Below, piece by piece: positions 1 through 64,000 of a DNA stretch of 64,000 nt. Both the position numbers and the translations under genes were made by a program. Position 1 is the first letter of the stretch. Each line of letters starts with the position of its first letter. The notes beneath the pieces were generated by a model. It saw nothing but the letters and a program-made list of their open reading frames with translations, was not told the origin of the DNA and did no database searches. The DNA lies in NCBI GenBank assembly GCA_027366635.1, contig DAHXNE010000043.1:1-64000 (forward strand). The letters run 5' to 3'. Origin of the DNA: Gammaproteobacteria bacterium. GTDB taxonomy: Bacteria; Pseudomonadota; Gammaproteobacteria; Steroidobacterales; Steroidobacteraceae.

Positions 1-137
1 CGGATGTAGTTCTTGCGCATCTTGCCGGAGATGTGCGCAGTGACGACGTGGCCGTTCTTGAGCTTCACACGGAAGGTGGTGTTGGGCAGTGTTTCCACCA
101 CCTCACCCTCCATCTGGATGGCGTCTTCTTTGGACAT
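1..137 (-). CDS. infA: Translation initiation factor IF-1 (N-terminal part; runs off the window)
   Basis: The 45 residues present begin [20 protein letters not shown] and continue with [20 protein letters not shown], the S1/OB-fold start of IF-1. IF-1 binds the 30S A site with IF-2 and IF-3 during initiation. About 27 C-terminal residues of the usual 72 lie beyond base 1. The start is the ATG at 137, where the IF-1 N-terminus is exactly in register. The gene sits downstream of aat on the same strand, a common proteobacterial arrangement, separated by about 170 bases in which I see no gene. Confidence 0.96.
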
Positions 138-304
138 ATGACCCTTTGCGTTGCGGGGGCGCGAATTGCAGCACAAAAGGTCGCGGCTGCGCAATTTTCC
201 AGCGCCGGTTCCGGGACTTCGGGCCGCGGCGGGCGCCGTGGGAGCCGCCGCTGAGCGGGCGAGCTGCCGCGCCGGCCCCACTCCGGCAGGGGGCGCTGGC
301 GCCG

Positions 305-1024
305 CTAAGGGCCTGTGCGCGGCAACCCTGAGGGGTGAGCCCGCAGCGGCAGGGGCGCCAGACTCACCCAGCGCTCGAGCAGTCCTTGGAACTGTGCGCG
401 GCTGATCTGGCGCGCTCCGAGGCTCGACAGGTGCGACGATGGCATCTGACAATCGATCAGGACGATGCCGTTCGGCGCGCACAGCGCCGCCAGATGCGCC
501 AGGGCCACCTTCGAGGCGTCGCGTTGCCGGCTGAACATCGACTCGCCGAAGAACACTCCGCCGAGACGGACGCCGTACAGGCCGCCGGCGAGCGTTCCGG
601 CGCGCATCACTTCGATACTGTGCGCGAAGCCGAGCCGGTGCAGCCGCACGTAAGCCGTGCGCATCTCGGGGGTGATCCAGGTGCCGGGGCTGCGTGCCCG
701 AGGAGCGGCGCAGGCGTCGATGACCGCTTCGAACTGCTGATCGACGCCGGCGTCGAACCCCTTGTTTCGTATTGTCTTGGCGAGGCTGCGGTGCCGGCGG
801 AACTCCTCGGGGAACAGCACGGTGCGCGGGTCGGGCGCCCACCACAGCACCGGCTGACCGGGGGCGTACCAGGGGAAAATGCCACGCCGGTAGGCCGCTA
901 CCAGGCGCTGGCTGGACAGATCGCCGCCGGCGGCTAGCAGGCCCGGCGGCTCGGTGAGCGCCTGCTCGAGCGGTGGGAACCACTCGGGCGCATCGTGCGC
1001 GGACAGCCAGGTGATGCGCCTCAT
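305..1024 (-). CDS. aat: Leucyl/phenylalanyl-tRNA--protein transferase
   Basis: The 239-residue protein moves Leu or Phe from its tRNA to the N-terminus of proteins that begin with Arg or Lys, marking them for ClpS/ClpAP degradation (N-end rule). Family signatures visible are [66 protein letters not shown], and the C-terminal LIDCQ and HLSSLGA. The frame is open 20 codons further upstream, but ATG 1024 (MRRITWLS) gives the normal N-terminus and overlaps the stop of the upstream acyltransferase gene in an ATGA, which suggests translational coupling. The arginyl-transferase gene ate/bpt, often found between aat and infA, is absent. Confidence 0.96.
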
Positions 1025-2160
1025 GGCGGCGCTTTGCGGTACGGCACGTGCTGGCGGACCTCGCCGGCATACGTTTCGACCCAATCGGCCTCGTGCTCGA
1101 GGAATTCACCGATCGCGGCGCGGAAGCGCGGATCGACGATGTGGTGCGCCGACCAGGTCAGGCTCGGCTCGAAGCCGCGGCTGATCTTGTGCTCGCCCTG
1201 GGTGCCGGGCTCGAAGCGGGGGATGCCCCGCTCGATGCAAAACTCGATCCCCTGGTGATAACAGGTCTCGAAATGCAGGCTGTGGTACGCGCCTTCGGAT
1301 CCCCAGTAGCGGCCCCAGAGCGTTTCAGCCGACCAGAAGAACACCGCCGCGGCGACCGGCCGGCCCGCGTGCAGCGCGATTTTCACCATCAGGGCGTCGC
1401 CGAGCGTTCGGACGATCTCGGCGAAGAATTCGCGCGTGAGATACGGCTCGTGCCCGTGGCGCAGAAATGTTTCGCGGTGAAAGGCATGGACGCGATCGAG
1501 CAGTGCCGGGTCGAGCTCGGAGCCGAGGTAGGTGCGGAAGCGGATTGCGGCCTCGGCGACGCGCCGGCGCTCGCGGCGCGCCTTCTTGCGCTTCTCGGCC
1601 GTGAAGGTCGCCAGGTACTGCTCGAAGCTCTGGTAGCCGCGGTTGCTCCAGTGAAACTGGCAGTCGCGCCGCAGCAGCCAGCCCGAGCGGACGCAGGCCT
1701 CGCGGTCCGGGTCGTTCAGGAACAGCGCGTGCGCCGAGGAGCAGGCGCGCTCGTGCGCCAGTTCGCGCAGGGCCTCGAGCAACTGCGCGGCGAGCGTGCG
1801 CCGATCCAGGCCGGCGCGCACCAGCAGGCGCGGTCCGGTCGCGGGCGTGAACGGCACCGCCAGGGTGAGTTTGGGGTAGTACTCGAGCCCGTGACGCGCG
1901 TAGGCTTCGGCCCACGCGAAATCGAACACGAATTCGCCGAACGAGTTGTTCTTCAGGAACACCGCGGCGGCGGCGGCGAGCCCATCGGCGTCGCTGAGCG
2001 TGATGGGGCAGGGCTGCCAGCCGCGCGCCTCGCCCACGCAGCGCGTGTGCTCGAGCGCCGCGAGGAACTCATGCCGCATGAACGGATGAGCGTGGCCGAC
2101 GAGCGCATTCCACTGCTGCGGATCGATCTGATCGATGCTCGAGTGGACGGCGAGCTTCAT
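1021..2160 (-). CDS. FemAB-like / GNAT-fold N-acyltransferase (PF04339/COG3146 type)
   Basis: The 379-residue soluble protein is of the type annotated as GNAT family N-acetyltransferase or peptidoglycan biosynthesis/recognition FemAB-like. Typical sequence includes [13 protein letters not shown] near the N-terminus, [27 protein letters not shown]-like core strands, [16 protein letters not shown] (a basic central helix), and a C-terminal GNAT half with [21 protein letters not shown] and [18 protein letters not shown]. There is no signal peptide or membrane segment. The substrate is unknown for the family. It overlaps aat by 4 bases and lies 9 bases after trxB, so trxB, this gene and aat are probably one transcript. 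Family membership is firm; the exact reaction is not. Confidence 0.85.
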
Positions 2161-2169
2161 TCCGGTGCG

Positions 2170-3225
<1,056 letters not shown>

Positions 3226-3256
3226 CTAGAATAAGTTTATCGTTCTGTATCGGATT

Positions 3257-5590
3257 GTGGAGCCGTACCCGTTGGCCGATCCCCAGGCGCTCTCGCGCCC
3301 AACGTCCCGCTTTAGCGCCGCGCTGACCGGCGCTCTGCGCGAGAGCGCGGTCATTGCCGTCGCCGCCGCAGCGCTCGTGGTGCTCATCGCGCTGCTCACC
3401 TACAGCCCCGCGGACCCGGGCTTTTTCTACCGCGGCGCCGACGTGAGCGTGCACAACCGGATCGGTCCGGCGGGCGCCTGGCTTGCCGATGCCCTGTTCG
3501 GTCTGTTCGGCCGCGGTGCCTATTGGGTGCCGTTCATGCTGGGTTTTGGGGCATGGCGCATTCACCGCGGTGCGCACGAGGCGCCGGTCGGGCGGGCCAC
3601 GCGGCTGGTGAGCGGCGGCGGCCTGGCGTTGCTGATGATCGCCACCTGTGCGCTGGCGGCGCTGAACTGGGGCCCAGGCACGCTGCACGAGGGGGCCGGA
3701 GGGTTGCTCGGCCAGTTGGCCGGGGACGGCCTGCGCGGCGAATTGGGCTACCTCGGCGCGACACTCGTGATGCTGGTGGCGTGGATGGCCGGCCTGTCGC
3801 TGGGCTTCGGGGTGTCCTGGTTCCGGGTGATGGATCGGCTCGGGATCGGGGCGTGGGAAATGGTCGGCTGGCTGCGTGCGCGCCGGTCCGCGGCGCACGA
3901 TCGATCGGTCGGGCGCGAGCGCCGTCAGGCGCGCAAGGAAGCGGTGGCGAGCGAGACGCGCCGGGTCGCGGCGCGCGTTCCGCCGCGCATCTCCGTCCCG
4001 ACGCTGAGGGTGGAGCCCAGCGAGCGAGTCGAGAAGGAACGGCAGGGGGCGCTGTTCGATCCGCCCAAGGCCGGCGAGCTGCCGCCGCTGTCGCTGCTCG
4101 ACGATCCGCCGCAGCGCGAGCCGCTGTACTCGAGCGAGGCGCTGGAGGGTCTGTCCCGCCTGGTGGAGGTGAAGCTGAAGGATTTCGGGATCGAGGCCCA
4201 GGTGGTCGCGGTGCAGCCGGGCCCCGTGGTCACCTGCTTCGAGCTCAGGCCCGCCCCGGGCGTCAAGGCGAGCCAGATCACCACTCTGGCGAAGGATCTG
4301 GCGCGCTCGCTGTCGGTGATGAGCGTGCGCGTGGTGGAGGTGATTCCGGGCAAGAACGTGATGGGGCTCGAGATCGCCAATGAGAAGTATGAGACGGTCA
4401 CCCTCGGGGAGATCATTCGCTCGAAGGCCTACGACGAGATGCACTCGCCGCTGGCGCTCGCCCTGGGCAAGGACATCGGCGGCTCGCCGGTGGTTGCCGA
4501 CCTCGCCCGCATGCCCCACCTGTTGATTGCCGGCACGACCGGCTCGGGCAAATCGGTGGCGATCAACGCCATGGTGCTCTCGCTGCTCTACAAGTCGACC
4601 GCCGAGCACGTCCGGCTGATCATGATCGACCCGAAGATGCTGGAGCTCTCCGTGTACGAGGGCATCCCGCACCTGCTCGCGCCGGTGGTCACCGACATGA
4701 AGCAGGCGGCCAACGCCCTGCGCTGGTGTGTCGCGGAGATGGAGCGGCGCTATCAGCTGATGGCCGCGCTCGGGGTGCGCAACATCACCGGCTTCAACCG
4801 CCACGTCAAGGATGCAATCGCGGCCGGCAAGCCGATCCTCGATCCGGTGCTGCTCGCGCGCGCGGCCAACGACCCGACCATGGATCAGAGTCAGATCCCG
4901 CACTTGACGGCGCTGCCGTATCTGGTGGTGGTGATCGACGAGCTCGCCGATCTGATGATGATCGTCGGCAAGAAGGTCGAGGAGCTCATCACTCGCCTGG
5001 CGCAGAAGGCGCGCGCGTCCGGAATCCACTTGGTGCTGGCGACCCAGCGGCCGTCGGTGGATGTCATAACCGGTCTGATCAAGGCCAACATTCCGTGCCG
5101 CATCGCTTTCCAGGTTTCCGCCAAGGTCGACTCGCGCACCATTCTCGATCAGATGGGAGCCGAGACGCTGCTCGGGCACGGCGACATGCTGTATCTGCCC
5201 TCGGGCACCTCGGTGCCGACGCGCGTGCACGGCGCGTTCGTCTCGGACCAGGAAGTGCATCGTGTGGCCGAAGCCTTGAAGAAGATCGCGCCGCCGAGTT
5301 ACAGCGACGAGGTGCTCAGGGGTCCGCAGACGCCGATCCCGGGTCTGGCGGGCGAGGAGGGCGAGGGTGGGATGGCTCCCGATCCGGAGCAGGATGCGCT
5401 CTACGACGAGGCGGTGCGGATCGTGACCACCGAGCGCAAGCCGTCCATCTCGTACGTGCAGCGGCGGCTGAAGATCGGCTATAACCGGGCGGCGCGGCTG
5501 CTCGAGGCGATGGAAGCGTCGGGTCTGGTCGGCCCGCTGCAAGCAAATGGCGCGCGCGAGGTGCTGGTGCCGGCGCGGCCGGAGGACTGA
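3257..5590 (+). CDS. ftsK: DNA translocase FtsK
   Basis: The 777-residue protein is a membrane-anchored DNA pump that acts at the division septum and helps resolve chromosome dimers through XerCD at dif. The N-terminal 180 residues contain about four membrane segments (for example AVIAVAAAALVVLIALLTY and LGATLVMLVAWMAGLSLGF). A charged linker follows, then the motor: Walker A AGTTGSGKSVAINAM near residue 425 and Walker B VVVIDELADLMM near 557. The last 70 residues are the winged-helix gamma domain (DEAVRIVTTERKPSISYVQR) that reads KOPS sequences. The linker is short compared with E. coli FtsK, as in most non-enteric bacteria. GTG at 3257 is the chosen start; upstream frame length is limited by the trxB divergence. 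lolA follows after 6 bases. Confidence 0.97.
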   Translation: MEPYPLADPQALSRPTSRFSAALTGALRESAVIAVAAAALVVLIALLTYSPADPGFFYRGADVSVHNRIGPAGAWLADALFGLFGRGAYWVPFMLGFGAWRIHRGAHEAPVGRATRLVSGGGLALLMIATCALAALNWGPGTLHEGAGGLLGQLAGDGLRGELGYLGATLVMLVAWMAGLSLGFGVSWFRVMDRLGIGAWEMVGWLRARRSAAHDRSVGRERRQARKEAVASETRRVAARVPPRISVPTLRVEPSERVEKERQGALFDPPKAGELPPLSLLDDPPQREPLYSSEALEGLSRLVEVKLKDFGIEAQVVAVQPGPVVTCFELRPAPGVKASQITTLAKDLARSLSVMSVRVVEVIPGKNVMGLEIANEKYETVTLGEIIRSKAYDEMHSPLALALGKDIGGSPVVADLARMPHLLIAGTTGSGKSVAINAMVLSLLYKSTAEHVRLIMIDPKMLELSVYEGIPHLLAPVVTDMKQAANALRWCVAEMERRYQLMAALGVRNITGFNRHVKDAIAAGKPILDPVLLARAANDPTMDQSQIPHLTALPYLVVVIDELADLMMIVGKKVEELITRLAQKARASGIHLVLATQRPSVDVITGLIKANIPCRIAFQVSAKVDSRTILDQMGAETLLGHGDMLYLPSGTSVPTRVHGAFVSDQEVHRVAEALKKIAPPSYSDEVLRGPQTPIPGLAGEEGEGGMAPDPEQDALYDEAVRIVTTERKPSISYVQRRLKIGYNRAARLLEAMEASGLVGPLQANGAREVLVPARPED

Positions 5591-5596
5591 AATCTA

Positions 5597-6285
5597 ATGC
5601 GCAACGCATCGACACCGTGGCTGCTGGCGGCCGCGGCCCTGGTTCTCGCTTCGGCGCCCGCGCTCGCGGCGCGGGCCGCGCCGCCGCCGCTGGCACAGGC
5701 AAAGGCGCTGAGCGCTCCGACGCCGCTCGATCGCTTTCTGGCGCATCTGCATACGCTGCGCGTGCGGTTCCGGCAGACGTTGGTCGATGCTCACGGCGGC
5801 CTGCTGTCGCACTCGGCCGGCACGCTGATCGTGCAGCGTCCGGGTAAGTTCCGCTGGAGCATTCATCGGATACATGCGCGGGGCGGGGGGCAGTTGCTGG
5901 TTGCCGACGGCAGGAACCTCTGGTTCTACGACCGTGGTCTGAAGCAGGTGACCGTGCAGCCGCTGAGCGCGGCGCTGTCGGCGACGCCGGCGATGCTGCT
6001 GTCGGGGACGGTCGATGTGCACAAGGCGTTTCGGGAGCGGCTGGCGGGCTGGCGCGAGGGCCTGCACTGGGTGTACGTGGCGCCGCGCCAAGCGAGCGGG
6101 GCGGATTTCCGCAGCGCGCTGTTCGGGTTCGACGCTGGCACGCTGAAGAAGATGATTCTCGAGGACACACTCGGACAGGTCGCCACGATCACCTTCCAGC
6201 ACATCCGAATCAACGGGCCCGTGCCGGCCGCGGACCTGAGATTCACCCCGCCACCGGGCGTCGACGTCATCGGCCACCCGCTGCA

Positions 6286-6289
<4 letters not shown>
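5597..6289 (+). CDS. lolA: Outer-membrane lipoprotein carrier protein LolA
   Basis: The 230-residue periplasmic chaperone carries lipoproteins from LolCDE to LolB. It has a clear signal peptide (MRNASTPWLLAAAALVLASA, cleavage near APALAARA). The mature protein shows LolA hallmarks: LRVRFRQTLVDAHGG, SAGTLIVQRPGKFRWSI, LLVADGRNLWFYDRGLKQVTV, and a late LEDTLGQVATITFQHIRIN. It sits between ftsK and rarA, the standard ftsK-lolA-rarA-serS gammaproteobacterial order. Its stop codon overlaps the rarA start. Confidence 0.95.
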
Positions 6290-8879
<2,590 letters not shown>

Positions 8880-8904
8880 GCCGCCGGCCAAGGGGGGGGA
8901 ACCG

Positions 8905-10281
8905 ATGCCAGAGCTCAGCCGGTCGCTCAAACCGCGCCATCTGGAGATGATCTCGATCGGCGGGATCATCGGCGCCGGCCTGTTTGTCGGCAGCAGCGCC
9001 TCGATTGCCGCGGTGGGCCCGGCCATCGTGCTGAGCTATGTCATCACCGGCACACTCGTGCTGTTGGTGATGCGCATGCTCGGGGAGATGTCCCTCGACC
9101 TGCCGTGGGTGCGCTCGTTCACCGAATTTGCGCGCGTGGGACTCGGGCCCTGGGCAGGGTTCATCGCCGGTTGGCTCTACTGGTATTTCTGGATCATCGT
9201 GGTGCCGGCCGAAGCGATCGCCGGCGCGAACATCCTGCACACTTGGTTCGCTCAGGTGCCGACCGGGGTGCTCGGCGGCGGCCTGATGGCGCTGATGACC
9301 GGCGTGAATCTGATGTCGGCGCGTTCCTACGGGGAATTCGAGTTCTGGTTCGCTTCGATCAAAGTGGCGGCCATCATCGTGTTCATCGCCCTCACTGCCG
9401 CGTTCGTTCTCGGTTGGACCTCTTCCCACGGACCCGGCTTGCAAAATCTTTCCGCCTACGGGGGGTTCGCGCCCTTTGGCGCGGTGTCGGTGCTGGCGGG
9501 CGCGGTGACGGTATTTTTCTCGCTCACCGGCGCCGAAATCGTCACCATCGCCGCGGCCGAGTCGGCTTGCGGGTCGCGAGCGATCGCCCGCTTGAGCACC
9601 TCGATCATCGTGCGCATCCTAATGTTCTACGTGGGCTCGGTGTTCCTCATCGTGGCGGTGGTCCCGTGGACGCACATCGAGATCGGCCAGTCGCCCTTCA
9701 CGCTGGCGCTCGAGCGGATGCATTTCGCATGGGCCGGGGTCGCGATGGACGCGATCATCCTCACCGCCGTGTTGTCCTGCCTGAATTCGGCGTTCTACGT
9801 CTGCTCGCGTGTGCTGTTCGTGCTGGCCGAGCAGGGCGATGCGCCCCAGGGATTGATCAAGCTCAACGCGCGGCGCGTACCGGTGCGCTCGGTGCTGCTG
9901 TGCGGCGCGGCCGGCGTTGCCGGCATTCTGGCGGCGATCAAGGCGCCGCGGGGCGTGTTCGCCTTCCTCGTGGATGCCTCGGGCGCGCTCATGGTCTTCG
10001 TGTACGGAATGATCGCGCTGGCGCACTTGCGGCTGCGCCGCGCACGCGAGCGAGCCGGCAAGCCGCACCCGGCGGTGACGTTGTGGCTGTTTCCGTGGTC
10101 GAGCTACATGGCGATCGGTGCGATGGGAGCCATTCTGATCGCCATGCAATTCACGCCCGGTCTCGGGGTAGATCTGCACGTCAGTCTGATCTCGGTGGCC
10201 GTGGTCACGCTCGCCTATCTGGTGTTGCGCACGCGCCGCCGGGCGCGCGCCGCCCCGGAGCAGGTGAATCCCAGCGTCTGA
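8905..10281 (+). CDS. Amino acid permease, APC superfamily (AAT/GabP-like)
   Basis: The 458-residue protein has about 12 hydrophobic segments. The first bears the consensus GGIIGAGLFVGSS, which binds the substrate backbone in amino acid:H+ symporters. GEMSLDLPWVRSFTEFARVGLGP and WLYWYFWIIVVPAEAIAGA match the AAT branch (GabP, CycA, AroP, ProY). The C-terminal segments are also intact. The substrate cannot be told from sequence; GABA, proline or D-alanine/glycine permeases are the nearest types I recognise. A strong ribosome binding site (a run of eight G after AA at about 8890-8899) precedes ATG 8905. It appears to be a separate unit after serS, with a 25-base gap. Confidence 0.9.
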   Translation: MPELSRSLKPRHLEMISIGGIIGAGLFVGSSASIAAVGPAIVLSYVITGTLVLLVMRMLGEMSLDLPWVRSFTEFARVGLGPWAGFIAGWLYWYFWIIVVPAEAIAGANILHTWFAQVPTGVLGGGLMALMTGVNLMSARSYGEFEFWFASIKVAAIIVFIALTAAFVLGWTSSHGPGLQNLSAYGGFAPFGAVSVLAGAVTVFFSLTGAEIVTIAAAESACGSRAIARLSTSIIVRILMFYVGSVFLIVAVVPWTHIEIGQSPFTLALERMHFAWAGVAMDAIILTAVLSCLNSAFYVCSRVLFVLAEQGDAPQGLIKLNARRVPVRSVLLCGAAGVAGILAAIKAPRGVFAFLVDASGALMVFVYGMIALAHLRLRRARERAGKPHPAVTLWLFPWSSYMAIGAMGAILIAMQFTPGLGVDLHVSLISVAVVTLAYLVLRTRRRARAAPEQVNPSV

Positions 10282-10318
10282 TGAGCGGAAGTGGGAGTTC
10301 GGGTATCCTCACGCCGCA

Positions 10319-10408
<90 letters not shown>

Positions 10409-10614
10409 TAGATTCAAGTGCTTACGTCGGTCCTATCGATTGCTTTCGAGTTTGGGGCTGCACCTTGTGGTGCACTGGACCCCGAAACGGCGCCATAGCT
10501 GACGTCACTCGGCTCGAAGAGGTTCGCGCCAGAATCGGCGCTGAGGTGCGCGACGCGGAATCGTCACCGCTCGGGGCTCGTGCCGATGCGCCGTTGGCAA
10601 ACGACGGCGTGGAT

Positions 10615-10851
10615 ATGTCAGAGGATGGCATAGCGCTCGCCTTTGCGGAGCGATATGCGGCCAGCGCGCGCTACTGTCACACCAGCGGCGCCTGGTACAC
10701 CTGGGCGCAGACACGCTGGCGCTGCGATGACTCTCTGCTCGCGTTCTCATGGGCGCGCGATCTGTGCCGCGAAGCAAACCGACTCGGGCTCGAGAGCTTG
10801 AAGAAGACGGCGACTACCGCCGTGCGCCACACGCTGAGGTTGTTCGCCTAA
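10615..10851 (+). pseudogene. Fragment of a phage/plasmid P4-family primase (D5-N-like region)
   Basis: The reading frame MSEDGIALAFAERYAASARY followed by CHTSGAWYTWAQTRWRCDDS and LLAFSWARDLCREANR matches, from memory, the N-terminal flank of P4/D5-type phage primase-helicases, which typically read RYxxxxGxWxxWdGxRWrxD...AxxlcR. It stops after about 79 residues with no helicase domain, so it is a truncated remnant. The frame is open upstream to 10411 and may include a little more of the primase N-terminus. It lies just downstream of tRNA-Ser, as expected for an integrated element. Confidence 0.6.
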
Positions 10852-10930
10852 CGCTCGCCGCCGCCTCGCCCACCGGCGCTGTCGGCGATGGCAGAGTAGT
10901 CCGTCGGTCCTGCGCGGCGCCTAGCGCGTT

Positions 10931-11212
10931 CTACGCGGTCCTGTGCAAGTCGTGCTCACTGGCGCGGCGCAGCGTCTCGTCGATTCTGCTCTGCCAGCCA
11001 GCGCCGCCAGCTCGAAAGCGAGCGAGCACGTCGCGCGACAACCGGATCGTGATGCGCTCCTTGGTCGGCGCCTTCTGCGGCCCGCGGATCTTGCGCAGTA
11101 GTCGTGCAGGAAGTACCTCGGCCGCAGGACGCGCCCGCTCAAAGTCCTCCCGCGTCCATTCGGGATTCTCAGCGTCCACGTGCTCTGGGTTTGCTTTTCG
11201 CTTGCGTGCCAT
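10931..11212 (-). CDS. brnA: BrnA-family antitoxin
   Basis: The 93-residue protein has a charged N-terminus (MARKRKANPEHVDAENPEWT) and a C-terminal ribbon-helix-helix segment APTKERITIRLSRDVLARFR with GWQSRIDETLRRA, the BrnA family consensus. BrnA neutralises the BrnT RNase toxin and represses their shared promoter. It overlaps the end of brnT by 44 bases in the normal toxin-then-antitoxin order. The antitoxin frame looks intact although the toxin does not (see brnT). Confidence 0.88.
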   Translation of the reverse strand: MARKRKANPEHVDAENPEWTREDFERARPAAEVLPARLLRKIRGPQKAPTKERITIRLSRDVLARFRAGGAGWQSRIDETLRRASEHDLHRTA

Positions 11213-11470
11213 AGCGTCTCACCTCTCGTTTGTTGGCGCGGCGCAGGCTGATAACCCGGATACCTCGCGCGGTCTCGGTGAATACCAGCGCGTGCAGCCG
11301 GTCACCGAGCAATCCGAACGCGAGATAGCGAGTCTCGCCATAGTCGCGCCGATCATCAATCAGCATTCGCGCATGCTCGAAATCGAAGTCGGCGGCGCGC
11401 TCGAAGGACAAGCCGTGCGGGCATTCTTGGCCGTGTCGTAGCTGATTTCCAAGGGACGGATTGTATGCAC
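11169..11470 (-). pseudogene. brnT: BrnT-family RNase toxin, probably frameshifted
   Basis: The body of the toxin is clear: HGLSFERAADFDFEHARMLI, DDRRDYGETRYLAFGLL, HALVFTETARGIRVISLRRA, NKREVRRYG. The expected BrnT N-terminus (EISYDTAKNAR) is also present just upstream, at 11416-11448, but in a different frame. In the family the Lys of this motif and the Gly of HG(L/V)SF are separated by about eight codons; here only 11 bases separate them (11415-11425). A deletion of about 13 bases would explain both the missing residues and the frame change. A shorter or alternatively initiated product cannot be excluded. Confidence 0.7.
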
Positions 11471-11505
11471 AAAAAGGGTGGGTGTCCAGTCGGAAAGACG
11501 GTCGC

Positions 11506-11775
11506 ATGAGCACCGATCCCGCCCATCAGGCCCTACTCGACGAGCTCACCGACCTCGCCGGCACAAATCGCGGCGCGCCATCACCCGCTACATCGGTGGC
11601 CCGCTCGATTGCTCGGTGCTCTATGGCCGCGATCGGCATCGGCCGCAGGACCGCGCGACGATGCGTGCTGCGGCCGTGCAACTGGCTGCCCGCAGCGTAC
11701 TGCCCGCCGACATCGCCCAGGCGCTTTCGATCAGTGAGACCGCTGTGCGCGCGAGCTCCTGGCGGTGACGCCATG
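11506..11775 (+). pseudogene. Phage-like small HTH-type protein remnant (two frameshifts)
   Basis: A start ATG 11506 gives MSTDPAHQALLDELTDLAGT. The sensible continuation is in another frame: AITRYIGGPLDCSVLYGRDR, then RAAAVQLAARSVLPADIAQA and LSISETAVR, which resembles a helix-turn-helix. Near the end a further 2-base shift would give RELLAVTP and a stop overlapping the next ATG in ATGA. This suggests an originally coupled gene that has picked up two frameshifts. I do not recognise the family. Confidence 0.45.
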
Positions 11776-11919
11776 ACCGACCCCGAGCGCCAGCTGCTCG
11801 ACGAGTTCGCCGCGGCGGCCGGGATTAGTCGCGCGACGCTGGAGCAGATCAAACCCGGTTCCACTGCGCCTCGCGGGCCGAAAGCCGCGTCGATGCATGG
11901 TGATTTTGGCGACACGACA
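11773..11919 (+). pseudogene. Phage-like hypothetical remnant, truncated at its 3' end
   Basis: ATG 11773 begins MTDPERQLLDEFAAAAGISR followed by ATLEQIKPGSTAPRGPK. The opening resembles that of the remnant before it (DP-x2-Q-x-LLDE), so the two may be related or duplicated. The frame then runs antisense into the PAS/EAL gene, so the natural end has probably been lost at the island boundary near 11.9 kb. The end coordinate is where the neighbouring gene starts, not a stop codon. Function unknown. Confidence 0.35.
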
Positions 11920-14868
11920 CTAGGAGCGCGCTGGGAGATGCTCACTTCGGGAATTGGCGAGCACGGCGGTGATCGCCTCGAACGGGACGGGGCGGCCGAA
12001 CAAATAACCCTGGACCTCGTCGCAGCGCAGCAGCCGCAGGAGCTTCGACTGCTCCTCGGTTTCCACTCCCTCGGCGATTACTCTGAGGTTCAGCGAGTGG
12101 GCGAGGGAGATCACCGTCTGCACCAGGGACATCGTGTCCGGATCGTCGGACATGGCGGAAATGAACGAGCGGTCGATCTTGAGCGCGTGGACCGGGAGCT
12201 TGGTGAGATAGCTGAGCGAGGAGTACCCCGTGCCGAAGTCGTCGATGGCGATGGCGATCCCGCGCTCGCGCAACAGCTTCAGCTTGCGGACGTTCTCCTC
12301 GACATCCGCCATCAAGAGGCTCTCGGTGATCTCCAGATCGATCTCGGGAGAATCCGCTCCGGCGCCGAGCGCCGAAGTCACCTGTTCCACGAAGTCGCGA
12401 CTGTGCAGCTGAACGGGCGAGACGTTGACCGCCACTCGCGGCGCCGCGATACCGCGCTCGACCCAGCGATGATAATCGCGGACGGCCCGCGATAAGACCC
12501 ATGCGCCCACTTGGAGAATGAGTCCGGTGTCTTCGAGGATTCGAATGAACTTCGCCGGCGGGACCAGCCCCAGATCCGGGCACTGCCAGCGCATCAGCGC
12601 CTCGACGCCCACGATCTGGCGCGTCCGCAGTTCGAGCTTCGGCTGATAGTGCAGGACGAACTCCTCCTTCTCGAGCGCTTGGCGCAGCCGGCTCTCCAGA
12701 GTCAGTCGCTCGGCGCTCCTTGCGGCGAATTCCGGGGTGTGAAAGACACTCGAGTCACCGGTCTCCTTGGCCCTTCGCAGCGCCATTTCGGCATGCGACA
12801 GCAGCGCCTCGGCGCCGGCGCCATCGGCAGGAAAGACGGCGATGCCCCTGCGAGCGGACACCTTGAGTGAGGTTCCTCCGGTTTGGAACGGGCTGTCGAA
12901 GATACCGGTCCAGATTCCTGCTATCGCCCGCTCGAGGCCGCACCGGTCACTCAATTCGGGCATCACGAGCGCGAAGACGTCGCCCGCGATGCGGGCCGAG
13001 CGGCTCGGGCCTGCGTGCTGTGAGAGGCGCTCGGCCAGGAGCTTAAGCAGCGCATCACCGGCCTGGCGGCCGAACGAATCGTTGACGGCGCTGAAGCGCT
13101 CCACGTCGAAGAGCACAAGCGCGAGCCCGGTAGAGGCCGACTTCGCCGCAAGCATGAACTGACTCAGCCGCTCGATGAACAGCGTTCGATTGGCGAGCGC
13201 GGTGAGCTGGTCGTAGTAGGCGAGATAATCGGCTCTCGCCGCCTTTTCGATGTGCTCGATCGCAAACGCGATGTCGCCGGCGAGTTCCTGGAGCAGCCGC
13301 ATCTCGACTTCATCGAAGAAGTCGGCCTCGGTGGCTTGTAGCGCGAGCACCGCGACGACTTCGCCGGCGACCAGAAGAGGAATGTGCGCGACGGAGCGCA
13401 GTCCGAGCTGCGCGGACTCGGCCTGCAACAGAATACGCGGGTCATGGGCCATGTCGTTGCTGATGACGGGCCTGCCCTCAGCGACAGCGCAATTCGCCAA
13501 TCCGCGTTTTGGGGAACCAACGTCTTCGAGGCCGACCGGAATGCGCTTGACGAATTCTTCGTCCGCTCCGCTCCATGCGACGATCCTCAGCCGCTTTGCG
13601 GCACGATCCACGACACCAATCCATGCGAGCCGGAATTTCCCTGCTTCGGTCGCGATCCGGCACGCCTCCCGGAAGAGTTCGTCCTGGCTGCGAACACGGA
13701 CAATCAGGGCGTTGATGCTGCTCAGGACCGCATAGACGCGGTTCAGGTGGCGGATCTTCAGATCCGCGCGCTTGCGCTCGGTAATGTCGCGGGCGATCTT
13801 GGATGCCCCGATGACCCTGCGTTGGGCATCCAGGATCGGGGAAATCGTCAGGGACACGTCGATCAGCGCGCCGTCTTTGCGCTTTCGTACGGTCTCGATG
13901 TGAGCGACGCGCTCGCCTCGTCGCAGCCGCTCGAGGATCTGCTGCTCCTCTGGCATTCGATCCGGAGGGATGACGAGCGCGATCGGCCGGCCAATCGCCT
14001 CCTCGGCATCGTAGCCGAAGAGCTTGCAAGCGCCTGCGTTCCAGCTGGTGATTATCCCCTCGAGGGTCTTGCCGACGATGGCGTCGCCGCTGGATTCCAC
14101 GATCGCGGCCAGCCGGGCTCGCTCTTCCTCGGCATGCTTTTGCGCAGAGATATCCTGGACCAGCGAGATGAACTGCACGGTTGCCGCATCGGCCTGCGGG
14201 ACGGCCGATGTCACGATGTGAACCCAGATGACCGCTGCGCTCTTGCCGATGAGGCGCACATCTTGCTCGTACCCGGAGGCCAGTTCCGCGACTGCGCGCG
14301 CTCGTGCCGCGATGCAAGCGGCGATGTCATCGGGGTGCGTCACACGGCGAATATCAAGCGTCAGGGCCTCTGCGTGTGTGTAGTCCAGGAGCTTGCAGAA
14401 TCGGTCGTTGACTGCGAGGAAGGCGCCCTCGGAGTCGCTGTGCACGACTCCGACCGCCAGCCGCTCGAACATGGTGCGATACCACACTTCCTGCGGGCTG
14501 ATGCTGCGCAGCGATGCCAGGACCAGACAGGCTCCATCGGCATCAATCGGGGTGAGGCTGATCTCGACAGGTATCTCGCTGCCGTCCTTGCGTAAAGCGC
14601 TGAGGCTCACGCCTACGCCCTTGGGACGGCTCCTCGGGCGCTTGAAGTACTCCGACATATGCGCGGCATGGCCGGGTCGCAGGCCCTGCGGGATCAGCTT
14701 CTCGAGGGGCCGTCCCTGCAGTTCCCCGGGCGGGTAACCGAGCAGGTGCGTGAGGCCGGCGTTGGCGAACAACACGATGCCCCCGGCATCGACCACCAGG
14801 CCAGCACCCTCCAGGGTATCCAGCAATTCGCTGGCGTAGCGCTCGGGTGCTTTCGTGCTGTCAACCAC
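11920..14868 (-). CDS. Multi-sensor PAS-PAS-PAS-GAF-GGDEF(degenerate)-EAL protein, probable c-di-GMP phosphodiesterase
   Basis: From a GTG at 14868 the protein has 982 residues and no membrane segment. In order it has PAS1 (LLDTLEGAGLVVDAGGIVLF), PAS2 (WYRTMFERLAVGVVHSDSEG), PAS3 with the PAC-type end IGASKIARDITERKRA, a GAF domain (LFREACRIATEAGKFRLAWI), GGDEF and EAL. The cyclase signature reads AGDVF instead of GGDEF (near 12980), so cyclase activity is unlikely. The EAL domain keeps EALMRW, NVSP, ITES, DDFGTGYSSLSYL, KIDRSFI, AEGVET and QGYLFGRP, so it should hydrolyse c-di-GMP. The frame stays open to an ATG at 15249, but those extra 127 codons are Arg/Ser-rich and unlike protein, so the start is uncertain. 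It is monocistronic beside the island. Confidence 0.85.
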   Translation of the reverse strand: MVDSTKAPERYASELLDTLEGAGLVVDAGGIVLFANAGLTHLLGYPPGELQGRPLEKLIPQGLRPGHAAHMSEYFKRPRSRPKGVGVSLSALRKDGSEIPVEISLTPIDADGACLVLASLRSISPQEVWYRTMFERLAVGVVHSDSEGAFLAVNDRFCKLLDYTHAEALTLDIRRVTHPDDIAACIAARARAVAELASGYEQDVRLIGKSAAVIWVHIVTSAVPQADAATVQFISLVQDISAQKHAEEERARLAAIVESSGDAIVGKTLEGIITSWNAGACKLFGYDAEEAIGRPIALVIPPDRMPEEQQILERLRRGERVAHIETVRKRKDGALIDVSLTISPILDAQRRVIGASKIARDITERKRADLKIRHLNRVYAVLSSINALIVRVRSQDELFREACRIATEAGKFRLAWIGVVDRAAKRLRIVAWSGADEEFVKRIPVGLEDVGSPKRGLANCAVAEGRPVISNDMAHDPRILLQAESAQLGLRSVAHIPLLVAGEVVAVLALQATEADFFDEVEMRLLQELAGDIAFAIEHIEKAARADYLAYYDQLTALANRTLFIERLSQFMLAAKSASTGLALVLFDVERFSAVNDSFGRQAGDALLKLLAERLSQHAGPSRSARIAGDVFALVMPELSDRCGLERAIAGIWTGIFDSPFQTGGTSLKVSARRGIAVFPADGAGAEALLSHAEMALRRAKETGDSSVFHTPEFAARSAERLTLESRLRQALEKEEFVLHYQPKLELRTRQIVGVEALMRWQCPDLGLVPPAKFIRILEDTGLILQVGAWVLSRAVRDYHRWVERGIAAPRVAVNVSPVQLHSRDFVEQVTSALGAGADSPEIDLEITESLLMADVEENVRKLKLLRERGIAIAIDDFGTGYSSLSYLTKLPVHALKIDRSFISAMSDDPDTMSLVQTVISLAHSLNLRVIAEGVETEEQSKLLRLLRCDEVQGYLFGRPVPFEAITAVLANSRSEHLPARS

Positions 14869-15190
14869 TGCGGCTTGCCTGCTCGTTTCGACTGGCGTCG
14901 ATCTTGCCCGACTCACCCCCGTGCCCCGGGGCCTGCGGCTCCTCAGCGCACGTGCTGGACGGAGTCTCGATTTGCAGCATAGACCGCTTCCGGTGGCTCG
15001 AGCAAAGGCGAGTCGGAAACTGTGAATCTGCTGGGGCAATTGCTGCGGCGTATCCGACGCCCCCCTTCGGCCGCGGGTTCGCGGCGCGGGGAGCGGCGCT
15101 GCCGGGTGTTCCGGGGAACGAGATCTTCTTGCGCAGCTTACGGTTGACGTCCTCCTCGTCCTCGGCCTTTTCAGGCCGCCGCTTGCGCAA
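14861..15190 (-). CDS. Possible small hypothetical protein upstream of the PAS/EAL gene
   Basis: A 109-residue frame starting at TTG 15190 begins with codons that look protein-coding (KRRPEKAEDEEDVNRKLRKK) but becomes low-complexity, and it ends 8 bases inside the predicted start of the PAS/EAL gene. I recognise no family. It occupies most of the 408-base stretch 14869-15276, in which I see no other gene, RNA or terminator. It may be real and translationally coupled, or chance in GC-rich DNA. Confidence 0.2.
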   Translation of the reverse strand: MRKRRPEKAEDEEDVNRKLRKKISFPGTPGSAAPRAANPRPKGGVGYAAAIAPADSQFPTRLCSSHRKRSMLQIETPSSTCAEEPQAPGHGGESGKIDASRNEQASRSG

Positions 15191-15276
15191 AAGGCGAGGA
15201 TTCCTTCTGCAAGACGGCGACGTCCCGCCGCGATAACGTGCTGGAGCATATCCGCGGCTGCGGGCCGGGGCGCACC

Positions 15277-16140
15277 TCAGAATCGTCCGTTTTGAAAATC
15301 CTCGAACGCCTGCCTCAGCTCCTCGCGCGTGTTCATGACGAACGGTCCGTACTTGGCCACTGGCTCGCGCAGCGGCCGGCCGGCGACCAGGATGGCGCGG
15401 GTCGGGGTGTCTGCGCGGCCCTCCAGTCGGATTGCGCTGCCGTCGGTGAGCACCGCGAGCTCGTGAGCACGGGCCGTGGCGGCCGCCTCGCCCTCGCCGA
15501 TGCGCGCCTCGCCTTCATACACGTACACGAAGGCGGCATGGCCGGCGGGCAGCGCATGCGAGAAGGCGTGGCCTGCTGAGAGCTCGATGTCCAGATACGT
15601 CGGATCGGTGGCCGGCTGGGCGATCGGGCCGCTCAGACCCGCGACCGTGCCGGCGATCACCTTCACGCGCACGCCCTGGGCGTCCACCTGCGGGATGTTC
15701 TGCGTCTCGAATTCCTGGTACTTCGGCGCAGTCATCTTGTCGCGCGCCGGCAGGTTGATCCACAGCTGGAATCCACGCATGCGACCGGATTGCTGCTCCG
15801 GCATCTCCGAGTGCACGATGCCGCGTCCGGCGGTCATCCACTGCACGCCGCCCGGCGCCAACACGCCCTCGTGGCCGTGGTTGTCGCGGTGGCGCATCCG
15901 CCCGTCGAGCATGTAGGTGACGGTCTCGAAGCCACGATGGGGATGGTCGGGAAAGCCGGCGATGTAATCGCCCGGATTGTCCGTGCCGAACTCGTCGAGC
16001 ATCAGAAAGGGATCGAGGTCGGGCAGATTCGGCTGACCGATGAGGCGGGTCAGCTTGACGCCGGCGCCGTCTGCGGTCGGCATGCCGCGCACCAGTTGTG
16101 CCACGCTGCGGGGGGACCCTGTGTTCATGGCGTTCTCCAA
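15277..16140 (-). CDS. Pirin family protein (bicupin, quercetinase-like)
   Basis: The 287-residue bicupin has the pirin N-terminal half RLIGQPNLPDLDPFLMLDEF and FPDHPHRGFETVTYMLDGRM, where the HPHRGFET histidines are metal ligands, with HRDNHGHEGVLAPGGVQWM and GRGIVHSEMP. The C-terminal cupin (HAAFVYVYEGEARIGE) closes with KYGPFVMNTREELRQAFEDF. Bacterial pirins of this type can oxidise quercetin-like flavonols. It lies 23 bases downstream of azoR on the same strand, so it is probably co-transcribed in a quinone/flavonoid-response unit. ATG 16128 (MNTGSPRS) is an alternative start. Confidence 0.9.
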   Translation of the reverse strand: MENAMNTGSPRSVAQLVRGMPTADGAGVKLTRLIGQPNLPDLDPFLMLDEFGTDNPGDYIAGFPDHPHRGFETVTYMLDGRMRHRDNHGHEGVLAPGGVQWMTAGRGIVHSEMPEQQSGRMRGFQLWINLPARDKMTAPKYQEFETQNIPQVDAQGVRVKVIAGTVAGLSGPIAQPATDPTYLDIELSAGHAFSHALPAGHAAFVYVYEGEARIGEGEAAATARAHELAVLTDGSAIRLEGRADTPTRAILVAGRPLREPVAKYGPFVMNTREELRQAFEDFQNGRF

Positions 16141-16163
16141 GTGTCCGAGCGATTCGGAATGAG

Positions 16164-16775
16164 TCAGACGGCCAGCTGCGCCGCCTGAGCCGTGGCGGCG
16201 GCAATCGCTGCCTGGCGCTCGCCGGGGCCAATATTGACGCCTTCGGCTCTGATGAACGTCAGTTCCGTGATGCCGAGGAACCCGAAGATACCGCGCAGGT
16301 AGCTCTCCTGATGATCCAGGCTCGCAGCCGGAGACTCCGGGCCGTAGAGTCCCCCGCGGGAGGAGGCGACGAATACCCGTTTGCCGCCGGCCAGGCCCTC
16401 GGGACCTTGGGGCGTGTAGCGGAATGTGCGGCCCACCACCGTGATGCGGTCGATCCAGGCCTTCAGCTGCGAGGCGATCGAAAAGTTGTACATCGGCGCG
16501 CCGATGACGATGATATCGGCTGCCAGAAAGTCCTCGAGGGCTTGGCGGCCGCGCTCGAGGTCGGCGTGCAGCGCCGCCTGGGACTGCGGCGTGCTGCCCT
16601 GCGCTGCCGCCAGATGGGCAGCCGAGAGATGTCCGATCGGCTCGGCGGCGAGATCCGCGTAGCGTACCTGCAGCTCAGGGTGAACGGCCCGCAGACGCTC
16701 GACGATGGCGGCGCTCAATTGTCGGCTGACGGAATTGCGGCCGAGGATGCTGGCATCGATGTGCAGAAGATTCAT
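16164..16775 (-). CDS. azoR: FMN-dependent NADH-azoreductase / quinone reductase
   Basis: The 203-residue flavodoxin-fold protein starts [20 protein letters not shown] and carries [20 protein letters not shown] (FMN contact), [20 protein letters not shown] and SSRGGLYG, all typical of AzoR. It reduces quinones by two electrons (and azo dyes incidentally), protecting from thiol-reactive quinones. ATG 16775 has a good ribosome binding site (AAGGAGAG). It is divergent from an HxlR-type regulator gene, with an inverted repeat over its ribosome binding site and promoter region, and is followed by a pirin gene. Confidence 0.94.
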
Positions 16776-16785
16776 CGGGGTCTCT

Positions 16786-16810
16786 CCTTGGTATAAAATC
16801 AGCACCAAGG
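16786..16810. promoter_or_regulatory. Perfect dyad in the azoR-hxlR divergent spacer: candidate operator
   Basis: CCTTGGT (16786-16792) and ACCAAGG (16804-16810) form a perfect 7-base inverted repeat with an 11-base AT-rich centre containing TATAAAAT. It lies within the 80-base divergent spacer and touches the azoR Shine-Dalgarno. Binding there by the HxlR-type protein would block azoR expression, and possibly its own. Operator function is inferred from position and symmetry. Confidence 0.5.
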
Positions 16811-16855
16811 ATAAGTATGTAAGTCCGCACTACGGGAACACAAGAAGGCACACCG

Positions 16856-17344
16856 ATGCGACCAAGTGAAATGAGCGTAACTGTCGCGACGGCCCGCGCA
16901 GCGGCCGAGCCGCCCCAGAGCGCGGAGTGTCGCAAGATCAGTCAGGTGCTGGCCCGGGTCGGGGAGAAATGGAGTGTGCTCATCATCATCATGTTGGCCG
17001 ACGGGCCACGGCGCTTCTCGGATCTGAAGCGCGCGATCGGCGGCATCTCCCAGCGCATGCTGACCTTGTGTCTGCGCGGCCTGGAGCGCGATGGGCTGGT
17101 GAAGCGGACCGTCTTCCCGGTGGTGCCGCCGCGCGTCGAGTACGAGCTGACGGCGCTCGGACAGTCATTGCGCGAGCCGGTGTCGCAGCTGGCCAGTTGG
17201 GCTCGGCGCCACCTCGCGGAACTCGACTGCGCACGAGCCGAGTTCGATCGCCGTGAGCAGCGCGATCCGGATGGCCCGCCGGGGCGCCCCGAGCGGGCCG
17301 CCGCGGGCCGCCTCGCCAGCGCCTCGGGAACGCGCGGGCGCTAG
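16856..17344 (+). CDS. HxlR-family redox-type transcriptional regulator
   Basis: The 162-residue protein has the HxlR winged helix: CRKISQVLARVGEKWSVLII, GPRRFSDLKRAIGGISQRML, then LTLCLRGLERDGLVKRTVFP and PPRVEYELTALGQSL. Cys25 sits at the position of the sensor cysteine in YodB/HypR/QsrR-type members that respond to quinones. The C-terminal 40 residues are a low-complexity tail not typical of the family. It is divergent from azoR, which matches the known Bacillus YodB-azoR1 pairing. ATG 16871 is an alternative start. Its last four bases overlap the convergent end of hisIE. Confidence 0.9.
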   Translation: MRPSEMSVTVATARAAAEPPQSAECRKISQVLARVGEKWSVLIIIMLADGPRRFSDLKRAIGGISQRMLTLCLRGLERDGLVKRTVFPVVPPRVEYELTALGQSLREPVSQLASWARRHLAELDCARAEFDRREQRDPDGPPGRPERAAAGRLASASGTRGR

Positions 17345-17985
17345 CGCTGGCCGGCGTGCCGGGCGCGCAGCTCCGCGGTCACGTCCGCGAGCGACAGGCC
17401 GCGGCTGGCCAGCAGCAACACCAGGTGGTAGAGGAGGTCGGCCGACTCGGCCACTAGTTTCTGCTCCGATTCGACCGCGGCCGCCAGCGCGACCTCGAGG
17501 CCCTCCTCGCCGACCTTCTGCGCCATGCGCGTCACGCCCTCGGCATACAGTCGGGCGGTGTAGCTGCCCTCGGGCCGCGCGGCGATGCGCTGTGCGATCA
17601 CCGCCTCGAGCTCGGCGAGAAAGGCGAGCGGCGCGCGCGGCTCACCGAAGCAGCTCGGCGTGCCGAGATGGCAGACCGGGCCAGTGGGCCGGGCGGTGAT
17701 CAGCAGCGTGTCGCGGTCGCAGTCGGTGCGCGCGGCGATGAACTCGAGCGTGTGGCCGGAAGTCTCGCCCTTTTCCCACAGCTCACGGCGGCTGCGGCTG
17801 TAGAACACGACGCGGCCGCGCTCGAACGTCGCACGCAGCGCCTCGCGGCTCATGTACCCGAGCATGCGCACGCCTCCGGTCGGGTCCTCGATGATCGCCG
17901 GCAGCAAGCCATCCTGTTTGTCGAAGTCCAGACGCTCGATGTCGGCTGCGGTGAGCGCCGCGCCGGGTGGGAAATTTGCGTTCAT
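17341..17985 (-). CDS. hisI: Bifunctional phosphoribosyl-AMP cyclohydrolase / phosphoribosyl-ATP pyrophosphatase
   Basis: The 214-residue fusion (HisIE) carries out steps 2 and 3 of histidine synthesis. The HisI half shows [49 protein letters not shown] and the zinc-binding TDCDRDTLL and [12 protein letters not shown]. The HisE half shows [20 protein letters not shown] and [33 protein letters not shown]. It is the last gene of the his operon, overlapping hisF by 4 bases. Confidence 0.97.
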
Positions 17986-18749
17986 AGCCTAACCTCGATC
18001 CCCGCGGAGCGCAGCGCGCGTTTCAGCCCGGGTATGGCGATGGCGCCGGTGTGGAACACGCTGGCGGCCAGCGCCGCATCCACCCTGGCTGCGGTGAAGA
18101 CAGCCGCGAAGTGCTCGCTCGCACCGGCGCCGCCGGAGGCGACCAGTGGCACGTGGCACACGGCGCGCACGGCGCACAGCTGCTCGATGTCGTAACCGTT
18201 CCTGACGCCGTCGCTGCCCATGCAGTTGAGCACGATTTCGCCGGCACCGCGGGCCTGTGCCTCGCGGACCCACTCGAGCACGTCCCGTCCCGAGTGGCGC
18301 GAGCGGGTCGGGTCGCCGGTGAATTGGTAGGCACGGTAACCTTCGGGCGTTCGCTGGCTGTCGATTCCGACGACCACGCACTGCGCGCCGAAGCGGCGGC
18401 TGAGCGCATCGATCAGATCAGGATCGGCGAGGGCGGGGGAGTTGATCGAGATCTTCTCCGCGCCGGCGTTGAGCACGGCCTCGGCGTCGGCAACGGTGCG
18501 GATGCCGCCGGCGACACAAAACGGAATATCGAGCACGCGCGCCACCCGTTGCACCCAGCCACGATCGACTGAGCGGCCCTCCGGGCTCGCGGTGATGTCA
18601 TAAAACACCAGCTCATCGGCGCCTTCGTCGCGGTAGCGCGTGGCCAGCCTCAGGATGTCGCCGACGACGCGGTGATCGCGGAACTTGACGCCCTTGACGA
18701 CCTGGCCGTCGCGTACGTCTAGGCAGGGGATGATGCGTCGGGCAAGAAT
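17982..18749 (-). CDS. hisF: Imidazole glycerol phosphate synthase cyclase subunit, predicted AUU start
   Basis: The 255-residue TIM barrel joins PRFAR with ammonia from HisH to make IGP and AICAR. The N-terminus reads (M)[20 protein letters not shown] with catalytic Asp in [43 protein letters not shown] and [12 protein letters not shown] follow. The family N-terminus (M-L-A-x-R-I-I-P-C-L-D) aligns its Met exactly with an ATT codon at 18749-18747. AGGAG lies 8 bases upstream (18762-18758). No ATG, GTG, TTG or CTG in frame lies close by on either side. It overlaps the end of hisA by 31 bases and hisIE by 4. Confidence 0.95.
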
Positions 18750-19471
18750 GGCTTGAGCTCCTGCGCTGAGATGCGGCCCTCGAGCAGGGCCTTGCCGCTG
18801 ATGGCGGCGGACACACCGAGGGCGGCGAGCGCGTGCAGGTCGGCCGCGTCGCGCACGCCTCCGGAGGCCTGCCAGGCGAGTCGGGCGTACCGGGCGCGGG
18901 CCTGCCGGTACAGATCGAGACTCGGCCCCGTCAGCGCTCCGTCGCGCGCCACATCCGTACACAACACGTGGTTGAAGGCGCCGGCCGGATACTGCTCGAG
19001 CGCGTCCCACAACGTGAGCGCGGCCGAGTCCCGCCAGCCTCGCGTCACAACCCATGGCTCGCCGTCCGCGCCGATGCGCACATCGAGCGCGAGGCCGATG
19101 CGTTCGGCACCGAACCGCTCGAGCCATCCACACACCGTCTCGGGCTGCTCCACGGCGGCGCTGCCGACGATGACGCGCGCCACGCCGGCCTCGAGCAGGT
19201 TCTCGATCACTGTCGCCGAGCGAACCCCACCACCGGCCTGCAGGTGGATGCCGGGCTCGGCGGCGAGCGCCGCGATCACTGCGCGGTTCCCCTGTGTTCC
19301 GACCCGCGCCCCATCGAGATCAACCACGTGCACCCAGGATGCTCCGAGGGCGCGATATCGGGCGAGCAGCTCGAGCGGCTCGAGCGGGTAGTGGGTCTCG
19401 GCCTCGAAGTCACCCTGGTAGAGCCGGACGCAGCGGCCGGCGCGCAGATCGATGGCCGGAATCAACAGCAT
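18719..19471 (-). CDS. hisA: ProFAR isomerase (HisA)
   Basis: The 250-residue TIM barrel isomerises ProFAR to PRFAR, step 4 of histidine synthesis. It starts [20 protein letters not shown] (catalytic Asp in AIDLR) and carries [52 protein letters not shown] (second catalytic Asp) and [11 protein letters not shown]. It lies 4 bases after hisH and overlaps hisF by 31 bases. Confidence 0.97.
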
Positions 19472-19475
19472 GGCG

Positions 19476-20069
19476 TCACAAGCTCAGAAAATTCGCCAGC
19501 ACCCGCGCGCCGGCGGCCGCGGAGCGCTCGGGATGGAATTGCACGCCCCAGAAGTTCGCGCGCCGTACCACCGCGGAGAACGGCTCGCCGTATTCGACGG
19601 GTGCGAGCGTGAAGGGGCCGACGGGCGCTGCATAGCCGTGCACGAAGTAGAAATACGGCAGTGCCCCGAGTCCCTCGAGCAGCGGATCGACCTTGGCGGT
19701 TTGCAGGTAATTCCAACCCATGTGGGGCACTGGACGCGCGGGGCTCGGCTGCAGACGGTACACGCGCTGCGGCAGAATGCCGAGACATTCGACGTCGCCC
19801 TCGGCCGAGTGCTCGAACAGCAGCTGCATTCCCAGGCAGATACCGAGCAGTGGTTGAGTCAACCCGGTCAGGACGCCGATGAGCCCCGCGGCGCGCAGCC
19901 GGCGCATGGCATCGGCGGCCGAGCCCACGCCCGGCAGGATCACGCGCCGGGCAGCGGCGATCACATCCGGCTCGGCGCTCACGCGGGTCGCGGCGCCGAG
20001 CCGTGCGAACGCGTACTGCAGTGAAGCGAGATTGGCCCCGCCGCTGTCGATGATCAGCGCGTCCGTCAT
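19476..20069 (-). CDS. hisH: Imidazole glycerol phosphate synthase glutaminase subunit
   Basis: The 197-residue class I glutamine amidotransferase supplies ammonia to HisF. Visible are SGGANLASLQYAFARLGA at the N-terminus, the oxyanion region ILPGVGSAADAM, the nucleophile motif GICLGMQLLFE, PHMGWNYL, and the FVHGYAAP and GVQFHPERS segments with the catalytic His and Glu. Its start overlaps the hisB stop by 4 bases. Confidence 0.97.
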   Translation of the reverse strand: MTDALIIDSGGANLASLQYAFARLGAATRVSAEPDVIAAARRVILPGVGSAADAMRRLRAAGLIGVLTGLTQPLLGICLGMQLLFEHSAEGDVECLGILPQRVYRLQPSPARPVPHMGWNYLQTAKVDPLLEGLGALPYFYFVHGYAAPVGPFTLAPVEYGEPFSAVVRRANFWGVQFHPERSAAAGARVLANFLSL

Positions 20070-21136
20070 AGCGAGCCTTTGGTGCTCGGCAGCTCATCGC
20101 TCTCGCGGCGCATCGCCTGACGCAGCGCCCGGCCCACGCTCTTGAAGCAGGCTTCGACCATGTGGTGGCTGTTCTCGCCTGTCACGCTGACGTGGACCGC
20201 CGCGCGCAGCGTCTCGGCGAGTGAGCGGAAGAAGTGCGGTACCAGCTCGGTGGGCAGCCCGCCGACACTCTCGCGCGCGAAGTCCCCGTCGAAGCGGGCG
20301 AAGGCACGCCCGGAGAGGTCGATGGCCACTTGGGCGAGAGACTCGTCCATCGGCAGCAGGAAGCCGTAGCGGGCGATGCCGATCTTCTCCCCGAGGGCGG
20401 CGCGCAGCGCTTCTCCGAGCGCAAGCGCGCAGTCCTCGACCGTGTGATGCTCGTCGATGTGCAGATCGCCGCGACACTGCAGGTCGAGCGCGAATCCGCC
20501 GTGCCGTGCCAACTGTTCGAGCATGTGATCGAAGAAGCCGATTCCGCTCGCGATGCGCATGGGCGCGCTGGCATCCAGATCGACGTGGACCTCGATCTGG
20601 GTCTCACGCGTGCGCCGCTCGATGCGCGCGCGGCGCGCTGTGAGCTCATGCACCACTGCCGGCCAGGTCTCCTCGGGCGATCCGCCGAGGCGCACGCGTG
20701 CCGCCCGCACACCAAGGTTGGCGGCGAACTGCATGTCGGTGTCGCGATCGCCGACCATGGCGCTGGCCGCAAGATCGACACTGTGGCCGCGAACGTATTC
20801 CTCGACCAGCGCCGTGCCGGGCTTGCGGCAGGCGCAGCCGTCGGCCGCAAAGTGCGGACAGACGAAGACCGCATCGAACGCGATGTCCTGTGCGGCGAAG
20901 GTGTCGAGCACGAATGTCTGGGCCGCATCGAAGGCGGCCCGCGGGAAGGACTCGGTGCCGAGGCCGTCCTGGTTGGTCACCATGACCAGCCGGTAGCCAC
21001 GCCGCCTCAGCGTCTGGAGGGCCGCGAACACCCCGGGCATGAAGCGCACCTTCTGCAGCGCATCGACCTGATGATCGGGCGGCTCCTCGATGAGCGTACC
21101 GTCGCGGTCGAGGAACACGGTGGCCGGCCCGGTCAT
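20066..21136 (-). CDS. hisB: Bifunctional histidinol-phosphatase / imidazoleglycerol-phosphate dehydratase
   Basis: The 356-residue fusion carries out steps 6 and 8 of the pathway. The N-terminal HAD phosphatase has FLDRDGTLIEEP, VMVTNQDGLGT, the zinc loop CPHFAADGCACRKPG and MVGDRDTDMQFA. The C-terminal dehydratase (from about residue 165) has GIGFFDHMLEQLARHGGFAL, DLHIDEHHTVEDCALALGEA and HVSVTGENSHHMVEACFKS. This bifunctional form is typical of gammaproteobacteria. ATG 21136 overlaps the hisC stop (ATGA); a TTG two codons upstream is the alternative. Confidence 0.97.
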   Translation of the reverse strand: MTGPATVFLDRDGTLIEEPPDHQVDALQKVRFMPGVFAALQTLRRRGYRLVMVTNQDGLGTESFPRAAFDAAQTFVLDTFAAQDIAFDAVFVCPHFAADGCACRKPGTALVEEYVRGHSVDLAASAMVGDRDTDMQFAANLGVRAARVRLGGSPEETWPAVVHELTARRARIERRTRETQIEVHVDLDASAPMRIASGIGFFDHMLEQLARHGGFALDLQCRGDLHIDEHHTVEDCALALGEALRAALGEKIGIARYGFLLPMDESLAQVAIDLSGRAFARFDGDFARESVGGLPTELVPHFFRSLAETLRAAVHVSVTGENSHHMVEACFKSVGRALRQAMRRESDELPSTKGSL

Positions 21137-22188
21137 GACCAAGCCTCCAATAGGCGGCTGTTCTGCTGTGGGGTGCCTATGCTGATGCGCACGGCGCGCG
21201 CGAGTCCGGGATAGGAGCGGGCGTCGCGCACCAGCAGGCCGGCCGCGGCGGCGCGCGCGAGCGCCGCGCCGGCGTCAGCGAACTCGGCGAGCGCGAAGTT
21301 CGCCTCGCTCGGCCAAACTCGCTCCACGCTGGGGAGCTTCGCCAGCTCGAGCAGCATTCGGGCACGCTCCTGGCGCAGCATTGTCAGGCGCGCGCCGGTG
21401 GCCTCGAGGGCGGCGGGCTCCAGGGCCGCGAGCGCCGCATCGAGCGTCAGGCGTGGCACGGCATAGGGAGGGATGATCTTGCGCAACAGGGCGATGACCT
21501 GCGGGTCGGCGAGCAGCGCGCCGCAGCGCGCGCCGGCGAGCCCGTGCGCCTTGGAGAGCGTGCGCAGCAGCGCGAGGTTCGGCTGCTCGCGCAGGACTGC
21601 CGCCAGGCTGGCCCGGCCGCAGAACTCGATGTAGGCCTCGTCGACCACCAGCAGCGAGCGCCCGGCGAGCGCGCGCGCGATGCGCAGCATCGCGGCCTCA
21701 TCGAGCAGGTTGCCGGTGGGGTTGTTCGGCGAGCACAGGAACACGACTTTGGTTGCGGGGCCGCAGCGCTCGAGCACCGCGGCCTCATCGAGGGCAAAGC
21801 CGTGCGCGGACCGCAGCGGCGCCTCGATCACCTGTGCGCCCTGGATGCGCGCCGAAACCGCGTACATGCCGAAAGTCGGCGGACACACCAGCACATCATC
21901 GTGCCCGGCGCGGCAGAAGGCGCGGCAGATCAGATCGATGGCCTCGTCGCTCCCTCGCCCGACCAACACCGATTCGCGCGCCACGCCGTAGAGCGCGGCC
22001 AGCCGATCGACGAGCGCGCGGGGCTGCGGCTCCGGATAGCGGTTCAAGCCGCCGGCCGGATCGCCGCCGAACGGGCTCCAGGGCAGTTCGTTGGCATGCA
22101 GACGCTCGAGCTGCGGGCGCCAGGCGGCATGCTCGTACACTTTGAGCGCCACGATGTCCGGGCGCGCCAGCTCGTTGACCCAGCTCAT
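21133..22188 (-). CDS. hisC: Histidinol-phosphate aminotransferase
   Basis: The 351-residue PLP enzyme (fold type I) converts imidazole acetol-phosphate to histidinol-phosphate, step 7. It contains LNRYPEPQPRALVDRLAALY, LVGRGSDEAIDLICRAFC, VFLCSPNNPTGNLLDEAAML, VVDEAYIEF (PLP-ring Asp) and RTLSKAHGLAGARCG with the Schiff-base lysine. The C-terminal RISIGTPQQNSRLLEA holds the substrate arginine. It overlaps hisD and hisB by 4 bases each. Confidence 0.97.
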   Translation of the reverse strand: MSWVNELARPDIVALKVYEHAAWRPQLERLHANELPWSPFGGDPAGGLNRYPEPQPRALVDRLAALYGVARESVLVGRGSDEAIDLICRAFCRAGHDDVLVCPPTFGMYAVSARIQGAQVIEAPLRSAHGFALDEAAVLERCGPATKVVFLCSPNNPTGNLLDEAAMLRIARALAGRSLLVVDEAYIEFCGRASLAAVLREQPNLALLRTLSKAHGLAGARCGALLADPQVIALLRKIIPPYAVPRLTLDAALAALEPAALEATGARLTMLRQERARMLLELAKLPSVERVWPSEANFALAEFADAGAALARAAAAGLLVRDARSYPGLARAVRISIGTPQQNSRLLEAWS

Positions 22189-23498
22189 GGCTGCGGCTCG
22201 AGCGCGAGCCGGTCGAGGCGGCGGGTCACCGCGGCCGCATGCGCATCCAACCCTTCCAGGCGCGCGAGCGTCACGGCCGTCGGTCCGAGCTCGCGCAGTC
22301 CTGCCGGGGTCAGCTCCTGCACGGTGATGCGTTTGAGGTAATCGAGCACCGACAGGCCGCTGTAGGTGCGGGCGTAACCGTAGGTCGGCAGTACGTGATT
22401 GGTGCCCGAGCAGTAGTCGCCCATCGGCTCAGGCGACCAGGCGCCGAGAAACACCGAGCCGGCGCTGGTCACACCGGCAAGCAGTGCGCGCGGCGCACGC
22501 ACCTGCAGAATCAGGTGCTCGGCGGCATAGGCGTTGGCGACCTCGAGCGCGGTGGCAAGATCGGCGACGACGATGCAGCGGCTGGCGGCAAGCGATCGGT
22601 CGAGAATTGCGCGGCGGGCGAGGGTGTTGGCCTGCCGGTCGACGGCGCTGCTCACCGCCTCGGCGAGCGGCGCGCTCGGAGTGACCAGTATCGATTGGGC
22701 GTTGACGTCGTGCTCGGCCTGGGCGAGCAGGTCCGCTGCGACGAATTCCGCGGATGCCGACTCGTCGGCGATCACCATGACCTCCGAGGGACCGGCCGGC
22801 ATGTCGCAGGCCGCGCCGAGCGGGTCGGCTGCCACGGCCTGCTTGGCGGCCGTGACCCAGGCGTTGCCGGGACCGAAAATCTTCTCCACCTTCGGCAGCG
22901 TCTCGGTGCCGTAGGCCAGGGCGGCGATCGCCTGTGCGCCGCCGATCTTGAAGACCTGGTCGATGCCGCACAACTGCGCGGTGAGCAGCACGGCCGGATG
23001 AGCCTTGCCCGTGCGATCCGGGGGCGTGCACAGTACCCGGCGCGGGCAGCCGGCAAGGCGTGCCGGGACCGCCAGCATGACCACGGCCGAGGGCAGCGGC
23101 GCGGAACCGGCCGGGACATACAGTCCAACGGCGCCAATGGGCCGGAAAATACGCTCGCAGCGTACCCCGGGGCTGGTCTCGATGCTGACGCTTTCGAGGC
23201 TCTGGGTCCGATGGAAGCGCTCGACGTTTTCGATGGCACGTTCGAGCGCGGCGCGCTCCGGCGCTCCGACCGCGCGCTGGGCCGCGGCAAACTCCGCATC
23301 ATCGACCTGCAAGTCGCGCAGCTCGACCCCGTCGAAGCGGCGGGTGTACTCGCGCAGCGCGCCATCGCCGCGGGCGCGCACGGCAGAGATGATGGCCCGA
23401 ACGACGTCATCCACCTCCGCGCGGGATTGCTGAACGGGACGCTCGAGTGCCGCGGTGCGTTCGCGCGCATCGAGCCGGCTCCAATCGAGAATACGCAT
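22185..23498 (-). CDS. hisD: Histidinol dehydrogenase
   Basis: The 437-residue zinc enzyme oxidises histidinol to histidine in two NAD-linked steps. Family motifs include YTRRFDGVELRDLQVDDAEF, VGLYVPAGSAPLPSAVVMLA, IGGAQAIAALAYGTETLPKV, IFGPGNAWVTAAKQAV, DMPAGPSEVMVIADE, LLAQAEHDVNAQSILVT, ILQVRAPRALL, GSVFLGAWSPEPMGDYCSGT and NHVLPTYGYARTYSGLS. It starts 3 bases after hisG. Confidence 0.97.
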   Translation of the reverse strand: MRILDWSRLDARERTAALERPVQQSRAEVDDVVRAIISAVRARGDGALREYTRRFDGVELRDLQVDDAEFAAAQRAVGAPERAALERAIENVERFHRTQSLESVSIETSPGVRCERIFRPIGAVGLYVPAGSAPLPSAVVMLAVPARLAGCPRRVLCTPPDRTGKAHPAVLLTAQLCGIDQVFKIGGAQAIAALAYGTETLPKVEKIFGPGNAWVTAAKQAVAADPLGAACDMPAGPSEVMVIADESASAEFVAADLLAQAEHDVNAQSILVTPSAPLAEAVSSAVDRQANTLARRAILDRSLAASRCIVVADLATALEVANAYAAEHLILQVRAPRALLAGVTSAGSVFLGAWSPEPMGDYCSGTNHVLPTYGYARTYSGLSVLDYLKRITVQELTPAGLRELGPTAVTLARLEGLDAHAAAVTRRLDRLALEPQP

Positions 23499-23501
23499 GC
23501 G

Positions 23502-24398
23502 TCAGCTCAGCATCTTTTCCACCGGCAATACCAGCAGCGCGCTGGCGCCGGCTTTTTTAAGCCGCTCGAGCGTCTCCCAGAACACGTTCTCGCGGCAGAC
23601 GGCATGCACGGCCACCTTGTCCGGGGAGCCTTCCAGCGGAATGATGGTCGGGGACTCGCTGCCCGGCAGGAGCCTGCGGATCTCCGCGAGCGCGGAGCGC
23701 GGCGCATGCAGCATGATGTACTTGCTCTCACGCACCTGCTGTACGCCGTCCAGGCGCATCACCAGACGTTCCACCCATTCGCCCTTCAGCGGTGCCAACG
23801 CAAGCGGTGTGCGGATCAGCACCGCGTGGCTCTCGAGCACGAGCTGCACCTCGCGCAGGTGATTGGCCTGAAGCGTCGAGCCGGTCGAGACCAGATCGCA
23901 GATCAGATCGGCGCGGCCCAGACGCGGGGCGATCTCGACCGCCCCGGAGAGCGTGACGATCTCGGCGCTGACATTGTGCTCGCGCAGGTACTGCTCGAGC
24001 AGGTAGGGGTAAGTGGTCGCAATGCGCTTGCCCTGCAGGCTGGCAACGCCCTCGTAGCGCTGCTCCTGCGGTACCGCGAGCGCGAGGCGGCAGCGCCCGA
24101 AATCGAGCGTGCGCAGGGCTTGGAAGCGTACCGGATGGCCGCGGGCGGCGAGTTCGAGGCGTTTCTCCTCGAGCACATTCAGTCCCACCAGGCCCAGATC
24201 GCACACGTCCTCCTGAACCAGGTCCGGGATGTCGTCATCGCGCACGAATAGCACATCGAGCGGCATGTTCTCCCCATAGGCCATGAGCTGGTCCTTGCCG
24301 CGGGAGATCTTCAGGCCGCAGCGCGCCAGCACGTCCAGGGAGGGATCTGTCAGCCGGCCGGACTTCTGGATGGCCAACTTCAGGCGCGGCTCATCCAT
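23502..24398 (-). CDS. hisG: ATP phosphoribosyltransferase (long form)
   Basis: The 298-residue enzyme joins ATP and PRPP in the committed step of histidine synthesis. It starts MDEPRLKLAIQKSGRLTDPS at ATG 24398. It has GLVGLNVLEE, IATTYPYLLEQYL and the PRPP loop ADLICDLVSTGSTLQANHL. The C-terminal third (EGSPDKVAVHAVCRENVFWE) is the regulatory ACT-like domain of the long hexameric form, so feedback inhibition by histidine is expected and no HisZ is needed. It overlaps the upstream TrpR-like regulator gene by 8 bases. Confidence 0.97.
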   Translation of the reverse strand: MDEPRLKLAIQKSGRLTDPSLDVLARCGLKISRGKDQLMAYGENMPLDVLFVRDDDIPDLVQEDVCDLGLVGLNVLEEKRLELAARGHPVRFQALRTLDFGRCRLALAVPQEQRYEGVASLQGKRIATTYPYLLEQYLREHNVSAEIVTLSGAVEIAPRLGRADLICDLVSTGSTLQANHLREVQLVLESHAVLIRTPLALAPLKGEWVERLVMRLDGVQQVRESKYIMLHAPRSALAEIRRLLPGSESPTIIPLEGSPDKVAVHAVCRENVFWETLERLKKAGASALLVLPVEKMLS

Positions 24399-24777
24399 GG
24401 CGCGAATCCTCGCGCCGCCGCACCTCGGCCCCGGTGCTCGCGGAGGCGGCCGCCCGGGCAGCGTGCAGGTGCCACTTGCCGAGACGCTGGGCGACCAAAC
24501 CGTAGCCGCCGTTTCCGGCGGCCAGAAAGCGCGCCACGCGTCCGATGGTCGTGACACTGACGCCGGTCAGGGAGTGGATCTCGCGGTAGGGCATGCCGCG
24601 GCTGAGGTAATCGACGACCGACCAGCGGTCGGCCATTGCCTGCAGCTCCGCCGGCGTGCACAGGTCGCGGAAGAAGGCGCGGACCTCCTCGGCATCGCGT
24701 AGCGCCGCGATAGCCGTGTACAGCTTGCGCTCGGCAAGCGCTTCCTGGCGCGGGGTGAGGCTTCGGTGCGTCTTCAT
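24391..24777 (-). CDS. YerC/YecD family TrpR-related regulator heading the his operon
   Basis: The 128-residue protein has the TrpR-like helical fold: EVRAFFRDLCTPAELQAMAD, RWSVVDYLSRGMPYREIHSL and the reading head TGVSVTTIGRVARFLAAGNG-GYG. The final 30 residues are a variable tail overlapping hisG. From memory, this family sits ahead of hisG in Xanthomonadales and some Firmicutes and is predicted to repress histidine synthesis. A TrpR-box-like dyad 12 bases before its start supports autoregulation of the whole operon. It overlaps hisG by 8 bases, consistent with co-transcription. Confidence 0.9.
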   Translation of the reverse strand: MKTHRSLTPRQEALAERKLYTAIAALRDAEEVRAFFRDLCTPAELQAMADRWSVVDYLSRGMPYREIHSLTGVSVTTIGRVARFLAAGNGGYGLVAQRLGKWHLHAARAAASASTGAEVRRREDSRHG

Positions 24778-24788
24778 GTCAATCCACT

Positions 24789-24806
24789 GTAATAGTGTGC
24801 TAGTAC
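24789..24806 (-). promoter_or_regulatory. TrpR-like operator ahead of the his operon
   Basis: Read on the minus strand this is GTACTAG-CACA-CTATTAC, an 18-base dyad with one mismatch between the arms. The arm GTACTAG is the half-site of E. coli TrpR operators such as aroH. It lies 11 bases before the start codon of the TrpR-like gene and about 4 bases after a good -10 candidate (TATGAT, 24810-24815), so it covers the expected transcription start. No convincing -35 is visible. Binding by the TrpR-like protein is inferred. Confidence 0.65.
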
Positions 24807-24920
24807 GGTATCATAAATAACCGGCCGGTTCCAGCCGGCCGCGCGCCGGCGGCAACGGCCGGCGCCGCCGGCGGATCAGGGCTCGCTTGACGTATGGGCG
24901 CACGGCGTCTTAGACTGTTG

Positions 24921-25056
24921 GGCACTCATCGAGACCGGCTGAGGGAATAGGCCCTTAGACGCCGGGGCAACCGCCGGGCCCAACCAGCCTGGACAAGGTG
25001 CCAACTCCTGCGATGCGGCCGAGCCTGCGGGCCCGAACCGCGCGACAGATGAGCGA
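24921..25056 (+). ncRNA. SAM-I (S-box) riboswitch ahead of metX-metB
   Basis: The conserved core is recognisable. P1 is CTCATC (24925-24930) with GATGAG (25048-25053). Between them are GAGACCGGCTGAGGGAATAG, GGCCCTTAGACGCCGGGGCA-ACC, and AAGGTGCCAACTCCTGCGAT. S-adenosylmethionine binding should turn off the methionine genes that start at 25176. Downstream, a GC-rich hairpin (25101-25120) has no U-run, so control may be translational or Rho-dependent rather than by a simple terminator. Confidence 0.9.
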
Positions 25057-25100
25057 ACTGCGAAGCGTCGCGCCCGAGGCGCGGCGATGGTCGCAGCCCA

Positions 25101-25120
25101 CCCGTCAGGACCCTGACGGG
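25101..25120 (+). promoter_or_regulatory. Hairpin between the SAM riboswitch and metX
   Basis: CCCGTCAG and CTGACGGG form an 8-base perfect stem with the loop GACC, 55 bases ahead of the metX start. It lacks a trailing T-run. It could be part of the riboswitch expression platform, but I could not identify its alternative pairing partner. Confidence 0.45.
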
Positions 25121-25175
25121 GCGCTCCGCTGGAGTTCTCGGTGACGGCTGAACACTGAGGAATGCGGAGTCATTC

Positions 25176-26213
25176 ATGAGCGCCATTGCCGAAGTTCGCC
25201 CGATCGAGCGGGACCGCTCCGTACGCAGTACGGCGGCGCTGACCGTGCGTGAGGGCGTCGTCGATATCCCCGGTGGCCTGTCGTTGCATCACGGCGGGCT
25301 CCTGGCTCGGGTGCGCATCGCCTGGCGTCTGCTCGGCGCGGCCGACGGTCCGGTGATTTGCGCGCTCGGGGGCATCTCCGCCACGCGGCGGGTGTGCCTG
25401 ACCGAGCAGCCGCGTCAAAGCTGGTGGTCGGAGATGGCCGGCCCGGGACGGGCGCTCGATACCGAGCGTTGCCGGATCCTGAGCTTCGATTACTTGGGCG
25501 GCAGCGGTGAGACCACCGGTCCGGCGCCCGGGGAGAGCTTTCCCAGCGTCTCCACCTACGATCAGGCCGAAGTGCTCGCCCGTTTGCTCGATCATCTCGC
25601 AGTGGGCTCGCTGCGGGGGATTGCGGGCGGCTCGTACGGCGGCATGGTGGCGCTGGCCTTCGGCGAGCGCTACCCGGAGCGGGTCGAGCGGCTGCTGGTG
25701 TTGTGCGCGGCCGATCGGCCCCATCCGCTCGGTACCGCCTGGCGGGCGGTGCAGCGTGACATCGTGCGCCTCGCCATCGAGACGGGGCGGACTCGGCAAG
25801 GGCTGGCGCTGGCGCGGGCGCTGGCGATGTCGACGTATCGCAGCGGCGAGGAATTCGCGGCCCGGTTCGCCGGTCCGCCGCAGTTCGAGGCGGGCCGGGC
25901 GCGCTTTCCGGTCGAGCGTTACCTTGCGGCGCGCGGCGCCGATTATGCCGCCCAGCACCGCCCGGAGGCATTCCTGTGCCTGTCCGAGTCGATCGATCTA
26001 CACTGTGTCGAGGCGGGCCGCATCTGCGTGCCCACCGTCGCGGTGGCGGTGCGCGAGGACCTGCTCGCGCCGCCGGCCGAAGTGCGGGCAATGGTCGCGC
26101 GGCTGCGCTCGGCGCGGCTGCACGAGATCTCGTCCATCTACGGACACGACGCGTTTCTCAAGGAGTCGCAACAGCTGCGCGGCATATTCGCGTCCGTGCT
26201 CCAGAGTTGCTGA
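25176..26213 (+). CDS. metX: Homoserine O-acyltransferase, MetX type (probably O-succinyltransferase)
   Basis: The 345-residue alpha/beta hydrolase acylates homoserine in methionine synthesis. The nucleophile elbow GGSYGGM has Ser153; the acid is probably Asp295 (REDLLAPP) and the base His324 (YGHDAFL). Typical flanks are ALGGISATRRV and SFDYLGGSGETTGP. Gammaproteobacterial MetX proteins of this short type often use succinyl-CoA, and metB is next, so O-succinylhomoserine is the likely product, by inference. ATG 25176 follows GGAG. The gene is under the SAM riboswitch. Confidence 0.9.
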   Translation: MSAIAEVRPIERDRSVRSTAALTVREGVVDIPGGLSLHHGGLLARVRIAWRLLGAADGPVICALGGISATRRVCLTEQPRQSWWSEMAGPGRALDTERCRILSFDYLGGSGETTGPAPGESFPSVSTYDQAEVLARLLDHLAVGSLRGIAGGSYGGMVALAFGERYPERVERLLVLCAADRPHPLGTAWRAVQRDIVRLAIETGRTRQGLALARALAMSTYRSGEEFAARFAGPPQFEAGRARFPVERYLAARGADYAAQHRPEAFLCLSESIDLHCVEAGRICVPTVAVAVREDLLAPPAEVRAMVARLRSARLHEISSIYGHDAFLKESQQLRGIFASVLQSC

Positions 26214-26317
26214 GCCGAGCCGCTCGCCCCCACGAACGTTGCCGCGATCGCCGCACTGCCTCCCGGGACAATGCTGCGCAGATCGCGCTCCGATCCCTAA
26301 TCGCAACGAAAGGTGTT

Positions 26318-27490
26318 ATGAGTCAGTCCGTTAACCGCTCCTCCCCGATCACCCAGGCCGTGCGCGCGGGCCTGGAGTCCGACCCCACCACCGGTGCGGT
26401 GGTGCCGCCTATCCACCTCACTTCGACCTTCGCTTTCCACGGCTTCGGTGCCAAGGGCCGCTACGACTACACACGTTCCGGCAATCCGACCCGCGATTTG
26501 CTCGGCGCGGCGCTCGCGCAGCTCGAGGGCGGTGCGGGGGCCGTGGTCACCGCTACGGGCATGGCGGCGATCACGCTGTGCGGTTACCTGGTTCCGGCCG
26601 GCGGCCGCATCGTCGCGCCGCACGATTGCTACGGCGGCACCTATCGGCTGTTTGACGCCTGGCGGCGCCGCGGCGAGCGGCAGGTGGACTTTATCGATTA
26701 CGCGGACGGCGAGGCGGTGCGCCGCGCGCTCGGCAGCCCGGCGGCGCTGCTGTGGATCGAGACGCCGAGCAATCCGCTGCTGCGGATCACCGACATCGAG
26801 TGTTGCGCCGCGCTGGGTCACGCTTGCGGGGCCAAGGTCGTGGTCGACAACACGTTTCTTTCTCCCGCGTGGCAGCAGCCGCTCGCGTTCGGAGCGGACG
26901 TGGTCGTGCACTCGACGACGAAGTACTTGAATGGACACAGCGACGTGGTCGGCGGGGCAGCCATCGCGCGCGAGCGGGATGTATATGAGGAGTTGGCTTG
27001 GTGGGCGAACTGCCTCGGAATCACCGGTGCGCCGTTCGACAGCTTTCTCACGCTCAGAGGGCTGCGCACGCTGTATGCCCGGCTCGAGCATCACGGCCGT
27101 AACGCCCAGGCGCTTGCCGAGTGGCTCGCCGGCGCCGACGGTGTCACCAAGGTTTACTACCCGGGTCTGGCGCAGCACCCCGGCCATGACGTGGCGTGCC
27201 GCCAGCAGCGCGGCTTCGGGGCCATCGTGTCGCTGGAGCTTGCCGGAGGTCTGGAAGCGGTGCGCGCCTTCACCGACGGGCTGGCGTATTTCTCCCTCGC
27301 TGAATCTCTCGGCGGCGTCGAAAGCCTGCTTGCCCATCCGGCCACCATGACGCATGCCGCGATGGACAGCGACGCGCGCGCGCGCGCGGGTCTGACGGAC
27401 GGACTGATCCGCCTGTCGGTGGGCATTGAGGCGCTCGAGGATCTGCGCGCGGATCTGGCCGAAGGCTTGGCCCGGGCGGCGCGGGTATAA
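26318..27490 (+). CDS. metB: Cystathionine gamma-synthase
   Basis: The 390-residue PLP enzyme of the Cys/Met metabolism family condenses O-succinylhomoserine with cysteine. Visible are TGAVVPPIHLTSTFAFHGFG, YDYTRSGNPTRDLL, TATGMAAITLC, APHDCYGGTYRLFD, WIETPSNPLLRITDI, VVDNTFLSPAWQQPL and the PLP lysine Lys202 in HSTTKYLNGHSDVVGG. The end has LAESLGGVESLLAHPATMTH and IRLSVGIEALEDL. A 104-base gap separates it from metX, but both lie downstream of the SAM riboswitch in one apparent operon. O-acetylhomoserine lyase is a less likely alternative. Confidence 0.92.
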   Translation: MSQSVNRSSPITQAVRAGLESDPTTGAVVPPIHLTSTFAFHGFGAKGRYDYTRSGNPTRDLLGAALAQLEGGAGAVVTATGMAAITLCGYLVPAGGRIVAPHDCYGGTYRLFDAWRRRGERQVDFIDYADGEAVRRALGSPAALLWIETPSNPLLRITDIECCAALGHACGAKVVVDNTFLSPAWQQPLAFGADVVVHSTTKYLNGHSDVVGGAAIARERDVYEELAWWANCLGITGAPFDSFLTLRGLRTLYARLEHHGRNAQALAEWLAGADGVTKVYYPGLAQHPGHDVACRQQRGFGAIVSLELAGGLEAVRAFTDGLAYFSLAESLGGVESLLAHPATMTHAAMDSDARARAGLTDGLIRLSVGIEALEDLRADLAEGLARAARV

Positions 27491-27518
27491 CAGGTGAGTC
27501 AGATCGCAGGCGTACGGC

Positions 27519-27569
27519 GCTGATTCCCGGGCGCTGCCGCATGCGGCGACGGAACACGGTCCCGGGGAA

Positions 27570-27574
<5 letters not shown>
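27519..27574. terminator. Large inverted repeat between convergent metB and leuB
   Basis: GCTGATTCCCGGG (27519-27531) pairs with CCCGGGGAATCAGC (27561-27574) with one bulged G. The palindrome GCCGCATGCGGC (27536-27547) lies inside. It spans the gap between the convergent metB and leuB ends and includes the leuB stop codon. No T-run follows on either strand, so it may act as a Rho-assisted or RNA-end-stabilising element. The terminator role is inferred from position. Confidence 0.5.
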
Positions 27575-28627
<1,053 letters not shown>

Positions 28628-28631
<4 letters not shown>

Positions 28632-29209
28632 GCGGCCGCCATTCGGGCTTCGTAGGCGGCGATCTCGCTCTGGCGTGTGAGCAGGAACCCCAGTTCGTCG
28701 ATGCCGTTCAACAGGCAGTAGCGCGCGAATGGCTCGAGGGCAAAGCGCACGGCCGTGCCGGTCGGCAGCGTGAGTGTGGTGGTCTGCACATCGATGCTGA
28801 TCTGCGCACCGGGATGCTCGAGCAGCCAGTCGTGGGCGTCGGGGGCGACGATGACCGGCAGCAGGCCGTTCTTCAGCGCGTTGTTGCGGAAGATGTCCGC
28901 GATCTGCGTACTCACCACCGCGCGCAGGCCGAAGTCGTGCAGCGCCCACGGGGCATGCTCGCGCGAGGATCCGCAGCCGAAGTTGTGGCCGGCAACCAGG
29001 ATGGTGCAGCCGCGAGCCTCGGGTCGGTTCAGCGGGAACTGCGGCCGCGGTGTGCCGTCGGGCGCGTAGCGCCAGTCCTCGAACAGGTGCGCTCCGAGCC
29101 CCTCGCGCGTGGTGGTGGTGAGGAAGCGCGCCGGGATGATCTGATCAGTGTCGATGTCCCGCGCGGGCAGCACGATGGTGCGCGAGGACAGCTGAGTTAA
29201 GGCTTCCAT
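28628..29209 (-). CDS. leuD: 3-isopropylmalate dehydratase small subunit
   Basis: The 193-residue subunit pairs with LeuC to isomerise 2- to 3-isopropylmalate. It contains [57 protein letters not shown] and [23 protein letters not shown] 29209 shares one base with the leuC stop (TGATG), implying coupled translation; a TTG one codon upstream is also in frame. Confidence 0.97.
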
Positions 29210-30612
29210 CAAAGCAACTCCCTGGGATCGGTTACGCGGCCGCGCACGGCGCTCGCCGCCGCGGTGAGCGGGCTCGCGAGCAGCGTGCGGGCGCCGACGC
29301 CCTGGCGGCCTTCGAAGTTACGATTACTCGTGCTGACCGCATAGTGGCCGCTCGGCACCAGATCGCCGTTCATGCCCAGGCACATCGAGCAACCTGACTC
29401 GCGCCATTCGGCGCCGGCCTCGATGAAGATGCGATCAAGTCCCTCGGCTTCCGCGTCCCGCTTGACCTGTTGCGAACCGGGCACCACCAGCATCTGCACG
29501 CCGGCGGCGATCTTGCGCCCGCGCAGCACCGTCGCGGCGGCCCGCAGGTCCGACAGCCGGCCGTTGGTACAGCTGCCGATGAACACGACGTTCACGGGCT
29601 GCTCGCGAATGGGTTCGCCGGGCGTGAAGCCCATGTACGCCAGTGACTTGGCGAACGCCTGATCATCGCAGCGCTCGGGGATGGTTGCGCCGATCGGCAT
29701 GACCATGCCGGGGTTGGTGCCGTAGGTGACCATCGGTTCGAGTGCCGCGGCGTCGATATCCACTTCCCGATCGAAGCGCGCGTCCGCAGCGCTCGGCAGC
29801 TGGCGCCAACGCTCGAGCGCCGCCTCCCACGCCTCCCCCTGGGGGGCGCGCGGCCGGCCGGCCAGATAGTTGAACGTCGTCTCGTCGGGGGCGATCATGC
29901 CGGCGCGCGCACCGGCCTCGATCGCCATGTTGCAGACCGTCATACGGCCATCCATGTCGAGCGCGCGGATGGTCTCGCCGCGGTACTCGATGACGTGCCC
30001 GGTACCGCCGGCCACGCCGATCTTGCCGATGATGGCGAGGATGAGGTCCTTGGCGCCGACACCCTTGGGAAGCGCGCCGCGTACATTGACGGCCAGTGTG
30101 CGCGGCTTGCGCTGCAACAGACATTGGGTGGCGAACACGTGCCCGACTTCGGTCGTGCCGATGCCGAAGGCGAGTGCCCCGAGCGCGCCATGCGTGCTCG
30201 TGTGGCTGTCGCCGCACACGACGGTCTTGCCGGGCTGGGTCAGGCCGAGCTCCGGTCCGATGATGTGCACGATGCCACGCCGGGCGTCGCGCAGGCCAAG
30301 CAACTCCACACCCATGTCGGCGCAATTGCGTTCCAGTTCGCGCACCTGGCGTGCCGCGGCGTCGAGGGCGATGGGAGCGCCGCCGAAGATCTGCGCGGTT
30401 CGCGTCGGCGTCGAGTGATCCATGGTGGCGAAGGTGCGCTCGGGCCGCCGCAGGCGCAGGCCGCGTTCGCGCAACACGGTGAAGGCCTGCGGGGAGGTCA
30501 CCTCGTGGATCAAGTGCAGATCGATGTAAAGCACCGCGGGCGTATCGGCCGTCTCGGGTACCACTTCGTGGGCACGCCAGAGTTTCTCGAACAGGGTCAG
30601 GGGCGGGCCCAT
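29209..30612 (-). CDS. leuC: 3-isopropylmalate dehydratase large subunit
   Basis: The 467-residue aconitase-family subunit carries the 4Fe-4S cluster on Cys348 (GSCTNGR) and Cys408/Cys411 ([11 protein letters not shown]). Other motifs are [56 protein letters not shown] and [12 protein letters not shown]. It shares one base with the ilvE stop and one with the leuD start. Confidence 0.97.
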
Positions 30613-31571
30613 CAGACCGCCGCCGCGGGTCGCGGCGCCTTCATGTCGATGTGATCGAGCCAGCCCCAGCGATCGGGGGTCGCACCGTTGAACAGTCCGA
30701 AGAAGGCCTTCTGCAGGACCTCCGTCAGCGGACCGCGTTTGCCGGTCCCGACCGTGAGGCGGTCAACGGAGCGGATGGGGGTGATCTCGACGGCGGTGCC
30801 GGTGAAGAACACCTCATCGGCTATATAAAGGAGTTCACGCGGAATGGCGCACTCGCGCACCTCGATGCCCCGCTCGCGGGCAAGACGCATCACCGTGTCG
30901 CGGGTGAGGCCGCCGAGCACGGAGTGTGACAATGCCGGGGTCAGCAGCACCTCGTCCTTGACCACGAACAGGTTCTCGCCGGACCCCTCGCTCACCGTGC
31001 CGTCGGGGGCGAGTCCGATGCCCTCGTGAAAGCCGAGGCGGCGCGCCTCGGCACCGATGAGCTGGCTCGACAGATAGTTGCCGCCGGCCTTGGCGAGCGC
31101 CGGCAGGGTATTGGGTGCGACCCGCTGCCAGGACGAGATGCACACGTCGACGCCCTGCTCCTCGCTCTCGTGCCCCAGGTACTTGCCCCATTCCCAAGCG
31201 GCCACGGCCACCTCGATCGGCGGCTCGGTCTTCGGCGTGACGCCGATCTCGCCGTAGCCGCGGAAGGCGACCGGTCGGATGTAGGCGCCATGCGCCAGCG
31301 CGTTGGCGGCGATGACCTGGCGGCAGGCCGCCTCGATCTGCTCGGCCGAGAACGGCACGCTCATGCGGTAGATCTTCGCCGAGTCGAGCAGTCGCCGGGT
31401 GTGGTCGCGCAGGCGGAAGATCGCCACGCCCTGAGGGGTCTCATACGCGCGCACCCCCTCGAATACGGACGAGCCGTAGTGCAGAGCGTGCGTGAGCACG
31501 TGGACCGTGGCCTTCTCCCACGGAACGAGCTTGCCGTTGAACCAGATGAACTGCGTGGCCGGTATGGGCAT
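30612..31571 (-). CDS. ilvE: Branched-chain amino acid aminotransferase
   Basis: The 319-residue fold-type IV PLP enzyme performs the last step for Leu, Ile and Val. It starts with [20 protein letters not shown] and carries [58 protein letters not shown], the [13 protein letters not shown] turn, [15 protein letters not shown] and the C-terminal [16 protein letters not shown]. It lies inside the leu operon, between leuA and leuC, which joins the last step of all three pathways to leucine synthesis. Confidence 0.96.
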
Positions 31572-31598
31572 AAACGGTCTCCCGGAAGGCGCTGCCTG

Positions 31599-33176
31599 TC
31601 AATGCGTCGAATCCGCGTGCGCGCCCGCGGCGAGCTCCTCGCGCGTGCGGCTGCCGGCGGCCGCCTGCTCGATGCGGTTGATCACCTCGAGGAACGCCTG
31701 GGTGCTCGATTCCACGATGTTGGTGCTCACGCTCGAGCCGCGGTATGTGCGCTGATTGTACTCCACGTACACCAGCGCCTCGCCCTGGGCATCCTCGCCC
31801 TCGGTAACGCCGCGGATCTCGAATTTGCGCAGCATCACACCGATTCCGGTGGCCGCCTCGATCGCCTTGAAGGCCGCATCGACTGGCCCGTCGCCCTCGG
31901 CGGTGTGTTCCACGTTCCGGCCGTCGAGGTGCCGCAGTCGCACGCGGGCACTGGCGGCGCGCTGAGTCACCGCGTGGGTCTCCAGACCCGCCAGACTCCA
32001 AGGTCCGGCCGCCGTACCCTCCGCGCGCAGTACCAGCGCTTCGATGTCGCCATCGAAAAGCTCCTTCTTTTTGTCCGCGAGCGCCTTGAACTGCTCGAAC
32101 ACTTCGTTGAACTCAGCGTCCGGGAGCTCGAAGCCGAGCGCGCGCACCCGCTCGCGCAGGGCATGCCGGCCGCTGTGCTTGCCGAGGATCAGGTGGCTGC
32201 GCGCGAGGCCGACGTCCTCCGGGCGCATGATCTCGTAGGTCGAGTAGTGCTTGAGCACCCCATGCTGGTGAATGCCCGCCTCGTGGGCGAAGGCGTTTTC
32301 CCCGACCACCGCCTTGTTGCGCGGCACGGGCATGGCGGTGATGCTCGAGACCAGCCGCGAGGTCGGGTACAGCCGGGTTGTTTGGATCCCGGTGGTGACA
32401 TTGAAGAACGCCCCGCGGGTCTTCAGCGCCATCACCACCTCCTCGAGCGAGCAGTTGCCGGCCCGTTCGCCGATCCCGTTGATGGTGCACTCGATCTGGC
32501 GGGCTCCGGCCACCACGGCGGTCAGGCTGTTCGCCACCGCCATGCCCAGGTCGTCGTGGCAGTGCACCGACAGGCGCACCCGCTCGATGCCGCGGACGTT
32601 CTTGCGCAGATAGCGGAACAGCTCGGCGAATTCATCCGGGACGGTATAACCGACGGTGTCCGGGATGTTGACGGTGCTTGCGCCGGCCTCGATGGCCGCT
32701 TCCACGACTTGCGCGAGAAACGGCAGCTCCGTGCGCGAGGCGTCCTCGGGAGAAAACTCCACGTCCTCGCACAGCTCACGTGCCTGGCGCACGCCCGCGA
32801 CGGCCGCGCGCAGGATCTGCTCTTCGGCCATGTTGAGCTTGTATTGGCGGTGGATGGCGCTGGTGGCGAGAAATACGTGCACGCGGCGTCGCGGGGCGTC
32901 CGCGAGCGCGCGCGCGGCGAGCTCGATGTCGTCGCGATTGCAGCGCGCGAGCGCCGCAATCACCGGACCGTGCACCTCGCGCGAGACCGCCTGCACGCTT
33001 TCCCAATCGCCCTTGGAGGCGGCCGGGAAGCCCGCTTCGATGACATCCACGCCGAGCTCGGCGAGCGCCCGCGCCACGCGCAGCTTTTCCGGCCGCGTCA
33101 TGCTGCAGCCCGGGGCCTGCTCCCCGTCGCGCAGCGTGGTATCGAAGATCAGGACCTTGTCGGGTTCGGCTGTCAT
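31599..33176 (-). CDS. leuA: 2-isopropylmalate synthase
   Basis: The 525-residue enzyme condenses 2-ketoisovalerate and acetyl-CoA, the first step to leucine. The N-terminal TIM barrel has IFDTTLRDGEQAPGCSMT, VIEAGFPAAS, VNIPDTVGYTVPDEF, SVHCHDDLGMAVANSLTAV, the metal and acetyl-CoA site INGIGERAGNCSLEEVVMAL, and HEAGIHQHGVLKHYSTYEIM. The last 120 residues form the regulatory domain where leucine binds to inhibit. It lies 24 bases after ilvC with a GGAG-type site. Confidence 0.97.
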   Translation of the reverse strand: MTAEPDKVLIFDTTLRDGEQAPGCSMTRPEKLRVARALAELGVDVIEAGFPAASKGDWESVQAVSREVHGPVIAALARCNRDDIELAARALADAPRRRVHVFLATSAIHRQYKLNMAEEQILRAAVAGVRQARELCEDVEFSPEDASRTELPFLAQVVEAAIEAGASTVNIPDTVGYTVPDEFAELFRYLRKNVRGIERVRLSVHCHDDLGMAVANSLTAVVAGARQIECTINGIGERAGNCSLEEVVMALKTRGAFFNVTTGIQTTRLYPTSRLVSSITAMPVPRNKAVVGENAFAHEAGIHQHGVLKHYSTYEIMRPEDVGLARSHLILGKHSGRHALRERVRALGFELPDAEFNEVFEQFKALADKKKELFDGDIEALVLRAEGTAAGPWSLAGLETHAVTQRAASARVRLRHLDGRNVEHTAEGDGPVDAAFKAIEAATGIGVMLRKFEIRGVTEGEDAQGEALVYVEYNQRTYRGSSVSTNIVESSTQAFLEVINRIEQAAAGSRTREELAAGAHADSTH

Positions 33177-33200
33177 GGGTAATCCTCCGGCTCGGCTTGC

Positions 33201-34196
<996 letters not shown>

Positions 34197-34272
34197 CTCG
34201 ATATCTCCAAATCGGCCCATTGGCCCGGATGTCACGTCACAGTCACGGCACGACAGCGCATGCCGTGACACG

Positions 34273-34314
34273 CATAAAAAACCCCGCAGCGGCCATGCGG
34301 GCCGGTGCGGGGTT
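34273..34314 (-). terminator. Attenuator terminator ahead of ilvC
   Basis: On the minus strand AACCCCGCA (34314-34306) pairs with TGCGGGGTT (34288-34280) and is followed at once by TTTTTTA (34281-34274), a textbook intrinsic terminator. It lies about 75 bases before the ilvC start and after a leader peptide rich in Leu, Ile and Val codons. Its 5' arm plus flank (34301-34313) is also perfectly complementary, over 13 bases, to 34365-34377 within the leader coding region, giving a competing antiterminator. Confidence 0.93.
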
Positions 34315-34348
34315 CTTGGTGTCTTTTCTCGCTCCTACCTGAGAGTCC

Positions 34349-34468
34349 TCAGGCGGCCACGGGCACCCCGCACCGGCTGCTCACAAGGAGCAGCAGTCCG
34401 ATAAGAAGCACCGGCAACCGGCCGCGACGCGCGCCCGGCGCGCGCTGCGCCAAGTGGAGTCGGGTCAT
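34349..34468 (-). CDS. ilv-leu operon leader (attenuator) peptide, 39 residues
   Basis: ATG 34468 opens a 39-codon frame that ends TGA at 34349. Residues 20-29 read VLLIGLLLLV: seven branched-chain residues among Leu codons CTT, CTT, CTG, CTG, CTC, CTT plus one Ile (ATC), with Val at both ends. A Cys/Arg stretch and VPVAA follow. The last codons overlap the antiterminator arm at 34365-34377. Ribosome stalling at the Leu/Ile/Val codons when charged tRNAs are scarce should leave that arm free to block the terminator at 34273-34314. The ribosome binding site is weak; GTG 34411 within the frame is an alternative start. Confidence 0.88.
   Translation of the reverse strand: MTRLHLAQRAPGARRGRLPVLLIGLLLLVSSRCGVPVAA
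34365..34377 (-). promoter_or_regulatory. Antiterminator arm in the ilv-leu leader
   Basis: ACCCCGCACCGGC on the plus strand is the exact reverse complement of 34301-34313, the 5' side of the attenuator terminator. Pairing of the two in the RNA would preclude the terminator. Because this arm is inside the 3' end of the leader peptide frame, a ribosome reaching the stop codon would mask it and allow termination. Confidence 0.85.
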
Positions 34469-34534
34469 GTCTGCTGCGGGTGCCACGGGCCTTCGTGCCT
34501 GGGTGAGAGTCAAAATGTGGAGATGATGGGACGG

Positions 34535-34564
34535 ATGTCAGCACAAGCGGCGCGATGTTGTCAA
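34535..34564 (-). promoter_or_regulatory. Candidate promoter for the ilv-leu leader
   Basis: A perfect -35 TTGACA (34564-34559) is followed after 18 bases by a weak -10, TGACAT (34540-34535). It would start transcription near 34528, about 60 bases before the leader peptide start. It is the best promoter-like sequence between the leader and the divergent aminopeptidase gene. Confidence 0.5.
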
Positions 34565-34580
34565 TTGGCGCGCAGGCGCT

Positions 34581-35984
34581 ATGCTCGGGACCGTGGCACA
34601 TGAAACGCTATTGAGCGCAGATCCCGGCGAGAGCCGGCCGCTGTGGCTGCTCGCCGAGCGGGAACTGGAGGCTTGGCTGGCCGGACAGAGCGCCGCGGTG
34701 GTCGATTGGGTTCGCGCCCACGGCTATCGCGCCGAGCGGCATCGCGTGCTGACGCTGCCCGGGGAGTCGGGCGTGGCGGGCGCGCTGCTCGGCCTCGGGG
34801 CGCTCGACTCGGCGGAGGATCTCGGTCCGTGGGAGGCCGCCGGGGCCCCGGAGCGCCTACCAGCGCTGCCGTGGCGGCTGGCGAGGCCGCTCGGAGCGCA
34901 TGCGGCGACCCAGTTCGTGCTCGGGTGGCTTCTCGGCGGATACCGGATGACACGCTACCGCGGCGGTGAGCGGTTCGAGCTGCCTGCGGCCTTGATCGCT
35001 CCGCCGCAGGCGGACTTGCGTTATGCGCAGGCCGCGGCGCGGGCCAGCGCGCTGGCCCGCGATCTGATCAACACGCCGGCCAATGACCTTGGGCCCGCGG
35101 AGCTGGCCGCAGCGGCCTTGGCGCTCGCGCGCGAGCACGGGGCTCGCGGCCAGGTGCTCGAGGGCGCAGATCTCGCCGGCTTCCCGCTGCTGCGGGCCGT
35201 TGGTGCCGGGAGCGCGCGCGCGCCGCGGATGATCGATTTGCGCTGGGGGCGTCCGGACGCGCCGCGCGTCACTCTGGTCGGCAAAGGCGTCTGTTTCGAT
35301 ACCGGTGGACTCGACCTGAAGTCCGCCTCGGCGATGCTGCTGATGAAGAAGGACATGGGCGGGGCCGCCTGTGCGCTCGCGCTCGCCGATCTGCTGATGC
35401 GGCTCGAAGCGCAAGTGCACTTGCGTGTATTGATACCGGCGGTCGAGAACAGTGTGGGAGCCTGTGCGTACCGTCCCGGTGATGTGCTGCGCTCGCGCAA
35501 GGGGCTTACGGTGGAGGTGGGTAACACCGATGCCGAGGGCCGACTGGTGCTGGCCGATGCGCTCAGCGCGGCGGACGAGGAGCGCCCGGCGCTGCTGATC
35601 GATCTGGCGACCCTCACGGGCGCGGCGCGCACCGCGCTCGGACCGGAGGTGCCGGCGGTGTACGCCCGGCCCGCGCACTGGGCGCAGCGGGCGCGCGAGA
35701 TCGGGGAGGTGGAGGCCGATCCGCTCTGGCCAATGCCGTTGTGGACAGGCTACGAGGAGGATCTGGCGAGCCGGATTGCCGATCTTGGCAATGTGGCATC
35801 GACGCCATTCGCCGGCTCGATCATCGCGGCGCTGTTTCTGCAGAGGTTTGTCGCCGCCACGACCGACTGGCTGCACATTGACATGTATGCGTGGAACGCT
35901 AAGGATAGACCGGGCCGTCCGCTGGGCGCGGAGGCACAGTGCATAAGGACGTTGTATCGCTTGCTGCGCGAGCGTTTCGGCTGA
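34581..35984 (+). CDS. Leucyl aminopeptidase family protein (M17, PepB-like)
   Basis: The 467-residue dizinc exopeptidase removes N-terminal residues from peptides. The catalytic C-terminal half is intact: VGKGVCFDTGGLDLKSASAM, LMKKDMGGAACALALADLL, IPAVENSVGACAYRPGDVLR, NTDAEGRLVLADALSAA, LIDLATLTGAARTALG and WLHIDMYAWNAKDRPGRPLG. The N-terminal 150 residues differ from PepA and lack its DNA-binding features, so it is the short PepB-like branch. It is divergent from the ilv-leu leader, placing an aminopeptidase beside branched-chain amino-acid genes; I infer no shared regulation. Confidence 0.92.
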   Translation: MLGTVAHETLLSADPGESRPLWLLAERELEAWLAGQSAAVVDWVRAHGYRAERHRVLTLPGESGVAGALLGLGALDSAEDLGPWEAAGAPERLPALPWRLARPLGAHAATQFVLGWLLGGYRMTRYRGGERFELPAALIAPPQADLRYAQAAARASALARDLINTPANDLGPAELAAAALALAREHGARGQVLEGADLAGFPLLRAVGAGSARAPRMIDLRWGRPDAPRVTLVGKGVCFDTGGLDLKSASAMLLMKKDMGGAACALALADLLMRLEAQVHLRVLIPAVENSVGACAYRPGDVLRSRKGLTVEVGNTDAEGRLVLADALSAADEERPALLIDLATLTGAARTALGPEVPAVYARPAHWAQRAREIGEVEADPLWPMPLWTGYEEDLASRIADLGNVASTPFAGSIIAALFLQRFVAATTDWLHIDMYAWNAKDRPGRPLGAEAQCIRTLYRLLRERFG

Positions 35985-36072
35985 CAAGGCCGCGCGCGGG
36001 GTCGAATGGGTTACGAGGCAGGTGGGGTAGGTGGATTTTGATCGATGTGACGTCGACACTACGGGACGATAG

Positions 36073-37782
36073 ATGACCGCCAAGAAGAGCGAGACAATCG
36101 ATCCGCGCGCGTACTCGCGCCCGGTGGTCGACGGGGACAGGCGTGCGCCGGCACGAGCGATGCTGCGCGCGGTCGGTTTCGGGGATGGTGATTTCAGCAA
36201 GCCGCAGGTCGGCATCGCCTCGACCTGGGCGGATCTCACGCCGTGCAACATGCATATCGCGGAGCTGGCGCGCGAGGCGGCCGCGGGCGCCGACGCGGCC
36301 GGCGGTAAGAGCGTTCTGTTCAACACGATCACGGTCTCGGACGGCATTTCCATGGGCTCGCCCGGGATGCGCTACTCGCTGGTCTCGCGCGAGCTCATTG
36401 CCGATTCGATCGAGGCCGTGGTCGGTGCGGAAGGCTTCGACGGGTTCGTCGCCGTCGGTGGTTGCGACAAGAACATGCCGGGCTGCGCCATGGCCATGGC
36501 GCGGCTGAACCGCCCCGCCGTGTTCGTCTACGGCGGCACCATCCGTCCCGGCGCGCGGCGACGCGACATCGTGGCCGTGTTCGAGGCGGTCGGGGCGCGC
36601 GCGGCGGGCAAGATCTCCGCCGAGGAGTTGCTCGAGGTCGAGCGCACGGCGATTCCGGGACCGGGCAGCTGCGGCGGCATGTATACGGCGAACACGATGG
36701 CCTCGGCCATCGAGGCGCTCGGCCTGTCGCTGCCGGGCAGCTCGGCCCAGGATGCCGTGAGCGAGGCGAAGATCAGCGATTGCCGCCGTGCCGGCGAGGC
36801 GGTGATGCGCCTGATCGGCGTCGGCCTCAAGCCGCGCGATATCCTAACCCGCAAGGCCTTCGAGAATGCCATTACCGTGGCCATCGCCCTCGGCGGTTCG
36901 ACCAATGCGGTATTGCATCTGCTGGCGATCGCGCACGAGGCGCGCGTCCGGCTGGGATTGGATGATTTCACCCGTATCGGGCGCCGGGTACCCGTGCTGG
37001 CTGACCTGAGGCCGAGCGGACGGTACCTGATGTCGGAGCTGGTGGCGATCGGTGGCATTCAACCGTTGATGAAGATGCTGCTCGCGGGCGGCCTGCTGCA
37101 CGGGGAATGTCTGACGGTCACCGGACGGACGCTCGAGGAGAACCTGGCGGCTGCGCCCGAATACGCCCCCGGGCAGGACATCGTGCGTCCGCTCAGTGCG
37201 CCGCTGCGTAAAGACAGCCATCTGGTCGTGCTGTACGGCAACCTTGCTCCCGAGGGTGCGGTGGCCAAGATCACCGGTCAGGAAGGGGAGAGATTCAGCG
37301 GCCGGGCCCGCGTGTTCGAGGGCGAGGAGGCCGCGACCGAGGCCATCCTCGCGGGCCGGGTTCGCGCGGGCGATGTGGTCGTGATCCGCAACGAGGGGCC
37401 CCGGGGAGGGCCTGGAATGCGCGAGATGCTCGGCCCCACCGGCGCGATCGTCGGCCGGGGCCTGAACGGTCAGGTGGCGTTGATCACCGATGGACGCTTT
37501 TCCGGCGGTAGCCACGGCTTCGTCGTGGGTCATGTCGCGCCGGAGGCGGCCAATGCCGGCCCCATCGGGCTGCTGCGCACCGGCGATCCGATCACCATTG
37601 ACGCGCTGCGCAGGGAAATCAATGTTGACCTTCCGGCCGCGGAGCTGCGCCGGCGCCGGGCCGCATGGAAGCCGCGCAAAGCGCCGCCGGCCGGCGTGCT
37701 GGCCAAGTATGCGCAGCTGGTGGGCAGCGCCTCGCAGGGCGCGGTGACGGGCGCCAGCGCGCCTCGGCCGAGCTCGCGCTGA
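36073..37782 (+). CDS. ilvD: Dihydroxy-acid dehydratase
   Basis: The 569-residue iron-sulfur dehydratase makes the 2-keto acids of valine and isoleucine. Cluster ligands are Cys58 (TPCNMHIAE), Cys131 ([10 protein letters not shown]) and Cys200 ([14 protein letters not shown]). Other motifs are [72 protein letters not shown] and [11 protein letters not shown]. It is on the opposite strand from ilvC and 89 bases after the aminopeptidase gene, so it is not under the ilvC attenuator. The 3' end has an Ala/Arg-rich tail. Confidence 0.97.
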
Positions 37783-38142
37783 CACGAGACGTGCATGGAA
37801 ATGCAGTTCACCTCGGTAAGCGGAGGCCACTTGCAGTTGTCAGCGCGCCGGGCAGCGGTTACAGTTCGTACCTGCATCGTGGATGCGCATGGCGCGCGCT
37901 TGGCAATCCGCCCTTCGGTCGCCGTGAAACAGATCATGACAGGGGGAGTGAGCCACGCGAGTGCCGGCCTCTCGGCAGAGCCCGGGCGTGGACTACAGTT
38001 TGAACGATCCGGCGGATGCGCCGGCCGGCTCTGGTCCGGGTTGAGCGGCTTGCGGACGGGTAGAAAGACCGCTACCTTCGGTCCTAATCGTTTCGATTCG
38101 GTGTTTTAAGACAGGCAACAGCGACGCGTCTGCAATTTAGAC
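37783..38142 (+). other. 360-base intergenic region between ilvD and tonB
   Basis: I see no gene here. It should hold the ilvD transcript end and the tonB operon promoter. The only clear structure is AATCG-TTT-CGATT (38086-38098), a short perfect dyad 45 bases before the tonB start. It could be a regulator site. It does not resemble the Fur consensus. A TTTTAAGAC stretch at 38104 could be part of a -10 region, but no convincing -35 is visible. Confidence 0.4.
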
Positions 38143-38781
38143 ATGAGTGCTTACGTACACGACACGCAGTTCTTCACCCGGCGCACGGCCGTACTGGTCG
38201 CCATCATCGCGCTGCACGTACTGATCCTTTACGCATTGGTCACGGGCCTGATGCAAAAGGCAATTAGGCTGGCCGCGCCGCCGATTCAGACGCAGATCGT
38301 GCGTCAGGTGCACAAGCACCTTCCGCCGCCGCCGCCGCCGCCGCCGCAGCTGGTGCAGCCGCATGTGCAGGTGCCGCCGCCAATCATTCAGATCAATGTG
38401 CCGGCGGCCGAGCAAAGCCATGCCATTACGGTGACCAAGCACGTGGTGGCTGCTCCGCCGGCGCCCCCGCCGGCGCCGCCGGCGGTGTTTACGCCATTGG
38501 GCGAAGGTCGGAACTTCCCGGCCACCCAGAACTACTACCCGGAGTCCTCGATGCGCTTGGGCGAGCAGGGGACGGCCATCGTAGAGGTCTGCGTCGGGGC
38601 GAACGGGCGGCTTACGAGCCGGCCGCGGTTGGTGAGAACCTCGGGCAGCCCCCGGCTGGATCGCGCGGCGTTGCGGTACGCCCGGGCGACTTCGGGGCAT
38701 TGGATCCCGGAGAAGCGCAACGGCGTGCCGATCAACTACTGTGGTCAGCTGCCGATCAAGTTTCAGCTCAACGACTTCTGA
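38143..38781 (+). CDS. tonB: Energy transducer TonB
   Basis: The 212-residue inner-membrane protein transmits the proton-motive force from ExbBD to outer-membrane TonB-dependent receptors. It has one N-terminal membrane anchor (AVLVAIIALHVLILYALVTG), a proline-rich spacer (PPPPPPPP and PAPPPAPPAV), and a C-terminal TonB domain: YYPESSMRLGEQGTAIVEVC, VGANGRLTSRPRLVRTSGSP and RLDRAALRYARATSGHWIPE. It is the first gene of a tonB-exbB-exbD-exbD operon, as in xanthomonads. Confidence 0.95.
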   Translation: MSAYVHDTQFFTRRTAVLVAIIALHVLILYALVTGLMQKAIRLAAPPIQTQIVRQVHKHLPPPPPPPPQLVQPHVQVPPPIIQINVPAAEQSHAITVTKHVVAAPPAPPPAPPAVFTPLGEGRNFPATQNYYPESSMRLGEQGTAIVEVCVGANGRLTSRPRLVRTSGSPRLDRAALRYARATSGHWIPEKRNGVPINYCGQLPIKFQLNDF

Positions 38782-38856
38782 TGAACATTGTTTCCATCCA
38801 CTGCAACCTCCGCTGCGCATCGCGGTTATTTGTGATCTTGTGATCTGAGGAAATCT

Positions 38857-39600
38857 ATGGCTACCCAAGCTGTCGCATCCGTTACCAACCCATATGGCCT
38901 TTCGGGCCTGTGGAACAGAGGCGGTCTGATCGACCGTTTCGTGATGATTCTGCTGCTGGCGATGTCACTGGCCACCTGGTACGTGATCTTCACCAAGCTG
39001 TGGGATCAGCACAGGCTGAAGCAGTCCGCACGCGAGGCCGAGAAGAAGTTCTGGCAGGCGGCCTCGATCAAGGACGGGATCGAGAAACTGAAGAAGGGCA
39101 ATGAGTTTCGTGTCATTGCCGAGGACGGGCTGCGGGCGATGACCCATCACGACGGGCGCCTGACCGACCGGATCGATTTGAACGAGTGGATCACCATGTC
39201 GTTGCAGCGCTCGACCGAGCAGGTGAGCAACGACATGTCGCGGGGCCTGGGGCTGCTGGCGACGGTCGGCTCCTCGGCGCCGTTCGTGGGCTTGTTCGGC
39301 ACGGTGTGGGGCGTTTTGAGCGCGCTGATCGCCATCGGCTTGGCCGGCCAGGCGAGCATCGATAAGGTGGCCGGCCCGGTCGGCGAGGCGCTGATCATGA
39401 CCGCCATGGGTCTGGCGGCCGCCGTGCCGGCGGTGTGGGGCTACAATTGGCTGCTCGGACGCAATAAGGCGTTGCAGGATGCGCTGCGCAACTTCGCCAG
39501 CGACCTGCATGCCTACCTGGTGGGCGGGGCGCGCGTGGCGGGCCCGGAGGGCGCCGGAGCGAAGTCCCCGGCGGCACCGGCGGCGGCCGTGCGCAAGTGA
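38857..39600 (+). CDS. exbB: Biopolymer transport protein ExbB (MotA/TolQ/ExbB proton channel)
   Basis: The 247-residue protein has three membrane segments: FVMILLLAMSLATWYVIFTK, then TVGSSAPFVGLFGTVWGVLS-ALIAIGL and ALIMTAMGLAAAVPAVWGYN. The last two are the conserved channel helices. It forms the pentameric stator of the Ton motor with ExbD. The N-terminal periplasmic portion is short and it lacks a signal peptide, so it is the TonB-associated type rather than TolQ-only. It lies 75 bases after tonB. Confidence 0.95.
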   Translation: MATQAVASVTNPYGLSGLWNRGGLIDRFVMILLLAMSLATWYVIFTKLWDQHRLKQSAREAEKKFWQAASIKDGIEKLKKGNEFRVIAEDGLRAMTHHDGRLTDRIDLNEWITMSLQRSTEQVSNDMSRGLGLLATVGSSAPFVGLFGTVWGVLSALIAIGLAGQASIDKVAGPVGEALIMTAMGLAAAVPAVWGYNWLLGRNKALQDALRNFASDLHAYLVGGARVAGPEGAGAKSPAAPAAAVRK

Positions 39601-39637
39601 GCGCTGCGGTTTCTTGAACAGAGACATCGGATGCGCG

Positions 39638-39669
39638 AACGTGCCCCGCGATTTTGCGCGGGGCACGTT
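39638..39669 (+). promoter_or_regulatory. Strong intercistronic hairpin between exbB and exbD
   Basis: AACGTGCCCCGCG (39638-39650) and CGCGGGGCACGTT (39657-39669) form a 13-base perfect stem with the loop ATTTTG, followed by TGATG rather than a T-run. It sits in the 90-base gap before exbD. It may attenuate or stabilise the transcript to set the ExbB:ExbD ratio, an inference from its position. Confidence 0.7.
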
Positions 39670-39690
39670 TGATGTGAGGAGCTGACGAAA

Positions 39691-40131
39691 ATGGCGATGA
39701 ATGTCGGAGGCGACTCGGGAGACGAGCCGAGCGTGATGGCCACCATCAATACGACGCCGCTGGTCGACGTCATGTTGGTGTTGCTGATCATCTTCCTCAT
39801 CACGATTCCGGTGATCACCCAGCACATCAAGGTGAATCTGCCGCATGCGAACAACATCCCGACGGTGACCAAGCCGCACGAGGTCACTATTTCGGTGACG
39901 CGCAACGGCTCGATCTACTGGGGTACGCAGCTGGTGCCGAGCAGCAGGCGACTGCTGCAGAAGATCGAGGAGGTTGCGGTGGAAGTGCCGCAGCCGGCGG
40001 TGAAGATCCGCGGTGACCGCAACGCGGACTACCGCTATATCGGCCACGTCATGTACGAGCTGCAGCGCGGCGGCATGGTGAAGGTCGATTTCATCTCCGA
40101 TCCGAGCACCACCAAGCTCGGAGCTCAATGA
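39691..40131 (+). CDS. exbD: Biopolymer transport protein ExbD, copy 1
   Basis: The 146-residue protein has one N-terminal membrane helix with the conserved Asp: INTTPLVDVMLVLLIIFLIT. The periplasmic domain includes PVITQHIKVNLPHANNIPTV and VKIRGDRNADYRYIGHVMYE. ExbD dimers sit in the ExbB pore and carry protons through that Asp. A GAGGAG-type site precedes ATG 39691. A second, diverged ExbD follows after 51 bases. Confidence 0.95.
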   Translation: MAMNVGGDSGDEPSVMATINTTPLVDVMLVLLIIFLITIPVITQHIKVNLPHANNIPTVTKPHEVTISVTRNGSIYWGTQLVPSSRRLLQKIEEVAVEVPQPAVKIRGDRNADYRYIGHVMYELQRGGMVKVDFISDPSTTKLGAQ

Positions 40132-40182
40132 TGATCATTTTATTGTACGGACGCCGCCGAGCGTTCGAGGAGTATTGAATCC

Positions 40183-40599
40183 ATGGCCATGTCGATGGGG
40201 TCCGGCAAGGGTCCGATGATCGAGATCAACACCACGCCGTTGATCGACGTGATGCTGGTGTTGTTGGTGACGTTGATCATTACGCTGCCGATCATGACGC
40301 ACACGACCAAGATCGACCTTCCGCAGCGTCAGCATCAGCCACCGAAGACCCCGCCGCAGGTGATCAATCTGGGCATCGAGTTCGACGGTACGATCACCTG
40401 GAACGGCACCGTGGTGCCGAACATGCAGGTGCTCAACGGGTATTTCGAGAGCGAGGCGCAGAAGAATCCGCAGCCGGAGATCCACCTCAGCCCCGACGGC
40501 ATGGCCAAGTACGGCATCGTCGCGAAGGTGCTGGCGGACGCCCAGCGCAACCGCATAACCAAGATCGGTTTCGTCAATACCGCCGAATTCTCACAGTGA
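40183..40599 (+). CDS. exbD: Biopolymer transport protein ExbD, copy 2
   Basis: The 138-residue paralogue has INTTPLIDVMLVLLVTLIIT with the same conserved Asp, then HTTKIDLPQRQHQPPKTPPQ and a periplasmic domain (LSPDGMAKYGIVAKVLADAQ). Tandem exbD genes occur in xanthomonads, where from memory exbD2 is needed for pathogenicity-related functions but not for iron uptake. Its stop overlaps the next GTG start codon. Confidence 0.94.
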   Translation: MAMSMGSGKGPMIEINTTPLIDVMLVLLVTLIITLPIMTHTTKIDLPQRQHQPPKTPPQVINLGIEFDGTITWNGTVVPNMQVLNGYFESEAQKNPQPEIHLSPDGMAKYGIVAKVLADAQRNRITKIGFVNTAEFSQ

Positions 40600-41900
40600 A
40601 AGCAGTAACTCAAACCGCTATGCGAGACAGATTCATGAAATTCAAGGGGATTGTGGCCACGGTTGCGCTCGGCGCGTTGCTGGTGTGTGGCGGCGCGATG
40701 GTGGCCGTTTCGTCGGCGCAGGCCGCGACCAAGGGGCCGTCGAAAGCCATGAAGCGCGGCATCGCGCTGCAGCTCAAGGCCGCGCAGACCGCCATCCAGA
40801 AAGGGCAGTACGCCGCCGGCATCGCCAAGCTCAACGCCATGGCGGGCAACAAGGAGCTGCAGGCGAGCCCGTACGCGCAGCACATCCGCAACCAGTTGTA
40901 TGTGTTCGCGTACGAGAAGTCGAACCAGGACGCGAAGCTTCCGGCGCGATTGAAGCTGTTGTTGCAGGATCCGTACGAGACGCCGGCCAATGTCCGCAGT
41001 TTCGTCGTGGCATTGGCGCAGCTTAACTACCAGCTGCGCCATTTCCACCAGGCCATCAAGTACGGCACGGAAGCCCTGAACAAGGGCTACGCGACCGAGG
41101 CCCAGATGGGCACGCTGGTGGCTCAGGCGCACTACCTGCTCGGCGATTGGCGGGGCACGATCGCGGTCGTGAAGCAGCAGGTGGCTGGGGAGATCAGGGC
41201 GGGTAGCAAGCCGACCCAGCACCAGTTGCAGCTGATCGAGAGTTCCTGTCAGAAGCTGCACGACCAGTCGTGCCTGCTTAATTCGCTCGAGCAGCTGGTC
41301 ATCTATTACCCAAAGCGGCAGTACTGGCAGTACCTGTTGTACCGCACGTTCAAATCGGTCAAGAGCGATGCGAACCTGCTCGAGGCCTACCGCCTGGCGT
41401 TCGCCGTCGGCGTGATGAAGCAGCCCCACGAGTTCACCAGCTATGCCGAGCTGGCCATCGAGGCCGGCACGCCGGGTGAGGCCGAGACGGTCCTGAAGAC
41501 TGCGCTTAAGGCCGGTGTGTTTACCACCCCCAACGGCAAGGCAAAAGCCGAGCGCATTCTGCAGGATGCCCAGAAGCACTCGACGGCTGCGGATCGCGCG
41601 GGGCTGGCGCATACCGCGGTGTTGGCGAACCAGCAGGCCACAGGCAACTCGGATGTCCGGGTCGGACTGGCCTACTACGGATACAAGCAGTACCCGCAGG
41701 CGATCAAGATGTACCAGGAAGGCATTGCCAAGGGCGGCCTGAAGCGGCCGGGCGAGGCGCATCTGCTGCTGGGCATCGCGCAGCTGGCCGCCGGTAACCG
41801 GGGCGCCGCGCTGCAGGCATTCAGCGAGGTCAAAGGCGACCCGACGCTGGTGCGTCTGGCGCAGCTGTGGAGCCTGAAGGCCAAGTCGGTGGCCGCCTGA
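40596..41900 (+). CDS. TPR-type periplasmic protein of the TonB operon
   Basis: The protein (434 residues from GTG 40596) has a signal peptide (FKGIVATVALGALLVCGGAM then AVSSAQAATK). The rest is helical repeat sequence, such as LKAAQTAIQKGQYAAGIAKL, FHQAIKYGTEALNKGYATEA, DVRVGLAYYGYKQYPQAIKM and GEAHLLLGIAQLAAGNRGAA, matching tetratricopeptide repeats. ATG 40620 or 40635 may be the true start, giving a normal signal-peptide N-region. It is fused by overlap to exbD2, so it is probably a Ton-system accessory; its role is unknown. Similar TPR proteins follow exbD in related genomes, from memory. Confidence 0.8.
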   Translation: MKAVTQTAMRDRFMKFKGIVATVALGALLVCGGAMVAVSSAQAATKGPSKAMKRGIALQLKAAQTAIQKGQYAAGIAKLNAMAGNKELQASPYAQHIRNQLYVFAYEKSNQDAKLPARLKLLLQDPYETPANVRSFVVALAQLNYQLRHFHQAIKYGTEALNKGYATEAQMGTLVAQAHYLLGDWRGTIAVVKQQVAGEIRAGSKPTQHQLQLIESSCQKLHDQSCLLNSLEQLVIYYPKRQYWQYLLYRTFKSVKSDANLLEAYRLAFAVGVMKQPHEFTSYAELAIEAGTPGEAETVLKTALKAGVFTTPNGKAKAERILQDAQKHSTAADRAGLAHTAVLANQQATGNSDVRVGLAYYGYKQYPQAIKMYQEGIAKGGLKRPGEAHLLLGIAQLAAGNRGAALQAFSEVKGDPTLVRLAQLWSLKAKSVAA

Positions 41901-41941
41901 GCGGTCGCGCCGGTTCCACCCACACAGGAGGACATCCAGTC

Positions 41942-42424
41942 ATGGCGATCAAAGCCGCAGAGCGCATGCCAGCGGGCGTGCTGAAGACGATGGGCGCCGA
42001 GGGTCCCAAGGACGTGCGCACGGAGGAGCTTTTCAAGGGTAAGAAGGTGGTGCTCTTCTCGGTGCCGGGGGCGTTCACGCCGACCTGCGATGCGAAGCAT
42101 CTGCCGGGTTTTGTGCAACTGGCCGATCAGATCCGGGCTAAGGGCGTTGATTTGATCGCCTGTATGGCCGTGAACGACGTATTTGTCATGAATGCCTGGG
42201 GCAAGGCCTCGGGAGTCGGTGACAAGGTCATGATGCTGGCAGACGGCAATGGCGAGTACGCCAAAGCCCTGGGACTGTCGCTGGATGCCAGCGGATTTGG
42301 CATGGGCCAGCGCGGCCAGCGCTTCGCGCTCGTCATCGAGGACGGCGTCGTCCGGCAGGTCAACGTCGAGGCGCCGGGACAGTTCAAAGTGTCGGCGGCC
42401 GAGCACGTCCTCGGCCAGCTGTAG
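41942..42424 (+). CDS. Peroxiredoxin (Prx5/redoxin family)
   Basis: The 160-residue protein reduces peroxides through a reactive cysteine. The active site is VPGAFTPTCDAKHLPGF with Cys49, and IACMAVNDVFVMNAWGKASG and LGLSLDASGFGMGQRGQRFA follow, all Prx5-type. The reductant (glutathione or glutaredoxin) is not evident. AGGAGGA lies 10 bases before ATG 41942. It follows the TPR gene by 41 bases and may be in the same transcript. Confidence 0.92.
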   Translation: MAIKAAERMPAGVLKTMGAEGPKDVRTEELFKGKKVVLFSVPGAFTPTCDAKHLPGFVQLADQIRAKGVDLIACMAVNDVFVMNAWGKASGVGDKVMMLADGNGEYAKALGLSLDASGFGMGQRGQRFALVIEDGVVRQVNVEAPGQFKVSAAEHVLGQL

Positions 42425-42439
42425 CGGCTGCGCAAGCCT

Positions 42440-43381
42440 CTAGAGTAGCTGCTCGATCTGCGGCACGATCTCGAAGAGGTCGCCGACCAGGCCAAGGTCG
42501 GCGACCTCGAAGATCGGCGCTTCGGGATCCTTGTTGATCGCCACGATGGTGCGGGCATCCTTGATACCCGTCAGGTGCTGGATGGCGCCCGAGATTCCGA
42601 CGGCGACGTACAGATCCGGGGCGATGATCTTGCCCGTCTGACCCACCTGCAGCTCATTCGGCGCATAGCCGGCGTCGACGGCGGCTCGGGAAGCGCCCAC
42701 TGCCGCGCCGAGCTTGTCCGCCAATTGGTACAGCATCTGGAAGGCCTCGGCGCTGCCGAGAGCGCGACCGCCGGAGATTACCCGCGCGGCTGTCTGTAGA
42801 TCCGGGCGGTCACTCGTGGCGGCCGAGGTCGATACGAACCGGGTGTGCTGCGGGGGCTCGACCGGGGCATCGACCTTCTCGATCGGCGCCGTGCCGCCGG
42901 CGGCGGCGGCGTGAAACGAGGCGGTGCGCACCGTGCCGACGACTTTCGTATCCTCAGGTACGGCTACCGTGACGATCGCGTTACCGGCGTAAATCGGACG
43001 GCGGAAGCGGTGCGGGCCTTCCACGGCCATGATGTCACTCACCTGCGCGGTGTCGAGCAAGGCCGCGATGCGCGGCATGACGTCCTTCCCAAAGGTGCTC
43101 GAGGGGCCCAACACATGGGTGTAGGGGCCGGCCAGGGCGGCGATCTGCGGGGCGATGGCGGCCGCAAGCGGATGCGCGTGGATAGGATGCTCCACCGTGA
43201 GGACACGGCTGACGCCCTGCAGGGCGGCAGCTTGCCGGGCCACTGCGGAGGCGTCCGAGGCGCATACCACGATAGTGATTTCGGCCTGCGGCACGGTGGC
43301 GGCGCAGGCGACACATTTGGCGGTACCGATGCCGAGGGCGGCCCCGTCGTGCTCGGCAATGATCAGTATGGAGGCGCTCAT
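42440..43381 (-). CDS. etfA: Electron transfer flavoprotein subunit alpha
   Basis: The 313-residue subunit binds FAD in its C-terminal domain: [71 protein letters not shown] and [20 protein letters not shown]. With EtfB it carries electrons from acyl-CoA dehydrogenases to the quinone pool through ETF dehydrogenase, which is not in the window. It overlaps etfB by 4 bases. Confidence 0.96.
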
Positions 43382-44133
43382 GATGGCAACAGTCCTTTTT
43401 CCTTCAGTGCCGCGACTAGCGCGGCGGCGTTATCGACCCGGATCCCCTTCTGACGCTGCGGCGGCGCGGCGACGCGCACGGTTGTCAGGTGCGCGCGGGG
43501 CGTGACGCCGAGGGACTCCAAGCTCAGCGACTCGAGCGGCTTTTTCTTCGCCTTCATGATCTCCGGCAGCTTCACATAGCGCGGCTCGTTCAGGCGCAGA
43601 TCCACGGTGACGACGGCCGGCAGGTCCACCTCGAGTATCTCCAGGCCGGCGTCGACTTCGCGGGTCACCTGTGCTTTGCCTTCGGCGAGCTCGATCTTGG
43701 AGGCGAACGTCGCCTGCGGACGCTGCCATAGCGCCGCGAGCATCTGACCGGTCTGCCCGTTGTCCTCGTCGATCGCCTGCTTGCCGAGCAGCACCAGAAA
43801 CGGCTGCTCACGCTCGATGAGCTTGAGGAGGATATGCGCGGTCGTGAGCGGCTCGGTCGGGGCGTCGCTGAGGACGTGCACTGCCCGGTCCGCGCCCATG
43901 GCGAGGCACGTCCGCAACTGAGACTGGCAGTCGGGCGGTCCGATGGTGGCCACTATGACCTCCTCGGCCAGTCCGCGCTCCTTGATTCTGAGCGCCTCCT
44001 CGAGCGCGATCTCGTCGAAGGGGTTGACGCTCATTTTGACCCCATCGAGCACCACACCCGAGCCGTCGGGCTTGATGCGGATGCGCACGTTGTAGTCCAC
44101 GACGCGCTTGATGCCCACCACGATGCGTTTCAT
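43378..44133 (-). CDS. etfB: Electron transfer flavoprotein subunit beta
   Basis: The 251-residue subunit starts MKRIVVGIKRVVDYNVRIRI at ATG 44133, with TGGAGGAAG upstream. It has MSVNPFDEIALEEALRIKER, GKQAIDEDNGQTGQMLAALW, and the C-terminal signature VTVDLRLNEPRYVKLPEIMK-AKKKPLE with the lysine-rich recognition loop. It binds AMP and pairs with EtfA. It is divergent from the aminotransferase gene across about 110 bases. Confidence 0.96.
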   Translation of the reverse strand: MKRIVVGIKRVVDYNVRIRIKPDGSGVVLDGVKMSVNPFDEIALEEALRIKERGLAEEVIVATIGPPDCQSQLRTCLAMGADRAVHVLSDAPTEPLTTAHILLKLIEREQPFLVLLGKQAIDEDNGQTGQMLAALWQRPQATFASKIELAEGKAQVTREVDAGLEILEVDLPAVVTVDLRLNEPRYVKLPEIMKAKKKPLESLSLESLGVTPRAHLTTVRVAAPPQRQKGIRVDNAAALVAALKEKGLLPS

Positions 44134-44244
44134 CATCCAGCCACTTCCTCCAGAGCCTGCGGTCAATATAGCAGAGGATACCGCCGGGCTGACCGGCGCG
44201 CGGCCACGCGGCCGATGGGGAATCATCAATGATATGCTTCACTG

Positions 44245-45516
44245 ATGAGCGAGTCCCCGATTCGGCCCAGCGAGAGTCTGCGCCACGTCCGTTACGAGAT
44301 CCGCGGGCGCCTCGCGCACCGCGCCCACGAGCTCGAGCGTCAAGGCTACGAGATCATCTCGCTCAACATCGGCAATCCCGGTGCGTTCGGCCTGCGCACG
44401 CCCGAGACGATGCGCTTGGCGATGATCGAGAATCTCGCGGAGGCCGACGGTTATTGCCACCAGAAGGGTATCTTCCCGGCTCGTGAAGCGGTGGTGATGC
44501 AGCAGCAGGCGCGCGGGGTCGCCGGGGTCACGGCCGAGGAGGTGTTCATCGGCAACGGCGTGAGCGAATTGATCAATCTGGTGCTGCGTGCGTTGCTCGA
44601 CGACGGCGACGAGGTCCTGGTGCCGAGCCCCGATTATCCTCTGTGGAGCGCCGCGGTGACGCTCAACGGCGGTCGCGCCGTGCACTATCCTTGCCGCCCG
44701 CAGAACGGTTTCGTGCCCGACCCGGATGAGCTCGCCCGGTTGATTACGCCGCGGACCCGCGCACTGGTGGTCATCAATCCCAACAATCCGACCGGCGCGG
44801 TATACCCGCGCGCGGTGCTCGAGGCGCTTGCGCGCCTCGCCGAGCGATCGGGTCTGGTGGTCTTCAGCGACGAGATCTACGACCAGATGGTCTACGACGG
44901 GGCGGAATTCGTCCCGATGGCGACGTTGGTGCACGAGACCCTGTGCGCGACGCTGTCCGGATTGTCCAAGGTCTATCGCGCCTGCGGTTACCGCGTCGGC
45001 TGGGCGGTGTTCTCCGGACAGACCCGCGCCGCGGTGGATTATCTGGCGGCGATCGATCTGCTGAGCTCACTGCGTCTGTGCAGCAACGTGCTGGCGCAGT
45101 GGGCCGTGCAGACCGCCCTCGGCGGCTATCAGAGCATCCAGGATCTGGTCGGCCCCGGCGGGCGCCTGTACGAGTCGCGCCGGACCATCCATGCGGCGGT
45201 GAGCGCCAGCCGGTTCCTGCGCCTGAAGGAGGCGCCGCGGGGCGCGATGTATGCCTTCATCGGGGTCGACACGGCAGAGCTGCCGGGATTCGACGATCAG
45301 CGCTTCGCGCTCGATCTGCTCGAGCAGAAGCATGTCCTGGTGGCCCCGGGAGTCAGCTTCAACGTGCCGTATCGCAATCATTTTCGGATTACGAGCTTGC
45401 CCGACAGCGCGACGCTTCAGAAAGTCTTTGCGCGGATCGAGGATCTGCTGAGCGCGTACGCGGCCACGCCGCCCGCGGCGGACAATGTCGTGCCCGGTCC
45501 AAAACGGTTGGCATGA
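44245..45516 (+). CDS. alaA: Alanine-type aminotransferase, class I/II (AlaA-like)
   Basis: The 423-residue fold-type I PLP enzyme has YEIISLNIGNPGAFGLRTPE, GIFPAREAVVMQQQ, VFIGNGVSELINLVLRALLD, VPSPDYPLWSAAVTLNGG, VVINPNNPTGAVYPRAVLE, VFSDEIYDQM, and the Schiff-base Lys242 in LSGLSKVYRACGYRVGW. Its length and these motifs match AlaA, which transfers amino groups between glutamate and pyruvate; valine-pyruvate specificity (AlaC/AvtA type) is an alternative. It is monocistronic, between divergent etfB and the DNA-repair genes. Confidence 0.85.
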   Translation: MSESPIRPSESLRHVRYEIRGRLAHRAHELERQGYEIISLNIGNPGAFGLRTPETMRLAMIENLAEADGYCHQKGIFPAREAVVMQQQARGVAGVTAEEVFIGNGVSELINLVLRALLDDGDEVLVPSPDYPLWSAAVTLNGGRAVHYPCRPQNGFVPDPDELARLITPRTRALVVINPNNPTGAVYPRAVLEALARLAERSGLVVFSDEIYDQMVYDGAEFVPMATLVHETLCATLSGLSKVYRACGYRVGWAVFSGQTRAAVDYLAAIDLLSSLRLCSNVLAQWAVQTALGGYQSIQDLVGPGGRLYESRRTIHAAVSASRFLRLKEAPRGAMYAFIGVDTAELPGFDDQRFALDLLEQKHVLVAPGVSFNVPYRNHFRITSLPDSATLQKVFARIEDLLSAYAATPPAADNVVPGPKRLA

Positions 45517-45534
45517 GGGCGGGCATTCTGGAGT

Positions 45535-45563
45535 TAGAGTGAGTTCTCTAAAGACTTTATAAT
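45535..45563 (+). promoter_or_regulatory. Promoter candidate for the AddBA-like operon
   Basis: A perfect -10 TATAAT (45558-45563) lies in an AT-rich dip, 9 bases before the TTG start of the repair operon. A weak -35 (TAGAGT, 45535-45540) is 17 bases upstream. The short distance to the start codon implies a very short or absent leader. Confidence 0.5.
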
Positions 45564-45571
45564 CTATTGTT

Positions 45572-48220
45572 TTGAAAAGGATTCCGGATCATATCGACCC
45601 GGTGATCGAGGCCGGCGGCACGGTCGTGACACCGACCCGCCAGCGTGCGCACGCGTTGCGTTTGGCGTACGCCGCGCGGGAACTCGGCCGCGGTCGTCGT
45701 GTGTGGCGGAGTCCGGACGTGCTGCCGCTGGCGGGCTGGCTCACCCGGGGCATGGAGCAGCGTGCGCAACAGGAGAGCACCGATTCACGCCTTCCCCGTC
45801 TGCTGACGGGTGCCGAAGAGTGGCTGCTGTGGCGTGAGTGCGCCGCGCAGGCGCAGGCCGGACTGGAGCTGATCAATCCGAGCGCGCTGGCGGACGGATT
45901 GCTCGGAGCCAGTCAGCTCGCCGCCGAGCTGCGGATCGATGTGACCCGACTGCGCGCCGCCGCGAATACCGAGACGGCCCTGTTGCAAGCGGTGCAGCAC
46001 GGGGTGGTTGCACGCAGCCGCGCGATCGGCGCGGCGTCGTTGGATGCGCTGCTCGGCCGGGGCGTGGCGCTCGGCGACCGGCGGCCGGTGCTGTTCTGCG
46101 GTCTGTTGGCGCCAACGCCGCGCTTGCGGGCCCTGATTGACGAGCGGCGTGCGCTCGGCTGGCCGACCGAGCTCATGGTGCCACCGGCCGCGCCGACGTC
46201 GCTGCCTGCGGTGGTGCAAGCGGCGGACGAGACGCAGGAGCTCGACCGCATCGCGCACTGGTGCCGCGAGCGGCTCGAGCAGGCGCCGGCGGGCCGGTTG
46301 CTGGTGGTGTTGCCGGGCTCGATCGGGCGGCGCGAGCGTCTGGCCGCCTTGATCCGTCAGTCGCTCGATCCCGGCGGCGTATATGGCACGGCGCAGGGGG
46401 CGGCCGTCGGCATCGAAGGGGGTAGCTCGTTCGCCGAACAGCCGGCCGTGAGCCAGGCGTTGTTCGGGTTGACCGTGTTGAGCGGCGCGGACGTACCGAT
46501 CGAGAACGTGCTGGAGTGGTTGCGCAGCCCGGTGTTGCGGGAAGCGCCCGCCGATCGGGCCCGGCTCGATCTGTGGCTGCGGGAACGCGTGCCGCCGACG
46601 ATCGACAGTGGCGCGCTGGCACGCTGGCTCGCGGCCGCGCCGGGGCCGGCCGCCGCGGCGCTGCGGGCGCGGCTCGAGCGGGCCGCCGGACAGGTGCGCG
46701 AGCCGGTGGGCTCGGCGCGCCAGTGGTCCGAACGCTTTCATGCCGCGCTCGACGGTCTCGGCTGGCCGGGAGCCGCGGGCTTGGACAGTCCGAGTCAGCA
46801 GATGGCGGTACGGTTGCGTGAGCTGCTCGAGGAGTTCGGTCAGTTGTCCGTTGCCGCGGGCCCGCTCAGCGCTACGGCGGCGCTCGAGCGGCTGCGCGAG
46901 CTGGCGGCGCGGACCGCGTATCGCCCGGCGGATGAGGATCCCGCGGTCACCGTCACGGGGCAGCTCACCGACCCGGTGGTTCGCTACGAGGGTATCTGGG
47001 TGGCCGGATTGCATGCCGATGCCCTGCCGAAGCCCGTCGCGCCCGACCCGTTCCTGCCGCTTGCGGCCCAGGTCGCGGCGGATCACTGCGGCGCCTCGAG
47101 CGCGGCACGCCTGCGCGAAGCCCGGGCGCTGCTGGCAGCCTGGCGGGCCGCGACCGAGCACCTGGTGCTCTCCATGCCGCTGCGCGCCGAAGACGTGCGA
47201 CTGCTGCCGAGTCCGCTGCTCGCGCCCTGGCTCGGCACCGATTCACCGCAGGCGGCCGTGCAGCCGTGGCTGCCCGAGCGTGTGCACCGGGAGGATCGGC
47301 TCGAGCCTTGGCGCGATGCCGGCGTTGCCTGGACGCGCGGCGCGCCGCTACCGGCCGGAACACGCAGTCTCGAGCTGCAGAATGACTGTCCCTTCCGTGC
47401 TTACGCCGAGCTGCGTCTGGGCTGCGAGCGGTGGGCGAGCGCCGAGCCCGGCATCGCCGCCGATCTGCGCGGCCGACTGTTGCACGCCGCGCTGCAGCGT
47501 CTGTGGCAGGCGCTTGGGGATTCGGGGGCGTTGACCGCGCTAACGCCGGCAGCGCTCGAGGCGCTCATCGGTACGTGCGTCGAGGGTGCCGCGTTGGAGC
47601 TGATGGGCGCCGAGCCGGCGCTGCCGGCGGTGCCCGCACAGCAGCGCGAGTGCCGGCGTGCGGTCCGGCTCATCGCGATGCTGTGCGAGGTCGAGCAGCG
47701 GCGTGCACCGTTCGCGGTGCGGTACATCGAGCATGCCCGCGAGCTTGTCTTGGGCGAGGCCACCGTGCGCGTGCGCATGGACCGTGTCGATGCGCTCGCC
47801 GATGGCGGCGTTGCGGTGCTCGACTACAAGAGCGGACGCCCGGTGCGCCCCGACTGGTACGGCGAGCGTCCGTCGCATCCCCAGCTGCTCGCGTATCTTG
47901 CGGCGCTTAGTGAGCCGGTACGAGCCCTTGCGACCGTCAACCTGACGGCCCGCGAAGTGGGTTTCCACGGCATTGCCGCCAGTGACGGATTGCTCCCCCA
48001 GGTGGAGACGGTTCGGGCCGCGTTCGGCGGCGGCGACGCGTGGGCGGAGCGGGTACAGGCCTGGAGGGACGTGCTCGAGCGTCTGGCGAGCGCGTTCGCG
48101 CGGGGCGAGGCGGCGGTGGACCCCAAGCCCGGTGCCTGTGACTACTGCCATCTGCGTGTGCTGTGCCGCGTCGAGGATGAATTTCAGGGCCAGCCGCCCG
48201 AGGCGCCGGAGGGCCTGTGA
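45572..48220 (+). CDS. AddB/RecB-like PD-(D/E)XK nuclease protein, probable DNA repair subunit
   Basis: The 882-residue protein is of the proteobacterial probable DNA-repair type related to AddB. The N-terminal two-thirds is an inactivated helicase-like region with no Walker A (GGTVVTPTRQRAHALRLAYA, LLVVLPGSIGRRERLAALI). The C-terminal 230 residues are a RecB nuclease with VRMDRVDALADGGVAVLDYK. Four cysteines in the AddB pattern (NDCPFRAYAELRLGCERW, with CDYCHLRVLC near the end, C-x2-C-x5-C) suggest a 4Fe-4S cluster. It is shorter than AddB (about 1150). It starts at TTG 45572 and overlaps the helicase gene by 4 bases. Confidence 0.86.
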   Translation: MKRIPDHIDPVIEAGGTVVTPTRQRAHALRLAYAARELGRGRRVWRSPDVLPLAGWLTRGMEQRAQQESTDSRLPRLLTGAEEWLLWRECAAQAQAGLELINPSALADGLLGASQLAAELRIDVTRLRAAANTETALLQAVQHGVVARSRAIGAASLDALLGRGVALGDRRPVLFCGLLAPTPRLRALIDERRALGWPTELMVPPAAPTSLPAVVQAADETQELDRIAHWCRERLEQAPAGRLLVVLPGSIGRRERLAALIRQSLDPGGVYGTAQGAAVGIEGGSSFAEQPAVSQALFGLTVLSGADVPIENVLEWLRSPVLREAPADRARLDLWLRERVPPTIDSGALARWLAAAPGPAAAALRARLERAAGQVREPVGSARQWSERFHAALDGLGWPGAAGLDSPSQQMAVRLRELLEEFGQLSVAAGPLSATAALERLRELAARTAYRPADEDPAVTVTGQLTDPVVRYEGIWVAGLHADALPKPVAPDPFLPLAAQVAADHCGASSAARLREARALLAAWRAATEHLVLSMPLRAEDVRLLPSPLLAPWLGTDSPQAAVQPWLPERVHREDRLEPWRDAGVAWTRGAPLPAGTRSLELQNDCPFRAYAELRLGCERWASAEPGIAADLRGRLLHAALQRLWQALGDSGALTALTPAALEALIGTCVEGAALELMGAEPALPAVPAQQRECRRAVRLIAMLCEVEQRRAPFAVRYIEHARELVLGEATVRVRMDRVDALADGGVAVLDYKSGRPVRPDWYGERPSHPQLLAYLAALSEPVRALATVNLTAREVGFHGIAASDGLLPQVETVRAAFGGGDAWAERVQAWRDVLERLASAFARGEAAVDPKPGACDYCHLRVLCRVEDEFQGQPPEAPEGL

Positions 48221-51200
48221 GCGAGGCGCGCGCCACCGTGGACGGGACGGCATCGGACCAGGGCGCGCGCGAGCGCGCAAGCGACCCGCGCGAGTCGATC
48301 GTACTGCAGGCTCCGGCCGGCTCCGGGAAGACCGCCGTGCTGACCCAGCGGATGTTGCGGCTGCTGGCGGACGTCGATGAGCCGGAGGAGATTCTGGCGA
48401 TTACCTTCACGCGGCGCGCGGCAGCCGAGATGCGCGAGCGGGTGCTGCAAGCCCTTGCCGGAGAGGTGGGCGAGGGTGCGTTGGCACGGCGGCTCGGCGC
48501 GCTTGCCGCGCGTGCGCTGGCGCGCTCCGAGGCGCGTGGGTGGCGGCTGCGGGAGGATCCGGGGCGCCTGCGGATCCAGACCATCGACGCATTCAATCTC
48601 AGTCTGGCGAGCCGGTTGCCGCTGGCGGCGCGCTGTGGCGGCCCGCTCAGGCTCGGAGAGCGTCCCGAAACGCTTTATCGGCGCGCGGCGCGCGAGACAC
48701 TGGTCAGGGCCGAGCAGGACCCCGAGCTTGCGGTCGACGTGGGGCTGTGGTTTGAGCGTCTGGACAACCGCTGGGGCAATGTCGAGCGGCTGCTGGCCGA
48801 GATGCTCCGGGAGCGGGCCCACTGGCTGCCGCACGTGTTGGGGTCTGCGCCGCAGCGGCTGAGTGCGCGGGTCGAGGAGAGTCTCGTCCGCATTGCCGGT
48901 GAGCGGCTCGCGGCCGTGTGCACCGGGCTTGATGCGCGGCTGCGGGCCGCGCTCGAGGCCCTGCCAACGGTCGGAGCGCTCGGTGCGGATCCGCTGTCAC
49001 TGCCGGCGTGGCAGCGTCTGACGGCACTGTGCTTCACCCGTCAGGGTCAGTGGCGACGCGCGATCGATCGCCGCCTGGGTGTCGAATTCGCCGATCGGGC
49101 CGCCAAGGCGGCCCTGCTCGAGTGCATCGGGCAACTCGCGGCGCTGCCGGGTGCGCAGGCCCAGTTGCTCGAGGTCGCGGCGCTGCCTCCACCGCGGCTT
49201 CCCGCCGCCGACGCGACGGCGCTCGCGGCGCTGTCCCGGCTGCTGCGCATCGCCGCCGCAGAGCTCGAGATGGGCTTTGCTGCCGCCGCGGAGGTGGATT
49301 ACACGCGCATCGCCGGAGCGGCCCAGGCCGCGCTCAGCGAGGAGGGCGAGCCAAGCGATCTGGCGCTGCGCCTCGGTGTGCGGTTGCGTCACATCCTGGT
49401 CGATGAATTCCAGGATACCTCCGCGGCGCAGACCGAGCTGCTGGCCAAGCTGACGGCGGGATGGGAGCCCGGTGACGGGCGCACGCTGTTCGTGGTCGGC
49501 GATCCGATGCAGTCGATCTACATGTTCCGCGAAGCGGAGGTGGGCTGCTTTCTCGCCGTGCGCGATCGTGGCATCGGCGCGCTGCGCCTGACGCCGCTGC
49601 AGTTGCAACGCAACTTCCGCTCGGTGCCGGCCTTGGTCGAATGGTGCAACGGGACGTTCGGACGGCTGTTTCCCGCGGTGGACGATCTGCGCGAGAGCGC
49701 GGTGTCTTTCAGTGCGAGCGCTGCGGCACTTCCGGGTGGGCGGACGGCCGCCGCGGTTGAGTTGCGCCTGTTCGACTCCGCGGACCACCAGGCCGAGATC
49801 GCGGCGCTGGTCGAGCGGATCGCGGCGCTGAAGAGCGCCGATCCTCAGGCATCGATCGCGGTCCTGGTCGCCGCGCGCCGTCATGCCGAGCACCTCATCA
49901 GCGCACTGCAGGCGCGGGCCGTGGAGGCAATCGGGGTGCATCTGGTGCCACTACAGGCGCTGGCGGTGGTGCGCGACCTGGTCGCCTTGACGCGCGCGCT
50001 GTGTCATCTGGGAGATCGCACCGCGTGGCTTGCGGTGCTGCGCGCGCCCTGGTGCGGCGCGTCGCTTGCGACACTGACTTGCCTGTCGGGTCGCCGGGAC
50101 TGCGAGTTACCTTGGGAGGCGCTGCACGATGCCGAGCGCACGGGCGTGCTCGAGCCCGCCGAGCACACCCGGGTGCAGCGCGTGCGCGCGGTGCTGGCCG
50201 AGTCCTTGGCAGGGCGCGGACGGCTGCCGCTGGCCGACTGGCTCGAGCAGACTTGGCTACGGCTGGGCGGTCCGGATGCCTACCCGCGCGAGCAGTTGCG
50301 GCACGCGCGAGCCTATTTCACCGCGGTGAGCGAGCGCTCCGGGGCGATCGAGCGCGAGGGCGCCGGCGCGCTCGATGAGCTGTTGGGCGGGCTGCACGCC
50401 GAGCCGAGCGCGCACGGCGATCAGGCGGTGCAGATCCTCACGATCCATCACGCCAAGGGTCTGGAGTTCGACCACGTGCTGATTCCCGGGCTCGGCCGGC
50501 GCGCCAATCACGATCGCGAGCCGCTGTTGCGCTGGCTCGACCTGCCGCGCGCCGAAGCGGGCGGGAGTGATTTGCTGCTGGCGCCGGCACCGCCGGTCGG
50601 CGCGGAGGATCCGCGCGGCGTCGGCGCGCTCATCAAGCGGTTGCGCGAGCAGCGCGCCGCGCATGAGCAGTTACGCCTGCTGTACGTCGCGGCCACACGC
50701 GCCAAGCGCTCCCTACACTTGTATGCGACGCTGAAACGCTCGGGGGAGGGACCGTTGCGCCCGACGCGCGGTACGCCGCTGGCGCGCCTGTGGCCCGCCC
50801 TGGGCTCGGATTTCCTGGCCACAGTTGATGCCGACGCGCCGCCGATGCCGCTCGCCTCTGTGGGCCCGCCGCTTGAGGGCGGGATGCGGCTGCGCGAGCC
50901 GTGGCATCCGCCAACGCTCCCCCCGGCGCCGGTGCTCGATCATCTGCCGTTGGGCGGCGAGTCGCTCGAGCCCCCGCAGTTCAGCTGGGTGCAGGAGACC
51001 GCCCGGCATGTCGGCACGGTGGTGCACGCTGAGCTGCAGCGCTGGGCCGAGGCCGAGGCGTTACCGGAACCCGCGGCGGTCGCGGACCATGCGGCCGAAT
51101 ACGCCGCGCGGCTGCGCCGCCACGGTGTGCCTGAGAATGAGCTGCAAGGGGCAACGCGGCGGATTCTGGCGGCACTCGCCGCTACGCTGGAGGATCCCCG

Positions 51201-51510
51201 CGGCCGCTGGATCCTGGCCCGCAGTCACCGCGAGGCGCGCAGCGAGTTGGCGTTGACCGGGCTTGCCGACGGCCGCTTGCGCAACGTTGTCATCGATCGC
51301 TCGTTCATCGATGCGCAGGGCGTGCGCTGGGTCATCGACTTCAAGACGAGCGAGCACGAGGGCGGGCGGCTCGAGGATTTCATCGACCAGGAAGTGTGCC
51401 GTTACCGCGCTCAGCTCGCCGTGTATGCGGCACTGGCCCGTGAGCTTGGACCGGAGCCGGTACGAGCCGGGCTGTACTTTCCCCTGATGCGCGTCTTTGC
51501 CGAGGTGTGA
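48217..51510 (+). CDS. addA: AddA/RecB-like UvrD-type helicase-nuclease
   Basis: The 1097-residue SF1A helicase has Walker A APAGSGKT at residues 32-39, EEILAITFTRRAAAEMRERV (motif Ia), LVDEFQDTSAAQTELL (motif II), VVGDPMQSIYMFREA, LQILTIHHAKGLEFDHVLIP (motif V) and LLYVAATRAKRSLHLYATL (motif VI). The C-terminus is a RecB-type nuclease with VIDFKTSEHE, which makes it AddA-like. With the preceding gene it should process double-strand breaks for RecA. The recBCD and addAB alternatives cannot be separated by name alone. It ends at the tandem-repeat array. Confidence 0.88.
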   Translation: MSEARATVDGTASDQGARERASDPRESIVLQAPAGSGKTAVLTQRMLRLLADVDEPEEILAITFTRRAAAEMRERVLQALAGEVGEGALARRLGALAARALARSEARGWRLREDPGRLRIQTIDAFNLSLASRLPLAARCGGPLRLGERPETLYRRAARETLVRAEQDPELAVDVGLWFERLDNRWGNVERLLAEMLRERAHWLPHVLGSAPQRLSARVEESLVRIAGERLAAVCTGLDARLRAALEALPTVGALGADPLSLPAWQRLTALCFTRQGQWRRAIDRRLGVEFADRAAKAALLECIGQLAALPGAQAQLLEVAALPPPRLPAADATALAALSRLLRIAAAELEMGFAAAAEVDYTRIAGAAQAALSEEGEPSDLALRLGVRLRHILVDEFQDTSAAQTELLAKLTAGWEPGDGRTLFVVGDPMQSIYMFREAEVGCFLAVRDRGIGALRLTPLQLQRNFRSVPALVEWCNGTFGRLFPAVDDLRESAVSFSASAAALPGGRTAAAVELRLFDSADHQAEIAALVERIAALKSADPQASIAVLVAARRHAEHLISALQARAVEAIGVHLVPLQALAVVRDLVALTRALCHLGDRTAWLAVLRAPWCGASLATLTCLSGRRDCELPWEALHDAERTGVLEPAEHTRVQRVRAVLAESLAGRGRLPLADWLEQTWLRLGGPDAYPREQLRHARAYFTAVSERSGAIEREGAGALDELLGGLHAEPSAHGDQAVQILTIHHAKGLEFDHVLIPGLGRRANHDREPLLRWLDLPRAEAGGSDLLLAPAPPVGAEDPRGVGALIKRLREQRAAHEQLRLLYVAATRAKRSLHLYATLKRSGEGPLRPTRGTPLARLWPALGSDFLATVDADAPPMPLASVGPPLEGGMRLREPWHPPTLPPAPVLDHLPLGGESLEPPQFSWVQETARHVGTVVHAELQRWAEAEALPEPAAVADHAAEYAARLRRHGVPENELQGATRRILAALAATLEDPRGRWILARSHREARSELALTGLADGRLRNVVIDRSFIDAQGVRWVIDFKTSEHEGGRLEDFIDQEVCRYRAQLAVYAALARELGPEPVRAGLYFPLMRVFAEV

Positions 51511-51680
51511 GCGCGCTCAGCCGGAGCCCATTTTTTGCCCAAAACCGCGCTGGGCGGGGCAGGAGCCCCGAGCCGGCGCGTGCGGGTAGTGGCCGATCGA
51601 TAGCCGCTTGATTCCCGAGTCGTGATGCCGGCGGGCACGGAAGTTGGTACAGGGACGTACCCGGCCGCTATCGGTGGCCG

Positions 51681-51753
51681 GGTTTTGGGCAAAAACCACG
51701 CTTTTTGCCCAAAACCGCGCTGGGCGGGGCAGGAGCCCCGATCCAGCGCTTTT
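51681..51753 (+). repeat. Repeat unit 2: two adjoining hairpins plus TTTT
   Basis: First hairpin: 51681-51695 pairs with 51702-51716, a perfect 15-base stem (GGTTTTGGGCAAAAA) around the loop CCACGC. Second: GCGCTGG (51717-51723) with CCAGCGC (51743-51749) enclosing CGGGGC-AGGA-GCCCCG, followed by TTTT (51750-51753). The second hairpin plus T-run looks like an intrinsic terminator for addA. The first hairpin is additional. Confidence 0.85.
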
Positions 51754-51854
51754 CAACAATAGTTGTCCATCGACTGACGGTCGACCCCGAGTCACGAAGC
51801 GGCCCGGCAGGGTGACAGGCACAGGGACGTGGCCCCGCCGCCGCAGGTGGCGGA

Positions 51855-51925
51855 CGTTGAGCCAAAAACCACGCTTTTTGGCTCAACGGCGCTGGGCGGG
51901 GCAGGAGCCCCGATCCAGCGCTTTT
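51855..51925 (+). repeat. Repeat unit 3: same architecture with compensatory stem changes
   Basis: First hairpin: CGTTGAGCCAAAAA (51855-51868) pairs with 51875-51888 around the same CCACGC loop. The outer stem differs from unit 2 at several positions on both arms, yet pairing is kept. Second hairpin: GCGCTGG (51889-51895) with CCAGCGC (51915-51921) around CGGGGC-AGGA-GCCCCG, then TTTT (51922-51925) running into the gspN stop codon. Confidence 0.85.
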
Positions 51926-52659
51926 CAATAGGTGCCTTCCAAACCCAACGGCCGGCGGCCGGCGGCATCCTGCGCGCCCAGATACTGCAGGGCCTGCAGG
52001 AGCGAGGGCGACGCGCTCGCGCGGGGAGCGACCTCGGCGTGCAGCACATAGCCGGGTGCGGCGGTCAGGCGCAGCGTGCCACGCAGTGCAAGCGGTCCGC
52101 CCAAGTTGTGCAACCGGCCGATTGTCTTGCCCGCACCGCCGGGAAATGTCGCGGTGAAGCTGCCGAGCGGCGTGACCTCACCGCTGCTGTCGACCAGATG
52201 CAGCAGCACGACGTGTCCGCGCAGGTACTCGATCGCGCCATCGCGTGCGATGACGGCGCGATCGAGGTGCGCCTGGATGGTGCCGGCGATATAGGCGGGC
52301 ACCGCCGGCAGGATCTGCGGATTGATCGGTACGCGGGCAAAAACGTTGCGGGCCTCGATCGGGCCGCGCCAGGGTAGGCTCACCTCGCCGCTCGCGGATG
52401 CGCCGCGCCGCACTGCGCTCAGCTGAGCGACCAGTCGGCCGCGCAGCAATGCCCGCGCATGCACCTGCCAGGTGAGCTGATCCAGGGAGAAGCCCCGTAT
52501 GCTCACGCCCGTGCAGTCTCCGCTCCAGAGCGTTCCAGCGACGCTGGCGCATTGCAGCCGGCCGCGCAGTGCCGGCAGCAGCCACGCCGCCGGCAGATGC
52601 GCGACGAGCACTGCCATGAATACGATCGCGGCGAGCAGGATGGTGAAGGCGCGCTTCAA
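51925..52659 (-). CDS. gspN: Type II secretion protein N
   Basis: The 244-residue protein has one N-terminal membrane segment (RAFTILLAAIVFMAVLVAHL) and a domain with ALRGRLQCASVAGTLWSGDC, TWQVHARALLRGRLVAQLSA and IEYLRGHVVLLHLVDSSG, typical of GspN. It is an accessory of the type II system, bridging the inner membrane platform and periplasm; many systems lack it. It is the last gene of gspGHIJKLMN and ends inside the repeat array. Confidence 0.9.
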   Translation of the reverse strand: MKRAFTILLAAIVFMAVLVAHLPAAWLLPALRGRLQCASVAGTLWSGDCTGVSIRGFSLDQLTWQVHARALLRGRLVAQLSAVRRGASASGEVSLPWRGPIEARNVFARVPINPQILPAVPAYIAGTIQAHLDRAVIARDGAIEYLRGHVVLLHLVDSSGEVTPLGSFTATFPGGAGKTIGRLHNLGGPLALRGTLRLTAAPGYVLHAEVAPRASASPSLLQALQYLGAQDAAGRRPLGLEGTY

Positions 52660-52661
52660 GT

Positions 52662-53138
52662 TCAGGGCTGTTTGAGCTTCAGTGAGGCGTCGACCAGGCC
52701 GGGACCGCCGGCGACCCGGATCTGCGCGCCAGTGACCTGTATCCCGTCTTGCTGGTGCAGGCGGGCCAGCCAGGTGATCAGCGTGTCGAAGGGCGCATCG
52801 TGCAGCTGGACGCTCAGGCCGATGCCGCTCGGGGCGCTGGCCGTGAGCGTCGCGCCGAGGCCGCTCTGGCGGGCCGACTGGTCGATCAGCACGATCAGCG
52901 GCTCATGCGTGCCGCCGGGCGGCGAGCCGGCCGCGGCGAGCTCCGGGGCAACCCGGCGCATCCAGGCGAGATTGGCCTCCTTGCGCTCAACCACCCGGTG
53001 CAACTGCGCGACGCGCCGCTCCAGCGGCAGGATCACGGCAAACACAAACAAAATGGCGGCGAGCACGCCGCCGATGGCGACCGTGCGTCGCTCGCGAGGC
53101 GAGAGCGAGCGTAGCGACGGCAAAGATGGCGCCCGCAT
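52662..53138 (-). CDS. gspM: Type II secretion protein M
   Basis: The 158-residue bitopic protein starts MRAPSLPSLRSLSPRERRTV, has one membrane helix (VAIGGVLAAILFVFAVILPL), a coiled-coil-like stretch, and a C-terminal ferredoxin-like domain (GIGLSVQLHDAPFDTLITWL). GspM stabilises GspL and GspE. It is 3 bases after gspL. Confidence 0.9.
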   Translation of the reverse strand: MRAPSLPSLRSLSPRERRTVAIGGVLAAILFVFAVILPLERRVAQLHRVVERKEANLAWMRRVAPELAAAGSPPGGTHEPLIVLIDQSARQSGLGATLTASAPSGIGLSVQLHDAPFDTLITWLARLHQQDGIQVTGAQIRVAGGPGLVDASLKLKQP

Positions 53139-53141
53139 CGG

Positions 53142-54353
53142 TCAGCTTCCGCGCGTGATGCGCAGGCTGCCGCGGAAGCGGCCGTGCGCGGGGTTTGCGC
53201 TCGTGAGGCGCGCCTTCCAGCCCTGCTGCCCCAACGACTGAGCAAGATCGTTCAGCGCCTCGATCGACGGGGCGGTGAGTCTTAGATCGAGCGCGCCGCC
53301 GCTGAAGCTGAGCGCCTCGAGCTGGGTGTGCGGCACGTGGGCGCGGGCCGTGGCGAGCGCCCCCAGCGCCGTGAAGAAGCCGCCGCCGCCGCCCTGGGCG
53401 CGCACCTCGGCCAGCCGCGCCTGCATCCTGCGGCGCGCTTCATACGGATCACCCGCCCCGGGCATGGCGCGGTTGAAGACGCGGGTGATGGCTCCGTCGA
53501 GGGCATGCTCGCGCCGGTGCAGCACCACGAGTTCGGCAACCTGGCCGATCAGGTGCAGCGCGACCAGCGCCCCGAGCAGCATCGCCGCCCACCGCCACGC
53601 CCGCCAGCCGGAAGCCGTCGAGCGCTTCGGGGCGTAGCTGCCTTGCAGCAGATTGATCGCCTCGGCCGCCGGCAGCGCGCGCGCGAACAACGCCAGCGGG
53701 TCGCCGGCGAGCTGCTGCACCTGGACACTCTCGAAACGCTCGCGCAGCGCCTCCAGCTGAGCGCCCCAACGGCGCCACTCGGTCTCGCCCGCGTACACCA
53801 GCAGCCCACGGGCGGCCGGGTCCGCCAGCGCCAGCTCCAGCGCCTCGCCGAGCGCGTCGGCGCAGAGGCCCACGTAGCCTCCGGAGGGCGTGCGCACGGT
53901 CACCGCATCGTCCTCGAGCAGGGCAACCGCCTGGGCGGGATTGCGCGGCAGCAGCTCGCTGTCGGCGTAGAGCGCCGCGGGCTCGATGCCGGCGGCGCGC
54001 AGCTCGGCGAGCCACTCGTTCATGCGTCGGCGCGCGACCACGGCAACCGGCAGGCGGCCGTTCGGCAGCCGTTTGCCGATCGCGAAATGCAGCGTATCGA
54101 TGTCTTCGGCGAGCTGCTCCTCGAGCGCGAAGGGCACGAGCTGTTGGAGCTTGGCGCCCGAGCGGGTCGGCGGCAGATCGGCGCTCGTCAGCAGCACGTC
54201 GGTCCCCGGCGCGAGCACCACCACGGAGCGGCCGGCCGCCTGCGCCGCAGCGCCGCTGAGCGGCCCGCTCCGCGCGGTGTTGTCTGCGGGCAGCAGCCAG
54301 GAGGCCTGCTGCTGTGCGCCGTGGGGAAGCCTGAGCAGGAGCGAGTCGGGCAT
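53142..54353 (-). CDS. gspL: Type II secretion protein L
   Basis: The 403-residue protein has a large actin-like cytoplasmic domain (GRSVVVLAPGTDVLLTSADL, LQQLVPFALEEQLAEDIDTL, HFAIGKRLPNGRLPVAVVAR), a membrane helix (RWAAMLLGALVALHLIGQVA) and a periplasmic ferredoxin-like domain. It recruits the GspE ATPase to the membrane. The gspE gene is not in the window. Confidence 0.92.
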   Translation of the reverse strand: MPDSLLLRLPHGAQQQASWLLPADNTARSGPLSGAAAQAAGRSVVVLAPGTDVLLTSADLPPTRSGAKLQQLVPFALEEQLAEDIDTLHFAIGKRLPNGRLPVAVVARRRMNEWLAELRAAGIEPAALYADSELLPRNPAQAVALLEDDAVTVRTPSGGYVGLCADALGEALELALADPAARGLLVYAGETEWRRWGAQLEALRERFESVQVQQLAGDPLALFARALPAAEAINLLQGSYAPKRSTASGWRAWRWAAMLLGALVALHLIGQVAELVVLHRREHALDGAITRVFNRAMPGAGDPYEARRRMQARLAEVRAQGGGGGFFTALGALATARAHVPHTQLEALSFSGGALDLRLTAPSIEALNDLAQSLGQQGWKARLTSANPAHGRFRGSLRITRGS

Positions 54354-54373
54354 GCCGGCAATCCTAGCCTAAG

Positions 54374-55390
54374 TCAGTTGGGCGTGTCGCTGCGCAGGAC
54401 GGGTGTCACCATGCCGTTGGTATCCCGGTAGAGCACGGTGTAGAGGATGAACCGAGTGGATCCGGAGCTGATTCGGCTGGTGAGGCGAAACCACTGGGAG
54501 CTCTGGCTGAACAGTTGCTGGAAATTCGTCTGTGGCGCGCCGGTCGCGCCGCCATTGGGGTTGGGCGTCGCGGGCATGGTGTCGGAGTAGGCGGTCTCGA
54601 ATTCGCTGATGGTCGGAAAGCAGCCGCCGGCGGCGGCGCGGTCCCGGGCGAACTGGCGCGGATCGGCGCTGAATTGAGTGTGTCCGAGGTAGGCATCGAG
54701 CACGTAGGGGGACGCCGTGCAGACGTTCAGGGGTGTGCCGACCGGCAGCGCGGTGACATACGGGGCGATGCGCTCGAAGCGCGCGCGTCCGAAGTCCGGC
54801 AGTGCCAGCAGTTCGCTGGCGCTGGTCACCGGAAGGTTCGGCGTTTGATACGGTGGGTCCATTTCCTCGTAGACGCTGTCGGCCGGCGCGCCCGGGATCG
54901 CTGGCGTCGGACTCTTGTCGATCCAGTTGACCCAATCGTCCGCCCAGCGCGGCGAGAGCCCGAGCAGCGTCAGCAGACGGCGAAAGGCGACCAGCTGTTG
55001 GGCGTTGACCGTGACGCCGTTGCTCGCGACCAGGTTGTTCAGATTGAAGCGGCCCTGCAGGTCCGTCAAATGTCCCTCGAGCGTTACACCGGGCGAAACG
55101 GTGAGCGGACCGATCGGCGCAGCCCAGGGCTGCTCGGTGTCGGTGAGGTTGGCTTGCTCGCGGAACGTCTGCTGCAGGCCATAGGCGGCGAACGCCTCGG
55201 TGCCCTGGGTCACCAGCAGCGCTTGGTTGTAGTCGAGCGTCGCGATGGTTTGTCGCGCGGTCATCGCATTGTCGTACGCCAGTGCGGCGGCGATCACGGT
55301 GGCGAGCGCAACCAGCAGGATCGCCACCAGCAGCGCGATGCCGCGCTGGCGAGCCGGCGCGGCCACCGACGGCTTGCCGGCGTGGCTCAT
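54374..55390 (-). CDS. gspK: Type II secretion minor pseudopilin K
   Basis: The 338-residue protein caps the pseudopilus tip. The prepilin-like leader ends QRG (cleavage after Gly17), followed by IALLVAILLVALATVIAAAL without the usual Phe+1 and Glu+5, as is characteristic of GspK. The globular part shows NLNNLVASNGVTVNAQQLVA, WADDWVNWIDKSPTPAIPGA and LNVCTASPYVLDAYLG. ATG 55390 overlaps gspJ by 4 bases. Confidence 0.94.
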   Translation of the reverse strand: MSHAGKPSVAAPARQRGIALLVAILLVALATVIAAALAYDNAMTARQTIATLDYNQALLVTQGTEAFAAYGLQQTFREQANLTDTEQPWAAPIGPLTVSPGVTLEGHLTDLQGRFNLNNLVASNGVTVNAQQLVAFRRLLTLLGLSPRWADDWVNWIDKSPTPAIPGAPADSVYEEMDPPYQTPNLPVTSASELLALPDFGRARFERIAPYVTALPVGTPLNVCTASPYVLDAYLGHTQFSADPRQFARDRAAAGGCFPTISEFETAYSDTMPATPNPNGGATGAPQTNFQQLFSQSSQWFRLTSRISSGSTRFILYTVLYRDTNGMVTPVLRSDTPN

Positions 55391-56025
55391 CCGGGCACCT
55401 CGAAAATCCGCACGATCTTGCCCCAGCGCCGGGTATCGAGCGTCACTTCCACGGCCAGGGGGCGCATCCGGTAGTACGCGTCGAGAGTGGCTTCCGCACC
55501 CGGCGTCGGCGGAGGCCACGCCGTCAGCCACTGGCGATCGAAGTTCAGGTAGCGCAGCTGCACACCGGTGAGATGCTTCAGCAGATTGCGCTTGACCGGC
55601 TTGTCGGCAAGGGTTGGATCGAGCACGTTCCAGTGCAGGCGAATCAGCGTGCCCTTCTTGAACTCGTAGGCGACCCGCTCGAGCTCGGGGCGCTGCAGGC
55701 CGAGGGGGTTGCTCCAGCCGTCGCGCGTGAACATCACCATGGGCTGGGCGGTGGGGCTCGCCTGCAGGGCCGGCAGCCAGCCCTGGCCGTTCGGGGAGCG
55801 GATCGGGCGCGGCGCGAGCTGCACGAAGTCCTGTTCCATGATGCGCAGCGCGTTCTGCAGTGCGAGCAGTTGGTGCTGATCGGCGCGGATGGCCTTGCGC
55901 GCGTGCAGCGACTGCATGATGACACCGTAGCCGATGGCAAACATGATGGCGGCGATGAAGATCGCCACCAGCATCTCGATCAGCGTGAATCCGCGCACGG
56001 GGCGTGGCTGGGACGCGGACCTCAT
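55387..56025 (-). CDS. gspJ: Type II secretion minor pseudopilin J
   Basis: The 212-residue pseudopilin has the prepilin peptidase site PVRGFTLIEMLVAIFIAAIM with Glu+5. GYGVIMQSLHARKAIRADQH, LQNALRIMEQDFVQLAPRPI and WSNPLGLQRPELERVAYEFK are typical of GspJ. It forms the tip complex with GspI and GspK. It overlaps gspI and gspK by 4 bases each. Confidence 0.94.
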   Translation of the reverse strand: MRSASQPRPVRGFTLIEMLVAIFIAAIMFAIGYGVIMQSLHARKAIRADQHQLLALQNALRIMEQDFVQLAPRPIRSPNGQGWLPALQASPTAQPMVMFTRDGWSNPLGLQRPELERVAYEFKKGTLIRLHWNVLDPTLADKPVKRNLLKHLTGVQLRYLNFDRQWLTAWPPPTPGAEATLDAYYRMRPLAVEVTLDTRRWGKIVRIFEVPG

Positions 56026-56495
56026 GGCAGTGACTGGGTTCCGCCCGGCAGGGGCTGGGACGGGACACCGGGGGCCATGGGCGCAATCGTTCCTTCAATC
56101 CATTGCGGTGTGAGTGGATTGGGCGGGGCGATCGCACGGCCGATATATCCGGTGACGCTTGCCGCCCAACCCCGCGACTGGCTCTTGGGTCGCGCCATGA
56201 CCTCGATGCGCTGCACGCCCGGCACGGCCGTCGCACTCACCTTCTGGCGCCAATGCCACGTGTCCTTGGCGAATTTGACCTTGCCGGTACTGGTGCCGTT
56301 GGGCGGATACTGGCCCGAGAGCCGTACGCGCTCGAGCTGGTTGAGCGCAACCCACTCGGCAAAGATCTTGTGGCGCAGAAACAGTGTGACGTTCGCCGAG
56401 GAGGTGAGCGCCTCGAGCACCGCCGCCATGCCGATGGTCACGATCGCCAGGGCCACCAGCACCTCGATCAGGGTAAAGCCGCGCGCGCGCCTCAA
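56022..56495 (-). CDS. gspI: Type II secretion minor pseudopilin I
   Basis: The 157-residue pseudopilin starts MRRARGFTLIEVLVALAIVT with cleavage after Gly6. Typical sequence is IGMAAVLEALTSSANVTLFL, HKIFAEWVALNQLERVRLSG and WHWRQKVSATAVPGVQRIEV. It nucleates the tip complex. It ends with a Pro-rich 30-residue extension. Its start overlaps gspH by 4 bases. Confidence 0.94.
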   Translation of the reverse strand: MRRARGFTLIEVLVALAIVTIGMAAVLEALTSSANVTLFLRHKIFAEWVALNQLERVRLSGQYPPNGTSTGKVKFAKDTWHWRQKVSATAVPGVQRIEVMARPKSQSRGWAASVTGYIGRAIAPPNPLTPQWIEGTIAPMAPGVPSQPLPGGTQSLP

Positions 56496-57088
56496 TGGGC
56501 CGCTCCGCCCAGGGGCCGCTCGACGATACGGTCGTCGGCATCGGGCTTGATGACAAATCCATGGCGCGTTCCGCTGAGCTCGAGCGTAACGCTGAAGGAG
56601 GACAGATCGCCGCTGGAATAGATCATCACCTGGGGCGTGAGCGTGCCGCCGTCACGGTGATGCGGGTGGCGAAGCACGATCCGCCGGCCGTCGAGCTCGA
56701 CGCGCACCGACACGCCAGGCGGCAGGCGGCGCTGGCGCAGAACCTGATCGCGGGTCACGGGGCGCCACTGGTTGCGTTGTTCGGAGAACACCAGGAACTG
56801 ATAGCCTCGCGGTTCGAAGAGAATGCCGTAATTTCGGGTTTGCAGCTCCGCTTGGCCGCGCGTGTAGCGCATCAACGACGCCAGACGCTGCCCGGCCGTC
56901 TTCAGGGCGGAGTCGCCACCGCCGCCGAAGTTCAGCGACAGCACCACGCCGGCGGTGACGATGGCGATGATCGCCAGCACCACCAGTATCTCCATGAGCG
57001 TGAAGCCACGGGCGCCGCGCGCCGACGCGCCAGCCCTCGGCGCGTCGTCAGTTGGTGTTGGTGAGGTTCCAGTTGGCGATTTCGGCAT
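56492..57088 (-). CDS. gspH: Type II secretion minor pseudopilin H
   Basis: The 198-residue pseudopilin has RGFTLMEILVVLAIIAIVTA after a long Pro/Ala-rich leader of about 28 residues, then TAGQRLASLMRYTRGQAELQ, NYGILFEPRGYQFLVF and a C-terminal GSTR-like ELSGTRHGFVI. ATG 57088 lies within gspG (41-base overlap). The prepilin leader is longer than usual, so the start is uncertain; two further in-frame ATGs lie upstream. Confidence 0.9.
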   Translation of the reverse strand: MPKSPTGTSPTPTDDAPRAGASARGARGFTLMEILVVLAIIAIVTAGVVLSLNFGGGGDSALKTAGQRLASLMRYTRGQAELQTRNYGILFEPRGYQFLVFSEQRNQWRPVTRDQVLRQRRLPPGVSVRVELDGRRIVLRHPHHRDGGTLTPQVMIYSSGDLSSFSVTLELSGTRHGFVIKPDADDRIVERPLGGAAH

Positions 57089-57521
57089 CGTTACCGGTGC
57101 CCCCCGGCCGATTGGTCGGGCCGAGACTGTAGAGGTCATAGGGCAGCCCGTGCGTGCCGGGATAGACATAATGATACGGATGGCCCCAGGGATCGAGGCT
57201 CAGGCGCTGGATGTACGGGCCATGCCAGTTGGTCAAGGACGGATCGTTCGGCTTCTTCACCAGCGCCTCGAGGCCCTGTTGCGTGGTCGGGTAGGTCGAG
57301 TTGTCGAGCCGGTACTCGGTCAGGGCAGTCTCGAGGCTCTGGATGTCCTCTTTGGCCTTGGCCACACGCGCCTCGCTGACCTTGTTGACCACTTCCGGCA
57401 CGATCACGGCGGCGAGCAGCCCGATGATCACCACCACGACCATGATCTCGATCAGGGTGAAGCCGCGCGCCGCGCGCCCGGTGCGGCGCTGGGCGCGCAA
57501 TCGATCAATGTGCTGTCTCAT
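57048..57521 (-). CDS. gspG: Type II secretion major pseudopilin G
   Basis: The 157-residue major pseudopilin starts at ATG 57521 with a 20-residue basic leader ending AARG, then FTLIEIMVVVVIIGLLAAVI (Glu+5 present). Typical sequence follows: PEVVNKVSEARVAKAKEDIQ, ETALTEYRLDNSTYPTTQQG, LEALVKKPNDP, and the calcium-site loop DPWGHPYHYVYPGTHGLPYD-LYSLG. It heads gspGHIJKLMN; gspC, D, E and F are not in the window. Confidence 0.96.
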   Translation of the reverse strand: MRQHIDRLRAQRRTGRAARGFTLIEIMVVVVIIGLLAAVIVPEVVNKVSEARVAKAKEDIQSLETALTEYRLDNSTYPTTQQGLEALVKKPNDPSLTNWHGPYIQRLSLDPWGHPYHYVYPGTHGLPYDLYSLGPTNRPGGTGNDAEIANWNLTNTN

Positions 57522-57979
57522 CCGGATTCCAAGGGTCGGCGGGGGCGCGATCAGCGGATGATAACATTTGGAGGGCGGATTTGGCTGTGCGTCGAGCGGT
57601 TCCTGACAGCGCACACATGACTTTAGTGCCGAAGGTCCTGCCATCCGACTCGCGCTTCTTTACGGTCGGACGTGCCTCGCTCGGCTGGGCCGAGCGAGGC
57701 CGCAGAGGCACTCCACGCGCTTTACGTTCCGCCGTCTCGGCGGTAGCGGCTTTTACTAGACTGATGGTTTGTACAGCTGCGCGAGCCAATACCATCTCGA
57801 GTCGCAATCGCACCGCCGGTGGACATTGCGTTGCACGGTGATTCAAGCCGCCGGGGTCGCTCACCCACCGGTTCGCTTCGGTGCTTCGACCCCCGCATCG
57901 CGGCAGGGTTCCGGCGCGGGCGGCCTCTGGGCGGGCACGCTATACTGCGCAGCCGTTTTGGGCCGCTCGAGATGCGCGC
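57522..57979. other. 458-base spacer between divergent gspG and fabD, with hairpins
   Basis: No gene is recognised here. GCCTCGCTCGG (57674-57684) and CCGAGCGAGGC (57690-57700) form a perfect 11-base stem with loop CTGGG. GTGCCTC at its base (57672-57678) could instead pair with GAGGCAC at 57705-57711. A second hairpin CCGCCG-TCT-CGGCGG lies at 57729-57743, followed by TTTT at 57751. This could be a leader RNA for fabD. The genes usually ahead of fabD (plsX, fabH) are absent. Confidence 0.4.
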
Positions 57980-58951
57980 ATGGGTTTTGGCTTCGTTTTT
58001 CCAGGGCAGGGCTCGCAGTCGGTGGGAATGCTCGCCGAATTGGCCGGCTCGAGCGAGGGGGCCCCGTTGCGGGAGACCTTCAGCGAGGCACGAGGGGTGC
58101 TGGGGTATGACCTTTGGGGTCTGATCTCGGCGGGGCCTGCCGAGCAGCTCAACGCCACGGAATACACCCAGCCGGCCCTGCTTGCCGCCGGCATCGCGTT
58201 GTGGCGGCTGTGGCGCCAGCGCGGCGGCCCGGAGCCGGCCGCCGTTTGCGGTCACAGCCTTGGGGAATTCACCGCACTGACCGCCGCCGAGGCGCTGGAG
58301 TTTGCCGAGGCGCTGGTCCTGGTGCGCGCGCGCGGGCAGCTCATGCAGGCGGCCGTGTCGCAAGGCAGCGGCGCGATGGCCGCCATCCTCGGCCTGGAGG
58401 ATGCCGTGGTGATACAGGTTTGCCAGGACAGTGCCGACGGCCAAGTGCTCGAGGCGGTGAATTTCAATGCGCCGGGGCAGGTGGTCGTCGCCGGCGAACG
58501 GCCCGCGGTGCAGCGCGCCATCGAGGCGGCCCGGGGACGCGGCGCCAAGCGCGCGGTGGTCCTGCCGGTGAGCGTGCCCGCGCACAGCAGTTTGATGCGT
58601 CCGGCCGCCGAGCGGTTGGCTGAGCGGCTCGCCGCGGTGCGCTGGCGGGCGCCGCGGCTGGCCTTCATCAGCGCCGTCGATGCCCAGGAGCATCGCGATC
58701 CGGCCGAGCTGCCGGCGCTGCTCACGCGCCAGCTCGTCAGTGCGGTCCGCTGGACCGACACCGTGCGCGCGCTGGCGGCACGCGGCTTGAATCCGATCAT
58801 CGAATGCGGGCCGGGCAAGGTGTTGACGGCCCTCAACCGCCGCATCGGCCGCGAGAATAATGAGGAGAATATGGAGTGTCTGACGCTGGAGGACCGCGGC
58901 TCGCTCGAGCAGGCGCTCGCGGCCGTGGCATGCGGGGGTGACGATGCGTGA
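57980..58951 (+). CDS. fabD: Malonyl-CoA:ACP transacylase
   Basis: The 323-residue enzyme loads malonate onto ACP for fatty acid elongation. It starts MGFGFVFPGQGSQSVGML and has YTQPALLAAG, GHSLGEFTAL with nucleophile Ser93, LVLVRARGQLMQAAV, NFNAPGQVVVAGE, LPVSVPAHSSLM with the catalytic His, and ECGPGKVLTALNRRI. ATG 57980 is the natural start. It is followed by fabG with a small overlap. Confidence 0.97.
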   Translation: MGFGFVFPGQGSQSVGMLAELAGSSEGAPLRETFSEARGVLGYDLWGLISAGPAEQLNATEYTQPALLAAGIALWRLWRQRGGPEPAAVCGHSLGEFTALTAAEALEFAEALVLVRARGQLMQAAVSQGSGAMAAILGLEDAVVIQVCQDSADGQVLEAVNFNAPGQVVVAGERPAVQRAIEAARGRGAKRAVVLPVSVPAHSSLMRPAAERLAERLAAVRWRAPRLAFISAVDAQEHRDPAELPALLTRQLVSAVRWTDTVRALAARGLNPIIECGPGKVLTALNRRIGRENNEENMECLTLEDRGSLEQALAAVACGGDDA

Positions 58952-59690
58952 GCTCGAAAGCGATTGTGCGCTGGTCACCGGCGCCTCGCGCGGCATAGGG
59001 CGGGAGATCGCCCTGGCGCTGGGGCGGGCCGGAGCGCGCGTGATAGGCACCGCGACTACGGCGGCCGGCGCCGAGGCGATCTCGGCGGCGCTGCACTCGT
59101 GCGGCTGCGCGGGCCGCGGTGCGGTGCTGGACGTCTCGGCCGCCGCTGCGATCGAGGCGTTTGCGGCAGCTCTGGAGAGTGCCGGCGAGATACCGAGCAT
59201 CCTGGTGAATAATGCGGCGGTGACGCGCGACGCGCTGCTGGTGCGCATGAAACCGGAGGATTGGGACTACGTCATCGCGACCGACCTGACCGCGGTGTTC
59301 CGCCTGAGTAAGGCCTGTCTGCGCGCGATGATGAAGGCGCGGCGCGGCCGCATCATCACGCTGACCTCGGTGGTGGGATTGACCGGCAATGCCGGGCAGG
59401 CGAACTACGCCGCGGCCAAGGCCGGACTGATCGGGTTCACCAAGTCGCTCGCCCGCGAGGTGGCGTCCCGCGGTATCACGGTCAATGCCATCGCTCCGGG
59501 ATTCATCGACACGGACATGACCCGTGCGCTGGGGGATGAGCAGCGCGCGGCGCTGCTGCAGCAGATCCCGGCCGCGCGATTCGGCGCTGCGCAGGATGTG
59601 GCGGCTGCGGTACTGTTTCTGGCCTCGCCCCAGGCCGGCTATATCACGGGCGAAACCCTGCACGTCAACGGCGGGATGTACATGCCCTGA
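58944..59690 (+). CDS. fabG: 3-oxoacyl-ACP reductase
   Basis: The 248-residue short-chain dehydrogenase reduces beta-ketoacyl-ACP with NADPH. It has VTGASRGIGREIALALG, LVNNAAVTRDALLVRMK, the triad Ser142, Tyr155 and Lys159 (NYAAAKAGL), VNAIAPGFIDTDMTRAL and GYITGETLHVNGGMYM. ATG 58944 overlaps the fabD stop; a GTG two codons upstream is also in frame. Confidence 0.97.
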   Translation: MRELESDCALVTGASRGIGREIALALGRAGARVIGTATTAAGAEAISAALHSCGCAGRGAVLDVSAAAAIEAFAAALESAGEIPSILVNNAAVTRDALLVRMKPEDWDYVIATDLTAVFRLSKACLRAMMKARRGRIITLTSVVGLTGNAGQANYAAAKAGLIGFTKSLAREVASRGITVNAIAPGFIDTDMTRALGDEQRAALLQQIPAARFGAAQDVAAAVLFLASPQAGYITGETLHVNGGMYMP

Positions 59691-59870
59691 GGCGGGTGCG
59701 CAGGCTGCCGCGACCGCCGCCGGGACATTTCGTCTAAAAATCAATGATTCACAGAGACAGAAGGCGAGTGGCAGGCGCTGGCGCGTTCCCCTAAAATACC
59801 GCGCCCGCGCCGCGCCCGGGGGCCGGCGAGCGGCATGCAAGTCCAATCACTTAGACATAAGGACCGATTA

Positions 59871-60113
59871 ATGAGCACAGTTGAGCAGCAGGTCAAAGCC
59901 ATTGTGGCCGAGCAGCTGGGCGTCAAGCAGGAACAAGTCACCAATGACGCTTCCTTCGTGGATGACCTCGGTGCCGATTCGCTCGATACGGTCGAGCTGG
60001 TCATGGCCCTGGAGGAAGAATTCGAGATCGAGATTCCGGACGAAGACGCCGAGAAGATCACCACGGTCCAGCAGGCGATCGATTACATCAACGAGCGTCG
60101 CAACAAGGCTTGA
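59871..60113 (+). CDS. acpP: Acyl carrier protein
   Basis: The 80-residue acidic protein carries the growing acyl chain on phosphopantetheine at Ser37 of [20 protein letters not shown]. The sequence starts [20 protein letters not shown]. The preceding 180-base gap has a possible -10, TAAAAT near 59792, so acpP may have its own promoter to give its high expression, an inference. Confidence 0.98.
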
Positions 60114-60364
60114 GAAGCGGCCGCGGCCGGCGAGCCCGCCGCATGGCGGACGGCGTGGTGTTGGGCGCGGTGGGTTCGAATCAGACAGGCAGTGTTTGCC
60201 AGCCCCGAGAGGCTCTGTGCTGCGCGCGCTGCCGGGAGGCGCGCTGGCGGGGCCGATGACCTGTATCAGTATGCAGGTTCCGGAACGAGGGTCGAGCCGC
60301 CGCATTCGGAGCGTCGGCTCGGCGTACAGGGGCGGGCTGGAGTGCGCAATTTGCGGAGACTAAG

Positions 60365-61612
<1,248 letters not shown>

Positions 61613-61632
61613 GCGGCTGCGGGCCGCGCGGT

Positions 61633-63009
61633 GTGATCGCTCGCATCCTCCAGGTTCCCGCCGAAACGCTGCGAGTACTCGCGGGGCGCTGGCCCGGCCG
61701 CTATCCGCTGCTGCTCGACACGGTCGCGCCGAGTCCGACGTGCCGCTACAGTTTGCTGCTGGCCGAGCCCCAGGCGGCGCTGTGGCTCGATGCGCGTGGC
61801 CGGCTGGGGGGCGAGGGCCTGCCGCTCGGCCTGCTGCGCCCGCACGCGGGCTTCCTCGAGACCCTGGAGCGTTGGTGGCTCGCTGAGCGCACGGGTCCTA
61901 CCGCGGTGCCGTACTGCGGCGGCTGGGCGGTGTATCTTGGCTACGAGCTGGCGGCGCAGATCGAGCCTCGACTGGTGCTGCCGCGGGCGCAGTATCCGTG
62001 GACAGCCCTCGCGTTGCGCTGCCCCTGCGCGCTGGTGTACGACCATCACACCGGTCTGATGCAACTGTACGCCGAGCCGCGGGCAGCCGGCTCGCTCGAG
62101 CGCATCGAGGCCGACGCCCGCTGGGCGGCCGACGAACGGCGCGCGCCGGCCGCGCAGCCGCCAGTGGCTGCGGTGCACGAACAGGCGCCGCAGGTCTTTT
62201 TGCAGCAGGTGCACGCGGCTCTGGCACACATCGGTGCCGGAGAGGTGTACCAGATCAATCTGTCCCGCGCATGGGACATCCGCCTGCGCGCCGAGCAGAG
62301 TCTCGGCGATCTCTACGAGCGGCTGCGCGCGGCCAATCCGGCGCCCTTCGCGGCCTGGGCGCAGTGGCGGGGCGCGTCGATTCTGAGCTCATCGCCGGAG
62401 CGGCTGGTACGCATCGGCGATGGACGCGTGCAGACGCGACCGATCGCCGGCACGCGCGCGCGCGCCGCGCCTCCGGGCCGCGATGCCGAAGAGCGAGCTG
62501 CGCTCGCGGCGCACCCGAAGGAGCGCGCCGAGCACATCATGCTCATCGATCTGGAGCGCAATGACCTCGGGCGCGTCTGCCAACCGGGCACGGTGTGCGT
62601 CGAGGACTTGATGACGATCGAGAGCTACCGGCACGTGCATCACATCGTCTCGGGTGTTAGCGGCCGATTGCGACCCGAGCTGACGCCGATCGCGGCGCTG
62701 CGGGCCGTGTTTCCCGGAGGTACCATCACCGGGTGCCCGAAATTTCGCTGCATGCAGCTCATCGCCGAGCTGGAGGGGGAGGGACGCGGGCCTTACACCG
62801 GCTCGCTCGGCTGGCTGGGGCGTGATGGCCGAGCCGACTTCAATATCCTGATTCGCACGCTGTGGGCACAGGGGACGCGCGCGCAGCTGCGCGCTGGGGC
62901 TGGCATCGTCGCCGACTCCGATCCGCAGCGCGAGCTCGCCGAGACGCGCGCCAAGGCGCGCGGAGTGCTGGCCGCGCTCGGCAGCGTGCCCGGGGAGGCC
63001 GCCGCGTGA
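61633..63009 (+). CDS. pabB: Aminodeoxychorismate synthase component I (PabB)
   Basis: The 458-residue chorismate-binding enzyme aminates chorismate to ADC for folate, with PabA. It has GGWAVYLGYELAAQIEPRL, IGAGEVYQINLSRAWDIRL, FAAWAQWRGASILSSSPERL, HIMLIDLERNDLGRVCQPGT and FPGGTITGCPKFRCMQLIAE. The PIKGT lysine of characterised PabB is replaced: the sequence is PIAGTRAR with Ala272, as in TrpE. The pabC gene immediately downstream supports the PabB call. GTG 61633 is the start; it overlaps pabC by 4 bases. Confidence 0.9.
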   Translation: MIARILQVPAETLRVLAGRWPGRYPLLLDTVAPSPTCRYSLLLAEPQAALWLDARGRLGGEGLPLGLLRPHAGFLETLERWWLAERTGPTAVPYCGGWAVYLGYELAAQIEPRLVLPRAQYPWTALALRCPCALVYDHHTGLMQLYAEPRAAGSLERIEADARWAADERRAPAAQPPVAAVHEQAPQVFLQQVHAALAHIGAGEVYQINLSRAWDIRLRAEQSLGDLYERLRAANPAPFAAWAQWRGASILSSSPERLVRIGDGRVQTRPIAGTRARAAPPGRDAEERAALAAHPKERAEHIMLIDLERNDLGRVCQPGTVCVEDLMTIESYRHVHHIVSGVSGRLRPELTPIAALRAVFPGGTITGCPKFRCMQLIAELEGEGRGPYTGSLGWLGRDGRADFNILIRTLWAQGTRAQLRAGAGIVADSDPQRELAETRAKARGVLAALGSVPGEAAA

Positions 63010-63854
63010 GCGCGCCCGAGGTCTGGTTCGAGGCGGGGACCGGTGCGGGGATCTCGCCGCTCGATCGCGGCCTGCACTTCGGCGACGGCGTATTCGAGAC
63101 TGTGGCGTGCGTGGCGCATCGGCCGCGATTTCTCACGCTGCATCTGGAGCGGCTGTCCCTGGGCTGCCGCCGGCTGAGGCTGCCGGCGCGCGACCCGAGC
63201 GCGCTGCGCGCGCGCATCGAGGAAGCTGCCGCGCGCGCCGAGCGTGCGCTGGTCAAGGTGTTGCTCACGCGCGGGCCGGCGAGTCGCCGCGGCTACGCGT
63301 GGGGCGAGGAGGCGGGCACCTGTGTCATCATCGGTTATCCTTGGCCCGAGGACGATGCTCAGCTCGGGCGGGGCGCGCGGGTGCGCCTTGCGGCGATCCG
63401 GCTCGGCGAGAATCCGGCGCTTGCCGGCCTGAAGCACTGCAACCGCCTGGAGCAGATCCTGGCGCGCGGCGAAGCGGGAGCCGAGTCGGCCGACGAGGCA
63501 CTGATGCTCAGCAGCTCGGGAATACTGATCTCCGGAACCATGACCAACGTGTTTCTCATCGATGGCTCGCCGGATGCGCCGCGGTTGCGCACGCCCGGGC
63601 TCGACCGGTGCGGGGTCGCCGGTGTGATGCGCCGCGTGGTGATGCGCGAGGCGGCGCGTATCGGCCTGCCGGTCGAGGAATGCGCGCTGACGACGGATGA
63701 TCTGGCCGCGGCGCACGAGATCTTTCTGACCAATGCCCGGGTGGGCGTGTGGCCGGTGCGCTCGTTCGAGGCGCGTTGCTTCGAATCCGCTCCGGTCACG
63801 ATGCAGCTGCGCGCGCATCTGCGGCCGTTGCTCGAGGCGCCGAGCGATGCGTAA
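63006..63854 (+). CDS. pabC: 4-amino-4-deoxychorismate lyase
   Basis: The 282-residue fold-type IV PLP enzyme splits ADC to p-aminobenzoate and pyruvate. It has ISPLDRGLHFGDGVFETVAC, LVKVLLTRGPASRRGYAW, the PLP lysine Lys143 in LAGLKHCNRLEQILARGEA, SSGILISGTMTNVFLIDG and TTDDLAAAHEIFLTNARVGV-WPV. GTG 63006 overlaps pabB in GTGA. The ATG of mltG lies 8 bases before its end. Confidence 0.95.
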   Translation: MSAPEVWFEAGTGAGISPLDRGLHFGDGVFETVACVAHRPRFLTLHLERLSLGCRRLRLPARDPSALRARIEEAAARAERALVKVLLTRGPASRRGYAWGEEAGTCVIIGYPWPEDDAQLGRGARVRLAAIRLGENPALAGLKHCNRLEQILARGEAGAESADEALMLSSSGILISGTMTNVFLIDGSPDAPRLRTPGLDRCGVAGVMRRVVMREAARIGLPVEECALTTDDLAAAHEIFLTNARVGVWPVRSFEARCFESAPVTMQLRAHLRPLLEAPSDA

Positions 63855-64000
63855 GCCGGGTCGAGGGCGGCGTGCATGGGTGGTTGCCGCGGTGCTCGCG
63901 CTGGTGGTGCTCGCCGCCGGGGGCGCCTATGGGCTGCTGAGGCTTAACTATCATATCGCCGGACCGGCGCAGCGTCCCGTGCGGTTGCGCGTCACGACGG
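63847..64000 (+). CDS. mltG: Endolytic transglycosylase MltG (N-terminal part; runs off the window)
   Basis: ATG 63847 opens MRKPGRGRRAWVVAAVLALV followed by a membrane segment (VLAAGGAYGLLRLNYHIAGP) and a periplasmic start (AQRPVRLRVTT). The charged N-terminus, single anchor and position after pabC match MltG (YceG), which cuts nascent peptidoglycan strands. Only 51 codons are present; the catalytic YceG domain is outside. It overlaps pabC by 8 bases. Confidence 0.85.
   Translation, partial: MRKPGRGRRAWVVAAVLALVVLAAGGAYGLLRLNYHIAGPAQRPVRLRVTT

Follow-up and report, generated by a model that had tools for sequence, protein, structure and literature searches.

What controls expression of the gene run ilvC-leuA-ilvE-leuCDB in a Steroidobacteraceae genome is the question raised by the short leader ahead of it. 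The leader lies on the minus strand of the window, by which is meant the whole stretch of 64,000 nucleotides analysed (GCA_027366635.1, contig DAHXNE010000043.1, positions 1 to 64,000). A preliminary description had proposed that the operon is regulated by ribosome-mediated attenuation, and the position of the leader, its reading frame, its mutually exclusive helices, the arithmetic of the ribosome footprint and the conservation of the design all fit this proposal. As judged from sequence, the leader is a classical four-segment ribosome-mediated transcription attenuator with a probability of about 0.93.

The six genes, ilvC-leuA-ilvE-leuC-leuD-leuB, run in one direction on the minus strand, and each scores above a curated NCBIfam cut-off. 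By family match they are branched-chain genes, so that the operon makes the amino acid that its leader is predicted to sense.

33201 to 34196, minus strand: ilvC, first gene of the putatively controlled operon (NF004017 and TIGR00465 above cut-off)
27570 to 33176, minus strand: leuA, ilvE, leuC, leuD and leuB (NCBIfam matches above cut-off)

The nearest upstream frame (34581-35984, plus strand) finds its best matches among leucyl aminopeptidases, below the cut-offs of those families. Because this frame is divergent, a minus-strand terminator ahead of ilvC belongs to the 5' leader of the ilvC transcript and is not the end of an upstream one. ilvD is a separate plus-strand gene beyond the aminopeptidase-like frame. 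The genome of the window, which is 86.6% complete, holds one leuA and one ilvB above cut-off, the latter on another contig, and the 600 bases before this ilvB carry no attenuator leader of such a design. Moreover, the exact arm pattern described below occurs in this genome at the ilvC leader only. The earlier suggestion of one control for the leucine branch together with ilvC and ilvE fits these observations: since ilvB has no such leader and ilvD is a separate gene, both would fall outside the switch. Gene order varies among relatives. In 104 unique loci the sequence past ilvC extends for more than 5.5 kb; of these, the six-gene order of the window occurs in 20 and the order ilvC-leuA-leuC-leuD-leuB, without ilvE, in 39. 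The others lack leuA and keep ilvE (11), lack both (10), have ilvC alone (17) or are otherwise arranged (7).

Read 5' to 3', the minus strand from 34650 to 34150 presents a TTGACA, a short frame and a GC-rich hairpin followed by six T. These elements, and those derived from them, are as follows.

34559 to 34564, minus strand: TTGACA, the -35 element of a likely promoter, found in all 20 aligned leaders (that of the window and those of 19 relatives)
34535 to 34543, minus strand: probable extended -10 (TGC-TGACAT), 18 bases past the -35 and a weak match to consensus
34349 to 34486, minus strand: predicted leader frame, with probable start GTG 34486 (45 codons) and alternative start ATG 34468 (39 codons)
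34382 to 34411, minus strand: control codons V20-V29 in the 39-codon count (GTG CTT CTT ATC GGA CTG CTG CTC CTT GTG)
34353 to 34425, minus strand: segments 1 and 2 (control region and arm) as a predicted protector hairpin, folding at -39.8 kcal/mol
34365 to 34377, minus strand: segment 2, the candidate antiterminator arm, within the leader frame and an exact 13-base complement of segment 3
34301 to 34313, minus strand: segment 3, forming the terminator's 5' side and pairing with segment 2 (exact reverse complement of 34377-34365)
34276 to 34315, minus strand: predicted intrinsic terminator (segments 3 and 4) with a T-run at 34281-34276, read by sequence, folded and also found in the pattern scan

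The final AT of the extended -10 is kept in all 20 leaders and its TG in nearly all. From this predicted element, transcription would start near 34528. The pattern scan lists no minus-strand promoter at the TTGACA site, and the -10 departs from consensus.

The short frame reported earlier, 34468-34349 from ATG to TGA, is present with its 39 codons (MTRLHLAQRAPGARRGRLPVLLIGLLLLVSSRCGVPVAA) and includes VLLIGLLLLV. What changes is its beginning. The leader probably starts at GTG 34486 and has 45 codons, because all 20 aligned leaders have this GTG in frame and 14 of the 20 have the ATG at 34468. No Shine-Dalgarno sequence was seen at the usual distance before either start codon, nor before many of the 35 relatives' leaders inspected. 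Around the probable start lies a block conserved in the 20 aligned leaders (34489-34474, minus strand), which reads (C)CCGTGG(T/C)ACCCGCAG and varies slightly. It may contain the start codon or form pairs with either the control region or the arm. The control codons are dominated by leucine: the control regions of 88 leaders, that of the window included, contain 560 Leu, 134 Val and 39 Ile codons.

Attenuation would turn on two elements, the arm and the terminator. The 13-base complementarity between 34365-34377 and 34301-34313 was recomputed and holds exactly, and the terminator with its U-run is strong, the hairpin 34316-34276 folding alone at -28.7 kcal/mol. Segment 3 is common to the antiterminator (2:3) and the terminator (3:4), so that the two helices are mutually exclusive. 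Could such an arrangement arise from a chance leucine-rich frame lying ahead of a constitutive or decaying terminator? Several related genera do have a terminator and no qualifying arm and frame, which is what this explanation would lead one to expect. However, when 34486-34325 was shuffled 5000 times with dinucleotides preserved, one shuffle attained 13 contiguous Watson-Crick pairs with the terminator arm, none attained nine Leu/Ile/Val in ten codons, and none combined the two. The design is, moreover, kept in 34 of 37 genomes of the genus, that of the window included. Chance is therefore the least credible of the explanations weighed here. The leader as a whole (34265-34480) has a folding energy 3.75 sd lower than the average of 200 shuffles.

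The attenuator reading makes definite demands on the position of the ribosome, and these were followed by folding. The leading edge of the ribosome was assumed to lie 12 bases beyond the A-site codon's first position, and for stalled states only RNA downstream of the ribosome was folded. With stalls at V20, L21, L22, I23, L25, L26 and L27, the RNA made before segment 4 contains the full 13-pair 2:3 helix. A ribosome stalled at L28 masks three bases of the arm and one at V29 masks six; V29 should therefore not be an inducing codon in this model. The preliminary description had taken the Leu/Ile/Val codons as sensors, and this stands for the seven stalls tested from V20 to L27, each of which leaves the arm free, and not for V29. 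In folds without a ribosome the terminator is present and segment 1 occupies the arm, also when the fold begins at 34487. When it begins at 34530 or 34500, the arm is instead largely taken up, in its 3' part, by the start block, and the terminator forms here too. For a ribosome at the stop codon, the fold covered the RNA ahead of it and gave the terminator; by arithmetic with the assumed footprint, a ribosome in this position covers the arm in part only.

The energies add a constraint on how the switch would work. The isolated helices 2:3 and 3:4 are nearly equal, at -28.8 and -28.7 kcal/mol, and the order of their formation can therefore decide the outcome. Once segment 4 is present, equilibrium folds favour the terminator in eight of the nine stalled states examined, all but L27, so that the switch would have to be kinetic.

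On this basis the following course of events is proposed. Polymerase would start near 34528 and transcribe the leader, with a ribosome translating the short frame behind it. If charged Leu-tRNA is ample, the ribosome would pass the arm and reach the stop codon (34351-34349), the 3:4 terminator would form and transcription would end near 34276. On a leader without a ribosome, upstream RNA would sequester the arm, and termination would likewise be expected. If charged Leu-tRNA is short (or Val- or Ile-tRNA, at V20 and I23), the ribosome would stall at codons 20-27, holding segment 1 and leaving the arm free. The free arm would then pair with segment 3 ahead of the synthesis of segment 4, and polymerase would read through into ilvC-leuA-ilvE-leuCDB. 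Translation of the frame, stalling and the response to amino acid starvation are all predictions of this scheme.

The same terminator might also be toggled by a metabolite or protein bound to the leader, as in a riboswitch. In favour of such a mechanism, the conserved 5' block at about 34489-34474 can pair with the control region or, in longer folds, with the 3' part of the arm. However, Rfam 15 gives no match at the leader at gathering score; the search of 34150-34700 returned four weak matches, none near its gathering score and none cis-regulatory. The helix between the block and the control region is also no stronger by energy than in shuffles, whereas a translating ribosome accounts for both the Leu codons and the spacing of the arm. 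Control by a bound ligand is thus extremely improbable. At gathering score the whole window contains SAM and tRNA matches only, both elsewhere. The SAM riboswitch (RF00162, 24923-25055, plus strand, 63.8 bits) precedes genes for a MetX-type homoserine O-succinyltransferase and a cystathionine gamma-synthase. Nearby, a YerC/YecD family, TrpR-related gene (24391-24777, minus strand; TIGR02531, 67.2 bits) stands just ahead of a frame at 23502-24557 that by eye reads like hisG. The YerC/YecD family gene is a possible local regulator of histidine genes.

The pairing of the start block with the control region was considered as an additional helix, 0:1. Of its cells 96.1% are paired, two pairs are changed on both sides, and its covariation score was reached by 1 of 500 shuffles. 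Its duplex energy is no better than that of shuffles, with a mean z of 0.05 in the 20 close leaders (0 of 20 beating all 40 shuffles) and of -0.25 in 68 other leaders (3 of 68 beating all 40), and it is kept as a lead only. A spacer hairpin after the leader stop codon was found unsupported, with 83.3% of cells pairing and no two-sided change.

Conservation of the helices of the attenuator itself was followed in the alignment of 20 distinct leaders, consisting of the window and 19 relatives. Helix 2:3 pairs in 97.3% of cells (38.5-43.8% when slid), helix 3:4 in 95.0% (32-57% when slid) and helix 1:2 in 87.1% (31-55% when slid). Covariation is nil for 2:3 and 3:4 in these leaders because both hardly vary, and that of 1:2 does not exceed its shuffles. 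In a wider set, relatives with different arms still pair, at 11 of 13 positions in L019, 11 of 13 in L132 and 10 of 13 in L086; the set also contains loci whose best partner pairs poorly.

Sequence conservation of the frame invites another explanation, namely that it encodes a small functional hydrophobic membrane peptide and that the terminator merely sets a fixed basal level of expression. VLLIGLLLL resembles a membrane segment and is near invariant in close relatives. The peptide ahead of the Leu run is far more variable, however, and other genera keep the Leu/Val richness and the arm-coding tail while the rest changes. Furthermore, the arm is kept as RNA complementary to the terminator, and a membrane peptide leaves 13 exact bases unexplained. 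This is the foremost of the alternatives and is nevertheless very unlikely.

The spread of the attenuator was assessed with fixed criteria: a terminator of -15 kcal/mol or lower, seven or more contiguous complementary positions (G-U counted as a pair), and six of ten Leu/Ile/Val codons just upstream. All three were found in 34 of the 37 genus genomes, counting that of the window, and in 89 of 157 genomes of the family, compared with 19 of 1440 shuffles; the terminator, taken by itself, was found in 144 of the 157. Outside the 157 stand L113, with 108 bases upstream, and genomes without an ilvC match or without a fetched gene start. These pass counts vary with the thresholds, a first detector having given 55 of 193 unique upstream regions and the later one the 89 of 157 genomes. 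The complementary run averages 8.48 (6.54 in shuffles) across 160 terminator-bearing loci, and the best Leu/Ile/Val count per ten codons averages 6.43 (4.27 in shuffles). The preliminary description had named relatives lacking the design as evidence against attenuation. Outside the genus this applies in part, in that some genera of the family are without the design. The three genus genomes that fall short of the criteria are L041 (arm mismatch), L052 and L183 (divergent IlvC). Within the family 68 of 157 genomes fall short of them, and eight genera have no passing genome: g24 (0 of 12), g34 (0 of 4), g31 (0 of 3), g20 and g35 (0 of 2 each), and g23, g25 and g42 (0 of 1 each). In the g24 clade (e.g. 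L094-L096, L119, L124, L125), where no locus passes, leuA is often not beside ilvC; it does not adjoin ilvC at eight g24 loci (L091, L094-L096, L112, L120, L124 and L125).

Beyond the family, the order search found IlvC in 113 of 117 genomes, not all of which were fetched, and in our own count 13 of 31 distinct loci scanned outside the family carry a frame with at least six of ten Leu/Ile/Val together with a terminator-like hairpin. The class search found IlvC in 114 of 143 genomes; judged by eye, one of 28 fetched loci outside the family (L273-L300), namely L273, has the combination, and a number of the remaining loci have a flagged frame resembling the end of IlvH. At L214, an IlvH-like frame (by eye) is divergent from ilvB and not downstream of it (3287-4003, plus strand, and 1435-3282, minus strand). 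As for IlvC itself, a similar protein is that of L006, a Steroidobacteraceae MAG (84.6%), and the closest come from unplaced proteobacterial and gammaproteobacterial MAGs. On these similarities the source is probably an uncultured member of the Gammaproteobacteria close to Steroidobacterales.

The choice among synonymous codons in the control region matters according to the theory of selective charging, as far as it is set out in PMC1183508. Control regions of 45 non-redundant relatives were compared with ilvC, with the N-terminal part of the leader and with the other frames. In control regions 34 of 67 Val codons are GTA. The N-terminal part of the leaders has 3 of 40, ilvC has 44 of 1157, and the two alternative frames of the control stretch have 0 of 18. 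This in-frame preference is seen in relatives such as L001-L005, L033 and L036, and it is a family-level pattern, since the control region of the window itself has GTG. CTT accounts for 70 of 285 Leu codons in control regions and 39 of 1495 in ilvC. Its enrichment is not specific to the control region, as the N-terminal leader part has 13 of 64. GGA is enriched in control regions and likewise in the other frames (17 of 48 and 19 of 68), and part of the codon pattern may therefore have a structural cause. Among 30 tRNA loci scanned (of 31 matches) in the incomplete genome of the window, tRNA-Val(CAC) and tRNA-Leu(GAG) are present and tRNA-Val(UAC) was not seen. A tentative and rather doubtful extension is that the rare GTA codons of the family, and less specifically the rare Leu codon CTT, sense the charging of tRNA-Val(UAC) and tRNA-Leu(GAG), not leucine or valine generally, and that the start of the leader may supply a fifth segment competing for the control region or for the arm. 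The relatives, with their clades lacking the leader and their in-frame GTA preference, make the selective-charging theory testable by comparison (PMC1183508, in the part concerned with that theory).

The leader described here is an ordinary, well-built attenuator of an already known type, conserved in many relatives. In E. coli, the leaders of ilvGMEDA and ilvBN are named ilvL and ivbL, and the Rfam family for leu leaders is named Leu_leader. The latter is absent from the matches to the whole window and to 34150-34700. A survey by Vitreschak et al. in 2004 reportedly covers Xanthomonas ilvC operons. The main text of a paper on the Xanthomonas ilvCGM-leuA operon is without words beginning attenuat or leader (PMC12575087), and no report on the leader in the group of relatives was found among the literature matches listed. 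Attenuation by leader peptides rich in branched-chain amino acids is established in E. coli for ilvGMEDA, ilvBN and leuABCD, as outlined in PMC6123439. According to the same summary, predictions for a range of Gram-negative species place putative leader peptides and terminators before branched-chain genes (Vitreschak et al. 2004, FEMS Microbiol Lett 234:357, as summarised in PMC6123439), and the present leader resembles these in having a putative leader peptide and a terminator ahead of branched-chain genes. It is like the ilvGMEDA and ilvBN attenuators in its Leu/Val/Ile-rich peptide, its alternative antiterminator and terminator and its predicted control of branched-chain synthesis, and like the leuABCD (leuL) attenuator of E. 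coli and Salmonella in placing Leu codons in the leader of leucine genes (PMC6123439, in outline). The E. coli leuABCD leader encodes a 28-aa peptide with 4 Leu in that account (PMC6123439), whereas the leader of the window has more Leu codons and is joined with ilvC and ilvE. One leader here precedes ilvC, leuA, ilvE and leuCDB, whereas in E. coli these are described as separate units (PMC6123439), the leaders having been compared through Rfam only. The known attenuators gain a leader for which Rfam has no matching family and which occurs in several families of a single order, with the prediction that ilvC, leuA, ilvE and leuCDB stand under one switch in the source organism.
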